DNA of 64,000 nt. It comes from Pseudomonadota bacterium (GTDB taxonomy: Bacteria > Desulfobacterota > Desulfobulbia > Desulfobulbales > JAGXFP01). Of the stretch, positions 1 to 64,000 are shown piece after piece. Both the position numbers and the translations under genes were made by a program. Numbering within the stretch: position 1 is the first letter of the stretch; every line of letters starts with the position of its first letter. Below the pieces are notes generated by a model that was not told the origin of the DNA, did no database searches, and saw only the letters and a program-made list of their open reading frames with translations. Location of the stretch: the NCBI GenBank assembly GCA_018814305.1, contig JAHJAA010000045.1, forward strand, positions 200,346-264,345, in the 5' to 3' direction.

Positions 1-964
1 TGGGACGTTGTGGATCAGTGAAAATATTCAACCTTTCCAGAAAGAGGGGGAATAAAATGTCGCCCTGCAGATCGGAAAGAATAACAATACCGGCATATTT
101 GGCGATGAGGACCGAAGCTACCATGGCCTCCATAAGAGGATCATCGGTCATTTCGCAAGGGAACGTGATGGTGGAAAAACCAAGAGGTTTATATTTCTTG
201 TTCACCGCCGCCTTCCGAGCGACAATATTGTCTTCAAGCGCGGCCCGCATGGTCCGGGCACCGGTATCAATAACCAGATCCTTCAGGCCTGAAGCCATCA
301 ATTTCTCGGTTATCTCGATGGTATTATCAATATTGGTTCCCTTAACGCCCACCGGACAATCAACATCCTTGGCAACAGCAGTCAAATCCGTAACATTATC
401 AAGGGTTGCCCCAAAAAGCAGGGGTTTGCGTGCTCCACACTCCTTAGCAGCTGCAGCAAGATGCGCCACGGTATCGCTGATCAGAACCAACTTGGCATCG
501 GCGGCACCGTCCAGGACCCTCTTGACGAGAGCAATAAAGGCAGCCTGATCATTATCGGCATCCTTGACGGCGATTATATCGGCCTTCATCTCCACCCCGA
601 CCCGTTCATAACGTAAAGAGTTGAATCGCTCAATACGTCCGGTCACATCCGCATCTCCCATGGAGGTGGTCACCAGAACTCCAATACCGGTGGGATTCTC
701 AAACCTTTTCTCATGACGATAGAGACAGGTCTCACCGCCCATAACAAAGGTTTTATCCGCTTCACCCAGTTTGACGGTTCGAATCGGCGGCGCAGAGGCC
801 TCCCCGATCTGGTTTTTGACATCATCACTCACGTAAGGGCATTCACCGATCTCCGTCTGCCCGGCTGCTACCTTCATGGCAAAGGCAAGACAGGTCGGAA
901 TGCCGCATTCCCCGCAATTCTTTTTGGGGATCATCTTGAGGATCTGTATTCCGGTTAAAGCCAT
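1..964 (-). CDS. acsC: Corrinoid/iron-sulfur protein large (gamma) subunit AcsC, 3'-truncated by the window edge
   Basis: Carries the methyl group on its corrinoid between methyl-tetrahydrofolate and the acetyl-CoA synthase in the Wood-Ljungdahl pathway. About 321 codons are visible; the family is usually near 440-450 residues, so the C-terminal cobamide-binding part lies outside the window. The N terminus has the [4Fe-4S] motif C17-x2-C20-x4-C25-x16-C42 (NCGECGIPTC), typical of this subunit, followed by the TIM-barrel region. The ATG at 962-964 is preceded by a strong GGAGGAA ribosome site. It lies 68 bp downstream of acsB on the same strand, so it is very probably the last visible gene of the folD-cooS-metF/acsD-acsB-acsC transcript. 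Confidence 0.93.
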   Translation of the reverse strand, partial: MALTGIQILKMIPKKNCGECGIPTCLAFAMKVAAGQTEIGECPYVSDDVKNQIGEASAPPIRTVKLGEADKTFVMGGETCLYRHEKRFENPTGIGVLVTTSMGDADVTGRIERFNSLRYERVGVEMKADIIAVKDADNDQAAFIALVKRVLDGAADAKLVLISDTVAHLAAAAKECGARKPLLFGATLDNVTDLTAVAKDVDCPVGVKGTNIDNTIEITEKLMASGLKDLVIDTGARTMRAALEDNIVARKAAVNKKYKPLGFSTITFPCEMTDDPLMEAMVASVLIAKYAGIVILSDLQGDILFPLFLERLNIFTDPQRP

Positions 965-1032
965 TTGTCTGTTCCTCCAGTCGATATATCAAAATAAATA
1001 AAAAGTATTCAATGCAATTGCGGTAATCAAAT

Positions 1033-3237
1033 TTACATGACGGCTTCCATCTCCAGAGCCGGATGTCCTTTTTCCTTCAGGAATTTGAGGATCTCTTCCT
1101 CGGTTGTCCCGTTTTCCTCAGTGGCGATCATATCAAAGAGTTCTGGTTTGCCGATGGCGGCACAACGCTCTTTTAATTTTTCAGCGATCTCCTCCTTCAT
1201 CATCTTTGGCAACCAGACCACCCGCTCAAGCCCACCTTCAGCCATAAACAGTTTCGGACTGGTCATGTAATGCTTGCTGACTCCCATAAATCCCGGAGTC
1301 TGGGCGCCACCGCCTGCCATACCAGCCAGGGTGGTAAACTTCATACCGCTGGGAGTCATTCCCGTATGATCGCGATTAACCACCATGATCCCGTTGCACT
1401 GGGGCAGCATGGCGGCAATCGCCTCAAAACAACCACACGCGGTCATGGGACTGGTCATCAGGGAGTAACAGGCCAGATCGGTAACCGCCCCACGAGAGGC
1501 CTGAGAGACGAAATCATTGATTCCCTTAAAGACCCCCAGACTCGGATCAAGACATTCACCCTTTTCAATGGGCTGATTAGGACCGGTTGGATTAATGTTG
1601 AAAGAGGCCTTGCCATCAAGCCAGTTATAGGCTCCGCACATCCCGATCCGCTCGGGGGTAATAATACAGACATGGCTAGGTGCGAAAGACTGGCACAGGG
1701 TGCAACTATAGAAAACCTCCTCGGTCTCATCGGTCATGGTACCAAGTCGTTTGTCACGTTCTTCATAGACACTGCGAGCCAGTTCCTGGACCTCTTCGAC
1801 CTTGGGAAGTTCGGTGTAGATTTTCACCTGAATTTTATCAACAATGGCCCCGAACTCCTGATGAAGCTTTCCATGAAGAACCCGCCCGAAGTGCTCGAAA
1901 GAGAAACCTTTTTCGACGGCCGCTTTACCTATTCTAACCCACATAATATTCCGTTGGCCCATGTGCATGATGCCCTGAATATAATTGATCAGATGGTGAA
2001 ACTGGCGCTCAAGAATCGGCTCGAAATCGGACTGCATCTCACGACCGGCAACCTCAACCAGAATAGCGATGGGAAGGTTTTGACCTTGTTGAATATCCTT
2101 AATATCAGGTCCTTCAACAGTTACCAGTCCATCATGGACCTCATCCATTCCCTTGGAAATAAGAACCTCTACCCCAGCAGTCCGACCACCTCCGCATTCC
2201 ATGAACAAATCATCTTTCCGGATTCGTTCACCTTCAAAGGCCGGGCCGAAGGCCATTGGAATATCGATCTTGGTGACGTTGACTTTGAGGCCCCGAACTT
2301 CAATGGCCTTCTGGACGATCTCATCGTGGGGTATATTACTGACCACATGCTCGTAAGTACAGATCCCGGTGGGCAGGACCTCTGGGATATCAAAATCGGA
2401 GATGGTCGGGAAACCCCAGTTAATGGCACCAGCCGCATTGGCATACCATTCATCGGAAACCGGACCGAAGGCCATGACAAAGGCAAAGGTTCGATCCTTG
2501 TTGTAGATCAGGTTTCCACGGTAATCACCCGGCTTGACCCCACCGAAGGCCAAAGCGACCCGGCAGGCAAAGCCAATTGCGAATACAGCAGAGGTGTAGG
2601 TCGGACCAAAAGGAACCAAACGAGTATTCCATCCAACCTGAACATCATTGGCGACCAATTGCTCGGACATCCGAACCCCGTCGGTATGATCATGCATAAA
2701 GATATAAAGATTCTTCTCCTGGAGCTCCAGGGCAATCTTGCTGGCAATTTCCTTGGTGGGGGGAGCTCCCATAATGGCAGCAAAGCCAGGGGCAGTTCCG
2801 TCGACAAATTCTACCCCGCGTTTTCTAAAAACCACGTCGTCAGCGGCACCCAACCACAAATTTCCACCGGTCGGATCTTCGGTCTTCGTGTAAAAACCCG
2901 GATCATCCAGATAACGAATCGCCTCAAACATCTCTTCGGCAAAAAAAGTTGCCATCCCAGCGTCAAGTGCCGGAGCCAGGTACGGAAGCCACATAGTATC
3001 CGTCACCAGTGGTGGCAAAAGCTTACGGCATTCCTGAAAAATATCCTTCATATCGCCAATGTTATTAACCTTGGCGCCAAGCATCGAATAGATAACCGGG
3101 AGGAAGTATGCGGTATTAGGGAATCCGACCTCTTGTTCAGGACCATATTTCTTAACGGCCTCTTCATACTTCGCCTCGGCCATGTCGATAATCTTATGTG
3201 CCCCCCTGATGGCTGCTGAGCAGATGATCTTAGACAT
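1033..3237 (-). CDS. acsB: CO-methylating acetyl-CoA synthase (CODH/ACS beta subunit)
   Basis: Condenses CO, a methyl group from the corrinoid protein and CoA into acetyl-CoA. The 734-residue length matches bacterial AcsB. All A-cluster ligands are visible: C512-x2-C515-x8-C524-x9-C534 for the [4Fe-4S] cluster, and C601-G-C603 for the distal nickel. The spacing is the same as in the Moorella enzyme, shifted by six residues. The N-terminal domain that forms the CO tunnel in bacterial enzymes is present, unlike in archaeal CdhC. The ATG follows a CAGGAG ribosome site. It is flanked by the metF-acsD fusion upstream and acsC downstream, all on the minus strand. A 649-codon open frame on the opposite strand is an antisense shadow. 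Confidence 0.97.
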   Translation of the reverse strand: MSKIICSAAIRGAHKIIDMAEAKYEEAVKKYGPEQEVGFPNTAYFLPVIYSMLGAKVNNIGDMKDIFQECRKLLPPLVTDTMWLPYLAPALDAGMATFFAEEMFEAIRYLDDPGFYTKTEDPTGGNLWLGAADDVVFRKRGVEFVDGTAPGFAAIMGAPPTKEIASKIALELQEKNLYIFMHDHTDGVRMSEQLVANDVQVGWNTRLVPFGPTYTSAVFAIGFACRVALAFGGVKPGDYRGNLIYNKDRTFAFVMAFGPVSDEWYANAAGAINWGFPTISDFDIPEVLPTGICTYEHVVSNIPHDEIVQKAIEVRGLKVNVTKIDIPMAFGPAFEGERIRKDDLFMECGGGRTAGVEVLISKGMDEVHDGLVTVEGPDIKDIQQGQNLPIAILVEVAGREMQSDFEPILERQFHHLINYIQGIMHMGQRNIMWVRIGKAAVEKGFSFEHFGRVLHGKLHQEFGAIVDKIQVKIYTELPKVEEVQELARSVYEERDKRLGTMTDETEEVFYSCTLCQSFAPSHVCIITPERIGMCGAYNWLDGKASFNINPTGPNQPIEKGECLDPSLGVFKGINDFVSQASRGAVTDLACYSLMTSPMTACGCFEAIAAMLPQCNGIMVVNRDHTGMTPSGMKFTTLAGMAGGGAQTPGFMGVSKHYMTSPKLFMAEGGLERVVWLPKMMKEEIAEKLKERCAAIGKPELFDMIATEENGTTEEEILKFLKEKGHPALEMEAVM

Positions 3238-3316
3238 TGGTAACTCCTGGAATAGTATTCAAAAAAAATTCAAACAGTCCGACAGACTGTCCATGGATCG
3301 TTATCACGGAATCGTC

Positions 3317-5983
3317 TCAACCGAGAAGTCCGTTTATCAGCGAACGAATCAGGGCTATGGCCTGGGGATGACGCATAATCAGAACCTCACCTCCCGCAAG
3401 CATCATACATGAAGCGGTCATAGCCTCCATCAGCACACCGCGTCGTTCCTGGTCACCGAGTTGGCCGTCTGAGGGCAGTTTCGTTTCCTTACTCTTCCAC
3501 ACCTCTCGTCCCAGATTACAAACGAAGGGGACCTGCAATTTCTCATCCTTCTGGGTCATGGCAGCCAACCTGATCCGCTCCATAACGGAATAGGTATATT
3601 CAATGCCATATCCCAAGGCACCGATGGAAGGATCAATCAAGACACCGTCCAGAGATACTCCGAGATTCTCCAGGAGGATATTCAACTGTTTGGCCAGATT
3701 GACATCAATAGGTGAGGCTGCGACCATCTGATGCTGAAAAGCCATTGCAGTGGCCCCGATGGAACGATAGTTGGCATCGCCAAGTGGTGCCAGACAGACC
3801 TTCTTATCGCCGATCATGGCGGTAATTTCCCTCAGGGTATTGGTATCCTTATCCGCATTTCCGCAACCCCAGAGAATAATCGGGACATCAACACTGCTGA
3901 TCACTTCGGCGGCAATTTTCGCAGCCTCGGCGGAAGAACGGTTCATTCCATTGGGATCAGTACTGACCAAGGAGAGGCAGAGTGCTTCTGCTTTAAAATC
4001 ATTGACACACTTCTTGGCCCATGCCACTGGGTCGCTCATGACATCACTGAAATGACGGGACAACGTTTCCGGCCACTCGTCCGGGGCCACATCGAGGATG
4101 TCCATGGCTATAATTGGGCGATTGGGCATGGCCCCTTCATAGAGTTGGAATGGCAGGGTGGTTTCACCGCCAGTCTTGACCAGGGCCTCGCCGTTGCCAA
4201 GGACAACTTCACGAATTTTGCCGGAGTATTGTGTTTTATAGTGATCGGCCGGTATTTTAGAAGCGCGCTGGGCCAAAGTCGTCTCTTCAACCTTCAGAGC
4301 GCTTGCCGTAACTTTGCCCTCGGCCGCAGGAACGGCCGCCTTCTTTTCAGCGATCGCTGGAGCTGGTGCTTCTGTCTTGGCTACTGACGGTATCGACGCT
4401 TCCGTCTTGGCTACTGCCGAGGCAGGCGCTTCCACCTTGGCAACTTTTTGGGCCTCGGCCTTTTTCGCAGTAGCAGCCGCGACTATCCTTTGGGCCTCAG
4501 CCTTTTTCGCAGCCAAAGCTGCCGCCTTTTCTGCTTCGGCCTTTCGGGCTGTCTCTTCAGCAACCTTAGCCGTATCAACGGCCTTTACCTCAGAAGCGGA
4601 AGGAACCGGGGCGGTATGGGCAACAGGAGCTGCCTGGGCCTTGGGGGCTGGAACAGAACCAAGAATCGGCTGTTTTTTCAGTATTGCCTCAGCTCCGGCA
4701 AATTCAGCAAGGGCATCAAACTGGGCGTCGGTCAGGTTAAAGGCCTTTTTCAAGGCATCAAGCCCGTTACGGACCGACTCCAGTGCCATAAGTCGTTCTT
4801 TTTCGTTCATTTCATCCTCTCCCGCATCTTCGGTTTCAATATTTTCGTATCCAGACACAGTCGGAGCGACGGTGGGTGCCACTATTCCCGAGGATCGGGT
4901 TATGGTAGCCGCCTCAGCCCGGGCCTGGTCAATAATTTTTTCCGCTTCTCGCCGGGCTTCAGCCATCAACTGATCGGCAGCGCCGACCTCGCCTGGTTCA
5001 ACCGTTCTGACAACTATTTCACTTGAGGTTGGGGCTGCTTCGACAGTATGCGTGTCGTCATCAAATACGGGCCGGGTGCCAAGTTTGGCCCGACTAACGA
5101 TTTCGGGCACGGCGCTTTCCCATTCAATGGCCATGATATGAACCCCGGAAACGCCCTTAATCTCCCGAACCTGCTGAATGATATCAACACAGATATTAAT
5201 TCCTTCTTCTTCCTTATCCTTCGCCCCTTTCAGGCGATCGATCACCGAATCAGGAACATCCATCCCCGGGACAAAATTCTTCATATACCGGGCCATGCCG
5301 AGGGAACGAGGCGGGGTAACCCCAGCCAGAACATAAACCTTCTCGGCAAGCCCCAAGTTCCTGACCTCTTCCATAAACTCGGCAAATTTCTCGACGTTAT
5401 AGATAATCTGGGTCTGGACAAAATCGGCCCCATTGGCCACCTTTTTACCAAGTCTGGCCGCCCTGCTCTTGACGTCCGGCCCGGCAAAGGGATTAGCGGC
5501 AGCCCCCAAAAACATACGCGGCTCATGGGCCTTAATGGTTTCACCACATTGGAATTGACGATTATCTCTCATGTCCCGCACCATTCCAAGAAGCTGAATG
5601 GAGTCCATATCAAAGACCCCCTTAGCCCCGGGATGATTGCCGAATTTCTGATGGTCGCCAGTAAGGCAAAGCAAATTTTTCAGCCCCAGGGCGGACGCCC
5701 CAAGGAGATCACTCTGCATCCCAATCCGATTCCGATCACGGCAGGTCATCTGGATCACCGGTTCAACCCCTTCGGAGAGGGTGATCAGACCCGCTGCAAT
5801 ACTTGACATCCTGACAATGGCCGTCTGGCAGTCGGTAATATTGACGGCGTCAACATTTCCCTTCAGCAGGCGGGATTTCTGTCTGACGACCTCTGGATCA
5901 CTGCTCTTGGGGGGGCCAAGTTCACCGGTTACGGCAAACCCGCCGGAGGTCAAAATCCGTTCTAAACGGCTACCCGATTTCAT
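3317..5983 (-). CDS. Fusion of methylenetetrahydrofolate reductase (MetF) and corrinoid/iron-sulfur protein small subunit (AcsD)
   Basis: One uninterrupted 888-codon frame joins two Wood-Ljungdahl proteins. Residues about 1-300 are a MetF-type TIM barrel with the catalytic Glu in VTGELGPP (E21) and the LTGDHQ motif. Residues about 320-375 are Glu/Ala-rich and probably coiled. Residues 392-440 form a short helical segment. Residues about 445-570 are an Ala/Lys/Pro linker with repeated KTEA units. Residues about 580-888 are the AcsD/CdhD TIM barrel (GKIREVVLG, ILWGCGN, DPSIGALGYGIEYTYS). An upstream GTG at 5999-6001 is possible, but the ATG at 5981-5983 follows AAGGAA at a better distance. An internal ATG at 4808-4810 has its own GGGAGAGG site, so a separate 497-residue AcsD form may also be made. 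Domain identities are secure. Whether the fusion is native or due to a lost stop codon or sequencing error is not known. Confidence 0.88.
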   Translation of the reverse strand: MKSGSRLERILTSGGFAVTGELGPPKSSDPEVVRQKSRLLKGNVDAVNITDCQTAIVRMSSIAAGLITLSEGVEPVIQMTCRDRNRIGMQSDLLGASALGLKNLLCLTGDHQKFGNHPGAKGVFDMDSIQLLGMVRDMRDNRQFQCGETIKAHEPRMFLGAAANPFAGPDVKSRAARLGKKVANGADFVQTQIIYNVEKFAEFMEEVRNLGLAEKVYVLAGVTPPRSLGMARYMKNFVPGMDVPDSVIDRLKGAKDKEEEGINICVDIIQQVREIKGVSGVHIMAIEWESAVPEIVSRAKLGTRPVFDDDTHTVEAAPTSSEIVVRTVEPGEVGAADQLMAEARREAEKIIDQARAEAATITRSSGIVAPTVAPTVSGYENIETEDAGEDEMNEKERLMALESVRNGLDALKKAFNLTDAQFDALAEFAGAEAILKKQPILGSVPAPKAQAAPVAHTAPVPSASEVKAVDTAKVAEETARKAEAEKAAALAAKKAEAQRIVAAATAKKAEAQKVAKVEAPASAVAKTEASIPSVAKTEAPAPAIAEKKAAVPAAEGKVTASALKVEETTLAQRASKIPADHYKTQYSGKIREVVLGNGEALVKTGGETTLPFQLYEGAMPNRPIIAMDILDVAPDEWPETLSRHFSDVMSDPVAWAKKCVNDFKAEALCLSLVSTDPNGMNRSSAEAAKIAAEVISSVDVPIILWGCGNADKDTNTLREITAMIGDKKVCLAPLGDANYRSIGATAMAFQHQMVAASPIDVNLAKQLNILLENLGVSLDGVLIDPSIGALGYGIEYTYSVMERIRLAAMTQKDEKLQVPFVCNLGREVWKSKETKLPSDGQLGDQERRGVLMEAMTASCMMLAGGEVLIMRHPQAIALIRSLINGLLG
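4808..4822 (-). promoter_or_regulatory. Internal ribosome binding site and ATG inside the metF-acsD fusion
   Basis: Read on the minus strand, GGGAGAGGATGAA precedes ATG AAC GAA AAA. This is a Shine-Dalgarno-like GGAGAGG six to seven bases upstream of an in-frame Met (codon 392 of the fusion). It sits exactly at the junction between the MetF part and the linker plus AcsD part. Initiation here would give a 497-residue protein. This suggests that metF and acsD were once, or still are, separately initiated cistrons. Confidence 0.5.
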
Positions 5984-6167
5984 CTGGTCTCTTTCCTTCA
6001 CGTTTATATAATAAAAATTTTTCTAGGCGTTGTCGTAGACCAAGCCTGGTCAACATCACCCTGGATGATCGAAATTCGGCTGAAAGTCCGTCCCTTTCCA
6101 CGTTGCCTTTTCACCATCTGGGAAAAAGCGATAAAAGGCAAGGAACTCTCACGCCGGATTTGAACTT

Positions 6168-8165
6168 TTATCGGGGACCTGCGACACCATGACAGCCGAC
6201 GTCACTAAGGGCACCACTTCCCAAGTCCCGGCGCATCTCCATATCAAAAAGAACCCGCTCAGCCTTTTTATTGATCCCCAAGGCATCACGCTTCTGCTCA
6301 ATCTTTTCAATCATTATCCGGGCAATTTCTTTTGGATCCTCAGCAATATTCCAATGGGCACCATAGGTTTCCATCATTCCATCGGTCATATATTGGTTAA
6401 AGGCCTTTGAACCGGTGATGGGCAGACTCTGGAATACAACCTGGGCACCACTGGCAACAAAATATTGACCAATAGCCACCGCCTTCTCACTCATATACAG
6501 GGGCGCTGTACCGATGGCGGGCAAATCGGAAATATCATCACCCAGACCGCCCTCACGGACCATCTCGGTGGCAGCAATCAGGATCCGGCTGTTATCCACA
6601 CAAGAACCCATATGAAGAACCGGCGGCATCCCCACCGTCTCACAGACCTCGCGCAGACTCTCGCCGCAGAACTCGGCCGCCTCAGGCCGCATCAACCCAG
6701 CCTTGCCAAGGGAAGTGGCTGCACAACCGGTGGCCAAGACCAGGATATTATTCTTGATCAATTCACGGGCGATGATCTCATGGGATTCATCGGTGTATTT
6801 ATAATTATCACAACCAACAATGGCGCCAACCCCACGAATCCGACCATTGATAATATTATCATTCAAGGGACGATAACTGGCTCGGAATCGGCCGCCCAGC
6901 ATATAGTTAATGGTTTCATGACTGAAGCCGACCACCACATCGGACTTGGTCTTTTCAGGTATAAAGAATTTACCCCGTTTCTTGTAGTTCCCGATGGCCT
7001 TGGTCAAAATCGCCTTGGCACTGTTCATGGCGTCATGTTCTTCAAATTGGATATGAACCGCATCAGGCATCTTGGCCCGATAGTTAGTTGTAATGATATC
7101 GGTATGAAAATTCTTGGCCACCTGAGCCACTGACTGCATGACACACTGGACATCCACCACCATGGCTTCGATGGCGCCAGTGGCCAGGGCCATTTCCTGC
7201 TGGATGAACCCTGCCGCCACCGGGATACCTCTCCGCATGAGTATCTCATTTCCGGTGCAACAGACCCCGGCCAGATTGATCCCCTTGGCGCCAGCCTTCT
7301 TGGCAAGCTCCAGAATATCCGGTTCCTGAGCGGCGATACAAAGGGATTCTGCCAGCAGTGGTTCATGGCCATGGACAGTAACGTTGACCATATCAGACTT
7401 CAACACCCCCAAATCCACGATAGCCCGCCTCGGGACCGGGGTACCAAACATGATATCGGTCAACTCCGTGGACAGCATGGAAGACCCCCAACCGTCAGAA
7501 AGGGCACAGCGGGAACCCTGCAGCATCAGGTTATGGTACTCCTGATCCACCCCCATGTGGGTACGGTGCATCATCTCGGTAACCTCACGGTCAATGCCAC
7601 GGGGTTCAATACCCAATTTTTTCCACAGGGCCTGCCGTTTGGCCGGTGCCCGTTTAAGCATGGTAATGGGTTCGTCGTCCTGACTCCCGAACTCAGCCAA
7701 AGCCTTCTCACCAAGTTCCAAGGCAATTTCATTTTTATCACGATCTTCAATCTCAATACCAAATAAGGTCGCCAGCTTATGGAGTTTCTCCACATCCTGG
7801 ATCTTATGCGCGGTTTGTCCTTTAGCGGTAGCAATAAAACCCTTAACCATTTCCCGGGCATGATCAGTATGGGAAGCAGATCCTGCGGCAATAATCCGGG
7901 CCAGGTTCCGGGCGGCGACGGTATCAGCGGTGGCTCCGCAGATCCCGATCATTTCCTCAACACCGTCTATAATCTGGCATGGTCCCATATTACAGTTCCG
8001 GCAACAGGTTCCACTGGACCCGAACAGACAGGCCGACATCCCTCGTGAGCGAACCCGGTCATATGCGGTATTGACGTTCTTGGCTATATCCTGGGAAAGC
8101 ACTTCTAAGGTGGATTTACAGGTAATATCCGCGCAGCTTTCACATCCGTTTCTTATAACAGCCAT
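6168..8165 (-). CDS. cooS: Ni-dependent carbon monoxide dehydrogenase catalytic subunit (CooS/AcsA type)
   Basis: Interconverts CO2 and CO, here most likely to feed AcsB. It is 665 residues from the ATG at 8163-8165, which follows TGAGGT; a start 17 codons upstream is less likely. Metal-site motifs are complete. The D-cluster pair is C46-x7-C54, the B-cluster is C55-x2-C58-x4-C63 and C76, and there is an extra N-terminal C8-x2-C11-x4-C16. The C-cluster motifs are VHGHEPLL, GVCCTGNE, DVQCVMQS, VGCDNYK, TGCAATSLGKAGL and HMGSCVDNSRI. It sits between folD and metF-acsD, and the synthase genes downstream make it the CODH of the bifunctional complex rather than a stand-alone respiratory CooS. The residues after DLGSGAL look like a short C-terminal extension. 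Confidence 0.96.
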   Translation of the reverse strand: MAVIRNGCESCADITCKSTLEVLSQDIAKNVNTAYDRVRSRGMSACLFGSSGTCCRNCNMGPCQIIDGVEEMIGICGATADTVAARNLARIIAAGSASHTDHAREMVKGFIATAKGQTAHKIQDVEKLHKLATLFGIEIEDRDKNEIALELGEKALAEFGSQDDEPITMLKRAPAKRQALWKKLGIEPRGIDREVTEMMHRTHMGVDQEYHNLMLQGSRCALSDGWGSSMLSTELTDIMFGTPVPRRAIVDLGVLKSDMVNVTVHGHEPLLAESLCIAAQEPDILELAKKAGAKGINLAGVCCTGNEILMRRGIPVAAGFIQQEMALATGAIEAMVVDVQCVMQSVAQVAKNFHTDIITTNYRAKMPDAVHIQFEEHDAMNSAKAILTKAIGNYKKRGKFFIPEKTKSDVVVGFSHETINYMLGGRFRASYRPLNDNIINGRIRGVGAIVGCDNYKYTDESHEIIARELIKNNILVLATGCAATSLGKAGLMRPEAAEFCGESLREVCETVGMPPVLHMGSCVDNSRILIAATEMVREGGLGDDISDLPAIGTAPLYMSEKAVAIGQYFVASGAQVVFQSLPITGSKAFNQYMTDGMMETYGAHWNIAEDPKEIARIMIEKIEQKRDALGINKKAERVLFDMEMRRDLGSGALSDVGCHGVAGPR

Positions 8166-8245
8166 GGTGTACCTCAATTCATTTGTTCTTGTTCTCGTCC
8201 TACCGGAGAGAAACACTTTAACAACCCTGCCGAACCACCGTCAGG

Positions 8246-8268
8246 GATCACATTTAGTAAATGTAATC
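8246..8268. other. Imperfect inverted repeat between folD and cooS
   Basis: GAT-c-ACATTT-agt-AAATGT-a-ATC forms a symmetrical element directly after the folD stop codon, about 80 bp before the cooS start. It could be an mRNA hairpin that tunes stability between the two cistrons, or a protein site. No U-tract follows, so it is not called a terminator. Confidence 0.3.
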
Positions 8269-8276
8269 ATTCCTGA

Positions 8277-9164
8277 TTAGATCAACCCGGCTGCCTGCTT
8301 GGCGGCTTGAACTGTATTTTTCATCAGCATAGTAATGGTCATTGGCCCTACCCCACCGGGAACCGGCGTAATAAATGAGGCCTTTTCTTTTACCTCGTTG
8401 AAGTCAACATCACCGGCCAGGATTGCCTTACCGGACTCACTCATCCCAATACGATTCACCCCGACATCGATAATAACCACACCATCTTTGACCTGATTAG
8501 CCTTGACCAAATTAGGAACACCAACGGCCGCGATAATAATATCAGCCCTCCGGGTATGGAAGTCGGTGTCTTTGGTTCGAGTGTGACAAAGAGTCACGGT
8601 GGCGTTGCCCGATGGGCGTTTCTGCAACATCAGGTTGGCGATGGGCTTACCGACGATGTTACTGCGCCCAAGGACCACAACTTCCTTCCCGCTGGTCTCG
8701 ACCCCGCTTCTCTCGAGCATCTCAAGAATGCCGTGAGGGGTACAGGGCAGAAAGCATTGTTCGCCAAGCACCATCTTGCCGACATTAACGGGATGGAAAC
8801 CATCCACATCCTTGTTCGGATCGATGGCGTAGAGCACCTTGGCCTCATTGATGTGCTTAGGCAATGGTAACTGTACCAATATTCCGTTAATCTTCTCATC
8901 ATTATTGTATTGATCGATCAGGGCAAGGAGTTTTTCCTCAGAGGTATCTGCCGGAAGATCAACTTGCTCGGAATAAATCCCTAAAGCCTTGGCTGTCTTG
9001 CTTTTAGCGGTCACGTAGGAAACAGAGGCCGGGTTTTCACCGACCAGAATTGTCACCAAGCCGGGAACAACGTTATGCTTATCCTTGAGCTCGGTGACGA
9101 CCACGGTCAGTTCCTCGCGAATCGCCTTAGCAATCTCTACCCCACTAATAATTTTTGCACTCAT
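8277..9164 (-). CDS. folD: Bifunctional methylenetetrahydrofolate dehydrogenase / methenyltetrahydrofolate cyclohydrolase
   Basis: Carries out the two middle steps of the methyl branch, converting formyl-THF to methenyl-THF and methylene-THF. The 295 residues match the family length. Key residues are Y50 and K54 (SYVTAK), Q98 (LVQLPLP) and D121 (KDVDGF), followed by the PCTP loop, the NADP-binding GRSNIVGKP and the signature PVPGGVGPMT. The ATG follows AAGGAG seven bases upstream. It is the first gene of the Wood-Ljungdahl transcript on the minus strand, with 111 bp to the cooS start. The leader to its right holds a 16-bp palindrome that may be an operator. Confidence 0.97.
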   Translation of the reverse strand: MSAKIISGVEIAKAIREELTVVVTELKDKHNVVPGLVTILVGENPASVSYVTAKSKTAKALGIYSEQVDLPADTSEEKLLALIDQYNNDEKINGILVQLPLPKHINEAKVLYAIDPNKDVDGFHPVNVGKMVLGEQCFLPCTPHGILEMLERSGVETSGKEVVVLGRSNIVGKPIANLMLQKRPSGNATVTLCHTRTKDTDFHTRRADIIIAAVGVPNLVKANQVKDGVVIIDVGVNRIGMSESGKAILAGDVDFNEVKEKASFITPVPGGVGPMTITMLMKNTVQAAKQAAGLI

Positions 9165-9352
9165 GTCTTTACTCCTTGATCATATCGTGAAAGAATAGCT
9201 TCTAAAATTTGCGTAAAATGCCACAACCAGACACTCAAAACAGAAGGCACCTGAAGCGCTCGAATGCCGGAAAAGAGCACAAAAATATCCCCGTAACTTC
9301 AAAGAGTTATTTCCAGTAACTGCTAATGTGGGCACTACGGACCAAAGCTTTT

Positions 9353-9379
9353 AGGATAGAATGAATGATCATTCATCAA
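9353..9379 (-). promoter_or_regulatory. Candidate promoter with a 16-bp palindromic operator upstream of the Wood-Ljungdahl operon
   Basis: 9361-9376 is a perfect palindrome, ATGAATGATCATTCAT. On the minus strand it falls between TTGATG (9374-9379) and TATCCT (9353-9358), a -35/-10-like pair with a short 15-base spacer. The element lies about 190 bp upstream of the folD start and just past the terminator of the upstream pilB-like gene. TetR/FadR-type repressors bind palindromes of this size and TGAATGA-like half sites. The palindrome is seen; the promoter and repressor roles are inference. Confidence 0.4.
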
Positions 9380-9572
9380 TGCCTGGGAAGATACAAATTA
9401 CTGAATTACAACTATTATTTCAAGACTTATCTTACACTTCTTCCAGCCATATACAGTAGATAACCGAGGTTATAATCAGTTCACTTCTTCGTAGAAAGAT
9501 TCGTAACGCTACCTAACGTCTGTTGGGCATAATACGGTAATACTACTCACACAGCTTAACCCAAATAAACCA

Positions 9573-9593
9573 TCAAAACCGCAGAAGCGGTTT
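9573..9593 (-). terminator. Probable intrinsic terminator of the pilB-like gene
   Basis: On the minus strand AAACCGC-TTCT-GCGGTTT is a 7-bp perfect stem with a 4-base loop, running into TTTTGATGGTTT. It lies 29 bp after the stop codon of the PilB-like gene. The broken U-tract makes it moderate rather than strong. Confidence 0.5.
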
Positions 9594-9621
9594 GAACCGG
9601 CTTCAACAGACTTGAACGACC

Positions 9622-11862
9622 TCAGTTTCCCCCCCGGTTCTGGGCCAATTTAACGATCAACTGATTGGCTTGGCTCAAGCGCTGGACAACAGTGGTAAAG
9701 AGATGACGACTCACATCGGGGTGATTCTCGATCAGTTCCATGATCTTATCACCTGGAAAACGTTTGACCACAGAACGTCCTTTTGAAATGATACTGGCGG
9801 ACCGGTTCTCCCCGGAAATAGCTGACATTTCACCAAAATACTCTCCCGGCTGAACGATCTCGGCAATTTTCTTGCCTTCCCTAACAACTGACAGGGCACC
9901 AGTAACCAATTTAAAAAAATCCTTGTCGGTATTTCCCTGACGAATAATATAGTCACCATCATCATAGTTTTCCACATCTGGATTAACCAGATAGGCGGGC
10001 AGACTCTCCTCAGTGACCACCGTCTTCCGAAGAACCTCCTCAATACTGGTGGCCCCCTGTTTGATCTTCTCAATCCCGGCCTGACGCAAGGGGGTCATTC
10101 CTTCATTAATCGCAACCTTACGCAACTGATCTTCAGGAACCTGGGCATTGATGGCCTTGGCCACCTCATCAGTCACCTCCATCAACTCAAACAGCCCGAC
10201 CCGACCCTTATATCCCCCCCCATTACAGTATGAGCATCCCTTGGGACCAAAAATTTTCAATCCCTCGAAATCAGACTCCTGAAAACCCATGGACAGCAAT
10301 TCAATCCGGTCATAATCCTTGACCTCGACTTTACACTTGGGACACAACCTCCGGGCCAACCGCTGGGAAAGAATCATGGATACCGAAGAGGCCAGCATAT
10401 AGGCCGGGATTCCGATATCAACCAATCGACCGATGGTTGACGGGCAGTCATTGGTATGGAGGGTACTGAACACCAGATGACCGGTCATGGCTGCCTTAAT
10501 GGCAATCTCGGCGGTCTCCATATCCCGGATCTCACCAACCATGATGATATCGGGATCCTGACGGAGAAAGGCCTTTAAAGCGGCGGCAAAGGTCATGCCG
10601 ACTTCGTTGATCACATTAACCTGATTGATCCCCTTGAAGTTAAACTCAACCGGGTCCTCGGCGGTGAGGATCTTGGTGTCTTCCTTGTTCAGGGAGTTCA
10701 AGGCCGAATAGAGGGTAACGGTCTTGCCGCTACCGGTTGGACCGGTGACCAACAAAAGCCCTTGGGGACGATTGATGCAACGCTTGAGCATGGTAAAAGT
10801 CGATTCCTCAAAACCAAGCTTGGTGAGGTCGACATTCAATGAGGATTTATCCAGAATCCGGAGAACAATACTTTCGCCGAAGAGCGTCGGCAGGCTTGAT
10901 ACCCGGAAATCAACGGCCATATTGCGACCGATCCGAATCTTGATCCTGCCATCCTGGGGCACCCTGCGCTCGGTGATATCAAGATTGGCCATAATCTTGA
11001 TTCGTGAGTTCAAGGCGTTCTTAATTGAAAGTGGCAGATTCATGGTCTTGAACAGGGAACCGTCAAGACGATACCGAACCTGCAGGGATTTCTCATAGGG
11101 TTCAATATGGATATCGCTGACCCCGTCTTTGACAGCCTTGATCAGAATGCCGTTGACCAGCTTGATGATCGGGGCATCAGAGGCCGAGTACTGGTCAACC
11201 CCGCCATCATCGACATCCACCCCCTCAATTTCATAGCCCTCGGCCGCTTCAGAGGCCAACGCACCGAAATCGTCGATGGTGACAACCTCATCATCGCCCC
11301 TCTCCTCACGCTGATTTTCCCCAAAGAAAGACTGATATTCCTCATCATCAATCTTGTAATAGGTACGAAAGGCCTCGATAATATCCCGTTCCTTGGATAC
11401 ACAAACGGAAAGGGGACGCCGGAGTTCATTCTGAAGACTCTCCACGGCGGCGGTATCGGTGGGCTCCGCCATGGTAACCTGGAGGGTTTTACCCAACTCC
11501 CGCAAGGGAAAAGCCATGAACTTACGGGCCAGTTCATAGGGTAAAGCCTCGATGGTTTCAGGCTTAGGAGGTTCTCTGGGGATAAATACCGCATGAAAAT
11601 TAAGGGTTCGGCTTAAAACATTCAGAATCGTATCTTCTTCGATATACCCCATCTGCAGGAGGATGGAACTTAGGCGACGTTTAGTTTTTTTATGAATTTC
11701 AACGGCTTCCTCCAGCTGGCGCCCATTAATTTGCCCCTCTTTTCGGAGCAACTCGCCGATCTTCAGCTTCCCTGCCCCGGACTGATCCTTGAGGGTTGCT
11801 TTCAAACTTGATTTTTCAAGGGACGACATGAACTGGGAGGGGACGTTTTTTGGGCTAGCCAT
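9622..11862 (-). CDS. PilB/GspE-family assembly ATPase with a C-terminal cyclic-nucleotide-binding domain
   Basis: A hexameric ATPase of the type that drives type IV pilus or type II secretion assembly, 746 residues long. Residues about 32-165 form an MshEN/GspE-N domain (KIGELLRKEG), a fold that binds c-di-GMP in some homologues. Residues 240-615 are the ATPase, with Walker A GPTGSGKT at 374-381, the Asp box AEDPVEF, Walker B DIIMVGEIRD, a His box and the zinc site CPKC...CSYC (507-546). Residues about 628-740 are a cNMP-binding beta-roll (DGDYIIRQG, GEYFGEMSAISGENRSASI). That last domain is unusual on a PilB/GspE protein and suggests a second nucleotide input. No pilin, PilC or secretin gene is in the window, so the machine it serves is unknown. 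Confidence 0.9.
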   Translation of the reverse strand: MASPKNVPSQFMSSLEKSSLKATLKDQSGAGKLKIGELLRKEGQINGRQLEEAVEIHKKTKRRLSSILLQMGYIEEDTILNVLSRTLNFHAVFIPREPPKPETIEALPYELARKFMAFPLRELGKTLQVTMAEPTDTAAVESLQNELRRPLSVCVSKERDIIEAFRTYYKIDDEEYQSFFGENQREERGDDEVVTIDDFGALASEAAEGYEIEGVDVDDGGVDQYSASDAPIIKLVNGILIKAVKDGVSDIHIEPYEKSLQVRYRLDGSLFKTMNLPLSIKNALNSRIKIMANLDITERRVPQDGRIKIRIGRNMAVDFRVSSLPTLFGESIVLRILDKSSLNVDLTKLGFEESTFTMLKRCINRPQGLLLVTGPTGSGKTVTLYSALNSLNKEDTKILTAEDPVEFNFKGINQVNVINEVGMTFAAALKAFLRQDPDIIMVGEIRDMETAEIAIKAAMTGHLVFSTLHTNDCPSTIGRLVDIGIPAYMLASSVSMILSQRLARRLCPKCKVEVKDYDRIELLSMGFQESDFEGLKIFGPKGCSYCNGGGYKGRVGLFELMEVTDEVAKAINAQVPEDQLRKVAINEGMTPLRQAGIEKIKQGATSIEEVLRKTVVTEESLPAYLVNPDVENYDDGDYIIRQGNTDKDFFKLVTGALSVVREGKKIAEIVQPGEYFGEMSAISGENRSASIISKGRSVVKRFPGDKIMELIENHPDVSRHLFTTVVQRLSQANQLIVKLAQNRGGN

Positions 11863-11989
11863 AGGGGTTCACTTCCACAATGAGCAATCATTAATAATTG
11901 ATTAATCGTAACGTCTTATCAAATATCTACTACATTCTCCGGCGATATTCTACGATAAAGTGCGTCCTCCTCAATCAGCTCTTGATATT

Positions 11990-12026
11990 CAAAAAAAACG
12001 GCCCGTGATCTCATGACCACGAGCCG
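11990..12026 (-). terminator. Strong intrinsic terminator of fhs
   Basis: On the minus strand the 9-bp stem CGGCTCGTG / CACGGGCCG (one G-U pair) encloses a short loop and is followed by eight T residues. It lies about 40 bp after the fhs stop codon and separates fhs from the pilB-like gene. Confidence 0.85.
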
Positions 12027-12064
12027 CAAAACCCAAGATACGACAAAGGCGACCTTACATTTTT

Positions 12065-13828
12065 TTAGAACAGACCTGAAACCTTACCTGATTCCGGGTC
12101 GACATCAATACGGCGGAAAGCCGGATTCGAGCTGGTACCAGGCATCAGGCTGATCGTCCCAGCACATGGGCAGAGGAACTTGGCACCAGAATAAATCAAA
12201 ATATCCCGAACAGGCAATCGCCATCCTTTGGGCACCCCCTTTTTGGTCGGATCATGACTCAGGCTCAGGTGGCTCTTGACCATCATGGTGGCATAGTCAG
12301 CGTACTGAGGATCATTTTCCAGCATCTCCGCCTTGGCATTGGCCTCAGGTGACCAGTCAACCCCATCACCGCCATATACTTCCTTGGTGATCATTTCGAC
12401 CCGGTCACGGAGTTTCATTTCCAGAGGATAGAGGAATTTGAAGTCATTCTTTTCATTACATGCTTCAATTACTGTATCTGCAAATTCCAAGGCACCATCG
12501 CCGCCCAACTCCCAATGTTTGGACTCGGCACAGCGGGCACCAGCTGCCTCCGCGATCCGGCGAACAACCTTGCACTCTTCATCAGTGTCGCTGTAAAAAC
12601 GGTTAATGCAGACCACTGGGTTGATACCGGCCTTCCGGATAACGTTAATAAGATGGACCATGTTCTCGCAGCCCTTCTCGACCAAACCAACATTCTCCTT
12701 GGTATAGGCATCATCCAATGGCTTACCGGCAACTACCTTCGGGCCGCCGCCGTGCATCTTCAGGGCGCGGATGGTCGCGGTCAGGACCGAGACATGCGGT
12801 TTCAGACCGGAGTAACGGCACTTGACGTTCCAGAACTTCTCAAAACCGATATCAGCAGCAAAACCGGATTCGGTGATATTGTAGTCAAAGAGTTTCAGGG
12901 CAACCCGGTCAGCAATGATTGAAGACTGGCCGACCGCGATGTTGGCAAACGGTCCGGCATGGACCAGACAGGGGTTGTACTCTGCAGTGCACATCAGGGT
13001 CGGGTTGATAGTATTCCGCATGAATGCGGCCATGGCGTTGCCGACTTCCAGGTCACGACAGGTTACCGGTTTGCCACTCTTGTCAAAGGCCACGGTGATG
13101 TTGTTGATCCGTTCCTTCAAATCTGCCAGGTCAGTGGCAATGGCAAGGATCGCCATCAGCTCTGATCCCACGGCGATCCCGAATTTGGACTGCATGGTAA
13201 AGCCGTCGGTGCGACCGCCGAGACCAATAACGATATTCCGCAGAGCCTGCGCACAGAAATCGATGATCCAGCCAAACTCCACCCGAGTGGGATCGATGTC
13301 AAGCCGTCTCATCCCGGTTAATCTGGCCAACTGCTCATCGTTATAATTACGCTCATGCTGCATGCGAGCAGTCATGGCCACCATGCCCAGGTTGTGGGCG
13401 TTCATAATGTCGTTGATATCACCGGTGAGGCCCAGAGAAAACTCGGTCATCGGGATAAGCAAGGAGTTACCGCCACCTGCTGCAGTACCCTTGACGTTCA
13501 TGGTCGGACCGCCAGAAGGTTGACGCAAGGCACCGCCTACGTTCATCCCGCGTTTGCCCAGACCTTCCATCAGGCCGCAGGAAGTGGTACTTTTCCCTTC
13601 ACCAAGGGGGGTTGGAGTAATCGCGGTTACCTCGATGTATTTGCCATCCGGCTTGTCTTTGAGCCGGTTCATAATCTTCAGAAAGTCGAGTTTGGCCAGC
13701 CTACCCATGGGGAGGATTTCGTCTTTCTCAAGCCCTAATTTGTCTCGCCATTCTTCGGGTGTGGGCATGTTTTTTTCAGCAGCCTCAGATATCTGCCAGT
13801 CTGCCATTTCTACCGCGTTATAAGCCAT
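12065..13828 (-). CDS. fhs: Formate-tetrahydrofolate ligase (formyl-THF synthetase)
   Basis: ATP-dependent activation of formate onto tetrahydrofolate, the entry step of the methyl branch. It is 587 residues from the ATG at 13826-13828, which follows GAGGAGGG; an in-frame start 25 codons upstream lacks such a site. The P-loop [12 protein letters not shown] is at about 71-82. The [11 protein letters not shown] segment and the family signature [13 protein letters not shown] are present. It is not in the main acs cluster: the cNMP-PilB gene lies between them, but on the same strand and only 2.9 kb from folD. thyX is directly upstream and a strong terminator lies downstream. Confidence 0.97.
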
Positions 13829-13907
13829 TTTTCCCTCCTCGTTCCTTTTTAAATATAGTTTAACCAAACCGATTACATACTGATCAAAGATAATTTTATC
13901 CAATCAT

Positions 13908-14861
13908 TTAAACTGTTACAGTAATTCCGTCAAATACGGATGGATACCTCTTGTCCAATTCTTTCAACAGAGGGACCATCACCTCGCGCATGGAAGGCTC
14001 TGCCTGGGGGGTCGTCCTGAGCCGGAAAATATGCGCCCACTCCAGAAGATTGCAATAAACAATGATCTCTGTTTTACATGAATTCGGCAGAACGGTCCGG
14101 GCGGCCTGGGGCGAGGAAGTCTTGAGAAGTTCCAGGTAAATTTTTTCTGTCTCCTCCATGGCCCTCTGCCACATTTCATACTCAGGGCTCCCTTCTTCAA
14201 AAAACATGGGTTTGATGAAGGTAACCTGATTATCAAATTTATCCTCGCTGTAACGGCAGTAACGCTGGCTTTCCTGAAGAAAGGCGCAAGGACGGTGACG
14301 CACGATCTCATGGGTTACCGCCCGGTTGGTGATGAACTTGACCCCCAGATATCGATGGTTGATCAAGAGATCCACCGGCAGATCGTCAACCTCGGCCAGA
14401 GAGAGCTTTTCAATGACGATCCCGGATAGGGGAAACCGAGGACGCTTAGCGGCTATATCCTCAAAAAAAAGCGGATGATGCTCAGCCAAGAATCCTCCGA
14501 TGGCCTTGACCATCTTGATGGAACCATGTTCTTTATAGAGTTCCCGATAGGCCCGAACGCTGGCCGTCATCAGCAGTTCTTTCCGCCCGAGGCGGTCCAC
14601 ACGGACAAACCGGGGGATACATTGATAAAACTGAGCCGCCAGAGTTTCCGAATCAATTGTGATTTTAAGGGTAATCACCGCCATCTCGGCCACTGAATTA
14701 TGGCCATGCTGAAGAATCCTGCGAATAAAGGGACCAGCCGACTCCTCAGTGATCTTATCTTCGCTTTTATAGCAAATCCTGCCACAGGCCTCGATCCGGA
14801 CGGCCAAAGAACTCCGATCCAGATCATCCTGAATTTCAAAGGAGGCGGGAATAACTTTCAT
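13908..14861 (-). CDS. thyX: Flavin-dependent thymidylate synthase ThyX (long form)
   Basis: Methylates dUMP using methylene-THF and reduced FAD. The ThyX motif RHR-x7-S is seen as R188-H189-R190...S198. It is supported by GHNSVAEM near the N terminus and by the C-terminal dUMP-binding stretch (RTVLPNSCKTEI, AEPSMREV). At 317 residues it is longer than the common 220-260 residue form, with extra sequence between the two halves. It is the folate-using neighbour of fhs (about 80 bp upstream of its start), which fits a shared one-carbon theme. It returns THF rather than DHF, so no dihydrofolate reductase is needed. Confidence 0.92.
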   Translation of the reverse strand: MKVIPASFEIQDDLDRSSLAVRIEACGRICYKSEDKITEESAGPFIRRILQHGHNSVAEMAVITLKITIDSETLAAQFYQCIPRFVRVDRLGRKELLMTASVRAYRELYKEHGSIKMVKAIGGFLAEHHPLFFEDIAAKRPRFPLSGIVIEKLSLAEVDDLPVDLLINHRYLGVKFITNRAVTHEIVRHRPCAFLQESQRYCRYSEDKFDNQVTFIKPMFFEEGSPEYEMWQRAMEETEKIYLELLKTSSPQAARTVLPNSCKTEIIVYCNLLEWAHIFRLRTTPQAEPSMREVMVPLLKELDKRYPSVFDGITVTV

Positions 14862-14872
14862 GGTGTACGCCC

Positions 14873-16099
14873 TCAGTTTTTCTTACAATTGCATCCGCAA
14901 ACGACTTCTGCCTTCATCGCTTCTTCCCAGAAGGGCGACATAGTTCGCAGGTCAGCGATGATTTTCGGCAGATGTTCAAGGACGAAATCGATTTCTTCTT
15001 CGGTGTTATAGGTACTCAAACTGAAACGAGTAGACCCGTGAGCGGCAGTAAAAGGCACCCCCATGGCGCGCATGACATGGGACGGCTCCAGAGAACCAGA
15101 CGTACAGGCCGAACCGGAAGAGGCGCAGATACCAAACCGATCAAGGTGAAGGAGGATCGCCTCCCCTTCAACATACTCGAAGCTGATATTGGTGGTATTA
15201 GGTAGGCGGTCGGTTTTATGACCGTTGAGCAAGGTATGAGGGATGGAAGCAAGCAACCCTTCCTCCAAGCGATCCCGCAGGGCCTTAACTCGAGTGTTTT
15301 CCTCATCCATGCGAAGGGCGGCCAACTCACAGGCCTTGCCCAGGCCGATAACCGAGGTGACATTTTCGGTGCCGCCACGACGACCATGCTCCTGATGCCC
15401 GCCGATCAAAAAGGGGGCAAAGGGCGTTCCTTTCCTGACATAAAGCACCCCAATCCCTTTAGGGGCATGAAGCTTATGGCCTGAAAGGGAGAGAAAATCC
15501 ACCGGCACCTTCTTCAGATTAATGGGGATTTTACCCACTGCCTGGACCGCATCAGTGTGAAACAGGATGCCCCGTTCCTTGGCCATAGCGGCCATCTGCT
15601 CGATGGGAAAAATCACTCCGGTCTCGTTATTGGCCCACATCACACTGACAATGGCGGTATCTTCAGTCAGGCTTTCTTCATACTTACCAAGATCAATGGT
15701 CCCGTCACATTCCACCGGCAACTGGGTCACCTTATGCTTGTGGCCGGTCAGCGAGTAGAGATGCTCACAAAGGTTCTTAACCGCCGGATGCTCAACCCGG
15801 GTGGTGACGATGTGCCGCTTATCCGGAAAGGACTGGATGGCGGAAAGAATGGCGGTGGAATCGCTCTCGGTGCCGCAACTGGTAAAAATCAACTCATCAG
15901 GGGAAGCACCAAGCAGATCAGCGATCTTTTGCCGGGCCTCGGTAACCTTACGCCCAACCTGCCCCCCGAAATTATGCATACTGGAAGGATTGCCGTAATA
16001 GTCAGAGAAATAAGGGAGCATCTCCTCCAATACTTCTGGCGCAACGCGGGTGGTGGCGTTGTTATCCATATAAATCACTCGATCGGCACTGTCGCTCAT
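14873..16099 (-). CDS. nifS: Cysteine desulfurase NifS
   Basis: PLP enzyme that takes sulfur from cysteine for Fe-S cluster assembly. It has 408 residues. The PLP lysine is K209 in SLSGHKLHAPKG and the persulfide cysteine is C332 in SSGSACTSG, with the short active-site loop typical of NifS/IscS. The chain ends in an unusual Cys-rich tail (VVCGCNCKKN), which might be a sulfur- or metal-handling extension. Its ATG overlaps the nifU stop codon by four bases, so the two are translationally coupled. No nitrogenase gene is in the window, so the pair more likely serves general Fe-S assembly, which is in heavy demand from CODH/ACS. Confidence 0.95.
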   Translation of the reverse strand: MSDSADRVIYMDNNATTRVAPEVLEEMLPYFSDYYGNPSSMHNFGGQVGRKVTEARQKIADLLGASPDELIFTSCGTESDSTAILSAIQSFPDKRHIVTTRVEHPAVKNLCEHLYSLTGHKHKVTQLPVECDGTIDLGKYEESLTEDTAIVSVMWANNETGVIFPIEQMAAMAKERGILFHTDAVQAVGKIPINLKKVPVDFLSLSGHKLHAPKGIGVLYVRKGTPFAPFLIGGHQEHGRRGGTENVTSVIGLGKACELAALRMDEENTRVKALRDRLEEGLLASIPHTLLNGHKTDRLPNTTNISFEYVEGEAILLHLDRFGICASSGSACTSGSLEPSHVMRAMGVPFTAAHGSTRFSLSTYNTEEEIDFVLEHLPKIIADLRTMSPFWEEAMKAEVVCGCNCKKN

Positions 16100-16935
16100 G
16101 CCCTCCCCTCCTCAACGGTAAGGGAATCCAAGACCTGTTCCCGCAGTTTCTTTTCCACATACTCCTTCAGGGTCGTCTGGGACTTCATGCAACTTGAGCA
16201 GGAGCCGCGTAACGAAACAGTGACAATGTCGCCGTCCACATCAATCAGTTCAATATCCCCACCATCCTTGCGCAAAGTCGGACGTATTTCCCGTTCCAGC
16301 ACCTCCTCGATCAACTTGATCTTCTGGATGGTGGTCATCCGTTTGGGCCTGCGATCAGGAATGGCGGACTGAACCTTGTCCTGGCGGACTTCGTGCAGCA
16401 GGGCCTCCAGTCGGTCATGACACTTGCCGCAACCCCCACCGGCCTTGGTGAAATTGGTGATCTCCTCGACGGAGAGCAGATTGTTTTCTTGAACGGCCCG
16501 CTTCACTTCCAGATCGGTGACTCCGAAACACTCGCAGACCACCTCACCCTCGGCCATGGGTAGGGTCACTCCACGGTAACTGGCAATGGCTGCCTCAAGG
16601 GCCTCTCGGCCCATGACCGAACAGTGCATCTTCTCCTTGGGCAGACCACCGAGGAAATCGGCAATGTCCTGATTGGTGATCTTCTCAGCCTCGGCCAACG
16701 GCATCCCCTTGATCATCTCGGTCAAGGCAGAAGAGGAAGCAATAGCACTGGCGCAGCCAAAGGTCTTGAATTTTGCATCAGTGATGATCTCCTGATCATT
16801 AACGCTGATGGTCAATTTAAGAGCATCACCGCAGGCCAGGGAACCAACCTCACCTATACCACTGGCACCCGTAACCTCACCTACGTTTCGGGGATTCATA
16901 AAATGTTCTTTGACCTTATCCGTATATTCCCACAT
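16096..16935 (-). CDS. nifU: Fe-S cluster scaffold NifU, full three-domain form
   Basis: Scaffold that builds and transfers Fe-S clusters. All three NifU modules are present in 279 residues. The IscU-like domain has C35, C61 and C105. The BFD-like permanent [2Fe-2S] domain has C134-x-C136 and C169-x2-C172. The C-terminal Nfu domain has C246-x2-C249 in GSCSSCM. It is the first gene of the nifU-nifS pair on the minus strand, with 225 bp of leader before uvrC. An AGGAG site lies rather far (14 bases) from the ATG, which may mean weak or regulated initiation. Confidence 0.95.
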   Translation of the reverse strand: MWEYTDKVKEHFMNPRNVGEVTGASGIGEVGSLACGDALKLTISVNDQEIITDAKFKTFGCASAIASSSALTEMIKGMPLAEAEKITNQDIADFLGGLPKEKMHCSVMGREALEAAIASYRGVTLPMAEGEVVCECFGVTDLEVKRAVQENNLLSVEEITNFTKAGGGCGKCHDRLEALLHEVRQDKVQSAIPDRRPKRMTTIQKIKLIEEVLEREIRPTLRKDGGDIELIDVDGDIVTVSLRGSCSSCMKSQTTLKEYVEKKLREQVLDSLTVEEGRA

Positions 16936-17160
16936 GGCTTAACACTTTACTCCTGAATTGTTTCGAAAAGGGATGGCGGAAAATCGCTGATCCGACCTGG
17001 CAGAATGGCTGGTCCGGGGATACTTGAGTGAGTCATCTTAATTTTTTGCCTGCCAAAAAGCAAACAATAAATACCGAGTTAAAAAACCATGCTATGAAGG
17101 GAGGTAACCAATAAAAAGGCGGAGAAGGATAGGAATAGCGTCTCCCCTCAACAAGAGGAT

Positions 17161-18990
17161 TCACTTCATGGCCTGGCGGATCAGGAGAGCCAAGACCTTC
17201 GAAATCCCTGGGATTGCAACCAGCTCTTTCTCAGTCGCCTTAGCAACCCCTTTAATGCTCCCAAATTGTTTGAGCAAAAGCTGCCGTCTCGCAGGACCAA
17301 TCCCGGGTATGGTGTCCAAAGAAGATTTCAAGGTATCATTCTTTCGAAGTTTCCGATGGAAAGTCACCCCAAAACGATGGGCCTCGTCCCGAATTCGCAT
17401 CAGATAGAGCAGAACCGGTGAATGTCGCGGAAAAAGGATTGGATTTTTCCGACCGGGACGATAAATCTTCTCCCCCTCCTCTTTTTTTTCCTTGGCAATC
17501 CCGGCCAGATCAACCCTGCCCTCCACCCCAAGTTCGGCTAGCACCTGGATCGCGATATTCAGTTGCCCCTTTCCGCCATCAAGGAGCAAGAGATCAGGAT
17601 CACCCTCTTGGCGGCGGGTGGCGGCAAACCTGCGGGTGAGAACCTCGTACATCATCCCATAATCGTCCGGGGTGGTCAGCTCACGGATTCTGTAGTGGCG
17701 ATAGCCTGATTTCACTGGCTCTCCGTTCTGAAATAAAACCAGCGAACCCACCGCCAGTTTCCCGCCAATATTGGAGATATCGAGACATTCGATCCGCTGG
17801 GGCATCCGATCCAGTTGCAGAGCTTTGGCCAGGGAACGAATCAGGACCTGACTCGCCTGGATCTTTTTGTCCTCTTCGGCAAAGACCTGACGAGCATTCT
17901 CTCGGGCCATGGCAACCAACTGCAGGCCGGTGCCCCGCTGGGGTACCCTGAGCCTAACTCTGGATCCCTTCTGTTCACCAAGCCATTCCTCGAGCAGTTC
18001 GCTGTTTTCTGGTTGATGGGAAAGGAGAATTTCCGAGGGAATCAGCCGGTCTTCACCATAATAACGGGCCAGGACCTGGCCAATCACTTCCTCGTCATCA
18101 CCCACGGGATCGGCCAGAAAATAGGTCTGATGCCCGCTGACTGCACCGTCGCGAACCTTAATAATGGACAGGGACGCCGCTAAATCATGGCGGACCAGGG
18201 CTATTACGTCCTGGTCGCGATGATGGCCCGCGGCCACCACCTGTTTCTCAAGAGTCGCCTGCAGGGATTGTAATCGATCACGAAAAAAGGCGGCCTGTTC
18301 AAACTCAAGGGCGGCGGAGGCTTCCGCCATCCTTCTTTTCAAATCCACCACCACCTCGCCTCGCCGTCCCTCGAGAATCCGGATCACCTGATCGACCGCC
18401 TCCAGATACCCGGCACGATCGGCAAGATTACTACATGGCGCCTGGCATCGCCCCATCTGATAATTGAGACAGGGTCGAGTTCGGGGCCGGAGTTCCCGGC
18501 CCCTACATAAACGCAAGGGATAGAGTTGACGAACTAATTTAAGGGTTTCTTTCAGTGCTGAAGAAGAAGAAAACGGTCCAAACCAGCGATCGCCATCTTG
18601 TCTACGGCGGCGAGAGATCACCAACCTGGGCCATTTTTCCGTAACCGTTACCTTGACATAAGGATAGCTCTTATCATCACGAAGGATAACATTGTAGCGA
18701 GGCCGATATTTCTTGATCAATGAGGCCTCAAGGATCAGGGCCTCTTTTTCGGTAGCGGTCAGGATTGTCTCAATCCGTTCGACCTGCTTGAGCATGACCT
18801 CGGTCTTGGCAAACTTCCCTGCCGATCCACTCCGATATGAAGCCAGCCGATTCCGCAAATCCCTGGCCTTGCCCACATAGAGCACCATATCCTCGCCAGA
18901 CCGCATGAGATAAACCCCGGGCAGATGGGGAACGGTCTTCAGGAATTCCGAGCTCGGTTGACTGGAAGACGTTAATGGATCTTGGGCCAT
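17161..18990 (-). CDS. uvrC: Excinuclease ABC subunit C
   Basis: The incision subunit of nucleotide excision repair, 609 residues. The N-terminal GIY-YIG nuclease is seen in PGVYLMRSGED and LYVGKARDLRNRL. The UVR domain lies near 210-245 (KRRMAEASAALEFEQAAFFRD). The RNase H-like 5'-incision domain starts at ECLDISNIGG. The C-terminal helix-hairpin-helix pair is in IPGIGPARRQLLLKQFGS and the final VAIPGISKVLA. No strong ribosome site precedes the ATG. It stands alone on the minus strand. Confidence 0.97.
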   Translation of the reverse strand: MAQDPLTSSSQPSSEFLKTVPHLPGVYLMRSGEDMVLYVGKARDLRNRLASYRSGSAGKFAKTEVMLKQVERIETILTATEKEALILEASLIKKYRPRYNVILRDDKSYPYVKVTVTEKWPRLVISRRRRQDGDRWFGPFSSSSALKETLKLVRQLYPLRLCRGRELRPRTRPCLNYQMGRCQAPCSNLADRAGYLEAVDQVIRILEGRRGEVVVDLKRRMAEASAALEFEQAAFFRDRLQSLQATLEKQVVAAGHHRDQDVIALVRHDLAASLSIIKVRDGAVSGHQTYFLADPVGDDEEVIGQVLARYYGEDRLIPSEILLSHQPENSELLEEWLGEQKGSRVRLRVPQRGTGLQLVAMARENARQVFAEEDKKIQASQVLIRSLAKALQLDRMPQRIECLDISNIGGKLAVGSLVLFQNGEPVKSGYRHYRIRELTTPDDYGMMYEVLTRRFAATRRQEGDPDLLLLDGGKGQLNIAIQVLAELGVEGRVDLAGIAKEKKEEGEKIYRPGRKNPILFPRHSPVLLYLMRIRDEAHRFGVTFHRKLRKNDTLKSSLDTIPGIGPARRQLLLKQFGSIKGVAKATEKELVAIPGISKVLALLIRQAMK

Positions 18991-19087
18991 AAAAAGAACT
19001 TTTAAGGCTATCAGAAGTGCCTTGAATCTACGTTAAAATGATAAATTTAAGGGATTTTTTGATTCAATGTTACTTCCCCACCAACGA

Positions 19088-19174
19088 GTCAGACCAATAT
19101 CACCCGACCGTAGTTCAGTCGGAGAGAGCCTTGTCCGGCCATAGGCGTCTCTCGAAGTTAGACCGATATCGCCT
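19088..19174. repeat. Pair of imperfect 16-18 bp direct repeats 69 bp apart
   Basis: GTCAGACCAATATCACCC at 19088-19105 recurs as GTTAGACCGATATCGCCT at 19157-19174. Between them is a small hairpin (CCGAC...GTCGG). The block lies just downstream of the stop codon of the zinc-ribbon membrane protein, between two minus-strand genes. No function is recognised; a short sequence duplication or paired protein site is possible. Confidence 0.4.
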
Positions 19175-20068
19175 TCACCCCGCAGCCCTAACCCCAAACA
19201 TCTCCCGGTACAAGATTCCGTTGACCATAACAAACATAGGCATTGTCCAGATCATCCCAAGTCCCAAGGGAATGGCACTGAGCATATAAATTAGAGTCAT
19301 GAGAATATAAAGGCCAAATACCTTAAACCAATGACGCTGCACAGTTTTACGGGAAAACTCCATGGCCTGCCACGGTTGCATTTCACGTTCAACGATCAAC
19401 GGGATTACCATCAGATAGGCGATACTCAGATAGATTCCTGGAATCAGGAGAATGAAAAAACCAATGGTGGTCATTACCGAAACGAGAAGAGAGCCAATGA
19501 CCAACGGGACAAACGAAACGAAATAACCAAAGACCATCTTGGAGTTGACCGGCAGATTAACTGACCGATGAATTCCGATCATCATGATCCCGGCCAAAAA
19601 GGGATAAATCGCTGCGGTCAAAGTAAGTTGCGCAGCAAATGTATAGGCGAAACCGCTTCCGGCGGCGCCAATGAGATGACCCAATACGCTCAAAATACCA
19701 GTAGTTACGATGACCACCCCCAAAACAAGAAAGGCCGCCGCCCACAACGTCCCCTTTACTCCTGATGTTTTTTCCCAGGCCTCCCTGATGACCACCCAGA
19801 CCTCAAAATCATAATCCTGGATCTCGCCTGGTCCTGATTCCTTAACTGATGAAGGCTTGGGGAGGGGATCGTCAGTCCCTGATGCCCCGAGGACGGCACC
19901 CTCGAGGGGGGCGGTTGGGATGGGCGGAGGAGTGGATGCCACTCTTTGGCCGATGACAATTTTTTCCTTACAAACCGGGCACGTCACCCGGACCTGCCGG
20001 TCGGCGGGAATCTTGTCATCCGCCACTCGCCCAGTGACCTTACGGCAATGCTCACAATAGATATCCAA
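19175..20068 (-). CDS. Zinc-ribbon membrane protein of unknown function
   Basis: 297 residues. The N terminus is a zinc ribbon (C5-x2-C8 and C30-x2-C33, CPVC). A Pro-rich stretch follows, then about five or six hydrophobic helices from residue 105 to the C terminus with a short Glu-Arg-Glu/Trp-Gln loop. The layout resembles the large group of bacterial zinc-ribbon plus multi-pass membrane proteins, for which no activity is established. The start is TTG at 20066-20068, with GGAGG six bases upstream and no competing ATG. It may be the last gene of the NosL/ABC cluster, 132 bp after the previous gene. Confidence 0.75.
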   Translation of the reverse strand: MDIYCEHCRKVTGRVADDKIPADRQVRVTCPVCKEKIVIGQRVASTPPPIPTAPLEGAVLGASGTDDPLPKPSSVKESGPGEIQDYDFEVWVVIREAWEKTSGVKGTLWAAAFLVLGVVIVTTGILSVLGHLIGAAGSGFAYTFAAQLTLTAAIYPFLAGIMMIGIHRSVNLPVNSKMVFGYFVSFVPLVIGSLLVSVMTTIGFFILLIPGIYLSIAYLMVIPLIVEREMQPWQAMEFSRKTVQRHWFKVFGLYILMTLIYMLSAIPLGLGMIWTMPMFVMVNGILYREMFGVRAAG

Positions 20069-20200
20069 TGGTCCCTCCTCAATGTTTCGTTCTTACATAC
20101 GTTTCAAATCTGCCTTATCATAGCAAAATAACAAAGCGATTCAAACACCTCTGTCAGATCATATCCCTCAAACGCCTCAACTCTTGGGCGGGCACCGGCA

Positions 20201-21232
20201 TCAAGCACCTCCCGTAAGCCGATAGAGGAGAAGATGGTATGAAGAAAGACCGGTAAAAATAATAAGCAACACGAGGGACAGGAGAACCGCGCCCCGGCGG
20301 TACCTGCGGATGGTCTGGGCCACATCATCCATCCCGGCAAAGGGTTCGACCACCCCGACGGAGAGTCCGAAAAAAGCCCCGGCGAGGAGCGCCGCATAGA
20401 TGAAAATCCCAATGCACCCATATTCGGATTTGATGATACAAAAAGGACAGTGATGATAAGGCATCGCGTAAATATATGACGAAAAGACGGTAGTAATGGC
20501 TGCTAAAGAAACCACCAGAAAACCGGCCCACTCCAGACTGAAAATCCCGGACAGACCACCAGTGACCAGTCGCCTCACCTTACCTAACGTCTGCCATAAA
20601 AAACAAATCCCGGTCATAATTATGGCTCCCGCCAGGCCATAAAAAGCAATCAGGGTGGCCTGGGGATCACTGCCGGTTAAGAGGTTACCGCGGCCACCGC
20701 CCCCTTCATCGCCGAAAACCACCGAACAACATGAGGTGATGATATCCGGTTTGAGATTGGCGAGAAACAAGGTCTGCAAGACCATATCGACAAGAATCAC
20801 CGGGACTAGACCCAGCAGAAAGATGAATTTAAATCTGACCAGGGGATAGCGTTCCGAACTGATATCAATTCGATGAAACAGGATCCAAAAACCATACAGA
20901 AAAGAACCAACGAGTTTAATGAGCAGGTCCGGGATACCGTAAGCATTGGCGGTCAAGGTTCCGGTGGCGCACATTGCCCCACTGATCATCTGACTGAAAC
21001 GATCGGCGGCTATTACAAAAAGGAGCAACGTCAACACCTGGATCAACAGGGCGTACTCGACCAGAGTCGCCGAAAGCCACGTCTCGGCCTCAAGCCGAAT
21101 CTGCCGATTGGAATCACTTGACGGATCCCAGTACAACAAGACCCGCACTGCGGTTTTCGCCGCCGTGCCCACCAGAAAAAGCACGATCACGGCGCAGAGG
21201 GTAAGATTGAGGCTCCATGGATTAAGGAACAT
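20201..21232 (-). CDS. Multi-pass membrane protein with a CPFC motif, partner of the adjacent ABC transporter
   Basis: About 343 residues with seven to eight predicted membrane segments. A HHCPFC motif followed by KSEYGC lies in a loop before the penultimate pair of helices. A Cys-Cys pair and a Gly-rich loop (EGGGGRGN) are in the central extracytoplasmic region. The two Cys-rich loops could bind metal or form disulfides; this is inference. The gene overlaps the end of the ABC ATPase upstream by about ten bases (start taken at 21230-21232; a Met five codons earlier is also possible), which implies coexpression. I do not recognise the family. Confidence 0.7.
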   Translation of the reverse strand: MFLNPWSLNLTLCAVIVLFLVGTAAKTAVRVLLYWDPSSDSNRQIRLEAETWLSATLVEYALLIQVLTLLLFVIAADRFSQMISGAMCATGTLTANAYGIPDLLIKLVGSFLYGFWILFHRIDISSERYPLVRFKFIFLLGLVPVILVDMVLQTLFLANLKPDIITSCCSVVFGDEGGGGRGNLLTGSDPQATLIAFYGLAGAIIMTGICFLWQTLGKVRRLVTGGLSGIFSLEWAGFLVVSLAAITTVFSSYIYAMPYHHCPFCIIKSEYGCIGIFIYAALLAGAFFGLSVGVVEPFAGMDDVAQTIRRYRRGAVLLSLVLLIIFTGLSSYHLLLYRLTGGA

Positions 21233-21902
21233 GGTGGATCCGCCCATCCTTCACATCAATGATTCGATCTAAAGAAGGGCTCTCGGTAATCAATTGATCA
21301 TGGGAGGCAATAATGACTGTTTTGCCTTCAGTTTTGAGGTCATCCATGATCTGCATGAATTCAAGGCTGAGACGGGTATCAAGATGGGCGGTTGGTTCAT
21401 CGGCCAGGATTATCGGCTGATTGTTGATCAGAGCGCGGGCAATGGCAACCCGCTGCAGTTCGCCACCGGAGATTTGCCGAGCAGGGAAATCAGCTCGGTG
21501 GGCAATCCCAAGCCGCTCCATCAGCATTGTTGCCCTTTTTTTACGAATGGCAGGAGCAACCCCCAAAGGAAGCAGAGGCAAACCGATATTGTCAAGAACC
21601 GTCAATTCGGGCAGGACATTGAACTGTTGGAAAATAAAACCGATGTTTTGTCGTCGATGGATAGTCATGAACCGGTCCGGCAGACGGGACAACTGTTTTC
21701 CGGCAATGGCCGCTCTCCCGCTGGTTGGCGGGAAAACACAACCGATAATAGACAGAAGGGTCGATTTTCCGGAACCACTGGCCCCCCGGAGACAGACCAT
21801 GGTGTTTTCTTCTATGGCCAGGGTCACATCGGTCAAGGCCCGAACCTCATTGGCATGGCCCTGATTATAAATTTTGGTAACCAAATCCAGTTCTATCAAC
21901 AT
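21222..21902 (-). CDS. ABC transporter ATPase, LolD/MacB type
   Basis: Nucleotide-binding subunit of a mechanotransmission-type ABC system. It has 226 residues, with Walker A GASGSGKST, Q-loop FIFQQFN, signature ISGGELQRVAIARA, Walker B IILADEPTAHLD and the H-loop ASHD. The start is the ATG at 21900-21902, 14 bases after the stop of the FtsX-like permease with which it must pair. A longer frame extending into the permease gene is rejected. It sits in an operon with nosL and a tlpA-like gene. Confidence 0.92.
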   Translation of the reverse strand: MLIELDLVTKIYNQGHANEVRALTDVTLAIEENTMVCLRGASGSGKSTLLSIIGCVFPPTSGRAAIAGKQLSRLPDRFMTIHRRQNIGFIFQQFNVLPELTVLDNIGLPLLPLGVAPAIRKKRATMLMERLGIAHRADFPARQISGGELQRVAIARALINNQPIILADEPTAHLDTRLSLEFMQIMDDLKTEGKTVIIASHDQLITESPSLDRIIDVKDGRIHHVP

Positions 21903-21915
21903 CCGCCTATCCCCG

Positions 21916-23103
21916 TCATTTAATGGCCGCCTCGGGAGGGACGATGGAGCTTCGCCAGGCCGGAATAACCGTTGCCGCCATGTACGGAACCACGGTAAAG
22001 GTGAAAATAAGCAGGAGGTCGTCACCGCCAATGACTGGAATAATGGTTAAAGAAGGATGGATGACCGACCACCCCAACAGAATCGGTCGGAATAACGAAC
22101 CGGAAAAAAAGAGGACATGGCCATAGGCCCCGAGGCAGCCCACCAGAAAGGCGAGTCCCGAGACCACCAGACTCTCCCAAAAGCGCAGAGCCAGAATATC
22201 AGAAGTCTGCCAACCGATCACCTTAAGGATGCCGATCTCCCGTTTTTCTTCAGGAGACAGCCCTGAGGCCTTGTCCCAGGCGAGAATGGCAAAGGCCACT
22301 AACGCTGTCAGGAGACAGATCGAGGCAAATCCGCTGCGCCAACCGAATATCACTTGATAGGTTTTCTGAATCTGCGGCTTGGTTAAAACCCGGGTATCGG
22401 GCAGACGGGCCGCTATTTTCCGGGCAATGGTCCCCACCTCAGCAGGATTCGCCACATAGATGCAATAATCCGTAACCACTTCCGGGGGCATATCAAAGAG
22501 ATCCCGGCCATCGGCCAGACTCATCAGAATGAGGTCTGCGGTCATTATCTCGGTCGCAGGATTGAACTCTCCCACAACCCTCAGAGGCTTCAGGGAAAGA
22601 TCAGGCCGAAAGAGGGAGAAGGTCCGGCGACCTCCTAAATGTAAATTACCCAGAACAGTCTGCCCTAAAACAATCCCACCATTCAGATTATTAGACGGGA
22701 CCTCCCCGATCACGGCCCTGCCAAGTTGAGAGCTGGCTGGCATGGCATCAAGCTCCAAGGCCATGACCGTATAATTGGCGCCATTGGTCTCATCAAAATA
22801 ATACCCCCAGATGCGAGGGACAACCTTGAGTATTCCAAAGATATCATCCAGGCGTTCCCGATAGTCCAGGGGTATGGCCTCCTGTCGCCCTGCAGACATC
22901 TTCTGAATGACGATATCAGGGACCTCGGTCAGGATTTTTTCAGAAACATCTATTAATCCCCTGGTTAGCATCTGAAAAGATGCCACCAAAAAAATAACCG
23001 CCGCGAATACCATCATGATTCCGGCGTTTTTCAACCTGCGACGCCAGAGGGAAGTTAAGGCATAATCAAGGAGATTAAGATGTCTTTCCAAAATGGGGGT
23101 CAT
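21916..23103 (-). CDS. FtsX/MacB-type ABC transporter permease
   Basis: 395 residues. One N-terminal transmembrane helix (about 26-48) is followed by a large periplasmic MacB-PCD-like domain, then three C-terminal helices of an FtsX domain (about 258-385). A coupling segment GLSPEEKREIGILKVIGW is typical of MacB/LolC permeases. It pairs with the ATPase directly downstream. The ATG overlaps the stop of the small secreted gene upstream by four bases. Such systems extract or move lipoproteins and other periplasmic substrates rather than importing solutes. The substrate here is unknown, but the nosL neighbour suggests metal-centre assembly. Confidence 0.9.
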   Translation of the reverse strand: MTPILERHLNLLDYALTSLWRRRLKNAGIMMVFAAVIFLVASFQMLTRGLIDVSEKILTEVPDIVIQKMSAGRQEAIPLDYRERLDDIFGILKVVPRIWGYYFDETNGANYTVMALELDAMPASSQLGRAVIGEVPSNNLNGGIVLGQTVLGNLHLGGRRTFSLFRPDLSLKPLRVVGEFNPATEIMTADLILMSLADGRDLFDMPPEVVTDYCIYVANPAEVGTIARKIAARLPDTRVLTKPQIQKTYQVIFGWRSGFASICLLTALVAFAILAWDKASGLSPEEKREIGILKVIGWQTSDILALRFWESLVVSGLAFLVGCLGAYGHVLFFSGSLFRPILLGWSVIHPSLTIIPVIGGDDLLLIFTFTVVPYMAATVIPAWRSSIVPPEAAIK

Positions 23104-23414
23104 TGCTTTCCCCCAAACTTTTCAACTCTAATAATATGCGAAGGAACCGCCCAGAAAGAGCCGGTTGGGAAATGTTCGATGGCAAAGGGGTGATCCATAA
23201 AGGGTGCCATGGGGTCCGAGATTGACGGGTGTCTAGTATACCTGGCCTCGGTGGCGATACAGAGGTCGGTGAGACCAAGGCCTGCGGTCACTGCTTGGTT
23301 CAACCCCAAACTTTCCATTGATTCTTGGCGCAGTTGTACTGCCCTGCCCCAGGCTGCTCCACTGGCCATGAGCAGCAAGGTAACAATAATCAAGAGAAGT
23401 CCGGTGGGACGCAT
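23100..23414 (-). CDS. Small secreted protein of unknown function in the nosL cluster
   Basis: 104 residues with a clear signal peptide (LLLIIVTLLLMASGAAWG). A compact domain follows, with the motif DLCIATEARYTRHPS and the segment DPMAPFMDHPFAIEHFP, rich in His, Met and Cys. The cluster of possible soft-metal ligands beside nosL suggests copper or heme handling, which is inference. The stop overlaps the permease start by four bases and nosL ends five bases upstream of its start, so it is tightly embedded in the operon. I do not recognise the family. Confidence 0.75.
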   Translation of the reverse strand: MRPTGLLLIIVTLLLMASGAAWGRAVQLRQESMESLGLNQAVTAGLGLTDLCIATEARYTRHPSISDPMAPFMDHPFAIEHFPTGSFWAVPSHIIRVEKFGGKQ

Positions 23415-23419
23415 GGGGC

Positions 23420-23935
23420 CTATTTCATGGGTTTCATCGTCTGCCCTGAACGCAAACGGGTAATTAGTTCAGAAGTAATTTCCGAGAAAGTGACGATTCG
23501 CTGGCCATGATGGTCGACCAAAAAAGATTCTGCCGCAGCCTTACTGGAAAAAGGGATGAGTTCATGCCCCATGGGCCCGTGGACATCACTGCCCAAGACA
23601 AAGAAGGCCTGACGCCCGTCCAGCCACTTCAGAGAATAATAATCCTTGACCCAGACTTCGGCATTTTCAGCCAGGGGTTGCCCACCAAACTTCGTTGGGG
23701 CAAAATAATAGGCCATCATATCCTTAACTCCGTCAAAGCTGGCCGGATCATTACTCCCCAGAGCGATCTGAGCGATCCATCCCGGATATTTAGCCACAAA
23801 CATACCGCAAACAGGACAACGTACCGCCCCGTCAACCGTGTCTTGAGGCGCACCCTGGCTGATTGCAGGGAAGAGCAAAGCGGAGATAGTCAGCATAACA
23901 ACCATACCGAAAAGAAACATTTGGTTCTTCAACAT
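23420..23935 (-). CDS. nosL: NosL-family copper-binding protein
   Basis: NosL proteins bind Cu(I) and deliver it to nitrous oxide reductase; relatives occur in organisms without that enzyme. It has 171 residues with a signal peptide (about 1-29), then the metal motif RCPVCGMFVAKYP with C40, C43 and M45. The rest of the NosL fold follows (DGVKDMMAYY, WVKDYYSLKWLDGRQAFFVLGS, GPMGHELIPF). Many NosL proteins are lipoproteins, but here the signal peptide ends in SQGA without a lipobox Cys. No nosZ is in the window, so the recipient is unknown; the heme protein at 25.7 kb is a candidate. Confidence 0.9.
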   Translation of the reverse strand: MLKNQMFLFGMVVMLTISALLFPAISQGAPQDTVDGAVRCPVCGMFVAKYPGWIAQIALGSNDPASFDGVKDMMAYYFAPTKFGGQPLAENAEVWVKDYYSLKWLDGRQAFFVLGSDVHGPMGHELIPFSSKAAAESFLVDHHGQRIVTFSEITSELITRLRSGQTMKPMK

Positions 23936-23965
23936 AAAAGTATCCTTGGGGGTTGCTGTTGAATT

Positions 23966-24502
23966 TTAATGTTCATTTTTTTGCCAGTAATGCCCCAACA
24001 CCTCATCCAACTCTTCACTGGTCACCCCACCAAGAATAGCTGCTTTGATCCGGTGGTCCTGATCCAAAACCAAGGCCTGGGGAACGATATGAACATTGTA
24101 CAGATCGGAAACCTTCCGGCCGAAATCAATACTCACCGGGAAAGGAATCGCCAAATCCTCGACAAATTTCTTGACCTGGGCCTGATCCACGGTCGTGGTC
24201 AGATACAGAATCTTGAGCCCATCCTCTTTATGTTCCTGATAATACTGATTAAATGTCGATGTATCAGCCTTACAGAACTTACAATCGGTTACAAAAAAAC
24301 GAATAACAACCGGGTTCCCTGCATATCCAGACAACTGAAAAGGTCGTCCGTCAAGTCCTTCTACCAGAAAATCCGGGGCAACGTCCCCAATCTTGAGCGG
24401 GGTATCCGTCCCCCGAGAACACCCCCAGACAAAGAAGAACAAAAGCATGGTGAGCCCAAAAATGGTCCTAATATCAACGTGCTTAATTTTTTTTTTGAGC
24501 AT
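23966..24502 (-). CDS. TlpA/ResA-like thioredoxin-fold lipoprotein
   Basis: 178 residues. A lipoprotein signal with lipobox Cys28 (FFVWGC) anchors it to the membrane. The thioredoxin fold follows, with the redox pair C74-x2-C77 (DCKFCKAD) and the cis-Pro region NVHIVPQALVLD. Proteins of this type reduce cysteines of apocytochrome c or of copper sites outside the cytoplasm. Both uses fit the neighbours, nosL 30 bp downstream and a CxxCH protein encoded on the other strand. It is part of the minus-strand operon. Confidence 0.9.
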   Translation of the reverse strand: MLKKKIKHVDIRTIFGLTMLLFFFVWGCSRGTDTPLKIGDVAPDFLVEGLDGRPFQLSGYAGNPVVIRFFVTDCKFCKADTSTFNQYYQEHKEDGLKILYLTTTVDQAQVKKFVEDLAIPFPVSIDFGRKVSDLYNVHIVPQALVLDQDHRIKAAILGGVTSEELDEVLGHYWQKNEH

Positions 24503-24599
24503 TATTCAGACCACGTTAAAGAGGCATAAACGGCACAAAGCGGCCTCATGAAAGCCAACCGACAAAGTTTTTATGAGGAGAAAAGTCAGATGAATTTTA

Positions 24600-25304
24600 T
24601 TATATTGAGGAAGCGACCTCTGAAGAGTTCTCACTCAACACCCCGTTTTTCATCATGAAGGTTCTGGGCTTGTGTTGGGTTTTTCCTAACACACCGTTGT
24701 GGGTAACAACCAGGAAGGTGGTTTTCGCAATTTGATTCTTCTCCCGAAAAATTCGCAGGATTTCGCCTTCGGTTTCTTCGTCAAGATCTCCGGTGGGTTC
24801 ATCGGCCAGAATAATGTCCGGTTGATTAATAAAGGCCCTGGCGATGGCCACCCTTCTCTGCTGCCCCCCCGACAACTGAGCAGGAAAGGACTTTTCCTTG
24901 CCAGAGAGACCAACTTGCTCAAGCAGAGTACAGGCCTGATCGTAACTGCCGGGGGAAGGAGGCACCTTGGAAAAAGTCAACGGCAACAAGACATTTTCCA
25001 GGGCAGTCAAGGTCGGAATGAGACTGCTGAATTGAAAGATGAAACCAATGGTCCGATTCCGAAGTTCCGCGAGTTCAGATTCCGCCTGGCGATTTTGATC
25101 AAGACCGTGAATAATAACGGCACCAGCGTCAGGTCGCGCAAGACCTCCGATCAGACTCAACAGGGTCGTCTTACCTGATCCTGAATGGCCTAGAATAATG
25201 ACAAATTCGCCCTTTTCAACCTTCATCGATACATCATCAACAGCCCGAAAGTCCTTCCCTTCTGTCTGATAAACCTTCATCAGGTTCTTACATTCAATAA
25301 TCAT
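24600..25304 (-). CDS. ABC transporter ATPase, LolD type
   Basis: 234 residues with Walker A GHSGSGKTT, signature LSGGQQRRVAIARA, Walker B IILADEPTGDLDE and H-loop VTHN. It is a second LolD/MacB-like ATPase in the cluster and has no permease next to it on this strand. The FtsX-type permease at 27024-28223, on the opposite strand 1.7 kb away, is the obvious unpaired partner. It is the first gene of the minus-strand run towards tlpA-nosL. Divergent regulatory DNA lies to its right. Confidence 0.9.
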   Translation of the reverse strand: MIIECKNLMKVYQTEGKDFRAVDDVSMKVEKGEFVIILGHSGSGKTTLLSLIGGLARPDAGAVIIHGLDQNRQAESELAELRNRTIGFIFQFSSLIPTLTALENVLLPLTFSKVPPSPGSYDQACTLLEQVGLSGKEKSFPAQLSGGQQRRVAIARAFINQPDIILADEPTGDLDEETEGEILRIFREKNQIAKTTFLVVTHNGVLGKTQHKPRTFMMKNGVLSENSSEVASSI

Positions 25305-25692
25305 TTTATACCTTTCTCCCGAGTTCCAGGGATGATGTGAATAGGTTGGAGGAATTCTGCGTCGACCAAAATTGAAAAATCTAATGTATTTACCACCGAA
25401 CAGGCAAGTCTAAAAGTCATTCGCTAAAAAATATCCATCCCCATCAGGAAGCCACCATTTTTTGACCTTAACATAATAACCTTTAGAAAAAAATCACTCT
25501 GGCATTTCATGGAACATTGTGATACTAATCAAACTTACAAATTCAGTAATTGCATTATGAAACAGCAAGCAGCTTGAAACCTCGGTGGTGTTTCAATGAT
25601 AAGCACCATTGGGACCGGAGTCGGTGGAGACCCCTTGCGACACTGGCCTCTTTCTCCACCGTACAACACAATTGAAAAAACAGGAGGAACGC
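25305..25692. other. 388-bp divergent intergenic region of the NosL/heme cluster
   Basis: Lies between the minus-strand LolD-like ATPase and the plus-strand heme protein, so promoters for both arms must be here. It is A/T-rich around 25380-25560. No clear sigma-70 pair or sigma-54 (GG-N10-GC) box could be assigned by eye. A good AGGAGG ribosome site (25682-25687) serves the heme protein. No additional gene was seen. Confidence 0.45.
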
Positions 25693-26868
25693 ATGAAAGT
25701 TTCGAAGAATTTGCTGACCGGATCAATTCTTGTCGGCGCCGCAACCCTGGCGATTATCGGCCTCAACCAGCCGAACAACGTCTCGGCCATGGGTAACAAA
25801 CCCGAGGCGGATTCAGGTTCATCGGCCATGATGGCCAAGACCTACCAGGCAACTTTCTATGTTGCCGGGATGGGTGGTCATTTTGCCAAGGCCGTCGCTA
25901 CCATCGATCCCAATGCTGATATCCCAATCCAACTCAGCAGCCTGACCAAGGTCGACATCGGTGACGGTGCCAGCCATCCTACCCATGATCCCCGTATTGA
26001 TCTTACCGACACCAACACCATGTTCTGGTCGACCTACAAAGTCGATCCCGCCACCGGTGCTCCCCATGTCGGTAAAACCGACCTTAGAACCGGCAAAATC
26101 ATTACCGATGTTAATGCCCCCCTTCCTTCCCAGGCAACCAAAACGAAATCGCTCTACTGTGCCTCCGGTCAAACCAAGGATTATTTCATGCCCATCAGCA
26201 TGGCTAATCTCGGGTACATCGATGTTTTTCGCAAATCCGACATGAAACGAGAGCATACCGTATTCCTGGAAGGAACCGATGCGGATTCAGGCAAGCCCTA
26301 TAAGTTTTATCATGGCGCTACCTCCAACGACATGAAGAAATTCCTCATCACCGTCAATGAGGCCGATGCACCCCATGGCAATACCATTGGAAAACTCCAC
26401 CTTATTGAAGTTGACGCCGATGCCATGACCCAGGGCAAGGTCAAAGTCCTGCAGAAAGGAATGGCCGTAGGCCGTGAGAAAGAGAGCATCAGCTTCCGCG
26501 CCGATTATTCCGATGATGACACGATGATCGCCGCTTCCTATGCCGACCGGATGATCCTGCTTGATGACAAACTCAACACCTTAGACGCTGAGATGATGCC
26601 GAAGCATGAGCAGAATCATGATGCCATCTTCACCCCGGACGGTCGTTATCTCGTCTTGACCCTCAGGACCAAGGTCGTTGATCCCGAATGCAAAAACCCC
26701 GATGCCCCCGGCCCGGATGAATTCCTGATGGACGGCCAACTTCGCCTCTATGATGTCCAAGCCAGGAAACTGATCGGCAAGGCCACCTCAACCTGTCTTG
26801 CCTGTCACAACCAGGAAGGCCTGGAATCACATGCCGTTCTTTGTGGCGTGGACGCAGTGTTCAACTAA
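25693..26868 (+). CDS. Secreted mono-heme c-type protein with a beta-propeller-like body
   Basis: 391 residues from the ATG at 25693, which follows AGGAGG; upstream in-frame Mets lack a ribosome site. The signal peptide is about 1-34 (NNVSAMG). The body has WD/YncE-like strands (GYIDVFRKSDMK, KLHLIEVDADAM, MIAASYADRMILLDD, TPDGRYLVLTLR). A single heme-binding CLACH lies near the C terminus (368-372), followed by a conserved-looking LCGVDAVF ending. Propeller plus heme c recalls cytochrome d1-type and YncE-like proteins, but the heme is at the opposite end from NirS. Codon use is GC-rich and strongly biased, suggesting high expression. The divergent nosL/tlpA operon may mature it; that is inference. 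Confidence 0.82.
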   Translation: MKVSKNLLTGSILVGAATLAIIGLNQPNNVSAMGNKPEADSGSSAMMAKTYQATFYVAGMGGHFAKAVATIDPNADIPIQLSSLTKVDIGDGASHPTHDPRIDLTDTNTMFWSTYKVDPATGAPHVGKTDLRTGKIITDVNAPLPSQATKTKSLYCASGQTKDYFMPISMANLGYIDVFRKSDMKREHTVFLEGTDADSGKPYKFYHGATSNDMKKFLITVNEADAPHGNTIGKLHLIEVDADAMTQGKVKVLQKGMAVGREKESISFRADYSDDDTMIAASYADRMILLDDKLNTLDAEMMPKHEQNHDAIFTPDGRYLVLTLRTKVVDPECKNPDAPGPDEFLMDGQLRLYDVQARKLIGKATSTCLACHNQEGLESHAVLCGVDAVFN

Positions 26869-26894
26869 GAATAGTTTTTTTGATGGTTTCACCC

Positions 26895-26926
26895 GGCGGA
26901 GCCCTGCACAGGGCTCCGCCTTTTTT
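26895..26926 (+). terminator. Strong intrinsic terminator after the heme protein
   Basis: An 11-bp perfect stem, GGCGGAGCCCT / AGGGCTCCGCC, with a 4-base GCAC loop and TTTTTT directly after it. It lies 27 bp past the stop codon. It insulates the heme gene from the downstream permease. Confidence 0.92.
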
Positions 26927-27023
26927 ATTGCCGGATTCCTGAGGATAATGGTTTAATACCTCTACGTTCCTTCACCTGCAGGTTATTTTTTTATTCATCT
27001 CCTTATTAGAGACACGATCGTTC

Positions 27024-28223
27024 ATGCCTGAAAAAAATATTCTTTCAATTCACTCCCTGGCCTGGAAGAGCGTTACCCGGAAGCTCTTCCGGAATATCGT
27101 TCTGGTTCTTGCGGTCTGTATGCTGGTAGCCCTTCTGGTCTTTGCCCTGTTGTTCGATAATGCCGTTCGCGAAGATATTGAGGAAGCCGCCCGAAAACTG
27201 GGCGCAGATCTGGTTCTGGTCCCCGCAGAGGCCAAGAGTATTGCCGAAGAATTTATTCTGGAGAGCAAGGAAAAAACCTTTTATATGGACTCCTTTGTCC
27301 TCGAATCAATAGGAGATCTACCTGAGATCGCCAACCTCAACTCCCATATCTATCTGGAAACCCTGGAATCCGGTTGTTGCAGTATTGAGGAAGGACAGGT
27401 GGTGGTCTTCGATCCGGAAAACGATTTCGTCGTGAAACCATGGCTGGTTAGCCCACCTGAACATCCACTTGGTGAAGGAGAAATCTATGTTGGTAGTTAT
27501 GTCTACGAATACCTCGGTCTGATCAACACCGCGAGTCTCTTTGGCGAAAAGGTCAAGGTAATCAATCACCTCGCCAAGACCGGCACCGGCCTGGACCACG
27601 GGATCTTCATGCGAAAAATGGATCTCGACAAAATTACCAAAATAGCCACGGGTGCCAACTATAAACAGGGCGACTTATCGATCATCTTTGTCAAACTGAA
27701 GGAAGGCGCCGACCTGGAAGAGGTCTATAAAAAAATCCAATCAATCAATCCCCGCATTGGGATCATGACCAGAGGAACCATTGGCGCCGATGTCCGGTCC
27801 ACCCTCAAGGATATGATGAAGGTTTTCACCATCACCATCACCATCTCGGCCCTGCTGGCCATCCTTCTGGCCTGGTCCACCTTTACCGCCCTAGCCAATG
27901 AACGACGGCGGGAAGTGGGAATCCTTCAGGCCCTGGGCGCCGGCAAAGGTCATATTGTCATGATGTTTCTAGCGGAAGCGGCCATTATCAGTCTGTTTGG
28001 CGGGGTGCTCGGAGTCCTCTTTGGCCATCTGCTATTGAACCTGCTGGCCGCAGACTTTACCCTCATGACCCGACTGGGAGAGATCTCTATCACGTCAGTC
28101 CAGAGCATCCTGTTAAGTCTGATTGCCCTGGGTCTCGGCTGTGGCGTCTGCCTGATCGGCGCGGTGATCCCAGTCTTCAGACTTGCTCAACTGGAACCTC
28201 TCCTGGCCTTAAAGGAAGAGTAA
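27024..28223 (+). CDS. FtsX/MacB-type ABC permease, probable partner of the LolD-like ATPase at 24.6 kb
   Basis: 399 residues. The N-terminal membrane helix (about 22-46) is followed by a periplasmic domain of about 210 residues and three C-terminal helices (about 268-395). The coupling motif NERRREVGILQALGAGKGHI is typical of LolC/E and MacB. No ATPase adjoins it on this strand, so it most likely works with the unpaired LolD-like ATPase encoded divergently. It follows the heme protein, after a strong terminator, so it needs its own promoter or readthrough. Substrate unknown. Confidence 0.88.
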   Translation: MPEKNILSIHSLAWKSVTRKLFRNIVLVLAVCMLVALLVFALLFDNAVREDIEEAARKLGADLVLVPAEAKSIAEEFILESKEKTFYMDSFVLESIGDLPEIANLNSHIYLETLESGCCSIEEGQVVVFDPENDFVVKPWLVSPPEHPLGEGEIYVGSYVYEYLGLINTASLFGEKVKVINHLAKTGTGLDHGIFMRKMDLDKITKIATGANYKQGDLSIIFVKLKEGADLEEVYKKIQSINPRIGIMTRGTIGADVRSTLKDMMKVFTITITISALLAILLAWSTFTALANERRREVGILQALGAGKGHIVMMFLAEAAIISLFGGVLGVLFGHLLLNLLAADFTLMTRLGEISITSVQSILLSLIALGLGCGVCLIGAVIPVFRLAQLEPLLALKEE

Positions 28224-28335
28224 AAGAGAAAGTTTACATATTCATTAAAAGTGCCCAAATTGGTGGATGATTTGTGATTAGAATGTGTCAATATATCCTT
28301 GCGAGCCCAGGAAGGCGCATTTAACTTTTTCTTCT

Positions 28336-29745
28336 CTATCCTTCCGGAACCACAATTTGATACTCCTTGATCTTGCTGAGCAGAGAGGGGAAACTCAACT
28401 CCAGCAACTCCGCTGCCCGCGAACGGTTCCCCCCGGTGGTCTGGAGGGCGCGGCTGATCAACTTTTTCTCCCAGACCTTCTTCGCCTCTTTCAAGGAAAA
28501 TCCAACTAGTTCATCATCATTAGGGCCGTTGCTCTCGGTTTTTGAGCCAATAAGACTAGCGGGGAGATTTTCCCTCTGGATAAAATTGGTTTCGGCAAGA
28601 ACCATGGCCCGCTCAATCAGATTTTCCAGTTCCCTTACATTCCCGGGCCAGCGATAATCTACTAATAGCGACATGGCCCCCGGCGAGACCCCTTCAATCC
28701 GCAGGCTCAGTTGCTTGTTGAACCGTTCGATAAACAACTGGCATAAGAAGGGAATGTCTTCCGGATGCTCACGCAGCGACGGCATCCGAATAGGCATCAC
28801 GTTCAACCGGTAATAGAGATCCTCCCTGAAAGTTCCTTGTTGAATGGCCTCTTCAAGATTGACCGAGGTCGCCGCCAGAACCCTGACATCGAGTTTTTTA
28901 TTGTGGGAAGAACCAACCGGACGAATCTCCCCTTCCTGGAGCACCCGCAGAATCTTGACCTGCATCAATGAAGGCAAATCACCAATTTCATCAAGCAAGA
29001 TTGTGCCACCGTCTGCCTCCTCGAAAAGCCCCTTATGGTCCCGATCCGCCCCGGTAAAGGCCCCTTTGACATGGCCGAAAAGTTCGCTTTCCAAAAGGGT
29101 TTCAGGGATGCTTCCACAATTAACGGGTACTAGAGGCCGTTCTGATCGGGGGCTTACTATATGGATACCACGGGCAATAAGCTCCTTACCGGTGCCAGAT
29201 TCACCGGTGATTAATACGGTGGTACTATACTTGGCCACTTTATTGGCCAGGCTAAAGACATCCTTCATGGGACGACTGGAACCGACCATGGCCCCGAAGC
29301 TTACCTCGGTTTCCAGGTTCCTCAGCCGAGACCGTAATCGGACGTTCTCTCGGCTCAGTTTCTCCTTTTCTTCGGCCTTTTTCAGGGCCAGCAGGACCTC
29401 GTCCGGTTTAAACGGTTTGGGGATGAAATCATAGGCCCCTTTTTTGATCGCTTCCAGGGCCAGATCAATGGTCGAATAGGCCGACATCATTATGATGGTG
29501 GCATTTCCCTTGAGCTCTCCCACCGCATCAAGAAAGGCCATTCCATCCATTCTGGGCATTTTAAGATCACAAAGAATAAAATCAAATGGAGTGCCAGCCA
29601 AGATTTCCAGAGCCTCAATGCCGTCGGCCGCCGATTTCACACGATACCCCTCACCCTCGGCCAGGATGCTCAACATATGACGCATATTTTCCTCGTCATC
29701 GATAATCAAGAGCGAATTCAACTCCTCCCGGTTGACTTCATACAT
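28336..29745 (-). CDS. NtrC-family sigma-54-dependent response regulator
   Basis: 469 residues from the ATG at 29743-29745, which follows AAGGAGAG. The receiver domain has acidic D16/D17 and phospho-acceptor D60 (CDLKMPRMDG). The AAA+ domain has Walker A GESGTGKE and the sigma-54 contact loop GAFTGA. The C-terminal Fis-type HTH ends in GGNRSRAAELLELSFPSL. It should activate sigma-54 promoters on phosphorylation. The kinase gene directly upstream overlaps its start by eight bases, making a cognate pair. No sigma-54 promoter could be assigned nearby with confidence, so the regulon is unknown. Confidence 0.95.
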   Translation of the reverse strand: MYEVNREELNSLLIIDDEENMRHMLSILAEGEGYRVKSAADGIEALEILAGTPFDFILCDLKMPRMDGMAFLDAVGELKGNATIIMMSAYSTIDLALEAIKKGAYDFIPKPFKPDEVLLALKKAEEKEKLSRENVRLRSRLRNLETEVSFGAMVGSSRPMKDVFSLANKVAKYSTTVLITGESGTGKELIARGIHIVSPRSERPLVPVNCGSIPETLLESELFGHVKGAFTGADRDHKGLFEEADGGTILLDEIGDLPSLMQVKILRVLQEGEIRPVGSSHNKKLDVRVLAATSVNLEEAIQQGTFREDLYYRLNVMPIRMPSLREHPEDIPFLCQLFIERFNKQLSLRIEGVSPGAMSLLVDYRWPGNVRELENLIERAMVLAETNFIQRENLPASLIGSKTESNGPNDDELVGFSLKEAKKVWEKKLISRALQTTGGNRSRAAELLELSFPSLLSKIKEYQIVVPEG

Positions 29746-31303
29746 GATCTGTCTCTCCTTGTGATCGTTCCTCATGGCTGCCATATTCAACCTCAGCCCC
29801 AGGTAGGGTAATAATAAATGTCGTACCCATTCCGGAAGTACTGGTCACCCTGATCAAACCTCCCAAATTTTCAATAAGGGTATAACAGATTGACAGTCCG
29901 AGTCCAGTGCCCTGACCGGGATCCTTGGTGGTAAAAAAGGGATCGAAGATGTGGGGAAGATGCTCTGCGTCGATCCCGACTCCGTTGTCAGTGATTTCAA
30001 TGCAAACCAATCCGGGTTGATCGGCTGGGGAGTTCTCAACTTTACTATATACCCGGAACCCTATCCGCCCGGAATGGTTATTTGGTCCGGACTGGACAGC
30101 ATCGGCGGCATTAATGATCATGTTAAGCAATACCTGCTTCATTTGAGCGGCTGGAACCATAATTAAACATTGATGTTCAGGGTATTCCCTGGTCACTTCT
30201 ATTCCAGCCATCTGGGGATGGACCGTGCATAGACTGATCACCTCGTCCAAGATCAGGGTCGGATCGAAGTGACCGACCGGTTCATCGGCCTCCGGTTGTC
30301 TGGCAAAATCAAGAAGCTGCCTGATGATGTTTTTTACCCTGGTCACCTCGCTCTCAGCCCGGCGGAGAAAATCTTGGCGCTGTTCACCGGTGAGCCGGTC
30401 ATTCTTCAGGAGTTCAAGATATCCGATCACAATACCGATGGGGTTGCCGATTTCATGGGCAACGCCGGCTGAGAGCCGTCCCACAGAAGCCAGACTTTCG
30501 GCCCGAACAATTTCTTGGTGAGCCCGACTCAATTCACGGTTGGTTGCTTCAAGAGAAGCTACAGAATCACGCAACTTAGTCCGATCGTCGTTGATCCTGT
30601 TCAGCATGGTATTCAAAGAACGGTATAGTTTGTTAAATTCACTATCCTTAAGGTCCTGGCGAAAAAAGAAGGCCTGCTCATCGGTAAATTTTTCGGCGGT
30701 TGCCACCAAACGATTAATGGGCTTAACCAGAGCCATATATAGACTGTAGAATCCAGCCAGGGTCAGTACCAGGATGTTGACCAAAAAATAAACAAAAAAT
30801 ATCCGTTGGGTGTTCAGGATACTTGTAACGGCATCTTCAAGGCTCATCTCAATCGCCGCAGCCCCGCTTAATTTTCCGTCCCGGATCAGGGGGACGGATA
30901 CCTGCAGGAGTTGCTTGCCAGAACGTGGCTCCCACCAGCTGAACCCTTTGGCGATTGTCTGTTCGAGGCCCGTCCCCAGAGTCAATTCAGTTAAGGAAGC
31001 GAGCCCTTCGAGGTCGCTGCAGGCGCCAACTTTGTTGAGGGTTTCTCCCCCTGAATCAAAAACGAGCAGACAGGTGGCCTTATTTCCCTTCAACAACGAG
31101 ATCATCCATGGCTCGACTGTCACCGCGCCCACGGTTGAATACTTAGACACCATGCCCAGAATCCCCCGGGCCTTATCCAAATGTTCCTTGATCAATTCCT
31201 GGCGAACTGAACCGATCATGACCAAATCGATCATAATCATGGCCGCCGCCAGAAGGAGTAGAAGATTGACGACAATTTTAGTCTTGATACCAATGGAGTT
31301 CAA
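29738..31303 (-). CDS. Membrane-bound sensor histidine kinase
   Basis: 521 residues. Transmembrane helices at about 8-31 and 167-190 bracket a periplasmic sensor domain of about 135 residues containing two Cys (C78, C95). A HAMP segment follows (about 186-240), then the HisKA domain with H283 in VAHEIGNPIG. The HATPase_c boxes are NAADAVQ, DNGVGID and GTGLGLS. The start is TTG at 31301-31303. It phosphorylates the NtrC-type regulator encoded downstream. The signal is unknown; the location beside the envelope cluster and an OmpA-like gene suggests an envelope signal, which is inference. Confidence 0.93.
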   Translation of the reverse strand: MNSIGIKTKIVVNLLLLLAAAMIMIDLVMIGSVRQELIKEHLDKARGILGMVSKYSTVGAVTVEPWMISLLKGNKATCLLVFDSGGETLNKVGACSDLEGLASLTELTLGTGLEQTIAKGFSWWEPRSGKQLLQVSVPLIRDGKLSGAAAIEMSLEDAVTSILNTQRIFFVYFLVNILVLTLAGFYSLYMALVKPINRLVATAEKFTDEQAFFFRQDLKDSEFNKLYRSLNTMLNRINDDRTKLRDSVASLEATNRELSRAHQEIVRAESLASVGRLSAGVAHEIGNPIGIVIGYLELLKNDRLTGEQRQDFLRRAESEVTRVKNIIRQLLDFARQPEADEPVGHFDPTLILDEVISLCTVHPQMAGIEVTREYPEHQCLIMVPAAQMKQVLLNMIINAADAVQSGPNNHSGRIGFRVYSKVENSPADQPGLVCIEITDNGVGIDAEHLPHIFDPFFTTKDPGQGTGLGLSICYTLIENLGGLIRVTSTSGMGTTFIITLPGAEVEYGSHEERSQGETDHV

Positions 31304-31608
31304 CGGGCAACCTAAAGGAATTGAGATATGGGCTTCTGAACCTTATATATAGAATAGATCAACCATATTGTACCAAGGATCCTCCCATTCCGCCCGGAGA
31401 ATCCTTTAAAGAACCCCTTCAAAAACACCCTTCGGGGCATGACCCTGCAAAGATGATGGTTTAGCAAGGTGCCCCATTCAATGACCTGGTCACCCTGAAG
31501 CACACCAACCAAACTCCACCCTCTTTCCGTTTGACTATCAGGGGGGGTGTACTATAATAACGAACCGGCCATACTCAAGGCCAACCTTCTACCTCCGGTG
31601 AATATGTA
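31304..31608. other. 305-bp divergent intergenic region between kinase and OmpA-like gene
   Basis: Contains the sigma-70 promoter of the OmpA-like gene at its right side. A 66-codon frame on the minus strand (31312-31512) has no ribosome site and no recognisable features, and is not called a gene. Confidence 0.5.
31531..31558 (+). promoter_or_regulatory. Sigma-70-type promoter of the OmpA-like gene
   Basis: TTGACT at 31531-31536 and a perfect TATAAT at 31553-31558, separated by 16 bases that include a run of seven G. It lies 50 bp upstream of the ATG of the OmpA-like gene. The run of G within the spacer may affect promoter geometry. Confidence 0.75.
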
Positions 31609-32871
31609 ATGCAAAGATATATGATACTCTTTCTCCTGACTCTTCTCCTCACCCTTTCGACCACTCCAATCGGTGCGGTTCAAGAGATGAGTCCGTTGGA
31701 AAAAACCGGGACCATTCTCGGGCGCCTCTTTGTGAATGATGCCCCCCTGGACGGCGCCACGGTTGCCTTTTTTCTAACGGCCAAGGGACTGCCGCCCATC
31801 GGCAAGGGCATGCGCCGGGTTCCTGAATATCTCAGCAAGACCGACGCATCCGGCCATTTCAACCTCAGGGTTGAAGTCGGGGCCTACTATATCGGGATGC
31901 TGGTCCGACCGCCAGGGGCGCCATCAGGCCCTCCTCGCTCCAATGAACCGTATTATTTTGCCGCAGGACCAGATAAACAATTACTCATCGCAACCTTAAC
32001 TGAAAAAGGTCCACTGGACCTGGGACGCCTGGACGGAGCCCTGCCGAATATGTTCAAGGAAACCGGTGATACCTTCGCCGTTGATGGGCTGCTCGTCGAT
32101 GCCCAAGGAGCTCCCTATGCCGACACCCTGGTCTTTGCCAAAAAATCACTGGAACAGACCCGTCCCGATTTCATCTCCGAACGAACCCTTGCCGATGGAC
32201 GCTTTCACCTCCGACTACCCGCCAACGAAAGCTTTTATCTCTTTGCCAGGCGGGAAATCTCCAGCTCCAGGCCGATCCCTGGTGATGTTATGGGAATCTA
32301 CGGGGTCAAATCGGAAACCGGATTAATCTCGCCAGCCCTGGTAGGATCCGGCGGCCCCCCTCCCGGAGTGGCCAGCACCGGATTACCCTCCTCAGGCCAG
32401 TCAGCCTTCAGTATTTCCGGCGGACAGGGTGAAGAGATCTCCGGGATTACCATTACCATGTATAAGATCCCAGATGCCGAAGAAATGAAGAATTCTCTCC
32501 AGGGGAGCCAAGGTGAACTGCTGCCGGGCCAGGAGTCAGAGCTCAAGACCATCTATTTTGCCGCAGGAAGTTCTATCTTAACCGATTTAGCAGTCAACGA
32601 ACTCAACCGTTGGAAGAATTTCCTATCAGGACTCCCCGAGGTCAAAATCGAAATCACCGGCCACACCGATCCTGTTGAAGGTGTGGATAATACCTCCATC
32701 CTTGGCGGGCAACGGGCTGAAGTCGTGCTCCGCTATCTGGCCGAAGAGGGGATTGACTTAGCCCGGATGGTGCAAAAAACCGCAGGAAGCAGTCACCCGG
32801 TGGGTGACAACACCACCGAATTTGGTCGCGAACGCAACCGCCGGGTGGAAATTCGCTTAATTGGTCAATAA
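31609..32871 (+). CDS. Secreted OmpA-domain protein with carboxypeptidase-regulatory-like repeats
   Basis: 420 residues. A signal peptide (about 1-24) is followed by two CarboxypepD_reg-like beta domains. The first is TGTILGRLFVNDAPLDGATV... and the second DTFAVDGLLVDAQGAPYADTLV..., each with a DASGHF or LADGRF turn. A linker precedes a C-terminal OmpA domain (about 310-420) with the peptidoglycan-binding pattern IEITGHTDP and NRRVEIRLIG. It probably tethers a surface or periplasmic module to peptidoglycan. It has its own promoter and starts a plus-strand run. Confidence 0.85.
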   Translation: MQRYMILFLLTLLLTLSTTPIGAVQEMSPLEKTGTILGRLFVNDAPLDGATVAFFLTAKGLPPIGKGMRRVPEYLSKTDASGHFNLRVEVGAYYIGMLVRPPGAPSGPPRSNEPYYFAAGPDKQLLIATLTEKGPLDLGRLDGALPNMFKETGDTFAVDGLLVDAQGAPYADTLVFAKKSLEQTRPDFISERTLADGRFHLRLPANESFYLFARREISSSRPIPGDVMGIYGVKSETGLISPALVGSGGPPPGVASTGLPSSGQSAFSISGGQGEEISGITITMYKIPDAEEMKNSLQGSQGELLPGQESELKTIYFAAGSSILTDLAVNELNRWKNFLSGLPEVKIEITGHTDPVEGVDNTSILGGQRAEVVLRYLAEEGIDLARMVQKTAGSSHPVGDNTTEFGRERNRRVEIRLIGQ

Positions 32872-32945
32872 TGATTGATCATTAACTGTCACCCTTCATG
32901 TTCAACCCCGGACCAATCCGGTGCCCAAGGAAACCGGCAACAACC

Positions 32946-33905
32946 ATGTCCATGAACCTGCAAAAATATTCAGTCCTGATTGCGGTGACTCTCTTATTGG
33001 CCCTTGGCCATAATGCCTCTGCAACTGCTGAGACCCGAGTCGTGTTGCTTGGTACCGGCAATCCCCAACCGGATCCCGATCGATCAGGACCGGCGACGGC
33101 GGTGGTTGTCGATGGATACGCCTATCTGGTTGATTTCGGCCCAGGGGTTGTCCGCAGAGCAGCCGAGGCGGCCCGGGACCTTCATCTCCCCTCCCTCTCC
33201 CCTCCCCGTCTCCGGGTGGCGTTTTCGACCCATCTCCACTCCGACCATACCGCCGGATACCCGGATCTGATTCTAACCCCATGGGTCATGGGCCGCCAAG
33301 GTCCCCTTGAAGTTTTCGGCCCCAAAGGCCTCAAAGATATGACCGACCACCTCCTCGCTGCTTACCGGGAGGATATCCGGATCCGGACCGAGGGTATGGA
33401 AAAAATCGACGTCCCGTGCCGGGTCGAGGTCCATGAGATCGGCCCGGGGGTTATCTACAAGGATACCAGGGTTACAGTCACCGCCTTTCCTACCCAGCAT
33501 GGTGATTGGTCCCAAAGCTTTGGCTACCGTTTCGATACCGCAGACCGTCGAGTGGTCATCACCGGGGATACCACTCCGGTCCAGGCGACCATTGATGCCT
33601 GCGACGGCTGCGATATCCTGATTCATGAGGCCCTGACCATTAAATTTCTCACTAATCCCATGCGGCCCAACCGGCAAAACTTTGATATTCAGGACTATGC
33701 CAAGGCATATCACACCACCACAGCACAACTGGCCGAACTCGCCGACAAGGCTCACCCAAAACTCCTGATCCTGACCCATAATCCCATCACCCTCAGACCG
33801 GAGAAAAGGCCGCTGGCTTCAACCCAGGAAGATCTCCTCCGGGAAATCAAGGATGCCGGCTATCTGGGTCAGGTGGTGGTTGGCCATGACCTTGATATCT
33901 ATTAA
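32946..33905 (+). CDS. Secreted metallo-beta-lactamase-fold hydrolase
   Basis: About 319 residues from the ATG at 32946; a longer start at 32898 lacks a signal-peptide-like beginning. The signal peptide is about 1-29 (ending SATA). The zinc motif THLHSDHT-AG is complete, followed by a His in FPTQHGDW, an Asp in VITGDTTP and a final His in ILTHNP. The fold resembles the RNase Z/arylsulfatase-like MBL group. The sulfatase-fold gene 80 bp downstream may act on related substrates, but no activity can be assigned. It follows the OmpA-like gene by 74 bp. Confidence 0.85.
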   Translation: MSMNLQKYSVLIAVTLLLALGHNASATAETRVVLLGTGNPQPDPDRSGPATAVVVDGYAYLVDFGPGVVRRAAEAARDLHLPSLSPPRLRVAFSTHLHSDHTAGYPDLILTPWVMGRQGPLEVFGPKGLKDMTDHLLAAYREDIRIRTEGMEKIDVPCRVEVHEIGPGVIYKDTRVTVTAFPTQHGDWSQSFGYRFDTADRRVVITGDTTPVQATIDACDGCDILIHEALTIKFLTNPMRPNRQNFDIQDYAKAYHTTTAQLAELADKAHPKLLILTHNPITLRPEKRPLASTQEDLLREIKDAGYLGQVVVGHDLDIY

Positions 33906-33984
33906 GGCCAACCGGATTAACCCTTCTTTCCGATCACAACTTTTTATTAACTTTAAATAGACTTCACGTCGGATACCACCACCC

Positions 33985-35685
33985 ATGAACAGATCCGAAA
34001 TTCTTCCAGCACACCGGATATTTTCAAAAATATTGCTCCTGTTCCTTTGCCTTACCCTCGGCTTTGATGGTACCCAATCAGCGTCCGCCGAAACCACCCC
34101 CATTACCGTTCCCCCACCGCCAAAACCTCGTCACGAGGACACCAATGTTATATTGATCTCGCTGCAGTGCCTGCGCCCAGATCACCTTGGCCTCTATGGT
34201 TATCAACGCAAAACCAGCCACAATATTGATGGACTCGCTCCCCGCTCAGTTGTCTTCGACAATGCCATTTCCCAGGCCAACCTGACCCCAGTTGCCCAGA
34301 TGAGTGTCCTCACCTCACAATACCCAAGAATCAACGGCATGATCTCATTTGAAATCGCAAAAGGCCAGGTAAGCCACCGGACCCTGCCCGAAACCCTGAA
34401 ACTCTACGGCTACACCACTGCCGCGACCGTGAGTTCCCCCGAATTTTTTCTACGGTACGACGCCGACAACGGCACCATGGTCAATCCGGGCGATATCTTC
34501 TCTCGATCCTTCGACTATTTCGGTCGGACCAGAAAAGGCCCCGGCGGCAAAAGTGTCCGGCGCTTGCCCACCGAGGCCTTCCAATGGCTTAACCAAAATA
34601 AAGACCAGAAATTCTTTTTGTGGATTGCCAGCGGTCTTATCCATCTCCCTTACGCCGCTACGGTTCCCAGACCCTACCAGACCATGTACGATCCCTCGGG
34701 GTACATCCCCTTCTGGAAACGGTTGCCCCTGCCCAACCAACCCTGGCCACCAGATACCCCTGAAGACCCTTCCTACGATGTGCTGTCCCGAGTATTCAAC
34801 AACACCTTCTATTGGGATTTCAAGCCACTGTATAAACTCACCGAGGAAGACGTCAGTTTTATCAATAGTCGCTATGACGCCGGAGTCTATTACACCGATC
34901 TTTTCATCGGAAACCTGTTGAAACTCCTTGATTCTCTTCAGCTGACCGAAAAGACCTTGATTATTCTCCAGTCCATTCACGGCGAAGACTTGGGGGAAAA
35001 TGGCTCCTACTTCCATTACGATATCACCGATTCAATTATTAAAAACGCCTTGATCATGCGATTTCCCGGTGACGAGTTTGGCGGTCGCCGGATAGAGAGA
35101 CAGATCCTGGGAATCGATATCATGCCGACCATCCTGAACTATCTTGACATCCCGGTGAACCATGAGGCCCAAGGGAACAGTCTGTTGCCGCTCATTCGAG
35201 GCGAAGTCCCGGCAACCGCCCAGACCAAGCCGGCCTTCATCGACCGGTTGCCTTGGTGGGAATACACCCTCGACCAATGGTATCTTGAGTTCAAAAGTTC
35301 CCAGGGCGCCCATTTCTCACCACTTGAGCTGCAAAAAATCCCCACATATCAGGCTCTGCTTCGGAGTCGATTTGGAGACCTTGGCTATCCGCCGGGTGAC
35401 ATCGGGATCCGAACCAACGACTGGAAACTGATCCTCCGGAAAAACCGGAATCTCTTGGAACAGGTCTCCTGGGAAAACTTCATCACCGGCAAGAGTCACG
35501 AGTTTGCTGAAATCGAACTGTACGACTTAAAAAAAGATCCTGCCGAACAGAGCAACGTTGTCACCCAACACCCCGAGACCTCCGCCGAGCTACTCAAAGA
35601 GTTGCAGGCCTGGGATGCTACAGTGATCAAACACCAGGCCAATTTCCAAAAAACGGATGAACGCCTGATCATCCCCTACCCTTGA
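33985..35685 (+). CDS. Sulfatase-superfamily protein with substituted metal-ligand positions (candidate pseudo-enzyme)
   Basis: 566 residues with a signal peptide (about 1-36) and the alkaline phosphatase/sulfatase fold (ILISLxCLRPDHLGLYGY, SVLTSQYP, HGEDLGENG, LGIDIMPTILNYL). The formylglycine Cys position aligns with T101, as in the Thr-type sulfatase-like subgroup. Two positions normally filled by metal-binding Asp are changed: Q61 where ISxDTLR is usual, and I331 in IHGE where DHGE is usual. The protein may be catalytically dead, may bind a different metal, or may act as a binding protein. It is secreted, and encoded after an MBL hydrolase and an OmpA-domain protein. The motif alignment is by eye. 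Confidence 0.82.
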   Translation: MNRSEILPAHRIFSKILLLFLCLTLGFDGTQSASAETTPITVPPPPKPRHEDTNVILISLQCLRPDHLGLYGYQRKTSHNIDGLAPRSVVFDNAISQANLTPVAQMSVLTSQYPRINGMISFEIAKGQVSHRTLPETLKLYGYTTAATVSSPEFFLRYDADNGTMVNPGDIFSRSFDYFGRTRKGPGGKSVRRLPTEAFQWLNQNKDQKFFLWIASGLIHLPYAATVPRPYQTMYDPSGYIPFWKRLPLPNQPWPPDTPEDPSYDVLSRVFNNTFYWDFKPLYKLTEEDVSFINSRYDAGVYYTDLFIGNLLKLLDSLQLTEKTLIILQSIHGEDLGENGSYFHYDITDSIIKNALIMRFPGDEFGGRRIERQILGIDIMPTILNYLDIPVNHEAQGNSLLPLIRGEVPATAQTKPAFIDRLPWWEYTLDQWYLEFKSSQGAHFSPLELQKIPTYQALLRSRFGDLGYPPGDIGIRTNDWKLILRKNRNLLEQVSWENFITGKSHEFAEIELYDLKKDPAEQSNVVTQHPETSAELLKELQAWDATVIKHQANFQKTDERLIIPYP

Positions 35686-35763
35686 AAGGCCCTAAACCAT
35701 TACCGAACCAACCATTCACTAAACAAACTATTTCCCCCTTCATAAACCATCCAACCCCCCGGT

Positions 35764-36282
35764 ATGATTATGCTCAATAGCGAACCAAACCACCAACCAA
35801 AGATCCGCATCCGAGAAATGACCATTGACGACCTCCCCCATGTTTATCACATCGGGGAGAACATCTTTACCGCAGAGTACTCCTCAACCCTCTACCGAAC
35901 CTGGGACGAATATGAGATCACCACCCTGTTCAACAGCGACAATGAACTCTGTCTGGTGGCGGAACTCAATGACCAGATCGCTGGTTTTGCCCTGGGAACC
36001 ACTGTGGACAAACACCATTCCGCTTGGAAATATGGGTATCTGGTCTGGTTGGGGGTAAGAAAGGATGTCCAGATGCATAACATCGGAGAACGATTGTTCC
36101 GAGAGATCAAGCGGCGGATGCGGGAACAGGGCGCACGAATCATCATCATCGATACCGATGCGGAAAATCGCGCTGCCATCAACTTTTTCAAAAAACATGG
36201 TTTCGGCAATGTCGAAAAACACGTCTATATGAGCATGAATCTTGATAAAACAAAGAAACCCCCAGGCAAACGCAATGGATGA
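35764..36282 (+). CDS. GNAT-family N-acetyltransferase
   Basis: 172 residues, the usual single-domain GNAT length. The acetyl-CoA-binding region is VWLGVRKDVQMHNIGERL followed by a helix, and the family ending NRAAINFFKKHGF is present. It resembles ribosomal-protein or small-molecule acetyltransferases of the RimI type, but the substrate cannot be told. Its last codons overlap the start of the M20 peptidase by eight bases, so the two are coupled. An amino-group acetyltransferase next to an ArgE-like deacetylase is suggestive but not proof of opposing activities. Confidence 0.85.
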   Translation: MIMLNSEPNHQPKIRIREMTIDDLPHVYHIGENIFTAEYSSTLYRTWDEYEITTLFNSDNELCLVAELNDQIAGFALGTTVDKHHSAWKYGYLVWLGVRKDVQMHNIGERLFREIKRRMREQGARIIIIDTDAENRAAINFFKKHGFGNVEKHVYMSMNLDKTKKPPGKRNG

Positions 36283-37426
36283 AAGACTGGAGTGGGTCTG
36301 GCAGGCAATTCGCCCCAAACGGTTGCAGAATACCCTGGAGGAGATGATCGATATCTATTCTCCCTTCGGCAAGGAAGAAGATATCCAGCTTTATCTGGAA
36401 GCACTGCTCAATGATAAGGGCCTTACGGTCCGGCGCCAGGAAGTGGAAAAAGAACGCTATAACCTGATCGTGACCATGGGTAGAGAACAACCGGATTTTT
36501 TCCTGACCGGACATGTGGATACCATCCCAGCCTGGGATTTGAACAGCTATGGCCCCCGAAAAACAGGGGACACCATCTTCGGCCTGGGTAGCGCTGACAT
36601 GAAGGGAGGTTGCGCCGCCATGGTGGAAACCTTTCTCGCCATGGCCGATGCCCTGCCCAGATCCAGGCAACCCTCGGTGGGACTTCTCTTGGTCGTTGGG
36701 GAAGAGGAAACCGGTGATGGCAGCGCTGTCTTCCTCTCGGAATATCACCCATCTCGAGTGGTCATCGGTGAACCCACCAGCCTGGCCGCCTGCCTTTCCC
36801 ATTATGGCTATCTGGAGGGGAATTTTATCACCCGGGGCCGCCGGATCCATTCATCACTACCGGAACTCGGCCATAACGCCGTAGAATCGATGTTACGGGT
36901 CCTGCTCCACCTGGGTCGCGCCCCGCTCTTTGATCGGGGCAGATCGGAAGTCGTCTCGTCGATCAGGGAAATGGTCTCATCACGGGCCGGCTTTGTCGTT
37001 CCGGACCGATGCGAAGCCTGGATCGATCTCCATCTTCCTCCGGGGATATCCCCAGCCCTGGTTGAACAGAAGATCAGGGAGCTCGGCACCTCAGCTAGCG
37101 GGATGATCGCAGATCTCACTCTGGAGATGAACTTCGGCTTTGCCGCCCTTGGGTACAAACTGACCGGTGAGGCCATCCTACCAAATAATCTGGCCCACCT
37201 GTACGAAACCCTTGGTCTCACCCTCCGTTATGATACCTTCCGGTCCCACTCCGACGGCAATCTCTTCTTTGAGGCCGGCGTTCAACCCTTACTCTTAGGC
37301 CCTGGTGATCTGGAGGTCGCCCACACTCCAGATGAACAGATCTCCTTCCCGGAGGTGGTTAATGCTGCAAAAATCTATGCGGCCCTTTCTCTCTTTCAGG
37401 ATCCGACGGAAAACAATCGTTCCTAA
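36275..37426 (+). CDS. M20-family metallopeptidase (ArgE/DapE/CPG2-like)
   Basis: 383 residues from the ATG at 36275. The two-zinc site is intact: FLTGHVDTIPAWD, GLGSADMKGG with its bridging Asp, catalytic Glu pair VGEEETGD, and C-terminal His in FRSHSDGNLF. A dimerisation domain occupies about 165-280. Substrates of this family are N-acylated amino acids or small peptides. It overlaps the GNAT gene upstream and ends the plus-strand run. Confidence 0.9.
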   Translation: MDERLEWVWQAIRPKRLQNTLEEMIDIYSPFGKEEDIQLYLEALLNDKGLTVRRQEVEKERYNLIVTMGREQPDFFLTGHVDTIPAWDLNSYGPRKTGDTIFGLGSADMKGGCAAMVETFLAMADALPRSRQPSVGLLLVVGEEETGDGSAVFLSEYHPSRVVIGEPTSLAACLSHYGYLEGNFITRGRRIHSSLPELGHNAVESMLRVLLHLGRAPLFDRGRSEVVSSIREMVSSRAGFVVPDRCEAWIDLHLPPGISPALVEQKIRELGTSASGMIADLTLEMNFGFAALGYKLTGEAILPNNLAHLYETLGLTLRYDTFRSHSDGNLFFEAGVQPLLLGPGDLEVAHTPDEQISFPEVVNAAKIYAALSLFQDPTENNRS

Positions 37427-37587
37427 TACTCTTGGTAAAGGGAAATAAGGTGGTGTCGCTATTATGAATTTCTGTGGGATAAAAAACGGAGAAAACTTAA
37501 AGAAAGGACTTTGGTTAGAGCGAGGAAGACAGGTCTCCCAATGGCTTCAATTGATCAGGGCTGACCTTATAAAACATGAAAACTGTT

Positions 37588-37656
37588 GAAATTGAACAAT
37601 TTCGATTGTTGTCGCTTCAACTCTGCACCGGTGAACTATTCGCCGATGCAGAGTTG
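37588..37656. repeat. Two inverted repeats downstream of the RRM gene
   Basis: GAAATTG-AA-CAATTTC at 37588-37603 is a small palindrome. 37618-37656 is a long hairpin: 10-bp CAACTCTGCA / TGCAGAGTTG, one C-A mismatch, then 7-bp CGGTGAA / TTCGCCG around a CTA loop. It directly follows the RRM gene stop on the minus strand but has no U-tract, so it is more likely a stability or processing element than a classical terminator. Confidence 0.5.
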
Positions 37657-37664
37657 AGATGACA

Positions 37665-37943
37665 TCAATATCGAGGTCTCCGTTTCAAGGCCTTTTTACC
37701 ACGCAATGGCTGGACCTGATTGACTTTGATCTGATTCCCTTTATAGGTGCTTTTATTCAAGGCCTTGATCGCTTGATCCGCCTGGGAGTTATCCGGCATA
37801 TCGATAAAACCGAAGTCTTTCGGTCTACCGGAAAAACGATCCATGACCAGGTTCACACTGGCAATATCACCATATTCCGAAAAGAGTTCCTTCAATTCAC
37901 TTTCGTTAACATTAGCGGGCAATTGCCCAACATAAATATTCAT
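37665..37943 (-). CDS. RRM-type RNA-binding protein
   Basis: 92 residues, a single RNA recognition motif plus a basic tail (GKKALKRRPRY). RNP2 is IYVGQL and RNP1 is KDFGFIDM. Bacterial and cyanobacterial Rbp proteins of this size are often cold-induced. It follows the DeaD-like helicase gene on the minus strand, with 235 bp between, and the cold-shock gene lies further upstream on the same strand. A long hairpin lies directly after the stop codon. Confidence 0.92.
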   Translation of the reverse strand: MNIYVGQLPANVNESELKELFSEYGDIASVNLVMDRFSGRPKDFGFIDMPDNSQADQAIKALNKSTYKGNQIKVNQVQPLRGKKALKRRPRY

Positions 37944-38178
37944 ATAATCATTCTCCTCGGAATTGATGTTGTGCCATATTGGGCTGTGGTCTGGTTGTAC
38001 AATAATTTTTTGAATTCACCCGGCTCGAGGCTTTAACTGCTTAAAAGTCACGAGTGTCTCAATCAGGCAGCCGACTTCAAATCAAAGGGATCCTGAAATT
38101 TAAAGCCCGGCATATAAAAACGTTTCGATACCTGCAACAATGCGGTCAACGGATTGATTAAAAACATTCAGCACCAGC

Positions 38179-39876
38179 TTAAGACTTATGTCCCCGATTA
38201 CGACGGATATTGCCGGTTCTGGGCCGACTTCCGCCTTGGTTTCCTTGGGCGACTGCGATGGAAACCGTTTTTCCATTAATTTCGGCCCGCTGAAAGGCCT
38301 CGAGAATCTGCTGGGTAAACTTGCTATCCGCCTCGAGTGAAGCGTTGTTTCGCATAATTTCTATTTTACCAACCTTGATCCGCCCACCGCCGGGAATACT
38401 GTTAATCAATCCGATCAACTCCTGGGGCATCAATCCTTGACGACGACCAACATTGAGGAAGAATCGGGTAAACCTCGACTCTCCGGCGGACTTGCCGGCA
38501 TATTCTCCTCGTGGATTCTCTCTTTTTCCGGGGAACTTCGTCTCCACCTCACCGACGTTAAGATCGGGGGCATTTTTGTAGTATTCCAGAAAACGATTAA
38601 ACTCTACGGAAACAAATCTTTTGATGAGTTCTTCACGATCCAGTGCAGCCAGTTTTTCGGCAATTTCAGCATAAAGAGGATCAATCCGGTCATGGTCCAC
38701 CTCGACATTGGTCACCACATCAATCAATTTAACCAATTGATTTTTACAGATTTCCATTCCCGAGGGGATCCGGCATTGCTTGAATTTTTTATTGAGTTTC
38801 TTTTCAATTTCCCTGATCTTAAACCTTTCCTTCAGGTGAATAATGGCGACGGAAATACCGGTTCGCCCAGCCCGACCGGTCCGCCCACTTCGATGGGTAT
38901 AGCCTGCGATGTCATCGGGAAGATTATAATTGATCACGTGACTCAGATCGGTCACGTCCAAGCCGCGGGCCGCCACATCAGTGGCCACAAGAAGCTGCAG
39001 ATTCTTATTACGGAATTTCTTCATCACCTGATCACGCTGGACCTGTGATAAATCACCATGCAGGGCATCGGCATTATAGCCATCCTCGATCAGCTTACCG
39101 GCAACATCATTGGTTTCTTGTCGGGTCCGGCAAAAAATAATCGAATAAATCGCCGGGGCATTATCGACAATCCGTTTCAAGGCCAGATAGCGGTCCCTCG
39201 CATGAACCATGTAGTACTCATGGAGTACATTTTCGGCTCCGGCATTGCGCTTGCCGATGGTGACCTCTACAGGATCAGACATATACCGACCGGCAATAGC
39301 GGCAACCCCTTGGGACATGGTCGCTGAAAACAGCAACGTATTTTTCTTTGGTGGAGTCTGGTCCATGATGGCATTCAATTCATCTTGAAAACCCATTTGA
39401 AGCATTTCATCGGCTTCATCAAACACCACATAGCGAACCCCGGAGATATCAACCTTACCCCGCCTAATCAAGTCATTGAGACGACCCGGAGTTGCAACGA
39501 TAATCTGAACTCCCCGCCGCAGAGCATTTATCTGTTGATCAATACTGGCCCCGCCATATACAGCCAGGATATTCATGCCCTCCACATTTAAGGCAAAGGT
39601 CTCAAGATCCCGAGTGACCTGCATGCAAAGTTCCCGGGTGGGACAGAGCACCAAGCCTTGGGTTCGTCTGTCTTTACGGTCAGTCAATTGAATCAAGGGT
39701 AAACCAAAAGCTGCAGTTTTCCCTGTACCGGTCTGGGCCAGACTGATCAAATCGACGGGCCTTTCCAGCATTAACGGAATGACCCGAGCCTGGACCGGGG
39801 TCGGTTCTTCAAAGCCCAATACAGCAAGGCCTTTAAGGATATCGATACGAATACCGAGTTCTGCGAATGTCTTCAT
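38179..39876 (-). CDS. deaD: DEAD-box ATP-dependent RNA helicase, DeaD/CsdA type
   Basis: 565 residues. The Q motif is at the start (EEPTPVQARVIPLML), motif I is AQTGTGKTAAF, motif II DEAD, motif III SAT and motif VI HRSGRTGRAGRTG. A linker follows, then a C-terminal DbpA/CsdA RNA-binding domain (about 465-545: RFFLNVGRRQGLMPQELIGLI) and a short Arg/Gly tail. This class unwinds rRNA and mRNA structure at low temperature. The neighbours (RRM protein, basic small protein, cold-shock protein, all minus strand) fit that role. Confidence 0.95.
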   Translation of the reverse strand: MKTFAELGIRIDILKGLAVLGFEEPTPVQARVIPLMLERPVDLISLAQTGTGKTAAFGLPLIQLTDRKDRRTQGLVLCPTRELCMQVTRDLETFALNVEGMNILAVYGGASIDQQINALRRGVQIIVATPGRLNDLIRRGKVDISGVRYVVFDEADEMLQMGFQDELNAIMDQTPPKKNTLLFSATMSQGVAAIAGRYMSDPVEVTIGKRNAGAENVLHEYYMVHARDRYLALKRIVDNAPAIYSIIFCRTRQETNDVAGKLIEDGYNADALHGDLSQVQRDQVMKKFRNKNLQLLVATDVAARGLDVTDLSHVINYNLPDDIAGYTHRSGRTGRAGRTGISVAIIHLKERFKIREIEKKLNKKFKQCRIPSGMEICKNQLVKLIDVVTNVEVDHDRIDPLYAEIAEKLAALDREELIKRFVSVEFNRFLEYYKNAPDLNVGEVETKFPGKRENPRGEYAGKSAGESRFTRFFLNVGRRQGLMPQELIGLINSIPGGGRIKVGKIEIMRNNASLEADSKFTQQILEAFQRAEINGKTVSIAVAQGNQGGSRPRTGNIRRNRGHKS

Positions 39877-39958
39877 AATATGTATACTTTCGTGTTGGTA
39901 CGTTAGGTGGATAAATGGATGGACTTACTTCAAGAGGGATCGAGGAAAAAGGCTGGCA

Positions 39959-40135
39959 TCAAGCCTGTTCATCTTCCTGAGGCAGTAAGCTCTCGGACTC
40001 TTCTGTGGTATTTTCAGAGGAATCATCGCTGGACTCATCAGGCTTCTCAAGCTTGCGCTGCCTTTTTTCATCTTTCTTTTTTTTCTTTGCCAATTCTTTC
40101 TGACGCTTCTCAAATGAATAGTTTGATCTTGCCAA
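39959..40135 (-). CDS. 58-residue basic/acidic small protein with a TTG start
   Basis: The frame runs TTG GCA AGA TCA AAC TAT to TGA at 39959-39961, preceded by AAGGA at seven bases. The protein begins MARSNYSFEKRQKELAKK, continues with more Lys, then Glu/Arg, and ends in a Ser/Glu/Asp-rich acidic tail. The N-terminal pattern is one I recognise as a widely conserved small uncharacterised proteobacterial protein, probably nucleic-acid-associated from its charge. It lies between the cold-shock gene and the DeaD-like helicase on the same strand, 82 bp before the helicase start. Confidence 0.7.
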   Translation of the reverse strand: MARSNYSFEKRQKELAKKKKKDEKRQRKLEKPDESSDDSSENTTEESESLLPQEDEQA

Positions 40136-40185
40136 GACTCCGTCCTTTATCGTGCATGGTTTCCAAAGAAAGACACCATGATAAA

Positions 40186-40214
40186 TAAAAAAAAAGACCC
40201 CGCAAGATGCGGGG
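40186..40214 (-). terminator. Intrinsic terminator of the cold-shock gene
   Basis: On the minus strand CCCCGCA-TCT-TGCGGGG is a 7-bp perfect stem followed by TCTTTTTTTTT. It lies about 26 bp after the csp stop codon and separates it from the small basic protein. Confidence 0.9.
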
Positions 40215-40239
40215 CCTTTACAGTAATCGATATCTAAAC

Positions 40240-40440
40240 TTACTGCTGCATAACGTTGGAAGCAGCCGGTCCTTTCGGTCCATCAACAACCTCAAAGGTC
40301 ACCCGAGCACCTTCTTCCAAAGACTTGAAGCCACTGGCCTGGATTGCGGTATGGTGAACAAAAATATCTGCCCCACCATCCTGCTCAATAAATCCAAAAC
40401 CCTTAGCATCGTTAAACCATTTTACTGTACCTTCAGCCAT
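40240..40440 (-). CDS. Cold-shock domain protein (CspA family)
   Basis: 66 residues, the standard CspA length. RNP1 is KGFGFIEQ and RNP2 is DIFVHHTAI. It binds single-stranded RNA and DNA and acts as an RNA chaperone. The ATG follows AAGGAG. The leader contains three hairpins (40463-40590), the farthest of which looks like an intrinsic terminator, suggesting regulation in the 5' untranslated region as known in principle for csp mRNAs. A separate strong terminator ends the gene. Confidence 0.96.
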
Positions 40441-40462
40441 CTTGAACTACTCCTTACTGTGC

Positions 40463-40590
40463 GCGGTTCACATGGGAACCGCTAAATGATAAAAATGCCG
40501 GTGTATAACTATAAACCGGCTGGCAGTCTTTTTGTGTTCAAACAACAAACAAAAAAAACCGCACTCCCTCATCATGAGGATTGTGCGGTT
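40463..40590 (-). promoter_or_regulatory. Structured leader of the cold-shock gene with a terminator-like hairpin
   Basis: Three inverted repeats lie upstream of the csp start. 40463-40482 is GCGGTTC / GAACCGC. 40497-40520 is GCCGGT / ACCGGC with a 12-base loop. 40557-40590 is AACCGCAC / GTGCGGTT with an inner CCTC / GAGG stem, followed on the minus strand by eight T. The last resembles an intrinsic terminator on either strand. It lies between divergent genes, where no ordinary transcript should need terminating, so attenuation of the csp transcript is plausible. Confidence 0.5.
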
Positions 40591-40833
40591 AGCTTTTTTC
40601 GTAATTCATGAACTACAAAGAGTGACTACACAAGGTTAATTATTATATTAGCCGATTTACTCAGAATAACAAGAACTATTTACGCATTAAGCGAAATATA
40701 CCGGGAAACCATAACCACGACCGACTTCACTCCGTCACGATGAAATTTTTCACTTTCCTCTTCTTTTCAATTCTGCTAACTTCCGTCTTTTTTTTACGAA
40801 ATTCCCCCATACCTTTTTACGAGTTCATCAACC

Positions 40834-42456
40834 ATGATCCATATCAACAATGTAACCCGACAACACGGGAGTCAGATTCTTTTCCGCGAGGCCAGCTTCC
40901 AGATCCTTGCCAATTCCCGCACCGGGCTGGTCGGGGCGAACGGAGCCGGCAAAACCACAATCTTCCGCCTGATCACCGGCGAAGAACAACCGGATAAAGG
41001 GAGCGTCTCGCGCCCAGGCCAAGTTGTGATCGGTTATTTTTCCCAGGAAGTCGGAGAGATGAGTGGACGTTCCGCCCTGGAAGAGGCCATGAGCGCCTCA
41101 ACTCGCACCATTGAACTGGGTGAAACGATGCGGGAAATGGAAGCAGCCATGGGAGAGCCCCTTGAACCGGAAGAACTGGACAATCTCCTGGCCCGCTATG
41201 GCACTGTAGTCGAAGAATTCGAGCATCGAGGGGGCTATGACCTGGAGGCCAGGGTCCAGTCGGTGCTGACTGGACTCGGGATCGGCCCGGATGACTATAA
41301 CCGACCGGTGGACTCGTTTTCCGGAGGATGGAAAATGCGGATCGGCCTCGCTAAGATCCTGTCCATCAACCCCGACGTCCTGCTACTGGACGAACCCACC
41401 AATCACTTGGACCTTGAATCCATTGTCTGGCTGGAAAACTGGTTGGCAACAGACTTTAAGGGCGCACTCCTGATGACCTGCCATGACCGCGACTTCATGA
41501 ACCGGCTGGTCGGCCGAATCATCGAGGTCGCCAACCAAACTATCACCACCTATAACGGCAATTACGACTTTTACTTGCGCGAAAGGGAGATCCGCCGTGA
41601 CCAGCTCATTGCCAGTCACCGGCGTCAGCTGGAGATGCTGGCCAAAGAGGAGGAGTTCATCGCCCGTTTCGCCGCCCGCGCCTCACACGCCGCCCAAGTT
41701 CAATCCCGAGTCAAGAAGATCGAAAAAATCGAGCGAATTGAAATACCGTCGGAACAACGGGTGACCAAATTCGATTTTACCGAACCGCCCCGCAGCGGCG
41801 ACGACGTGATCCGCCTGGAAAAACTCGGCAAATCCTGGCCTCGTCCAACGGGTGGTGAGAAATCATTGTTCGGCGGGGTCTCCGGGATGATCCGGCGCCA
41901 GGAGAAGATCGCCGTGGTCGGGGTTAACGGCGCAGGCAAATCAAGTTTTCTCAAAGTCCTGGCCGGTCGGACTGAAGCCAGCACAGGCAGCGTCACCTTG
42001 GGGACCAACGTTGACGTCGGTTATTTCAGCCAACACGCCATGGATGTTTTAAATCCTCAGTTCACGGTGTTCGACACCGTCCAAGCGGTATTGCCCCTGG
42101 CCAATATAGGGGTCATCCGAAATCTGCTGGCCGCCTTCCTCTTTCGGGGCGACGAGGTGGAAAAAAAAATCGCCAATCTCTCCGGCGGTGAGAAGAGCCG
42201 ACTGGTTTTGGCAACCCTCCTGGCCCGCCCCCTGAACCTGTTAATTCTGGATGAACCCACCAACCACCTTGATATCCAGTCTCGGGAAACCCTGTTGGAA
42301 GCCCTGCAAAAATTTGCCGGCACCGTTGTCCTGGTCAGCCATGATCGGCATTTCCTGCGTGCACTGGTCACCAGGGTCTTTGAAATCGACCATGGCGATC
42401 TCCGAATCTATGAAGGAAATTACCAGTACTATCTGGAGAAAACAGACCGAGCTTGA
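40834..42456 (+). CDS. ABC-F family ATPase (Uup/EttA-like)
   Basis: 540 residues with two tandem ATPase domains and no membrane segments. First Walker A is VGANGAGKTT and first signature FSGGWKMRIGLAKI. Second Walker A is VGVNGAGKSS and second signature LSGGEKSRLVLATLL. Both have DEPTNHLD. The linker (about 240-310) is rich in Arg/Glu (LREREIRRDQLIAS), and an ARM-like insertion is small. Such proteins act on the ribosome. It has no operon partner. A 258-nt frame at 40740-40997 overlapping its start is rejected as non-coding. Confidence 0.93.
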   Translation: MIHINNVTRQHGSQILFREASFQILANSRTGLVGANGAGKTTIFRLITGEEQPDKGSVSRPGQVVIGYFSQEVGEMSGRSALEEAMSASTRTIELGETMREMEAAMGEPLEPEELDNLLARYGTVVEEFEHRGGYDLEARVQSVLTGLGIGPDDYNRPVDSFSGGWKMRIGLAKILSINPDVLLLDEPTNHLDLESIVWLENWLATDFKGALLMTCHDRDFMNRLVGRIIEVANQTITTYNGNYDFYLREREIRRDQLIASHRRQLEMLAKEEEFIARFAARASHAAQVQSRVKKIEKIERIEIPSEQRVTKFDFTEPPRSGDDVIRLEKLGKSWPRPTGGEKSLFGGVSGMIRRQEKIAVVGVNGAGKSSFLKVLAGRTEASTGSVTLGTNVDVGYFSQHAMDVLNPQFTVFDTVQAVLPLANIGVIRNLLAAFLFRGDEVEKKIANLSGGEKSRLVLATLLARPLNLLILDEPTNHLDIQSRETLLEALQKFAGTVVLVSHDRHFLRALVTRVFEIDHGDLRIYEGNYQYYLEKTDRA

Positions 42457-42491
42457 CCCCAACCTCAAGATGCCACCGGCATTATTATCAA

Positions 42492-42920
42492 TCAGGTAAC
42501 CGACATAAACGAATCGTCAAAGTTACGAGTATATTTACAGTATTGCATATCCGTGTTGAGGATATGATTGACCAACCAATCTTTGAGAAATTGACCAATT
42601 CCAGGCAGAGATTCCTCACCGACACTGCTCCAGTTTTCACAGTGACGGTAAATATCTTCGGTCAACTTTTCATGCTCCCTGACATGGGCCTGAAACTGAT
42701 CAGCAGGATATTGGACCATCTGAAGGATCTTTTCTTCATCCCGAAAATGTTGCTCAGCATAGCGAACAAGTCGATTCAAAACTTCAAAAGCCATCGTCGC
42801 CCTCTCCCCTCCGTCAAGAGCCTGATTAAAAGAATTAACAATTTCTATGAGCTGCTTATGTTGTTTATCTAGATACTTGGACTCGACGCTAAAAGCCTTA
42901 TTCCAGACGATTTTTCCCAT
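42492..42920 (-). CDS. Bacteriohemerythrin
   Basis: About 142 residues from the ATG at 42918-42920, with CAGGTG upstream; an ATG one codon earlier is equally possible. The di-iron ligands are all seen: H21 (DKQHKQL), H58 and E62 (HFRDEE), H79 and H83 (HVREHE), H119 and D124 (NHILNTD). Single-domain hemerythrins bind O2 and help anaerobes handle oxygen. It is convergent with the ABC-F gene, 35 bp away, and no terminator was seen between them. Confidence 0.93.
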   Translation of the reverse strand: MGKIVWNKAFSVESKYLDKQHKQLIEIVNSFNQALDGGERATMAFEVLNRLVRYAEQHFRDEEKILQMVQYPADQFQAHVREHEKLTEDIYRHCENWSSVGEESLPGIGQFLKDWLVNHILNTDMQYCKYTRNFDDSFMSVT

Positions 42921-42929
42921 CATGGTCAC

Positions 42930-43189
42930 CTGCCGGATTATTTGACGTCTTTTTTATTATCAAAAAAAGAATTCTCTTAATTGCTCCCGATGAAAGTAAT
43001 CGATTCATTAGAGCCTCATGCAAAATTAACTTCTGCACCGTTCGGCTAAAAACCGGACGGAGGCTTCATTGTGAAATCCGTCTTCAACGGAGCGTTGCTA
43101 GAGCTCCTGACGAGTTCACAACTCATCATTGCCCAGATTATTTTTCTCTCGAGCACGCTACGACGTTCTTTTTGCTCGAGGCTCATTAT
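42930..43189. other. Hairpin-rich intergenic region
   Basis: 260 bp without a gene. 43038-43060 is a stem CCGTTCGG / CCGGACGG (one G-T pair) around CTAAAAA. 43148-43180 is CTCGAGCA / TGCTCGAG with a 17-base loop. The region may hold a structured RNA, a repeat-derived element or terminators of the flanking minus-strand genes; no clear U-tract follows either stem. Confidence 0.4.
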
Positions 43190-43489
43190 TTAAAAAAATT
43201 GATAGAGCAACCCAGCCAAGATAAGTTCAATAACAAATTGCACCTGGGGCTCTTTATTCAGCAGAGAGCGCCCCAGAAAGAACAGACTTAAACCACCACT
43301 GATCATCAAATATCGTTCAAAGTTGCTTCCTAATCGCCAAAAAAGATCAGCCGTCGGAGGAAAGACGTTTACCAGAGTATCGTAAAGCGGATCAGCAATG
43401 GCAAGACCGACGAGACAACAGCAAAAAGCCAGCAGCATAGTGCCGGCCCGGAGGCTGAAATGCTGCTTCAACGACCATCTGGTTATCAT
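43190..43489 (-). CDS. Small membrane protein of unknown function
   Basis: 99 residues with three hydrophobic segments (about 15-36, 58-74 and 84-98) and a short N-terminal basic stretch (RWSLKQHFSLR). AAGGTCGGGA precedes the ATG. The interrupted frame at 43509-43826 ends 20 bp upstream on the same strand, so the two could once have been an operon. No family recognised. Confidence 0.55.
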   Translation of the reverse strand: MITRWSLKQHFSLRAGTMLLAFCCCLVGLAIADPLYDTLVNVFPPTADLFWRLGSNFERYLMISGGLSLFFLGRSLLNKEPQVQFVIELILAGLLYQFF

Positions 43490-43508
43490 GTCCCGACCTT
43501 ATTGCTCA

Positions 43509-43826
43509 TCACTCCGTTTTTTCCCAAGTTTGGGAGTGTAAATCGACCAGAGTGGCACCCCAATCGCCTTCACCCTGACTGGCCAGCCTGAAGGAGGCCA
43601 CTTCCCCGGCAACCTTGCCAGGATCGAGTGCCCGGTACGCTGGAGCGTAGGTATAAATGCTGATTGGATCATCTCAACAAACCTTCTTCCCTAAGGTTAT
43701 CAAAGTTGTTATCGAGTAGGTACCATCATCCTCTTGTCGATCCCCGGAGGTATGTCTGAGCAAAGCCTGATAGGCCAATGAACACTGTACCAGAATCCAC
43801 CGCCAATATAATGGGGTTTTCGCCAT
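43509..43826 (-). pseudogene. 106-codon frame interrupted by one in-frame TGA; decayed gene or unrecognised Sec protein
   Basis: From ATG 43824-43826 the frame is open except for TGA at 43674-43676 (codon 51) and ends at TGA 43509-43511. The second half reads like real protein (PGKVAGEVASFRLASQ, GATLVDLHSQTW). The context at the internal TGA is Val-Cys-TGA-Asp-Asp. The base-paired TACGCT / AGCGTA downstream of the TGA does not have the usual bacterial SECIS loop, so decay is more likely than selenocysteine. No ribosome site precedes the ATG. Weak coding-like fragments in other frames continue to about 43990, consistent with a remnant. Confidence 0.3.
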
Positions 43827-44023
43827 AACAGCACCAGAATATATTTCTCAAAATGGTTTATTGCCTTGCAGCGAAAACTGGCTTCCCCCACCCAGAGATG
43901 CTATGGTGAAAGACCATTTGCTCTCGTTTGACCAAGAGCAGACCATCCACCCCGTACTGATTATCCAGGGTGTCTCAACCTGAAAACAGATAGTAAAAAA
44001 TCGATCAAAAATACAGGGGGCAC
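43827..44023. other. Gene-poor stretch, possible extension of the decayed region
   Basis: No intact gene. A short minus-strand stretch around 43860-43975 has coding-like composition but meets stop codons at both ends. The plus-strand gene at 44024 starts just after. Confidence 0.3.
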
Positions 44024-44392
44024 ATGAATCTCAACCAAGCAGAACTTGAAATAACCTGCTCTGAGCTCCTGGATGCTTTCAAGGGGCAATTGACCTGGAA
44101 ATGGGATGAAAGCTTCGAGGCCTTACTGGCCGCGATCAAGACTGTGCAGCAGGATGAAATACAGCAGATTTTGGCAAAATACTTTGCCCACCTCTGGGAC
44201 GGACGAAGCATCAGGACAGCGCCAAAATCAATCATGAAGGGGGCTGAGAATTTCATTGATCTCCGGGCGGGGCAGTTACTCTTCACCTCAGAACCAGGAA
44301 CCGGAGCGTTCCTCTATGCTGCCTGGTGGCCTTGGGGAAACGCCAGCAAAATCTCCGTGCGGCTCGCTGCCTCCGCTCGACAATTGACCTAG
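44024..44392 (+). CDS. Hypothetical protein upstream of yaeQ
   Basis: 122 residues, soluble, with a helical Glu/Gln/Trp-rich first half (TWKWDESFEALLAAIKTVQQ) and a second half ending in VRLAASARQLT. GGGGG at 44014-44018 may serve as the ribosome site. It is followed 17 bp later by yaeQ, so cotranscription is likely. No family recognised and no motif that reveals function. Confidence 0.6.
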   Translation: MNLNQAELEITCSELLDAFKGQLTWKWDESFEALLAAIKTVQQDEIQQILAKYFAHLWDGRSIRTAPKSIMKGAENFIDLRAGQLLFTSEPGTGAFLYAAWWPWGNASKISVRLAASARQLT

Positions 44393-44409
44393 GATAAACA
44401 GGAACAGCC

Positions 44410-44949
44410 ATGGCCCTTGGAGCAACCATCTTTAAAGTAATCCTGCAGATCAGTGACCTGGATCGGCAATATTACGGGAACCACACCCTGACCATTGCCC
44501 TGCACCCCTCGGAAACCGAGACCAGGATGATAATCCGACTCCTGGCCTTCGCCCTCCATGCCAACGAATCGCTTCTATTCACCCGGGGCTTGAGTTCAGT
44601 GGAGGAACCTGATCTCTGGCAAAAAAGCCTTACTGGTGAACTTGAACTCTGGATCGATCTGGGCCAGCCCGATGGACGCCGTCTCCGCCAGGCCTGTGGC
44701 CGGGCTCGCCGGGTAGTAGTGGTTACCTACGGGGATCGAGCGGCAGAAGCCTGGTGGCAAAAAGGCCAGGCGGAACTTGCGCGCCTGAAGAACCTGACCG
44801 TCATTAACCTGTCAGTCAAGGACCAGAACGCCCTGGCAGCATTCGTAAACCGCACAATGGAACTACAGATAACCATTGACGATGGCCATATCTGGATGAC
44901 AGCCAACGACCACACGGTGGAAATCACCCAGAGCAGGTGGCAGGGCTGA
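44410..44949 (+). CDS. yaeQ: YaeQ family protein
   Basis: 179 residues matching the YaeQ family along the whole length. Visible features are ATIFKVILQISDLDRQYY near the start, LHPSETETRMIIRLLAFAL, the LWIDLGQPD strand and the C-terminal DDGHIWMTA. The fold is related to PD-(D/E)xK nucleases; E. coli YaeQ has been linked to transcription elongation, but its activity is not settled. It follows the 122-residue hypothetical gene. Confidence 0.92.
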   Translation: MALGATIFKVILQISDLDRQYYGNHTLTIALHPSETETRMIIRLLAFALHANESLLFTRGLSSVEEPDLWQKSLTGELELWIDLGQPDGRRLRQACGRARRVVVVTYGDRAAEAWWQKGQAELARLKNLTVINLSVKDQNALAAFVNRTMELQITIDDGHIWMTANDHTVEITQSRWQG

Positions 44950-45035
44950 AAAGCCCAGCCAAGAAACAAGTACCCCCCGAAAAAACTCCACTCGAATATC
45001 AGTAAGGTTCTCTAATCCCTCCCCCCCCCCTCGCC

Positions 45036-45287
45036 TCACCCTACAGTCTTCCTCTCCCTATCCAATTTGTGCTTTTTGGTGGTGAGATATAAGTGCTCGA
45101 CTTTCGCTCTGGCCCAAGGAGTCTTGCGCAGGAGCTTGAGACTGGAATTCACGGTGGGATTACTGGTAAAACACCGAATATTGATCCATTTACCCAGTTT
45201 TTCCCAACCATAACAGTCAACCAGATAGGTGATGATCTGTTCCAGGGTAACGCCATGTAACGGATCCTTGATTGGTTGTTCACTCAT
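45036..45287 (-). CDS. VF530/DUF2132 family DNA-binding protein
   Basis: 83 residues with the family core [31 protein letters not shown] and [19 protein letters not shown]530 proteins are small, basic and helical, and a DNA-binding role has been proposed from structure. Its start overlaps the end of the RNase H-like gene upstream by eight bases, so both are probably made together. Confidence 0.9.
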
Positions 45288-45846
45288 GGGCTTGGCTGAC
45301 TCCTGTTTTTTGGGACAAGGGATACTTTACGGCCCGCCATTTTTTCAGAGATCGCCGGGCCTCACGATCCACCACCGAAAAAATCAACTGAAGCGAATCC
45401 TTAACTGAAACGTTGGAGTGCCCTTTGACTTTAAACACCTCAAAGCCAAGCCGGTCATGGAGTTTGTAAAAATTACGATAGAGGGCCGCATATTGCAAAG
45501 GTTGATGTTTCTTTTTGGTGAGAAAATTTTCGGCCTCAAGCCCTGGCCTCCTGGCCAAAAGACCAGTCACCGCCTGGGAATCGGAAACAAGCACGATTTT
45601 GGATAGTTCAAGATCGCTCAGTTCATTCTGGATTTCTTCAAGCGCCCATAATACCGACTGAATTTCAAGATGAGTCGAAGATGTATTCATAAATCTCTGG
45701 ACTCGCACCCTGGCCTGGAGCTCTGTTTTTTTGATACAGGATAGTGGTGTTTCAAGGTAGGTGATTGGAAGAACCAGATAGGCACCCATCCCTATTTGAA
45801 ACAACGGGTCCACGCTTCCGTCGACAAATAGAACAATGTCGCTCAT
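45280..45846 (-). CDS. RNase H-fold protein (RnhA-like)
   Basis: 188 residues. The acidic ribonuclease H residues are visible in order: D9 (LFVDGSVD), Glu in [13 protein letters not shown], Asp in [10 protein letters not shown] and Asp in [21 protein letters not shown] loop matches the catalytic His region of RNase HI. The sequence is divergent, with a lengthened first hairpin, so it may act on RNA-DNA hybrids or be a relative with another substrate. It is coupled to the VF530 gene by overlap. Confidence 0.78.
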
Positions 45847-46044
45847 CGGACTGCTTCACTCGGTAAATTACTCACAAGTATCCCTGCAAAACCCCACCCT
45901 CTGTTGCATGCTTCTACTTTAAAGAATACCCTTGCTCAGAACGCGACGTGCCATAGGTAAAATCGCTTTGATATATAACGAGTCTAATATTGATGATAGT
46001 TTGGGCAACATGAGCATGAACCATACAGCCCTCCAACAACTGGC

Positions 46045-47442
46045 TTATTCCAATAAAGTCCTTAACTCAGAAATATTAATCTGGTTTGCGGTGTTTTCTC
46101 CGGCAAAAATTGAGGCAAGCCTGCGCGGATGCTGAAAGCTCCCGAATTCGCCACGGTGAATCTTGATCAAATCTGGCCGGGAGGGTCCGGTTGGGATGGC
46201 TCCATTGAGTTCACCGGTATATTGGTCATAGTTGATGGTAGTCCACCAATTTTCAGCAGGAAAGGCGGTGGTGGCCCGGTTTTCATAGAACGGCGTCCAC
46301 TGATCAATAAAACGAAGATTCATTGCTTGATTTGCTCCGCTCATTTCATTGACCACCTTTTGAACCCGGGTAACATAGTAGGATTTCTGGGTCGCCATCC
46401 AGGTTGAGATATATGATTCACCATCGTAATCGTCATAAAAACTGGTGTCTCCACCACCGGAAACGTCCAGCATATGGGCGGTGACATATATGAAGGGATG
46501 GGTACGGCAGTTCGAACCTTGATCCAGCAATTCAATCAATTCCCGCAAATTCGTTTCAAACTCTTGTTCCGAGAGACCAGAATTCAAGTCATTGCCCCCC
46601 CTGGAAGCAAAAGCGATATCATAACAGAATTGTTTGCCGATCAATTCGTCCTGACGATCATTCAACCAGGCCTCGACCGTGGTGCCTGAAATTGAAGAAG
46701 TAGATCCAATTGAGCTGTTGGTATACAAGCCGGTGGAACATCCGTCCACTGAAGGGTCATTCCAACAGGTCGAACCGACCCACTCCACCGAAAGGTTTGA
46801 ATCCCGTAGTTTCAAGCGAGCAGCAAAGGGAACCATCCAACCGAATTCATTCGGGGTGTTGTTGTCCGCACCTCGGTCAAACAGAGTACCGTCAGCATTA
46901 AATGGTGGGGTGTTAAAATGATTCCGTTCTTCGACACTCTCCCCAGCCACATAAACCTTAATCGTCACGGCAGTTTGATTTGGGTTGGAGCCTCCACCCG
47001 GGACATTCGAAGCAGTCACAGTGACTATATCCGAGGCGCTGTCTGAAGTCCCGTCATTGACGATTAACTGGATTCGATAATCCCCCTCAAGATCAGTGAT
47101 AAAAGAAGGTGACGAGCTAGTATCTCCAGCCAAAGAGGACTGGCTTCCTGTCGGTACTTCAACCATCGTCCAGACATAAGAAATGGTTTCTCCGTCAGCG
47201 TCATAGCTGCCACTGCCATCAAGGGTGACGGTGGAACCGGTGCTGACCAGCTGATTTATCCCCGCATCTGCAACGGGAACATAGGGGCCATTGCCTCCTT
47301 GGGCTATGGTTGAAGTGGAAGTAGAGGTCACGGTGGTTGTAGTGGTGGTTGAGGAGTTGCCTCCGCCCCCCCCACAACCGACAAATGTCAGGATACAACC
47401 CATCACGACAGTGCTGACAAGAGAGACGATCGACTTATTCAT
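46045..47442 (-). CDS. Lipoprotein with a PKD-like domain and an SGNH-hydrolase-like C-terminal domain
   Basis: 465 residues. The lipobox is LTFVGC (C23), followed by a Gly run and a Ser/Thr-rich tether of about 20 residues. A PKD-like beta domain spans about 55-145 (VADAGINQLVSTGSTVTLDGSGSYD). From about 155 a larger domain has VYVAGES, a RGGNDL block and a late IHRGEFGSFQHPRR with candidate catalytic His. These recall SGNH esterases, although the canonical GDS block is altered to AGES. It is likely surface-exposed and may cut esters on glycans, which is inference. The gene is monocistronic. Confidence 0.7.
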   Translation of the reverse strand: MNKSIVSLVSTVVMGCILTFVGCGGGGGNSSTTTTTTVTSTSTSTIAQGGNGPYVPVADAGINQLVSTGSTVTLDGSGSYDADGETISYVWTMVEVPTGSQSSLAGDTSSSPSFITDLEGDYRIQLIVNDGTSDSASDIVTVTASNVPGGGSNPNQTAVTIKVYVAGESVEERNHFNTPPFNADGTLFDRGADNNTPNEFGWMVPFAARLKLRDSNLSVEWVGSTCWNDPSVDGCSTGLYTNSSIGSTSSISGTTVEAWLNDRQDELIGKQFCYDIAFASRGGNDLNSGLSEQEFETNLRELIELLDQGSNCRTHPFIYVTAHMLDVSGGGDTSFYDDYDGESYISTWMATQKSYYVTRVQKVVNEMSGANQAMNLRFIDQWTPFYENRATTAFPAENWWTTINYDQYTGELNGAIPTGPSRPDLIKIHRGEFGSFQHPRRLASIFAGENTANQINISELRTLLE

Positions 47443-47631
47443 TTTACCCCCTCCGGCTTTTCATTTAGTGCACTTTCCTGGACAAAAAAGCACAAGCAGA
47501 CAAGCTATTAAGGTGTTTTATATATCATTTAACCGAAGCAAAATACCCTGTCAATGATCAGCAAAGTTTTTAAATCATGGATAAATAAGAGGGTCCATTT
47601 TGCTTATTCTGATTGCATGGAGTCAGGTGTT

Positions 47632-48078
47632 TTAAACAGGGACCTTGATAACCAATTTATAGACCATTTCGGGGGTGCCACCTGCTTGCAATTGCGGCAT
47701 GTGACCGTCCTGGGGGAAAAAAACAGCAAAACCACCCTGACGGAGAGTGAAGAATTCCAGGTCACCCTGCAACGTCTGAAAATCCTTGGCGTCATTGTAC
47801 GTAAGTCGGGTACATTGATCGGCCAGACAGATGCCGATCCGTTCTGATCCTTCAAGCATAATATGGATATCAATATACTTGCGGTGGCACTCTATAAAGG
47901 TATCTTGCGGCTGGAGCGTTTTATACCTATTGACAATGACATGAATGCCGTCGGCAAGCTCGGATTTCCCCACAGCCAGATCCGCCAAGTTCTGATTGTT
48001 CAGGAAAACAAGAACTTTTCCGAAATGACGGTGGGCACCAACATAAGTATGAAGGTTCTTTAAATGATCATGGATCAT
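47632..48078 (-). CDS. YhcH/YjgK/YiaL family protein
   Basis: 148 residues, a single cupin-like beta-sandwich domain. Family motifs are ECHRKYIDIHIMLEGSE and the late VFFPQDGHMPQL with metal-binding His. Relatives include EbgC-like anomerases and proteins of sialic acid or sugar operons, but none of those genes is nearby. The protein is therefore called by family only. Confidence 0.9.
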   Translation of the reverse strand: MIHDHLKNLHTYVGAHRHFGKVLVFLNNQNLADLAVGKSELADGIHVIVNRYKTLQPQDTFIECHRKYIDIHIMLEGSERIGICLADQCTRLTYNDAKDFQTLQGDLEFFTLRQGGFAVFFPQDGHMPQLQAGGTPEMVYKLVIKVPV

Positions 48079-48211
48079 GAATTATCTCCGGTGCTATAAT
48101 TTACCGTAAAACCATGGCTTATCAATTTTGATTGTCAGAGCTGGCATATTTTAACTTGATGGTGATGTTTACGAGAGTAAACTGGAGTAATCAGAAATGA
48201 ATCATCAAGGG

Positions 48212-49780
48212 TCAGGTGTAGCACTCGACCGCCCGAATCGCGTCTGCGGCGGAACTCGTGATGCCGCCTGTATATCCAGCCCCCTCGCCCAGAGGATAGA
48301 GATTTTTTATATTCACCGATTCAAATCGATCATTGCGAGTGATCCGGACCGGTGAAGATGTTCTGGTTTCCGCCCCGAGCAGAATCGCCTCCTCCGATAC
48401 AAACAGAGGGACCTCACCTTGCCATTTATGAAAGGCGGCCAGCAGTTGCTCGACCACGAACTCCGGGAAGAGCTCCCGCAGGTCAGCAGAAACGGCACCC
48501 AACCGGTAGGAGTTTTCATTCAATGAGACCGAGTCCTTCCCCGCCAGAAAATCAGTGAGGTTCTGGGCCGGCACTCCCCAGCAACCGCCACCTGCGGCGA
48601 AGGCCTTTTGCTCAATCTCCCTTTGAAATTCGATCCCCGCCAAGGGACTCGTGGATTGATAATCGTCCGTGTGGCAGGTGACCACCAGAGCGGCATTGGA
48701 AAAAGGGGAAGCCCGTCGGGAGAAACTCATCCCGTTAACCACCATCATCCCGGGAGCGGAAGAGGCGTTAATCACCTCGCCACCGGGGCACATACAGAAG
48801 GTATATACTCCCCGTCCGATGCTCCGATTGGTATAATTCATTGAATAGGTTGCAGCTCCCAACCCCTTATAATTTTTATATTTATCCCCATAACGCATCT
48901 GGTTGATCGTTGCCGTCGGATGCTCAATTCGGACCCCGACCGAGATCGGTCGTTGCTCAAGGGCAACACCTCGTTCATGTAACATGGTCACGGTGTCCCG
49001 GGCAGAATGACCCAAGGCGAGATAGATCTTAGAGGAGAGATATTCCACGGCGCCATTAATCATAACCCCCGAGGCCACCCCATCGGCGATCAGGATGTCG
49101 GTCATCCTGGAACCATAGTGAATTTCACCTCCACGTTCCAAGATATAGGCCCGGATATTGGCGACAATTTTGCACAAGACATCGGTGCCCAGATGGGGCT
49201 TACTTATATAGCCGATCTCCGCTGGAGCCCCGAACCGGATAAAGATCTGCAACACGCGATTGACATAGCTTGTATTGTTGTTTCGTCGCGAGAAGAGTTT
49301 GCCGTCCGAATATGAACCCGCCCCACCCTCGCCGAACTGGATATTGGACTCGGAGTTAATCTGTCGCTCCCTGATAAAGCGTCGCACGTCAAGCGAACGC
49401 TCTTCGATCCTCTTTCCCCTTTCAAAAATCAATGGTTTCAGCCCACGGTCGATGAGCTCAAGAGCGGCAAACATCCCGGCAGGGCCGAAGCCGACGATGA
49501 TCGGCCGTTCCCTGGAAGCAAATGGTTGACGAATGATCAACGGAGGCTCAGAATAGGCAGGCAGATTGTGGGGGTTGGCAAAGTCATCTGGAACCTTGAC
49601 CACTAATGAAACCTGGTAATAAAATTGCTCCCAGTCGCGGGCATCCAGTGATTTACTGAGAATCTTTTTAATGTTGATCTGCTCGGCTCCGGTTTCCAAC
49701 TGCTGTGCCGCAGCGTTGGCATAGGCGGCTATTCCATCGAGCTCAATGGGGATTTGCAGATTACTGACGATGAGATCCAC
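48212..49780 (-). CDS. Uncharacterised FAD-dependent dehydrogenase (COG2509 type)
   Basis: 522 residues. An N-terminal segment of about 90 residues precedes the Rossmann dinucleotide fold VGFGPAGMFAALELIDRG. The family signature FGEGGAGSYSDGKL and the C-terminal FAD-contact YPLGEGAGYTGGITSSAADA are present. Function is not established for the family; links to thiol or polyprenyl chemistry have been proposed. It is a single gene on the minus strand. Confidence 0.9.
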   Translation of the reverse strand: MDLIVSNLQIPIELDGIAAYANAAAQQLETGAEQINIKKILSKSLDARDWEQFYYQVSLVVKVPDDFANPHNLPAYSEPPLIIRQPFASRERPIIVGFGPAGMFAALELIDRGLKPLIFERGKRIEERSLDVRRFIRERQINSESNIQFGEGGAGSYSDGKLFSRRNNNTSYVNRVLQIFIRFGAPAEIGYISKPHLGTDVLCKIVANIRAYILERGGEIHYGSRMTDILIADGVASGVMINGAVEYLSSKIYLALGHSARDTVTMLHERGVALEQRPISVGVRIEHPTATINQMRYGDKYKNYKGLGAATYSMNYTNRSIGRGVYTFCMCPGGEVINASSAPGMMVVNGMSFSRRASPFSNAALVVTCHTDDYQSTSPLAGIEFQREIEQKAFAAGGGCWGVPAQNLTDFLAGKDSVSLNENSYRLGAVSADLRELFPEFVVEQLLAAFHKWQGEVPLFVSEEAILLGAETRTSSPVRITRNDRFESVNIKNLYPLGEGAGYTGGITSSAADAIRAVECYT

Positions 49781-50147
49781 AGCAGAGCCCCTTAATAATT
49801 AGTGGTGAAAAAAGATTTGAGAGCAACTCCTTCTCATTGTAGCCGACTCCCAGGTGATATGCTTTTTATAAAAAGGCCTTGACCTCTGGTTGGCAATTAT
49901 TAAACAGTTCAATATAATAAATACCGGTTAAGACATTGCCCATTCAAAAGATATCTCTTATGATACGTAATTCGGAAGGGGCTTGCCCGAAGTATTGGAA
50001 AACGTTAGGGAGTCTGGCCCAAGGACTGGGTTTTCCGGTTTCATATCTGCCCTGGCGTAGTGGTTCAATAACCACCTCCATCCCGACCTCAATCAACCGG
50101 ATAAACTTTCCTAGATCAGGTTATCACCACTTATTCCACGGTGCCAC
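49781..50147. other. 367-bp upstream region of the xseB-ispA-dxs operon
   Basis: Divergent from the flavoprotein gene. It contains a clear sigma-70 promoter at 49890-49918 and about 230 bp of leader before xseB. A 101-codon plus frame (49936-50241) runs into xseB in another frame and lacks coding character. xseA is not adjacent. Confidence 0.5.
49890..49918 (+). promoter_or_regulatory. Sigma-70 promoter of xseB-ispA-dxs
   Basis: TTGGCA at 49890-49895 and perfect TATAAT at 49913-49918 with the optimal 17-base spacer. The predicted start leaves a leader of about 220 bases before xseB. Confidence 0.8.
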
Positions 50148-50402
50148 ATGGCCAAGAAAAACTTCGAAGAATCACTTGCCAGACTCGAAGAAATCACCGA
50201 GGTACTGGAAAAAGGCGAACTCAGCCTTGAACAGTCGTTGAAGATGTTCAACGAAGGTATCAAACTGGTCGAATTCTGCCACACCAAGCTCGACGAGGCT
50301 CAAGGACAGGTTGATCTCCTCTTGAAAAAAAATGGGCGGATGGAACCGGTCCCCTTCGAACCCTCGGTCAAGCAGGACGTTATCCAAGAAGACTCCGACT
50401 GA
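50148..50402 (+). CDS. xseB: Exodeoxyribonuclease VII small subunit
   Basis: 84 residues with the XseB helical core (FEESLARLEEITEVLEKGELSLEQSL, split here by KMFNEGIKLV). It forms the small subunit of the XseA-XseB nuclease that trims single-stranded DNA. The large-subunit gene is not in the window. xseB-ispA-dxs is a common bacterial gene order and the promoter upstream fits one transcript. Its Shine-Dalgarno is weak (CGGTG). Confidence 0.94.
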   Translation: MAKKNFEESLARLEEITEVLEKGELSLEQSLKMFNEGIKLVEFCHTKLDEAQGQVDLLLKKNGRMEPVPFEPSVKQDVIQEDSD

Positions 50403-50457
50403 AACAACGCCCCCAGAACCCAAACGAACCAGCACACCGAAAAGACCCATAATACAT

Positions 50458-51360
50458 ATGGATTTACCTCACTATCTTGCAGAAAAAAAAGCCCTGGTCG
50501 AAGGGGCCATGCAGAACCACTTCCCCCACCCAAAGGGCGATCAACCGGACCATGCCCTTCATCTGGAAGCCATGCATTACAGCCTTTTTGCCGACGGGAA
50601 ACGGGTCCGCCCCATTCTTTGCCTGGCCGCCTGCGCGGCCGTGGGCGGAGATGAACTACAGGCCTTGTCCACTGCCGTCGCCCTGGAGTGCATCCATACC
50701 TACTCCCTGATCCATGACGATCTGCCCGCTATGGATAATGATGATCTCCGGCGCGGCAAACCAACGAACCATGTCCTTTATGGTGAGGCCCAGGCAATCC
50801 TGGCCGGTGACGGACTTTTAACTATGGCCTTTGAAATCCTGGCTACCCCGGAGCCCGCAGGGACTCTCCCACCGGCAGATCGACTCAAGATCATCCGGCA
50901 AATTGGGCACGGAGCCGGCTCAATGGGTATGGTCGGTGGACAGGCCATCGACGTGGCTGCCGAAGGGCGGGAAATCGATTTTCCCACCTTACGGCAAATC
51001 CACAGCCGTAAGACCGGAGCCCTGATTACCGCCTCGGTCCAGGCCGGGGCCCTCATCGGCTGCGCCACCCCTACCCAGTATGAGGCCCTGACCCGATACG
51101 GTAATGAGATCGGCCTGGCCTTTCAGATTATTGATGACCTGCTCAATGTGGAAGGGACTGCAGAACAACTGGGCAAGGCCGCCGGCTCGGATGCGGCCCG
51201 CAGCAAAGCCACCTACCCCGCCTTTTTCGGGGTTGAATTGACCAGAACTAAGGCAATCGAAGCAACCGACCGGGCCATTGAGGCCCTGGACGGATTTGAT
51301 CCAACCCTCGCCCTTCCCCTTCGAGAGATCGCGCGATATATTCAGACCAGGAAGAAATAA
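50458..51360 (+). CDS. ispA: Polyprenyl (farnesyl/geranyl-type) diphosphate synthase
   Basis: 300 residues from the ATG at 50458; an in-frame start 42 codons upstream overlaps xseB and is unlikely. The first Asp-rich motif is HDDLPAMDND and the second is FQIIDDLLNVEG, where Asn replaces the more usual second-motif Asp. Lys/Arg for diphosphate are in DGKRVRP. It condenses IPP with allylic diphosphates; the operon with dxs and xseB points to IspA. The chain-length call (C15) is inference from family. Confidence 0.93.
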   Translation: MDLPHYLAEKKALVEGAMQNHFPHPKGDQPDHALHLEAMHYSLFADGKRVRPILCLAACAAVGGDELQALSTAVALECIHTYSLIHDDLPAMDNDDLRRGKPTNHVLYGEAQAILAGDGLLTMAFEILATPEPAGTLPPADRLKIIRQIGHGAGSMGMVGGQAIDVAAEGREIDFPTLRQIHSRKTGALITASVQAGALIGCATPTQYEALTRYGNEIGLAFQIIDDLLNVEGTAEQLGKAAGSDAARSKATYPAFFGVELTRTKAIEATDRAIEALDGFDPTLALPLREIARYIQTRKK

Positions 51361-51387
51361 TTCCTCTTGCGTTACAACGGGACGATT

Positions 51388-53283
51388 ATGAAAGCAGATC
51401 CATCGCTTCTGGCAACCATCAACTCTCCCCAAGACCTCCGCCGATTATCCACCAGTCAACTTCCCAGATTGGCCGAGGAAATCCGCCGGGAGATCATCGA
51501 GACCGTCTCAAAAAACGGGGGGCACCTGGCCCCTTGTCTCGGGGTCGTGGAGTTGACCCTTGCCCTCCACTATGTCTTCAATACTCCTGACGACAAGCTC
51601 ATCTGGGATGTTGGGCATCAGGCCTATGCCCATAAACTCCTCACCGGCCGCCGGGAGCGGTTCAACACCCTTCGCAAGCACAACGGGATCAGCGGTTTTC
51701 CCAAGAGAAGCGAAAGCCCTTATGATGCCTTTGACACCGGCCACAGCAGCACCTCAATCTCGGCGAGCCTCGGTATTTCTCTGGCCAAGAGCCTGAAAGG
51801 TGACCACCATCGGGCCATCGCCGTGATTGGTGACGGTTCAATGACCGGAGGGATGGCCTTTGAGGCCTTGAACCAGGCGGGCCACGTCGACAAAAACCTG
51901 ATCGTGGTTTTAAACGACAACGAGATGTCTATCTCACCCAATGTGGGAGCGCTGTCCAGTTTCCTCAGCCGAAAGATGACCGGGAGGGCAGTATCACGGC
52001 TCAAACGGGATATGGAGCAATTTCTCAAATCATTTGCCAATGTGGGAGAAAATATCCTCCAGGTCCTGAAGAAGAGCGAGGAGTCAATCAAAGGATTTTT
52101 TACCCCGGGCATGCTGTTCGAGGCCTTAAAATTCGAATACGTTGGACCAATTCCTGGCCACCAGATTGACACCTTGCTGGAAACCCTCCAGAATGTCCGG
52201 GACTTCAGCCATGGTCCGGTATTGATCCACGTGATCACCACCAAGGGCAAGGGCTACCGGCCAGCCGAAGAAAATCCAGGGGATTACCACGGGGTCGGTC
52301 CCTTTGATATTGCCACCGGTGCCCCCCTGCCCTCAGCGCCATCACCGCCGACCTACACCAAGACCTTTGGTAATACCATTGTTCAGATGGCCGATCTTGA
52401 TGCGAGGATTATTGCCATTACTGCTGCCATGCCAGCGGGCACCGGGCTGAGCACCTTTGCCCGACGGTTTCCGGACCGTTTTTTTGATGTGGGCATTGCC
52501 GAGCAGCATGCAGTTACCTTTGCTGCCGGCCTCGCTACTGAAGGTATGCTGCCGGTGGTAGCGGTTTATTCCACCTTTCTCCAGCGGGCCATGGACCAAG
52601 TGATCCATGACGTCTGCCTCCCCAATCTGCCGGTGACCTTTGCCATTGACCGGGGAGGTCTGGTGGGCGATGACGGTCCCACCCACCATGGAGTTTTCGA
52701 TATCTCCTTCCTTCGCATGATCCCCAATATGGTGATCATGGCCCCCAAGGATGAAGAGGAACTTCAACACATGCTCTATACCGCCATCCACCATCCCGGC
52801 CCGGCGGCGGTTCGCTATCCCAGGGGAAATGGCGTCGGGGTCAAACTTTCAACAAAACTTATGACGTTCCCCATCGGCAAGGGGGAGCTGCTCAGGGAGG
52901 GTGACGACCTACTGATTCTGCCTGTGGGAAACCGAGTCTATTCAGCCCTGGCCGCCTCAGAGGGATTGGCCAAGATCGGAATCCAGGCGGCGGTAATCAA
53001 TCCAAGGTTTATTAAACCACTGGATGGTGATCTGATCTGTGAGTGGGCCACAAGAACCGGTCGGGTATTGACCGTCGAAGACAATGTTCGCAACGGTGGA
53101 TTCGGCAGTAGCGTTCTGGAACTTTTGGCCAAGCGCCTGACCAACCACCCCATCACCACCCGGATCCTGGGAATTCCAGACCGGTTCGTTGAACACGGCA
53201 GCCAGGAGATTCTCTACAAAAACTGCGGGATCGACACCCCGGCTATTACCTCCGCCGCCATCGAGTTGATGGCGGTAAAGTAA
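51388..53283 (+). CDS. dxs: 1-deoxy-D-xylulose-5-phosphate synthase
   Basis: Thiamine-diphosphate enzyme that starts the non-mevalonate isoprenoid pathway from pyruvate and glyceraldehyde 3-phosphate. It is 631 residues from the ATG at 51388. Visible are [16 protein letters not shown], the TPP motif [15 protein letters not shown], transketolase pyrimidine-domain [17 protein letters not shown] and [15 protein letters not shown]. It follows ispA by 27 bp. A bidirectional terminator lies 205 bp past the stop codon. Confidence 0.97.
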
Positions 53284-53319
53284 CCCCACAGTTACCTCAT
53301 TCTAGCTTCCATCCAGAAA

Positions 53320-53460
53320 CAAGGATTTTTGGTCGAGAGCAAGGCGCGAGGACGACGAAAAAGCGGAGCGCACTTTAGGTACATGAGCATTTTTCGGCAA
53401 CTAAGCAACACAGCCATCGATCAGTAAGCGAGCTTGCGAGACTCCGAAAAGACCGTTTCT
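53320..53460. repeat. Likely dispersed intergenic repeat element
   Basis: About 140 bp between dxs and ompH, rich in short inverted repeats such as CGAAAAAGC / GCATTTTTCG at 53358-53398. The text (GAGCAAGGCGCGAGGACGAC..., ending GACCGTTTCTGGCCGGGAAC) is of a kind I associate with non-coding repeats between genes of Desulfobacterota. Only one copy is visible here, so the repeat status is not proved from the window. Confidence 0.4.
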
Positions 53461-53487
53461 GGCCGGGAACTATTCTAACATGACAAT

Positions 53488-53527
53488 AAAAAAACCGTCG
53501 AAGCCTAAAGCTCCGACGGTTTTTTTA
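53488..53527. terminator. Bidirectional intrinsic terminator between dxs and ompH
   Basis: ACCGTCG / CGACGGT stem (53494-53520, extended by AGC/GCT near the loop) flanked by an A-run on the left and T-run on the right, so it can work on both strands. It ends dxs on the plus strand and the ompH transcript on the minus strand. Confidence 0.9.
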
Positions 53528-53580
53528 TTACTTCCCACATTTATATGAGATGTAGCTGACTAGCTGAATCCCGGTTCTTT

Positions 53581-54132
53581 TTACTCTTTATTAGATGCAG
53601 CTGAACGCTTATCGAGTTCCTCGGCCAAAAGAGCGCTGATATCCATGACATTATCCTGATAAAGCACCCCGGTTCTGCTGTCGAGAATCAAAGTATATCC
53701 ACCAGCTTTGCCCAGATCGTCGATGACACTTTCCAGAACCTTCAATATCGGTGATATATTGAGTTTTTCGATCTCCTTCATATCGTTGGTGGCATATTTT
53801 GATTCTTGCTCCAAATCCTGAACCCGACGTTTGAACTCCCTCTCCTTGCGGCTCCGGACTTCCTCGCTCCAGATTGAAGATTTCTTTTCGATTTCCTCCT
53901 TCAATATAAGAAGTTCATCTTCTTCTTTTTTTAACTTCTCCTGATATTCAGCATATTTTTTTTCCACCACCGCCCTAGCCTCCTGTCCGACCTTAGACAG
54001 TTCAACAACTTTCTGCACATTCACGGTGGCAATCTTCTGAGTCTGCTCTCCGGCTTGAACAACCGAGACAACCAGCAACAAACCGATAACAGCTGAAGCA
54101 ATGAGTAATGAACGTAATTTACGTGACGACAT
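53581..54132 (-). CDS. OmpH/Skp family periplasmic chaperone
   Basis: 183 residues from the ATG at 54130-54132, which follows GGAGG; a longer frame upstream is not supported. The signal peptide is about 1-27 (SVVQAG). A long charged coiled coil follows (about 48-125), as in the Skp tentacles. The C-terminal strand is GGYTLILDSRTGVLY. It would bind unfolded outer-membrane proteins. No bamA or lpxD is adjacent, unlike the common arrangement; the next gene on the strand is pal. Confidence 0.9.
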   Translation of the reverse strand: MSSRKLRSLLIASAVIGLLLVVSVVQAGEQTQKIATVNVQKVVELSKVGQEARAVVEKKYAEYQEKLKKEEDELLILKEEIEKKSSIWSEEVRSRKEREFKRRVQDLEQESKYATNDMKEIEKLNISPILKVLESVIDDLGKAGGYTLILDSRTGVLYQDNVMDISALLAEELDKRSAASNKE

Positions 54133-54356
54133 AACTACCTCCAGTGAGTCCGATACTCGTTTCCATCCGGAAATGATCTTTTCCATGAATCTCAGCGAAA
54201 AAACGGCACAGATGCTTGTGTGACTACCCATGCAACCCAGCGCAACCGCTTGTTTTTCTTGACCTTTTTCCAAAAGACCTCATTCCAGAGCTGGAAACAA
54301 CAAGTTTGATCATCCGTTAAATCTGCTACTTTCCGGATGGAAACTATCCTATAAAA

Positions 54357-54384
54357 AACCGGGATGAGAACTCTCACCCCGGTT
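54357..54384 (-). terminator. Intrinsic terminator after pal
   Basis: On the minus strand AACCGGG-g-TGAGA / TCTCA-t-CCCGGTT forms a long stem around a two-base loop, followed by TTTTTTAT. It lies about 28 bp after the pal stop codon. Confidence 0.88.
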
Positions 54385-54411
54385 CAAAAAATAACACTGC
54401 AAATTCAGAAC

Positions 54412-55035
54412 TTATTTCACAACCACAAAATCATCACGTCGATTCTGGGACCAAGACAACTCGTCATGACCAAAGTTGATCGGCTGTTCCTCGCCAAAAC
54501 TAATGGTCCGGAGTTGATCGGCACCAACCCCCAGGTTAACCAGATACTTCTTGGCACTCATGGCCCGTCGTTCACCTAGAGCCAGGTTGTACTCATTGGT
54601 GCCACGTTCGTCACAATTCCCCTCGATCTGAAGGGCCGCCTGGGGATGATCTTTAAAATAAGCCGCATTCAGTTCAATTCGTTCGATCTGATCGGCGCGA
54701 ATCACCGAGCTGTCAAAATCAAAGTATACCGGGTACAGGCCATTGGTGGTACGCCCTTCGAGAGGTGTGCCCATATCGGCTGAATCTTCAGCAATGGCTG
54801 GACTATCCAGGGATTCGGAACTGCCCATATCATTACCCAGATCAGCTGACTCGAACCGATCGGTCACTTCAACCGGTTCAGTCGTTTTGTCGGTCGAAGT
54901 TGAGACCGGAGGGGCTGTCATGGTTTCCATGGGGGCTGGAGGAGGTACATTCTTTTTGGCACAACCCACCCCTACTATCAAGAGTGATGTTGCCAGGGTG
55001 GTATGTACCAGCAACCTCATCAGATCTCTCTTCAT
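54412..55035 (-). CDS. pal: Peptidoglycan-associated lipoprotein Pal
   Basis: 207 residues from the ATG at 55033-55035, with GGAG upstream. The lipobox is IVGVGC (C25). A Pro/Thr/Ser-rich linker (about 30-85) leads to the OmpA domain (about 100-205), with the family strings PVYFDFDSSVIR, LQIEGNCDERGTNEYNLALGERR and DQLRTISFGEEQP. Part of the Tol-Pal envelope system; tol genes are not in the window. It is followed by a terminator, so pal is probably transcribed alone. Confidence 0.94.
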   Translation of the reverse strand: MKRDLMRLLVHTTLATSLLIVGVGCAKKNVPPPAPMETMTAPPVSTSTDKTTEPVEVTDRFESADLGNDMGSSESLDSPAIAEDSADMGTPLEGRTTNGLYPVYFDFDSSVIRADQIERIELNAAYFKDHPQAALQIEGNCDERGTNEYNLALGERRAMSAKKYLVNLGVGADQLRTISFGEEQPINFGHDELSWSQNRRDDFVVVK

Positions 55036-55257
55036 TACAAATTCTCCTTTAATATTTTTCATATCTAAATTTTTTTTACTCCCAAACTTTATCTATCACG
55101 ATCGAATATGTTACAAGATTACCACTCACCTCAAAGTTGAGTTTTTATCACTTCGACAGCCCCGAGATAAAACTGATCGAGGTTAGTCAATAGATTATCC
55201 TATATACTATAGAAAAAAGGCTGTGAAATTCAATGTTTTTTTATGAGGATTTAATAG

Positions 55258-57462
55258 ATGAAAAAAAACGAGACTGAACTGATCGATAAAGATCAGGTAC
55301 TTCATAACATGATCGCAACCAATAAATGGGGAACTTTTTTTGGAGTATCCCAGAAAGTTCTTGATCAAACCTGGCAAAGTCTGACCGACCCGTCTGGCAA
55401 TTCCGTCACCTATATCACCATGGAAATTGCCGCCGACCGTGACGCCTTCCACCCCATTAAAAGCCGCTTGCAAGAATTGGGTATCACCGGAAGTACCGAC
55501 CCCCAGCTCAATGAATTCACCCAAAACTTTCTAACCGGACCAGCGAAGATCCCCAACTACGGTGGCGGCCTCGGGGTCCTGGCCGGGGACAGTCTGAAAA
55601 GTTTTGCCGATTGCCGGATACCGGTGGTAGCCATATCACTCCTCTACCGGCGGGGCTACTTTTCTCAGTTGGTCGACTCCAAAATCGGCCAGATCTCCTG
55701 GTCGCTGGATTGGGCTCCGGAAAAAACTCCGTCAATCTATCTGCTCCATCAAGCGAACAACCCGGGAATCCCCCTTGAAATTGAAGTCCCCTTCTATGAT
55801 GACGACGACAACGAGACCATGACCTATGCCCGGGTCTGGATAAAAATGGAAGTCAACAGCCGCCTGGATACATTTGTACCGGAAATCCTCTTGGATTATT
55901 CCAGCGATAAGTCTCCGGAATGGATCCGAAATGCAGCTCAGAATCTGTATGACAGTAGCTCTGAACGAATGAAAATCATCCAGCGAAGGATGTTGGGGGC
56001 AGGGGTTATCCCGGTTATGAAGGCCCTGGGCTTAACGTCGAGGACAATCCACCTCAACGAGCAACATGGGGTCGCAGTCATTCTGACCCAGATAGTGGAG
56101 AGGCTCAAGAGCAATCACGGCAGCAATTATCATCTAAGCACCGATCAGGAAATTCTTCTGGCAGCCCAGGAAGTCGGCAAGGCGGTGGTCTATACGATCC
56201 ACACCCCGGTCAAGGCAGGCCATGATCGCTTCAGCAAAGACCTCCATCGAGCCGTTGGTCACTCGTTCTGCCAGAGAATCCTCCATCTTATCGCCCAGGA
56301 CCTTGACAACCCCGCTAACTTCAATTTTACAACCCTGGCCATGCGGGTCAACCGCAGCATCAACAGCGTCAGTCGACTCCACCGGGAGGTAACCAGACAA
56401 CAATTTCCTGAATGCGGTGACAAGATCACTGCTATCACCAACGGAGTCCATCACCTGACCTGGATCAGTGACGCCAAAGCCGAACTCTATGACAGTTTTA
56501 AAGAGCTCACTAATTGGCGGCAAGATCCAGGAGTTTTTGCCAATGCCGAGCCGTTACGGACCAATAAACGTTTTCGTGCGTTTCTGGAACGGGCCTGGCA
56601 ACACGATAACCACAAACTGATTGAGTATGTCAACGACATGCTGACCAGACATCGTAATCAGATGCAGGAAACCTGGGTCGATCCACCAAATTTCCTTTCC
56701 CACGTGGACGGCCCTGGCACCCGACTGGAACCGTGGGCCTTTACCTTGGGGTTTGCCAGGCGATTCTCGACCTATAAAAGGGCGGATCTCATTTTTGAGG
56801 ATATTGACGAACTGTTACGTCCGGTCCTGGCCAATCGCTGGCCGGTCAATTTCATCTTTGCCGGCAAGGCCCATCCCCATGACGAGCCGGGTAAGGCTCT
56901 GATCAAAATGATCCTTGATTGCCAGGAAGAGTTGTTCATCAAAAGCGAAGGACTGGCCAAACTGGTCTTTATTCCCGGTTATGACATGGGGATTGCCAAA
57001 ATGATGGTCGCTGGGGTACACGCTTGGCTTAACAGCCCCAAACGGCCTCTGGAAGCAAGCGGCACCAGTGGCATGAAATCGGCGATGAACGCCATCCCCA
57101 ATATCAGTATCATGGACGGTTGGTGGGATGAGGGGTATCATGAAGGGAAAACCGGCTGGAAATTCGGTTATGAGGATCAAGTCAGCGAAGAATCCCTCAG
57201 CGAGGACCGGGGAAATCTGCTTTACGAAGAGGACTCCAAGTCATTTTACACACTCTTTCCTGAGATCCTGTCGACCTACTATAACAGGGATCAATTTAAC
57301 CTTTACATTGACAAATGTATAAATAATATGATCCTGAACTGTCCACGGTTCAACACCCATCGAATGGCGGCTGAATATGTGGAGAGGTATCAACTTGACC
57401 TGCCCGGCCCAGTCAAACGGAAGATGGAAAAGTTATTAAAAATTTACGACAGTAATCACTAA
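55258..57462 (+). CDS. glgP: Alpha-glucan (glycogen/starch) phosphorylase, GT35
   Basis: Releases glucose 1-phosphate from storage glucan. At 734 residues it belongs to the shorter bacterial/archaeal alpha-glucan phosphorylase form. Visible are NYGGGLGVLAGDSLKS near the start, LNEQHGVAV, ITNGVHHLTWIS and the PLP-binding EASGTSGMKS, with the PLP lysine at K607. GAGG upstream of the ATG serves as ribosome site. It is not in a visible glg operon. An 8-bp hairpin with a 6-base loop at 57587-57608 could be its transcript end. Confidence 0.95.
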   Translation: MKKNETELIDKDQVLHNMIATNKWGTFFGVSQKVLDQTWQSLTDPSGNSVTYITMEIAADRDAFHPIKSRLQELGITGSTDPQLNEFTQNFLTGPAKIPNYGGGLGVLAGDSLKSFADCRIPVVAISLLYRRGYFSQLVDSKIGQISWSLDWAPEKTPSIYLLHQANNPGIPLEIEVPFYDDDDNETMTYARVWIKMEVNSRLDTFVPEILLDYSSDKSPEWIRNAAQNLYDSSSERMKIIQRRMLGAGVIPVMKALGLTSRTIHLNEQHGVAVILTQIVERLKSNHGSNYHLSTDQEILLAAQEVGKAVVYTIHTPVKAGHDRFSKDLHRAVGHSFCQRILHLIAQDLDNPANFNFTTLAMRVNRSINSVSRLHREVTRQQFPECGDKITAITNGVHHLTWISDAKAELYDSFKELTNWRQDPGVFANAEPLRTNKRFRAFLERAWQHDNHKLIEYVNDMLTRHRNQMQETWVDPPNFLSHVDGPGTRLEPWAFTLGFARRFSTYKRADLIFEDIDELLRPVLANRWPVNFIFAGKAHPHDEPGKALIKMILDCQEELFIKSEGLAKLVFIPGYDMGIAKMMVAGVHAWLNSPKRPLEASGTSGMKSAMNAIPNISIMDGWWDEGYHEGKTGWKFGYEDQVSEESLSEDRGNLLYEEDSKSFYTLFPEILSTYYNRDQFNLYIDKCINNMILNCPRFNTHRMAAEYVERYQLDLPGPVKRKMEKLLKIYDSNH

Positions 57463-57586
57463 AAAATCGTACTGTTTTCATTCCGGCCCAACAGTAAAAC
57501 GTAGACACCATCCGCCATTACTCTCACCAGAGTCCAGGTAATGAGTCATAGCTGAATGCGTTCTTTACCAGAAAACTCGGGGGACA

Positions 57587-57608
57587 AGGAGCGGGTGCAT
57601 CCGCTCCT
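57587..57608 (+). terminator. Hairpin after glucan phosphorylase
   Basis: AGGAGCGG-GTGCAT-CCGCTCCT is an 8-bp perfect stem with a 6-base loop, about 125 bp past glgP and 69 bp before the next gene. The following sequence is only moderately T-rich (CATCTTCAATATAATTT), so termination is uncertain. Confidence 0.35.
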
Positions 57609-57676
57609 CATCTTCAATATAATTTAACAAAGATGGCCGCATCAATCGCCTGACCATCTTTATCAAGGGGATCACC

Positions 57677-57964
57677 ATGGCTGAAACAATCGAAGAAATC
57701 ACCATTAATTTTGAAGAAGAAGGCATCCTGATCGTAAAAGAACTCGCCAAGGAGGTCTTGTCCAGAGGGGCCTGGACCACTATCCTCTTCCGCTATCAGC
57801 AGTGGGATAAGGCCAAAGAGGAGTACAGTCCTGATCGTTACACCATCCGTCGATACCGGAAGGTGAAAGGCAATTATTCCCAACAATCAAAGTTCAATAT
57901 CTCCAACCGAGAACAGGCAGAAAAAATCTCGGCTATACTGACCACATGGATAAAAACCGCTTAA
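57677..57964 (+). CDS. Conserved-looking small protein of unknown function
   Basis: 95 residues, soluble, with a beta-rich pattern and many aromatic and charged residues (GAWTTILFRYQQWDKAKEEY, RYTIRRYRKVKG). The segment SKFNISNREQAEKI is typical of a compact alpha/beta fold. I associate similar proteins with sulfate-reducing bacteria but know no function. The nearest same-strand gene downstream is the SelW-like gene, 305 bp away. Confidence 0.65.
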   Translation: MAETIEEITINFEEEGILIVKELAKEVLSRGAWTTILFRYQQWDKAKEEYSPDRYTIRRYRKVKGNYSQQSKFNISNREQAEKISAILTTWIKTA

Positions 57965-58269
57965 GAGGGAACCAGCCCCAGGACACCTCATGGGTGGTCC
58001 ATGGTATCAACGGCAATGGTACTTACCGGCTGCCCCGGAAGATTTGATTCTACCCGAAGACCTCGACTTCAAGGTTCGCCACTCTCAGGAGTATCACTTG
58101 CAATAAGGCCAACTCCGGGCAAGAAAAATACCAGTAAAGTCAGGTTTTGGTTTACGCACGGCCTGATCCGTTTTAAATATGATATAATTTCATTAATTAT
58201 TCCATGCTCGAACCGACCGATCCGGATTCCCACGGGCACTTTGTTTTTCTAAAGTGCCTGGAGTTAAAT
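57965..58269. other. 305-bp region upstream of the selenoprotein gene
   Basis: No gene of coding character was seen. An 8-bp hairpin, GGCACTTT / AAAGTGCC (58235-58258), lies directly upstream of the TGGAG ribosome site of the selW-like gene and may affect its translation. An A/T-rich stretch at 58175-58200 could contain a promoter. Confidence 0.45.
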
Positions 58270-58485
58270 ATGAAAGTCACCATTACGTATTGTGCCCAAT
58301 GAAACTATCTACCAAGGGCCTCCGGTCTGGAGGCGGCAATCAGCAAGAGTCTTACCGTTGATGTCGAACTTATTGCCGGATCAGGTGGAATCTTTGAGGT
58401 GACGCGGGACGATCAGTTGATTTTTTCGAAAAAACAGGCGGGACGATTTCCGGAAAGCGACGAGGTTATAGCGTTATTAAAGTAA
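58270..58485 (+). CDS. SelW-like selenoprotein (Rdx family) with UGA-encoded selenocysteine
   Basis: A 71-residue protein with TGA at 58300-58302 as codon 11. The protein starts MKVTITYCAQ-Sec-NYLPRA, so the redox motif is C8-x2-U11, as in SelW/Rdx proteins. The family ending GSGGIFEVTRDD and FSKKQAGRFPESDEV is present. TGGAG lies six bases before the ATG. Immediately after the TGA a 6-bp stem GCCTCC / GGAGGC holds a GGTCT loop, like bacterial SECIS hairpins. Rdx proteins are thioredoxin-like and probably handle thiol redox reactions. The gene is easily missed or misread as a pseudogene because of the TGA. Confidence 0.9.
58300..58334 (+). promoter_or_regulatory. Sec UGA codon and bacterial SECIS-like hairpin
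   Basis: The TGA at 58300-58302 is followed 15 bases later by GCCTCC-GGTCT-GGAGGC (58318-58334). The GGTCT apical loop matches the SelB-binding loop of the E. coli fdhF SECIS in its GGU core, and the distance to UGA is in the bacterial range. This hairpin should direct Sec insertion if selA/B/C/D are encoded elsewhere. Confidence 0.75.
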
Positions 58486-58655
58486 ATCAAACCTATCCTT
58501 TGCTGAATGGTCAAGATCTCATCCATTGAAGACGTCAGAAAACACAGGCGGGAAGTGCAACGTCATTTTTTAATTTATCAATGGCCAACCCAGCCAATTT
58601 TGACTTTATGTGAAGCCATCATAAGCAACATTACCATTTCTCCTGCGCCGGATTT

Positions 58656-59624
58656 ATGACCGATTCTTCAGAAGAACAGGCCATCCTCTCGGAACTTGAT
58701 GAAAGCGGAGCCGTGGTCAGCACCTGGAACCTCAAAGGCAAAACAACCTTCCGGTTGGGCCGAGGGCCGGGCAATGACTTCACCTTGCCGTTTTCATGGG
58801 TTTCACGGCAGCATTCCATCATTCAGCAGGAGGGGGGGGGGATTTTCCAGATTATTGATCTGGGCAGTGCCAATGGCACCTATATCAACAGCAAACGAAT
58901 CTTCTCCCCGACGATTTTAAATTCCGGCGACATCATTACCATGGGCAAAACCACGCTCAAGTTTTCCCAATTCCTTGACCAACCAAGGGCCGTGGAGGTG
59001 GAACAAGAAGCCACCATGGACATGACCATTGCCTATCTACAGAAACACATCGTCACCATTCTGGTCTGCGATCTCCGTGATTTCACAAGTCTTTCAGAAC
59101 TAATGGGAAATCAGGTGGTCTCCAAACTGATCCAGTTTTGGACCAAAAAAGTAGGTGGGATTGTCCAGGACAATGACGGAAATGTGGACAAGTTCATCGG
59201 TGACGCGGTGATGGCGACTTGGGTCGGTGGCACCATCGAGGAAGGCGTTCGTCACGCCCTGGCCGCTGCCCTGCAGATCAACAACTACACCCGGCGGATG
59301 GGTGAAAGTATTCCCGAAGTTCCACGACAACTGGCAGTCGGCGCAGCGATCAACACCGGCGAAGCCATGATGGGCAACATGGGAGTGGACAGTCACCGTG
59401 ACTCGACGGTCATCGGGGATGTGGTCAATGTGACCTTCAGGCTTGAATCATTGACCAAACAGAATGTCATGGATGTGATCATCGGAGAGGAAACCGCGAA
59501 ACATATCCAGGACGTTAATTCATTCTTCACCCGCAAATCCTTTATCCTGAGAGGGAAAAAAGGAGAGATTGAAGCCTACGGGTGCACCTACGCTCAACTC
59601 CGCTCCTGTCTGGAAAATTTCTAA
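58656..59624 (+). CDS. FHA-domain class III adenylate/guanylate cyclase
   Basis: 322 residues. An FHA domain (about 30-100; FRLGRGPGNDFTLP, VSRQHSII, LGSANGTYIN) that binds phosphothreonine peptides precedes a class III cyclase domain (about 120-300). The metal-binding Asp residues are in VCDLRDFTSLSE and KFIGDAVMATW. The adenine-specifying Lys is in NVDKFIGD and the transition-state Asn/Arg are in VVNVTFRLE, so it should be active. It makes cAMP, or possibly cGMP. A possible receiver in the window is the cNMP-binding PilB-like protein. The link is inference. Confidence 0.93.
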   Translation: MTDSSEEQAILSELDESGAVVSTWNLKGKTTFRLGRGPGNDFTLPFSWVSRQHSIIQQEGGGIFQIIDLGSANGTYINSKRIFSPTILNSGDIITMGKTTLKFSQFLDQPRAVEVEQEATMDMTIAYLQKHIVTILVCDLRDFTSLSELMGNQVVSKLIQFWTKKVGGIVQDNDGNVDKFIGDAVMATWVGGTIEEGVRHALAAALQINNYTRRMGESIPEVPRQLAVGAAINTGEAMMGNMGVDSHRDSTVIGDVVNVTFRLESLTKQNVMDVIIGEETAKHIQDVNSFFTRKSFILRGKKGEIEAYGCTYAQLRSCLENF

Positions 59625-59625
59625 G

Positions 59626-59642
59626 CCCCTTGGGGGCGTTTA
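59626..59642 (+). terminator. Weak hairpin after the cyclase gene
   Basis: GCCCC-TTG-GGGGC followed by GTTTAG, right after the stop codon of the FHA-cyclase. Short stem and poor T-tract; included because the next gene is convergent. Confidence 0.3.
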
Positions 59643-59714
59643 GCGTCCATCCGTAAAAACATTTATATTTTCGGAGCCGGCAATAGCTTGCTTCCCATTT
59701 TACAACTGACCCAA

Positions 59715-60407
59715 TTATCCCCGATTGCCGAACAACGCAGTCCCCACCCGAACCAGCGTCGCCCCCTCTTCAACCGCCACCTCAAAGTCAGAGGACATCC
59801 CCATTGATAACTCGATCTGTCCATCCTGACCGAGCAAACCTCGCTCACCCAGCCGCAGAGCAAGCTCTCGAGTAGCCCGAAAATATGGCCGGGCCTCCTC
59901 AGGATTGTCGCAATAAGGAGGAATTACCATTAGTCCCATAACTTGAAGATTTTCGCAGGATACCGCACCCTCAACCAAAACATCAACTACACTAGGCAAC
60001 ACCCCTGATTTCTGACTTTCTTTGCCGATATTAACCTGAATCAACACCGGCAGCAAGCGTGACTGGCCTGTCAACTTAGATTGTAAAGCACGAGCAATTT
60101 TAATTCGATCCACAGTCTCGATCAGATCAAAAGTTGCCACTGCAGGAGCGGCCTTGTTGGATTGTAGATGCCCTATGCCATGCCAGCAGATCCCCTGATC
60201 GAGTATCTTCTTTTTTTCCGTGGCCTCCTGGAGATAATTTTCCCCGAAAAGAATCTGGCCGGCCAAAAAAGCCTCATGAATTATTTCTGGAGCCACCCTC
60301 TTGCTCACCGCCACCAATCGTACCCCATCAGGGTCACGTCCAACTCTCCGAGCGGCACGGGCAATTCGGTCATGAATTTTCTCAAGTCGCTCTCTGATTA
60401 TGGACAT
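59715..60407 (-). CDS. YggS/PLPBP family pyridoxal-phosphate homeostasis protein
   Basis: 230 residues. The PLP lysine is K36 in LVAVSKRV, with the family strings FGENYLQEA, WHGIGHLQSNK and the C-terminal ELSMGMSSDFE and LVRVGTALFG. It holds PLP and keeps its level balanced, with no catalysis known. It lies 56 bp after tatD on the same strand, which suggests an operon. Confidence 0.94.
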   Translation of the reverse strand: MSIIRERLEKIHDRIARAARRVGRDPDGVRLVAVSKRVAPEIIHEAFLAGQILFGENYLQEATEKKKILDQGICWHGIGHLQSNKAAPAVATFDLIETVDRIKIARALQSKLTGQSRLLPVLIQVNIGKESQKSGVLPSVVDVLVEGAVSCENLQVMGLMVIPPYCDNPEEARPYFRATRELALRLGERGLLGQDGQIELSMGMSSDFEVAVEEGATLVRVGTALFGNRG

Positions 60408-60463
60408 GAGCTTCTCCCATCAAAATAACTGGAAAGGGCTAACTCTCCAATCAACGATTTTTT

Positions 60464-61309
60464 TTATGAAACAGAACCTACAGGTATCGGGGCGACGGCA
60501 TAGAACAGGCGTTCGGCATTGGCAGTGGTGATTTCGGCAATACTATCCAGGGTGACATCTTTCAGATTGGCCACTCGTTGGGCGGTAAACAAGAGAAGCG
60601 CTGGCTCATTACGCCGTCCTCGCCTCGGTTCAGGCGCAAGATACGGACCATCCGTCTCCAAAATAATCCGTTCAAGCGGAACCAGACGCACAACCTCAGC
60701 CATCTCCTCTGATTTTTTAAAAGTGATTACCCCTGGAATCGAGATATGAAACCCAAGTGCCAGCACCTCTTCTGCTAGAGCCGGCCCCCCCGAAAAGCAG
60801 TGCATGACCCCTCCAGCCGGATAAGGGGAGTGATCGACCAATACATTCATTACCTCTGAATGGGCCTCCCGATCATGGATAACAACGGGCAACTGTAACT
60901 CCTTAGCCAAAGCCACCTGCCTAGAAAAATGCTCTCGCTGGAGCTCAACCGGGGCAAAATCATAGTGCAGATCCATGCCGATTTCACCGAAGGCAACCAC
61001 CTCATGGTGCCCAGCCAATTGGCGCAATTGGATATAATCTTCATCAGTCATAGTTCCAACGTTATGGGGATGCACCCCAACAGTAGCCCTGATTCCAGGA
61101 TATTTCTCAGCCAGCATGATCGCTTCCCTGGAACTGACTAGATCAATGCCAACCGTAATGATCCTCCCGACCCCATTCCGGGTAGCCCGCTCAATGACTC
61201 CGTCGAGATCTTCACTATAGGCTTCCATGTCCAGATGACAATGGGTATCGATCAATCCCTGCCCGGAACCAAGAACTGGATAGACGATTTCTTTTTTCTT
61301 TTTACCCAT
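60464..61309 (-). CDS. tatD: TatD family metal-dependent hydrolase
   Basis: 281 residues from the ATG at 61307-61309, with GGGAG upstream; an earlier ATG exists but gives an unusual leader. The TIM-barrel metal site is seen in DTHCHLD, GEIGMD, VVIHDREAH, HCFSG and ETDGPYLAPEPRRGRRNEP. TatD proteins are 3'-5' exonucleases on DNA or RNA and may act in repair. It is the first gene of the tatD-yggS pair. Confidence 0.94.
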   Translation of the reverse strand: MGKKKKEIVYPVLGSGQGLIDTHCHLDMEAYSEDLDGVIERATRNGVGRIITVGIDLVSSREAIMLAEKYPGIRATVGVHPHNVGTMTDEDYIQLRQLAGHHEVVAFGEIGMDLHYDFAPVELQREHFSRQVALAKELQLPVVIHDREAHSEVMNVLVDHSPYPAGGVMHCFSGGPALAEEVLALGFHISIPGVITFKKSEEMAEVVRLVPLERIILETDGPYLAPEPRRGRRNEPALLLFTAQRVANLKDVTLDSIAEITTANAERLFYAVAPIPVGSVS

Positions 61310-61706
61310 ACACTCCCTCAGTGAACCGCGAACCCGATTCATTAGTACATCATCAAAAGGCATGCCCATCATGGCCATTGGTATGCCCCCTTCTCTCCGG
61401 CGACACAGTATATCGCCGAAACGGGAAACAAATGTGCTGTTTCAGAAGTCGTGTCAGTTCATTATCGCGAGACCCGAAAATAAATAGACAGGACCAACCA
61501 AACAGCACACCAGTACCAGATAGATCGGACCATGACAATCTGCTTTTCCCTTCACCGGATGACCCGACTGTGAAAAATGTCCGCAGGGAGACTCGCATCC
61601 CACCGCCCCAGACCGATCCCTCTGCAGAGTAAATCAATTGACAAATTCCAATTTGAATGAATATCTTAATGGAACTTTTTCATAAGTTTCAACAGGAGAT
61701 CACGGA
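61310..61706. other. 397-bp intergenic region between tatD and the nitroreductase gene
   Basis: Divergent genes on both sides. A 94-codon minus frame (61353-61637) and an overlapping plus frame have no family similarity or good ribosome site. A/T-rich DNA at 61630-61690 probably holds the nitroreductase promoter. No other feature seen. Confidence 0.4.
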
Positions 61707-62210
61707 GTGACAATTATCGAGGCTATCTATCAACGACGGAGCATCAGGGAGTACACTGACCAGAAAGTCTCCCGGGAGGCCCTGCTCGAAATCGTTAAAG
61801 CCGGCTCCTGGGCTCCTTCCGGCCTAAACAACCAACCATGGCGTTTTATTCTAATCACCGCCGAAGAGATTCGTAGTAAAATAGCTGAACAAACCCGCTA
61901 CAGCAAAATCGTGCTGGCGGCACCAGCCCTCGTGGCGGTCTTTCTGGACACCGAGGCCATATACAATGAAGTCAAAGATCACCAGGCTGTCGGGGCCTGC
62001 ATCCAGAACATGCTGTTAACTGCTGAAGCCCTTGGACTCGGTGCGGTCTGGCTGGGAGAGATCCTCAACCAGAAGAAGGTGGTAAATGAGATCCTCCAAT
62101 GCCCGGAGCGAAATGACCTGATGGCGGTCATTGCCATCGGCCACCCCCTGCATCATCGCCAACAATCAAAACGAAAAAATCTGTCCGACCTGATTCTTAA
62201 AGAACTCTAG
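61707..62210 (+). CDS. Nitroreductase-family FMN protein
   Basis: 167 residues, GTG start at 61707 with CAGGAG eight bases before it. FMN-binding features are RRSIREYTDQ, SGLNNQPWRF and GLGAVWLGEI. Family members reduce nitro compounds, flavins, enones or quinones; the substrate cannot be told. It is followed 12 bp later by a lipoprotein gene and then coaBC, so it begins a short plus-strand operon. Confidence 0.92.
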   Translation: MTIIEAIYQRRSIREYTDQKVSREALLEIVKAGSWAPSGLNNQPWRFILITAEEIRSKIAEQTRYSKIVLAAPALVAVFLDTEAIYNEVKDHQAVGACIQNMLLTAEALGLGAVWLGEILNQKKVVNEILQCPERNDLMAVIAIGHPLHHRQQSKRKNLSDLILKEL

Positions 62211-62221
62211 GAGACCAAATT

Positions 62222-62713
62222 ATGCAGATCATAAAAGCCGTAATCCCCGGATCACTGAAAAAAAGTTTGCTCATCGGCCTGGTTCCGTTACTCCTTGCAG
62301 GAGGGTGCCTACCCATTACCTCAGGCGAAACCCTCCCCCGGGAAGAGGCCATGCCGGCAACCGGTGGTGAATCGGTAATGATCTCGGCAGAACCTTATTA
62401 CACCCAGGATTTCAAGGATATATTAATCCCTTCGGAATTGGAATGGCGACGGGACAGGAGCGTTTCAATAAACACCGCTTCCTTCACTGGCGGTATTCTT
62501 TTCTTCTCCGGCCGGGTCGAAGTAAATTCCCTGACCGAATTCTTCATCAACAGCATGCAACAGAACGGCTGGCAGGTCACCGGCACCGTAAAATCAAAGG
62601 ATGTTCTGCTCTCCTACATCAAAGAAAGTGGGACCTGCATGATGCGGATCTTTGAAGGAGGCACCCTGGGAAAGACCGATGTGTTCATCTATGTTACCCA
62701 TACCGGTAATTAA
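62222..62713 (+). CDS. Lipoprotein of unknown function upstream of coaBC
   Basis: 163 residues with a lipoprotein signal (lipobox LLAGGC, C29). A compact alpha/beta domain follows (about 60-160: ILIPSELEWRRD, GGILFFSGRVEVNSLTEFF). I recognise the overall shape as a recurring envelope lipoprotein but know no function. It lies 12 bp after the nitroreductase gene and 15 bp before coaBC. Confidence 0.75.
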   Translation: MQIIKAVIPGSLKKSLLIGLVPLLLAGGCLPITSGETLPREEAMPATGGESVMISAEPYYTQDFKDILIPSELEWRRDRSVSINTASFTGGILFFSGRVEVNSLTEFFINSMQQNGWQVTGTVKSKDVLLSYIKESGTCMMRIFEGGTLGKTDVFIYVTHTGN

Positions 62714-62727
62714 AAACGGAGATCATC

Positions 62728-63933
62728 GTGCTCCATGACAAACAAATCATCCTCGGCATCAGTGGCGGCATTTCTGCGTACAAGGTAACCGACTGGGTCA
62801 GAGAAATCCAACGGGAGGGCGCCGAAGTCCAGGTGGTGATGACTTCAAATGCCAGCCAATTCGTCGCCCCCCTCACTCTGGCCGCCCTTTCCGGCAAACG
62901 CGTATACGACACGATGTTCGATCCCGTTGACGCAGAACAAATCCACCATATCAACCTGTTGCGCAACGCCGACCTGATTCTGATCGCCCCGGCCACGGCC
63001 CAGACAATTGCTCGCCTGGCCCACGGTATGGCCGATGATCTTCTGGCCGCCATGACCCTGGCCGCCGATCTGCCGGTGATTGTCTGTCCGGCGATGAACA
63101 GCAAAATGTTTACCCATCCTGCCACCCAGAACAACCTGGAACAACTTCGTTCTTACGGATACAAAGTGATAGAACCAGACTCCGGGGACCTGGCCTGCCG
63201 GGAGGAAGGCCCAGGACGTCTCCCCGAATGGTCCACCGTCCGTGAAGTCGTGCTCCAAACCCTCAGCCGTCAAGACCTTGCCGGCCATACGGTATTGATT
63301 ACCGCCGGCCCTACCCGCGAGCCCATCGATCCGGTCCGTTACCTGAGCAACCGCTCCAGCGGCAAGATGGGTTATGCTTTGGCCCGGACTGCCCTCCGCC
63401 GGGGGGCAAAGGTTATCTTGGTCAGCGGTCCCACCAGCCTGCCGCCTCCGCCTGGGGTTGAATTCATCTCCGTGATCTCGGCCGAACAAATGGCCGAGGC
63501 GGTCCTGAGCCGCTCCACCAATGTATCGGTTATCGTCAAGGCGGCCGCTGTTGCTGATTTCAGACCGAGCGAATCTCTAGGCCAAAAAATTAAAAAAGGC
63601 CAGACAGACCGGCAGCTCAAGCTGACCGCTACCCGCGATATCCTGAAGATTCTAGGGGAACAGAAAAAAGAATCGGGGAAATTCCCCCTGCTTATTGGTT
63701 TTGCGGCAGAAAGTGAGGATCTATTGGCCGAAGGACGACGTAAACTTCATGAAAAGAATCTGGATCTTCTCGCTGCCAATGACATTACGAGCATAGATGC
63801 GGGATTTGACGTGGACACCAATCGGGTAGTCCTGCTTGATCGGGATGACGGGGAAGAACATCTCCCCCTGGCCCCCAAAGAGCAGATCGCCGACCTGATC
63901 TGGAATCGGGTCAGCAAAATTCTCGATAAATAA
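62728..63933 (+). CDS. coaBC: Bifunctional phosphopantothenoylcysteine decarboxylase / phosphopantothenate-cysteine ligase
   Basis: Carries out two steps of coenzyme A synthesis, relevant here because acetyl-CoA is the pathway product of the window. It has 401 residues. The N-terminal flavoprotein CoaC has GISGGISAYK, the Asn-containing PAMNSKMF and a conserved His loop. The C-terminal CoaB has TAGPTREPIDPVRYLSNRSSGKMG and the late KAAAVADFRP. The start is GTG at 62728 with GGAGATC upstream. It ends 67 bp before the window edge. Confidence 0.95.
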   Translation: MLHDKQIILGISGGISAYKVTDWVREIQREGAEVQVVMTSNASQFVAPLTLAALSGKRVYDTMFDPVDAEQIHHINLLRNADLILIAPATAQTIARLAHGMADDLLAAMTLAADLPVIVCPAMNSKMFTHPATQNNLEQLRSYGYKVIEPDSGDLACREEGPGRLPEWSTVREVVLQTLSRQDLAGHTVLITAGPTREPIDPVRYLSNRSSGKMGYALARTALRRGAKVILVSGPTSLPPPPGVEFISVISAEQMAEAVLSRSTNVSVIVKAAAVADFRPSESLGQKIKKGQTDRQLKLTATRDILKILGEQKKESGKFPLLIGFAAESEDLLAEGRRKLHEKNLDLLAANDITSIDAGFDVDTNRVVLLDRDDGEEHLPLAPKEQIADLIWNRVSKILDK

Positions 63934-64000
63934 CCCTGGGACACCCCGTATGGGGCACAAAGAAATTGTTTCATGCACGGTAACTATCCATTCCGGCGGG
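63934..64000. other. Short non-coding tail of the window
   Basis: 67 bp after coaBC with a short stem CCCCGTATGGGG. Nothing further can be assigned. Confidence 0.3.

Follow-up and report, generated by a model that had tools for sequence, protein, structure and literature searches.

The type IV methylenetetrahydrofolate reductase (MTHFR), HdrCBA-MvhD-MetVF, has been described in Moorella thermoacetica and Sporomusa ovata (PMC8760232, PMC9430772). The small subunit of the corrinoid protein CFeSP, AcsD, is normally a free protein of ~310 amino acids. A fusion of metF and acsD has been on record since the 2016 genome paper of Desulfurivibrio alkaliphilus AHT2, where an 'mthfr/acsD fusion' (DaAHT2_0827) appears, undiscussed, among the abbreviations; in its text that paper names the gene a methylene-THF reductase and mentions neither its distribution nor a hairpin, tether or internal start (PMC5016858). 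In the literature that we searched we found no discussion of the fusion, of its spread or of its internal start. An internal in-frame start that yields a separate subunit is known from cas8b, which gives rise to Cas11b in this way (PMC11899642).

We analysed a metF-acsD fusion in a window of 64,000 nucleotides (the whole stretch of DNA studied) from a genome of the order Desulfobulbales. Its AcsD half matches the CFeSP small subunits 2h9a_B and 9fzy_E over the full length of the barrel, with 38–42% identity, but is preceded by an extra linker region of ~270 amino acids and by MetF at the N-terminus. As with Cas11b and cas8b, the C-terminal part would be made as a separate subunit; here, in central carbon metabolism, this is predicted from sequence constraint. 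While the fusion was already on record, the conserved internal start in its linker appears to be new.

The fusion gene and its neighbourhood

The metF-acsD gene is a single uninterrupted open frame that runs from 5983 to 3317 on the minus strand and comprises the following features.

3317–5983, minus strand: metF-acsD fusion gene (ATG at 5983, stop at 3317–3319; 888 amino acids, 94.8 kDa)
5994–5998, minus strand: AAGGA, ribosome-binding site of the full-length product, 5′ of the ATG at 5983
5087–5965, minus strand: MTHFR (MetF) domain, residues 7–299 (PF02219, E 1.5e-39; fold match 8eac, T. thermophilus MTHFR)
4892–4987, minus strand: charged, coiled-coil-like helix, residues 333–364 (AlphaFold helix)
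4676–4804, minus strand: conserved helical hairpin, residues 394–436 (conservation; AlphaFold helices 394–414 and 419–436)
4280–4663, minus strand: Ala/Lys/Glu/Val/Pro tether, residues 441–568, ~130 amino acids (composition; variable in sequence and length)
4368–4445, minus strand: 30-bp tandem repeat, 2.6 copies, coding for the KTEA units of the tether (Tandem Repeats Finder)
3320–4240, minus strand: AcsD/CdhD domain, CFeSP small subunit, residues about 582–888 (PF03599; 2h9a_B match)

A preliminary description had read this frame of 888 codons as a MetF–AcsD fusion, and Pfam, PDB relatives, AlphaFold and Foldseek, and conservation all bear this out. The PF02219 match spans model positions 2–286 of 287, that is, the full-length catalytic barrel, and sequence search found the T. 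thermophilus MTHFR as a PDB relative of the MetF half (E about 1e-9). For the AcsD half, PF03599 (CdhD) matches residues 592–833 (E 2.8e-41) and the PDB relative is the CFeSP small subunit 2h9a_B (E 1.3e-81); NCBIfam agrees with Pfam on both domains. An AlphaFold model, computed with 58 fusion sequences as input, contains two confident barrels (residues 1–300 and about 570–888); its pTM is only 0.49, and the model therefore does not fix the position of the barrels relative to each other. Foldseek recovers both of them, one as CFeSP small subunits (2h9a_B and 9fzy_E; 42% identity and TMt 0.93 with the former) and the other as bacterial MTHFRs (TMt about 0.8). In an alignment of 58 fusions the MetF residues E21, D110, Q190 and Q192 are invariant; judged by motif, they may correspond to the catalytic residues Glu28, Asp120 and Gln183 of E. 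coli. A search of the same genome found no second AcsD; two further MTHFR-like genes are both distant from the fusion. At L212:1557–3089 of this genome, a second MTHFR-like protein is joined to a MetV-like domain, DUF5981 (510 amino acids).

Between the barrels, the charged coiled segment and the Ala/Lys/Pro linker with KTEA repeats reported earlier are indeed present, as the helix, the tether and its 30-bp repeat; the conserved hairpin and the conserved internal translation start in the same linker had both been missed. In related lineages a much longer coiled coil takes the place of the charged helix. The hairpin (~45 amino acids) is present in one copy in its own genome and was seen only in MetF–AcsD fusions (17 of 297 genomes of the phylum, always in frames of at least 875 amino acids). 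It has no significant Pfam match. Kinship with TAL-effector repeats, for which summed PDB profile scores were high, was rejected; since no single stretch passed the threshold, we read these scores as repeat summation of a two-helix pattern. The tether consists of 34% Ala, 13% Lys, 11% Val, 11% Glu and 8% Pro, and has a low pLDDT in the AlphaFold model except for a helix at residues 472–514. The E2 chains of 2-oxoacid dehydrogenases have Ala/Pro/Lys-rich flexible tethers beside a small helical module. The proposed likeness of the linker to such swinging arms holds for composition but not for a lipoyl domain: the Pfam scan of the linker gave no lipoyl-type carrier domain and nothing significant, with a weak match to an ATP-synt_B coil (E 0.022). 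Unlike the E2 chains, the fusion thus has no lipoyl domain or covalent carrier, and the mobile carrier would be CFeSP itself.

The neighbours of the fusion in the window are genes of the same Wood–Ljungdahl cluster.

1033–3237, minus strand: acsB, acetyl-CoA synthase, downstream gene (NF040764; GGAG ahead of the ATG)
6168–8165, minus strand: acsA/cooS, CO dehydrogenase, upstream gene (TIGR01702; GAGGT ahead of the ATG at 8165)
8277–9164, minus strand: folD, methylene-THF dehydrogenase/cyclohydrolase
12065–13828, minus strand: fhs, formate-THF ligase (GAGGAGG ahead of the ATG at 13828)

For acsA, the ATG at 8165 was preferred over a GTG at 8216. The order of transcription is fhs, a pilB/pulE-like gene, folD, acsA, metF-acsD, acsB, acsC, formate dehydrogenase, HdrA and a partial MvhD, with acsA and acsB as neighbours within the window and acsC, which encodes the partner of AcsD, as the next gene downstream of acsB. 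The cluster of D. alkaliphilus AHT2 (fhs, pulE, folD, acsA, mthfr/acsD, acsB, acsC, formate dehydrogenase) has the same set of genes as that of the window and of genome G008. The gene for the PilB/PulE-like ATPase, upstream of folD, lies at 9622–11862 of the window and at L217:16036–18345 in G008. The formate dehydrogenase gene (L132:9710–13822) has an in-frame TGA (HCARL*HAPTVA) and the HdrA gene, upstream of L132:9410, an in-frame stop (DCSL*ILAPKL); both products are likely to be selenoproteins.

In related lineages (L215 and L216) the order is hdrA, mvhD, hdrC, a FlpD-like gene, metV, metF-acsD, acsB, acsC, acsE and fdh, and L214, from family f64, has the same cluster with metF and acsD separate; the hdr and mvh names in these three loci were assigned by likeness to scanned proteins. 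As in the type IV MTHFR, metV, hdr and mvhD are thus clustered with metF in all three, whereas in the genome studied here the genes are divided between two loci, with homologues of HdrC, MvhD and MetV together on contig C70, outside the fusion operon. A further difference from the type IV enzyme is that MetF here bears the CFeSP small subunit. To judge by the gene order of the relatives, the MetF half is probably part of a type IV MTHFR of the HdrABC-MvhD-MetVF kind. AcsE is encoded on yet another contig (C26), outside the fusion operon, and in related lineages within the same operon. AcsD/AcsC can receive the methyl group only once AcsE has acted on the CH3-THF that MetF produces. With this step in between, there is no direct chemical transfer from MetF to AcsD, and, with AcsE encoded elsewhere, the substrate channelling suggested in the preliminary description stays conjectural.

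Distribution and history of the fusion

The fusion was found in one frame, over nearly the whole query, in at least 36 of 58 Desulfobulbales genomes (our own included; one is cut by a contig end), and further fusions in the order are split by contig ends. In the scan of genome contigs, where the best 80 of 415 matches were considered, named loci came from Desulfurivibrio, Desulfocapsa and 'Ca. Desulfobulbus rimicarensis'. Outside the Desulfobulbales, families f42, f78, f105 and f75 have the fusion, and it extends throughout the class of G317; in that class the linker contains the hairpin, a coiled coil of greater length and one or two TPR units. As had been stated earlier, the two genes are usually separate: most other families of the phylum have a MetF of about 305–340 amino acids and an AcsD of about 311–345, or an AcsD of 497–556 amino acids with a tail. 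Within the Desulfobulbales, two genomes, G010 and G049, keep metF and acsD apart, and these genes group with those of other lineages; in family f12, no AcsD match was obtained from the genomes sampled. Separate AcsD proteins of other lineages with a long C-terminal Ala/Pro/Lys/Glu tail were seen at L128:8654–10207 (G049) and in L173 (G071). L166 (G082) and L167 (G156) contain a different fusion, in which a single frame of about 1120 amino acids encodes AcsD, an Ala/Pro/Lys linker and then AcsA, the CO dehydrogenase.

The trees of the MetF and AcsD domains, rooted at the midpoint, are broadly concordant, and both need two label changes. The AcsD tree groups the fused proteins in a single clade (support 100/99), whose sole separate members are two split cases of f42 (L161 and L164) nested within it. 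In the outgroup f64, metF and acsD are two genes side by side, and AcsD there lacks the hairpin and the tether. The pattern fits what was probably one ancient fusion and one later split at the position of the internal start. The fusion is genuine and, within a large group of sulfur bacteria, of ancient origin.

A constrained, probable start codon within the linker

The predicted internal start consists of two elements that precede the hairpin.

4818–4822, minus strand: internal Shine–Dalgarno element GGAGA, present in every complete gene from the order (68/68)
4808–4810, minus strand: internal in-frame ATG (Met392) behind the conserved Shine–Dalgarno-like element; predicted short product of 497 amino acids, 52.6 kDa

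In all 68 complete fusion genes of the Desulfobulbales, which share ancestry and are therefore not 68 independent trials, residue 392 is Met (ATG) and bases −12 to −8 are GGAGA, giving GGAGA-N7-ATG (L121 ends before the site). The constraint acts at the level of nucleotides. Gly388 is encoded by GGA in 68/68 genes, against 10.1 expected from the codon usage of the same genes (z = 20.2), and is the strongest of 515 codon columns, the next best Gly column having 40% GGA; as a control, GGA makes up 15.5% of the other Gly-before-Glu codons in these genes. Ala387 is encoded exclusively by GCA or GCG and never by GCC or GCT. In L030, Asp replaces Glu at residue 389, and GGAGA is nonetheless intact. 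Among 15 conserved Met columns, Met392 alone is preceded by a Shine–Dalgarno-like element in every gene (37/68 for the runner-up). The codons that follow it are A-rich and biased, as after a true start, and RNA structure at the site is weak (−4.3 kcal/mol against a gene mean of −10.9±2.4), ranking fourth among 282 windows for low structure. A looser scan gave 85 distinct contexts, drawn from at least 12 families, and every one of them had GGAGA (85/85).

The two split f42 cases, L161 (G154) and L164 (G389), have an acsD that begins, with MQNEKELL, at the point of Met392 and has its own ribosome-binding site. Several f42 fusions and f75 have comparable ATGs, with GGAGG, GGAGGT or AAGGAG, directly before the corresponding helix. 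A comparable internal ATG is absent in f78, f105 and part of f42, and the fusion therefore has no absolute need of the short product. Among close relatives we found no degraded internal-start site.

Programmed frameshifting at GGAGA was considered and rejected: the A-rich stretch downstream does not make up a conserved slippery heptamer, position +10 from the ATG being G in 15/68. In many of the longer fusions of the G317 class (for example, L183 and L192–L198), AGGAGG-ATG lies inside the coiled coil and might be a further internal start; GAG-GAG encodes the pair of Glu residues there in 13/14, but Glu-Glu-Ala yields such a motif readily. In L042, a Desulfocapsa MAG, the MetF part contains an in-frame TAA or TAG/TGA stop and the internal start is intact.

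One gene and its probable products

Taken together, GGAGA in 68/68 genes, GGA at Gly388, the unstructured site and the start of the split relatives make two proteins the most likely outcome, and we consider it probable that one gene gives a tethered MetF–AcsD and a free AcsD, with the link to type IV MTHFR included. Synthesis of the short AcsD product from Met392 is strongly predicted. It is unlikely that the fusion protein alone is made, with the tether acting as a swinging arm through which methyl-THF is channelled from MetF to the corrinoid protein. The long flexible Ala/Lys/Pro tether between two folded barrels and the retention of the fusion over a long evolutionary time agree with such an arm. 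Against it, some AcsD should be untethered given the conserved internal start; AcsE, on which methyl transfer depends, is unfused and here lies on another contig; and the split relatives have AcsD without attached MetF. GGAGA could also be a translation-pause signal for co-translational folding, with no start and only the fusion made: it sits between two folded domains, and Shine–Dalgarno-like codons have been proposed to slow ribosomes. A pause, however, needs neither an ATG at a fixed 7-nt spacing nor A-rich, low-structure codons downstream, and it would not fall just where acsD begins in the split relatives; we regard this reading as quite doubtful.

The adjacent separate metF and acsD of the outgroup f64, in the same gene order, would agree with the internal site being a mere relic, the former start of a separate acsD that happened to survive the fusion. 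Under neutral drift, however, one would not expect a single Gly codon to stay GGA in 68/68 genes (about 15% elsewhere), and the outgroup AcsD, being without hairpin or tether, must start elsewhere than at the Met392 site, which makes a relic very improbable. The chance that an assembly or frameshift artefact joins two genes is close to nil. Several MAG contigs do break in or near the repetitive tether, yet the same frame is found in dozens of genomes, including the single-contig genomes G008, G155, G181, G254 and G316, and closed genomes refute such a joint; moreover, the fusion was independently noted in D. alkaliphilus (PMC5016858). We looked for a stop near 4800–4850 in relatives and found them fused in one frame, the apparent exceptions L055, L058 and L089 being accounted for by runs of N; 4810 is the conserved internal start codon.

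With two proteins made from one gene, as we favour, the start at 5983 would give the 94.8-kDa flavin MTHFR (MetF) joined to AcsD by the helix, the private hairpin and the tether, and the start at 4810 behind GGAGA would give the 52.6-kDa AcsD, which would keep the hairpin and tether and lack MetF. Both products would pair with AcsC, so that there would be one population of CFeSP held at the MTHFR complex and another free to serve AcsB. With the MetF half in a type IV MTHFR, as the gene order of relatives suggests, the fusion would physically link the Hdr-coupled reductase of the methyl branch to CODH/ACS, and it may keep methyl-THF and CFeSP at a higher local concentration near AcsE and AcsB. 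The earlier proposal that the fusion brings methyl-THF production near methyl transfer is thus retained in part: the tether is long, and it is plausible that it keeps a share of CFeSP near the MTHFR complex. Tethering of all CFeSP is not retained, because a share of the AcsD should, to judge by the conserved internal start, be produced free of MetF.

A covalent MTHFR–CFeSP link occurs in cultivated bacteria, and its hidden internal start would mean that genome annotation has missed a product. Fused genes may also conceal acsD from annotators. The study of 'Ca. Desulfobulbus rimicarensis' listed metF and acsABC but not acsD (PMC7117923), although its genome does carry the fusion (L057). More broadly, we would give slightly less than an even chance to such dual-product genes occurring across the phylum, with a type IV MTHFR covalently tethered to CFeSP and the ratio of tethered to free forms set by the internal ribosome-binding site. 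If true, such genes would join the energy-coupled methyl branch to acetyl-CoA synthesis by a covalent bridge.

Follow-up and report, generated by a model that had tools for sequence, protein, structure and literature searches.

Of the described systems closest to the locus reported here, NosL-NosDFY includes the NosL protein, whose Cu(I) motif in clade II is CxxCxM (PMC6530538); in Campylobacter, the Cj1658-Cj1665 operon encodes Ftr1, P19, two permeases, an ATPase and thioredoxins (PMC6338021); and thiocyanate dehydrogenase (TcDH) is a seven-bladed trinuclear copper enzyme (PMC9456337), near which copper genes and a sigma-54 regulator are located (PMC6504805). The MacB/LolCDE transporters were also compared with the locus.

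Nine open reading frames were located at 20201-28223 of the window (the whole stretch of DNA analysed, 64,000 nucleotides), where a preliminary description had placed them, and the analysis agreed with its naming of a NosL, a TlpA-like protein, two LolD-type ATPases, two FtsX-type permeases, a small protein (S104), a membrane protein (CPFC) and a mono-haem propeller (PROP). The features of the region were the following:

20201..21232, minus strand: CPFC, a polytopic membrane protein of about 343 aa without a Pfam family (67 homologues aligned)
21222..21902, minus strand: ABC1, a LolD/MacB-type ATPase of 226 aa (start refined)
21916..23103, minus strand: PERM1, an FtsX/LolCE-like permease of 395 aa
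23100..23414, minus strand: S104, 104 aa, exported or membrane-anchored, without a Pfam family
23420..23935, minus strand: NosL-family protein, with C40-x-x-C43-G-M45 and M122 invariant
23966..24502, minus strand: TlpA/ResA-like thioredoxin lipoprotein, with C74-x-x-C77
24600..25304, minus strand: ABC2, a LolD-type ATPase of 234 aa
25305..25692, no strand: divergent intergenic region between ABC2 and PROP, common to the genes of both strands
25693..26868, plus strand: PROP, a secreted beta-propeller of 391 aa, predicted to be six-bladed (signal peptide by inspection) with one haem c site, C368-x-x-C371-H372
27024..28223, plus strand: PERM2, an FtsX-type permease of 399 aa with vicinal C118-C119
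28336-29790, minus strand: response regulator adjoining PERM2, of the sigma-54-activator type by inspection
29738-31303, minus strand: histidine kinase adjoining the response regulator

Alignment of orthologues set the start of PROP at 25693 (not 25609), that of ABC1 at 21902 (not the TTG at 22031) and that of CPFC at 21232. Outwards from the intergenic region, the order of transcription was ABC2-TlpA-NosL-S104-PERM1-ABC1-CPFC on the minus strand and, divergently, PROP-PERM2 on the plus strand. Sigma-54 promoter matches in the window were at chance level (53 vs. 56 expected) and no site was found in the intergenic region. In four close relatives (L054-L057) the histidine kinase and the response regulator likewise adjoin PERM2, and this pair is therefore possibly the regulator of the locus. 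Other neighbours included an eleven-haem cytochrome just past the block in close relatives (L080:2302-3555; also L081 and L087) and a YeeE/YedE-type sulfur transporter (PF04143) near the propeller in some Desulfobulbales loci (e.g. L154:5823-7268); as these were present in some loci only, no substrate was inferred from them.

NosL matched PF05573 (E 1e-33; 116.7 bits vs. the curated Pfam cut-off of 24), carried a Sec-type signal without an obvious lipobox, and its CxxCGM motif (C40, C43, M45) was invariant in all 53 of the 53 sequences aligned. The TlpA-like protein matched AhpC-TSA/Redoxin in Pfam and ResA in NCBIfam, its Cys motif was CKFC, and a lipobox-like Cys28 was kept in 49 of 49 aligned sequences. 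FtsX (PF02687) was above cut-off in PERM1 and PERM2, as was ABC_tran (PF00005) in ABC1 and ABC2. The best NCBIfam models for these ABC parts were MacB, LolD and FtsE, with ABC2 below the LolD equivalog cut-off (225.8 vs. 307.75 bits) and PERM1 below that of LolCE (30.8 vs. 362.45 bits). None of the aligned homologues of CPFC and S104, all of which were scanned, had a Pfam match; PROP had no Pfam family, and all of its aligned homologues scanned gave at most weak generic propeller models.

The locus resembles NosL-NosDFY in its NosL chaperone with CxxCxM, in the adjoining genes for an ABC ATPase and a permease, and in that its possible client is a beta-propeller metalloprotein that is secreted. 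It differs as follows: nosZ, said in the preliminary description to be missing nearby, was absent from the whole genome (zero nos_propeller, PF18764, matches; genome 96.7% complete), and NosD was not in the block, NosD-like repeats being found only elsewhere in the genome; the permeases are FtsX-type and the candidate client is a haem propeller modelled with six blades; and a second ABC module is present in addition, as are CPFC, S104 and TlpA. Permeases, an ATPase and thioredoxin-like proteins around a periplasmic metal protein are also features of Cj1658-Cj1665, some members of which we take to be of the FtsX, TlpA and FtrD types, but the locus has NosL, CPFC, S104 and the propeller, while P19 (PF10634) was not found in the genome, nor Ftr1 or FtrD in the block by Pfam scan. 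The MacB/LolCDE combination of an FtsX permease with a LolD-like ATPase occurs twice; however, the ATPases fall below the LolD equivalog cut-off, and PERM2 nearly always follows the haem propeller and carries a conserved Cys-Cys pair.

In the AlphaFold2 model of PROP (pLDDT 86.9, pTM 0.84), strands counted by hand formed six four-stranded blades, with a C-terminal strand after the haem helix closing the ring. Foldseek retrieved generic WD40-like propellers with this model; in VIA-align, six-bladed YWTD domains ranked first (1npe, Z 25.5, 255 residues, 2.6 A) and, behind them, TcDH and NosZ at Z about 20 gave the longest alignments among the structural neighbours (275-285 residues, 3.5-4.5 A). 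Since PROP is six-bladed by strand count and its best structural matches are six-bladed YWTD domains, its likeness to NosZ and TcDH in the model may be generic propeller similarity. The idea that PROP is a relative of NosZ or TcDH was set aside, with no sequence kinship to NosZ-like proteins detected: HMM scores against the NosZ-like proteins of the phylum were at noise level, and hhalign against NosZ-like proteins matched only generic propeller repeats (sequence kinship was compared with NosZ-like proteins from the phylum, and TcDH by structure only). NosZ-like proteins of 565-600 aa with weak nos_propeller scores (34-46 bits) were encoded in other Desulfobacterota (L167-L171; G238, G204, G160, G312, G197). 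L166 encodes a typical NosZ, from which these proteins have clearly diverged. PROP and TcDH are alike as secreted propellers with a central metal site (in PROP, predicted only) and as structural neighbours (Z 20), and both have a sigma-54 regulator and copper genes close by; TcDH differs in its seven blades, against six counted in the PROP model, and in its flanking Cop or Cus genes, and NosL is not mentioned in the account of the TcDH locus (PMC6504805).

Conservation was assessed, with numbering from the Met at 25693, in three sets: Desulfobulbales (68 sequences, that of the window among them), Nitrospirota (24) and a divergent Nitrospirota branch (7). H63, C156, H309, C368/C371/H372 and C384 were invariant in all three sets, and H98, H125, H207 and R269 in the first two; H207 and R269 were not kept in the divergent branch, in which the inner-strand residues become Cys/Cys/His. 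The haem motif of PROP is CLACH, and CxxCH was invariant in all aligned members; as a secreted protein with CxxCH, PROP qualifies as a c-type cytochrome with predicted haem attachment. Residue 60, which exchanges between Met and His among homologues as expected of an axial ligand, is probably the distal axial haem ligand. Blades 1 to 6 have, in this order, C384, H98, C156, H207, R269 and H309 close to the beginning of their inner strands; from these positions in the model, the six residues should face the mouth of the channel.

The PROP motifs were kept in circularly permuted tandem double propellers of about 790 aa, which are followed by two FtsX permeases (L048:5279-7648, L049:5647-8037); this is consistent with a closed propeller ring. 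The genome of the window had a single propeller plus fragments of tandem-propeller loci (L070, L071, L072, L075). The divergent Nitrospirota branch of haem propellers (L202-L207, L143:5868-7019) had its own FtsX permease, often with a TPR or DUF4418 protein and a LolD ATPase.

Invariant residues of CPFC among the 67 homologues (numbering from the 348-aa ORF) were Cys93 (in GAMC), Cys173-Cys174 and His265-x-Cys267-Pro-Phe. With its AlphaFold2 model (pLDDT 88), Foldseek found no match below E 0.3, and VIA returned a helical-bundle background; some subunit III chains of haem-copper oxidases reached Z 9-10 and were not trusted. A VKOR/DsbB-like identity was considered and received no support from Pfam or from the fold searches. 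S104 carried the motif TEARYTRH...D...F.D.P...HFP.G, and the vicinal Cys pair of PERM2 was conserved at 0.99.

Within the order, 68 of 146 genomes had a PROP homologue, and these represented 33 of 54 genera; among 198 Desulfobacterota genomes sampled, homologues were present only in members of this order; full-length PROP was counted (E below 1e-100) in 22 of 148 Nitrospirota genomes. The named records with PROP were from Desulfobulbales (Desulfogranum, Desulfurivibrio, Desulfocapsa and many MAGs) and Nitrospirota. The full nine-gene arrangement recurred, with gene order and orientation unchanged, in many families of Desulfobulbales, which argues against a chance arrangement, and was re-sorted in Nitrospirota. 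The neighbourhood comparison, proposed earlier as the test by which unlinked genes would disprove a system, accordingly went in its favour, and supported the genes as a real and conserved system that includes a copper chaperone and is apparently undescribed.

The locus is composed of two linked modules rather than one machine. Module A comprises PROP, PERM2 and usually a LolD ATPase: PERM2 came after PROP on the same strand in 86 of the 91 cases with room downstream. A second architecture, PROP-PERM2-ABC2, with the ABC2 gene directly 3' of PERM2, was found in Nitrospirota and some Desulfobulbales, mostly without an adjoining NosL; several of these genomes carried module B elsewhere (L182-L187). 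Module B, NosL-S104-PERM1-ABC1-CPFC, was contiguous in 55 of 66 cases, and complete blocks were found beside PROP (35) and in loci fetched for CPFC alone (20, only one of which, L208, also carries PROP). PROP and CPFC co-occurred both in the order (63 genomes with both, 5 with PROP only, 16 with CPFC only, 62 with neither; Fisher p 7e-20) and in Nitrospirota (13/9/6/120, strong hits only; Fisher p 6e-9); these p-values are inflated by the relatedness of the genomes, and the pattern is present in two phyla. A divergent module B adjoined a further NosL together with RND genes of the CusB/CusA type (L172, L174) or was near an SCO1 protein (L173), and these neighbours point to copper; the RND genes were found only with the divergent CPFC type. 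Very large secreted proteins were encoded beside the divergent NosL block (L188:8168-12952, L172:11855-16001), that of L188 with a multicopper-oxidase-like domain (PF07731). In Nitrospirota, an FtrD-like (PF10080) lipoprotein, absent from the block of the window, adjoined NosL (L144:13111-13578, L155, L137, L157).

The preliminary description had proposed one machine for one dedicated client. This was not supported, since the NosL block occurs without a propeller: module B is autonomous and in some genomes lies beside the CusAB-type RND genes and second NosL, and the tightest partner of the propeller is PERM2. The propeller, suggested there as the likely client, is a plausible one, but could just as well be one of the working parts of the ABC module to which it belongs.

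The probable role of the nine-gene set is to handle copper on the outer side of the inner membrane, in concert with the secreted haem-bearing propeller. By analogy, and tentatively, as possible rather than probable, we propose a two-module system for periplasmic copper handling and metallocentre assembly, working as NosL-NosDFY does but built from different parts. Module B would bind and hand over Cu(I), with NosL as the putative Cu(I) chaperone, CPFC, given its invariant Met-Cys, Cys-Cys and His-x-Cys-Pro motifs, as a candidate for either a Cu(I) carrier or a thiol protein, and PERM1-ABC1 using ATP to perform conformational work across the inner membrane. Module A (PROP, PERM2-ABC2 and often TlpA) would service the secreted propeller, which would have one haem c and a channel mouth lined by His and Cys, probably with one or more copper ions; TlpA may keep Cys pairs or the haem site reduced. 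Copper as the metal is suggested by NosL and the genomic neighbours, and we likewise infer the occupancy of the PROP channel, the direction of transfer and the client role of PROP. The proposal is favoured by the invariant CxxCGM of NosL, the copper-related neighbours of module B, the co-occurrence of PROP with CPFC, the PROP-PERM2 adjacency and the intactness of module B, the PROP residues kept even in the divergent branch and in the tandem copies, the Met/His exchange at residue 60, and the PROP model of good confidence with TcDH and NosZ among its structural neighbours. The five genomes of the order with PROP and no CPFC, and the 16 with the reverse, speak against this two-module proposal, as do the missing sequence kinship of PROP to NosZ-like proteins, its six rather than seven blades by strand count, the failure of the divergent branch to keep H207 and R269, and the work unrelated to metals that FtsX-type ABC modules also serve (lipoproteins, peptides, cell division). 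A more far-reaching version, in which the six-bladed PROP, with about one His or Cys per blade lining its central channel beside a haem c, would found a new class of haem and copper metalloenzyme, matured by dedicated NosL, CPFC and S104 with two mechanical ABC transporters and with CPFC as a new Cu(I) membrane carrier, is considered unlikely.

Alternatively, PROP may be a subunit that works or senses in the periplasm for its own MacB/Lol-type transporter (with PERM2 and ABC2), e.g. a redox-gated exporter, the NosL block being a separate, co-occurring copper supply. This is the main rival, judged somewhat unlikely, and the data do not separate it from assembly. The PROP-PERM2 adjacency is the tightest link found (86/91), a diverged FtsX partner and a LolD ATPase of its own accompany the divergent branch of propellers (L205-L207), and the tandem double propellers are paired with two permeases (L048, L049), all in keeping with a transporter subunit; however, in two phyla PROP and the NosL block co-occur at the level of whole genomes, also where the two lie apart, and the complete block lies beside the propeller gene in 35 loci.

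Detoxification of copper (or silver), with NosL, CPFC and the ABC modules clearing the excess from the periplasm or inner membrane and PROP as a redox accessory (e.g. a Cu(I) oxidase), is distinctly unlikely. It would explain the CusAB-type RND genes and second NosL adjoining the divergent block (L172, L174) and the two-component regulators flanking many loci, but the RND neighbours are restricted to the divergent CPFC type, the block is without a P-type ATPase or a CopA/CueO-type gene, and the NosL described previously serves assembly (PMC6530538). Uptake of iron or another metal in the manner of the Campylobacter P19/Ftr1 system, with NosL replacing P19, is very improbable: the parts are of the same class (FtsX permeases, LolD ATPase, TlpA-like proteins) and an FtrD-like protein (PF10080) adjoins NosL in Nitrospirota (L144), but P19 (PF10634) is missing from the genome and Ftr1 and FtrD from the block of the window.

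To our knowledge, the supply of copper to periplasmic enzymes of anaerobic, sulfide-exposed bacteria is poorly understood. In the literature searched, no paper was found that combines NosL with FtsX or Desulfobulb- names, or with TlpA plus thiocyanate, which does not in itself prove absence from the literature. PROP, CPFC and S104, three families without a Pfam model, accompany one another in two phyla whose bacteria cycle sulfur and nitrogen, and do so with a NosL chaperone that has been characterised in another context, the assembly of N2O reductase. If PROP holds copper, it would be a new type of metalloenzyme with its assembly line encoded alongside, and one could then test directly which client NosL serves, and what it does, in genomes that lack nosZ.
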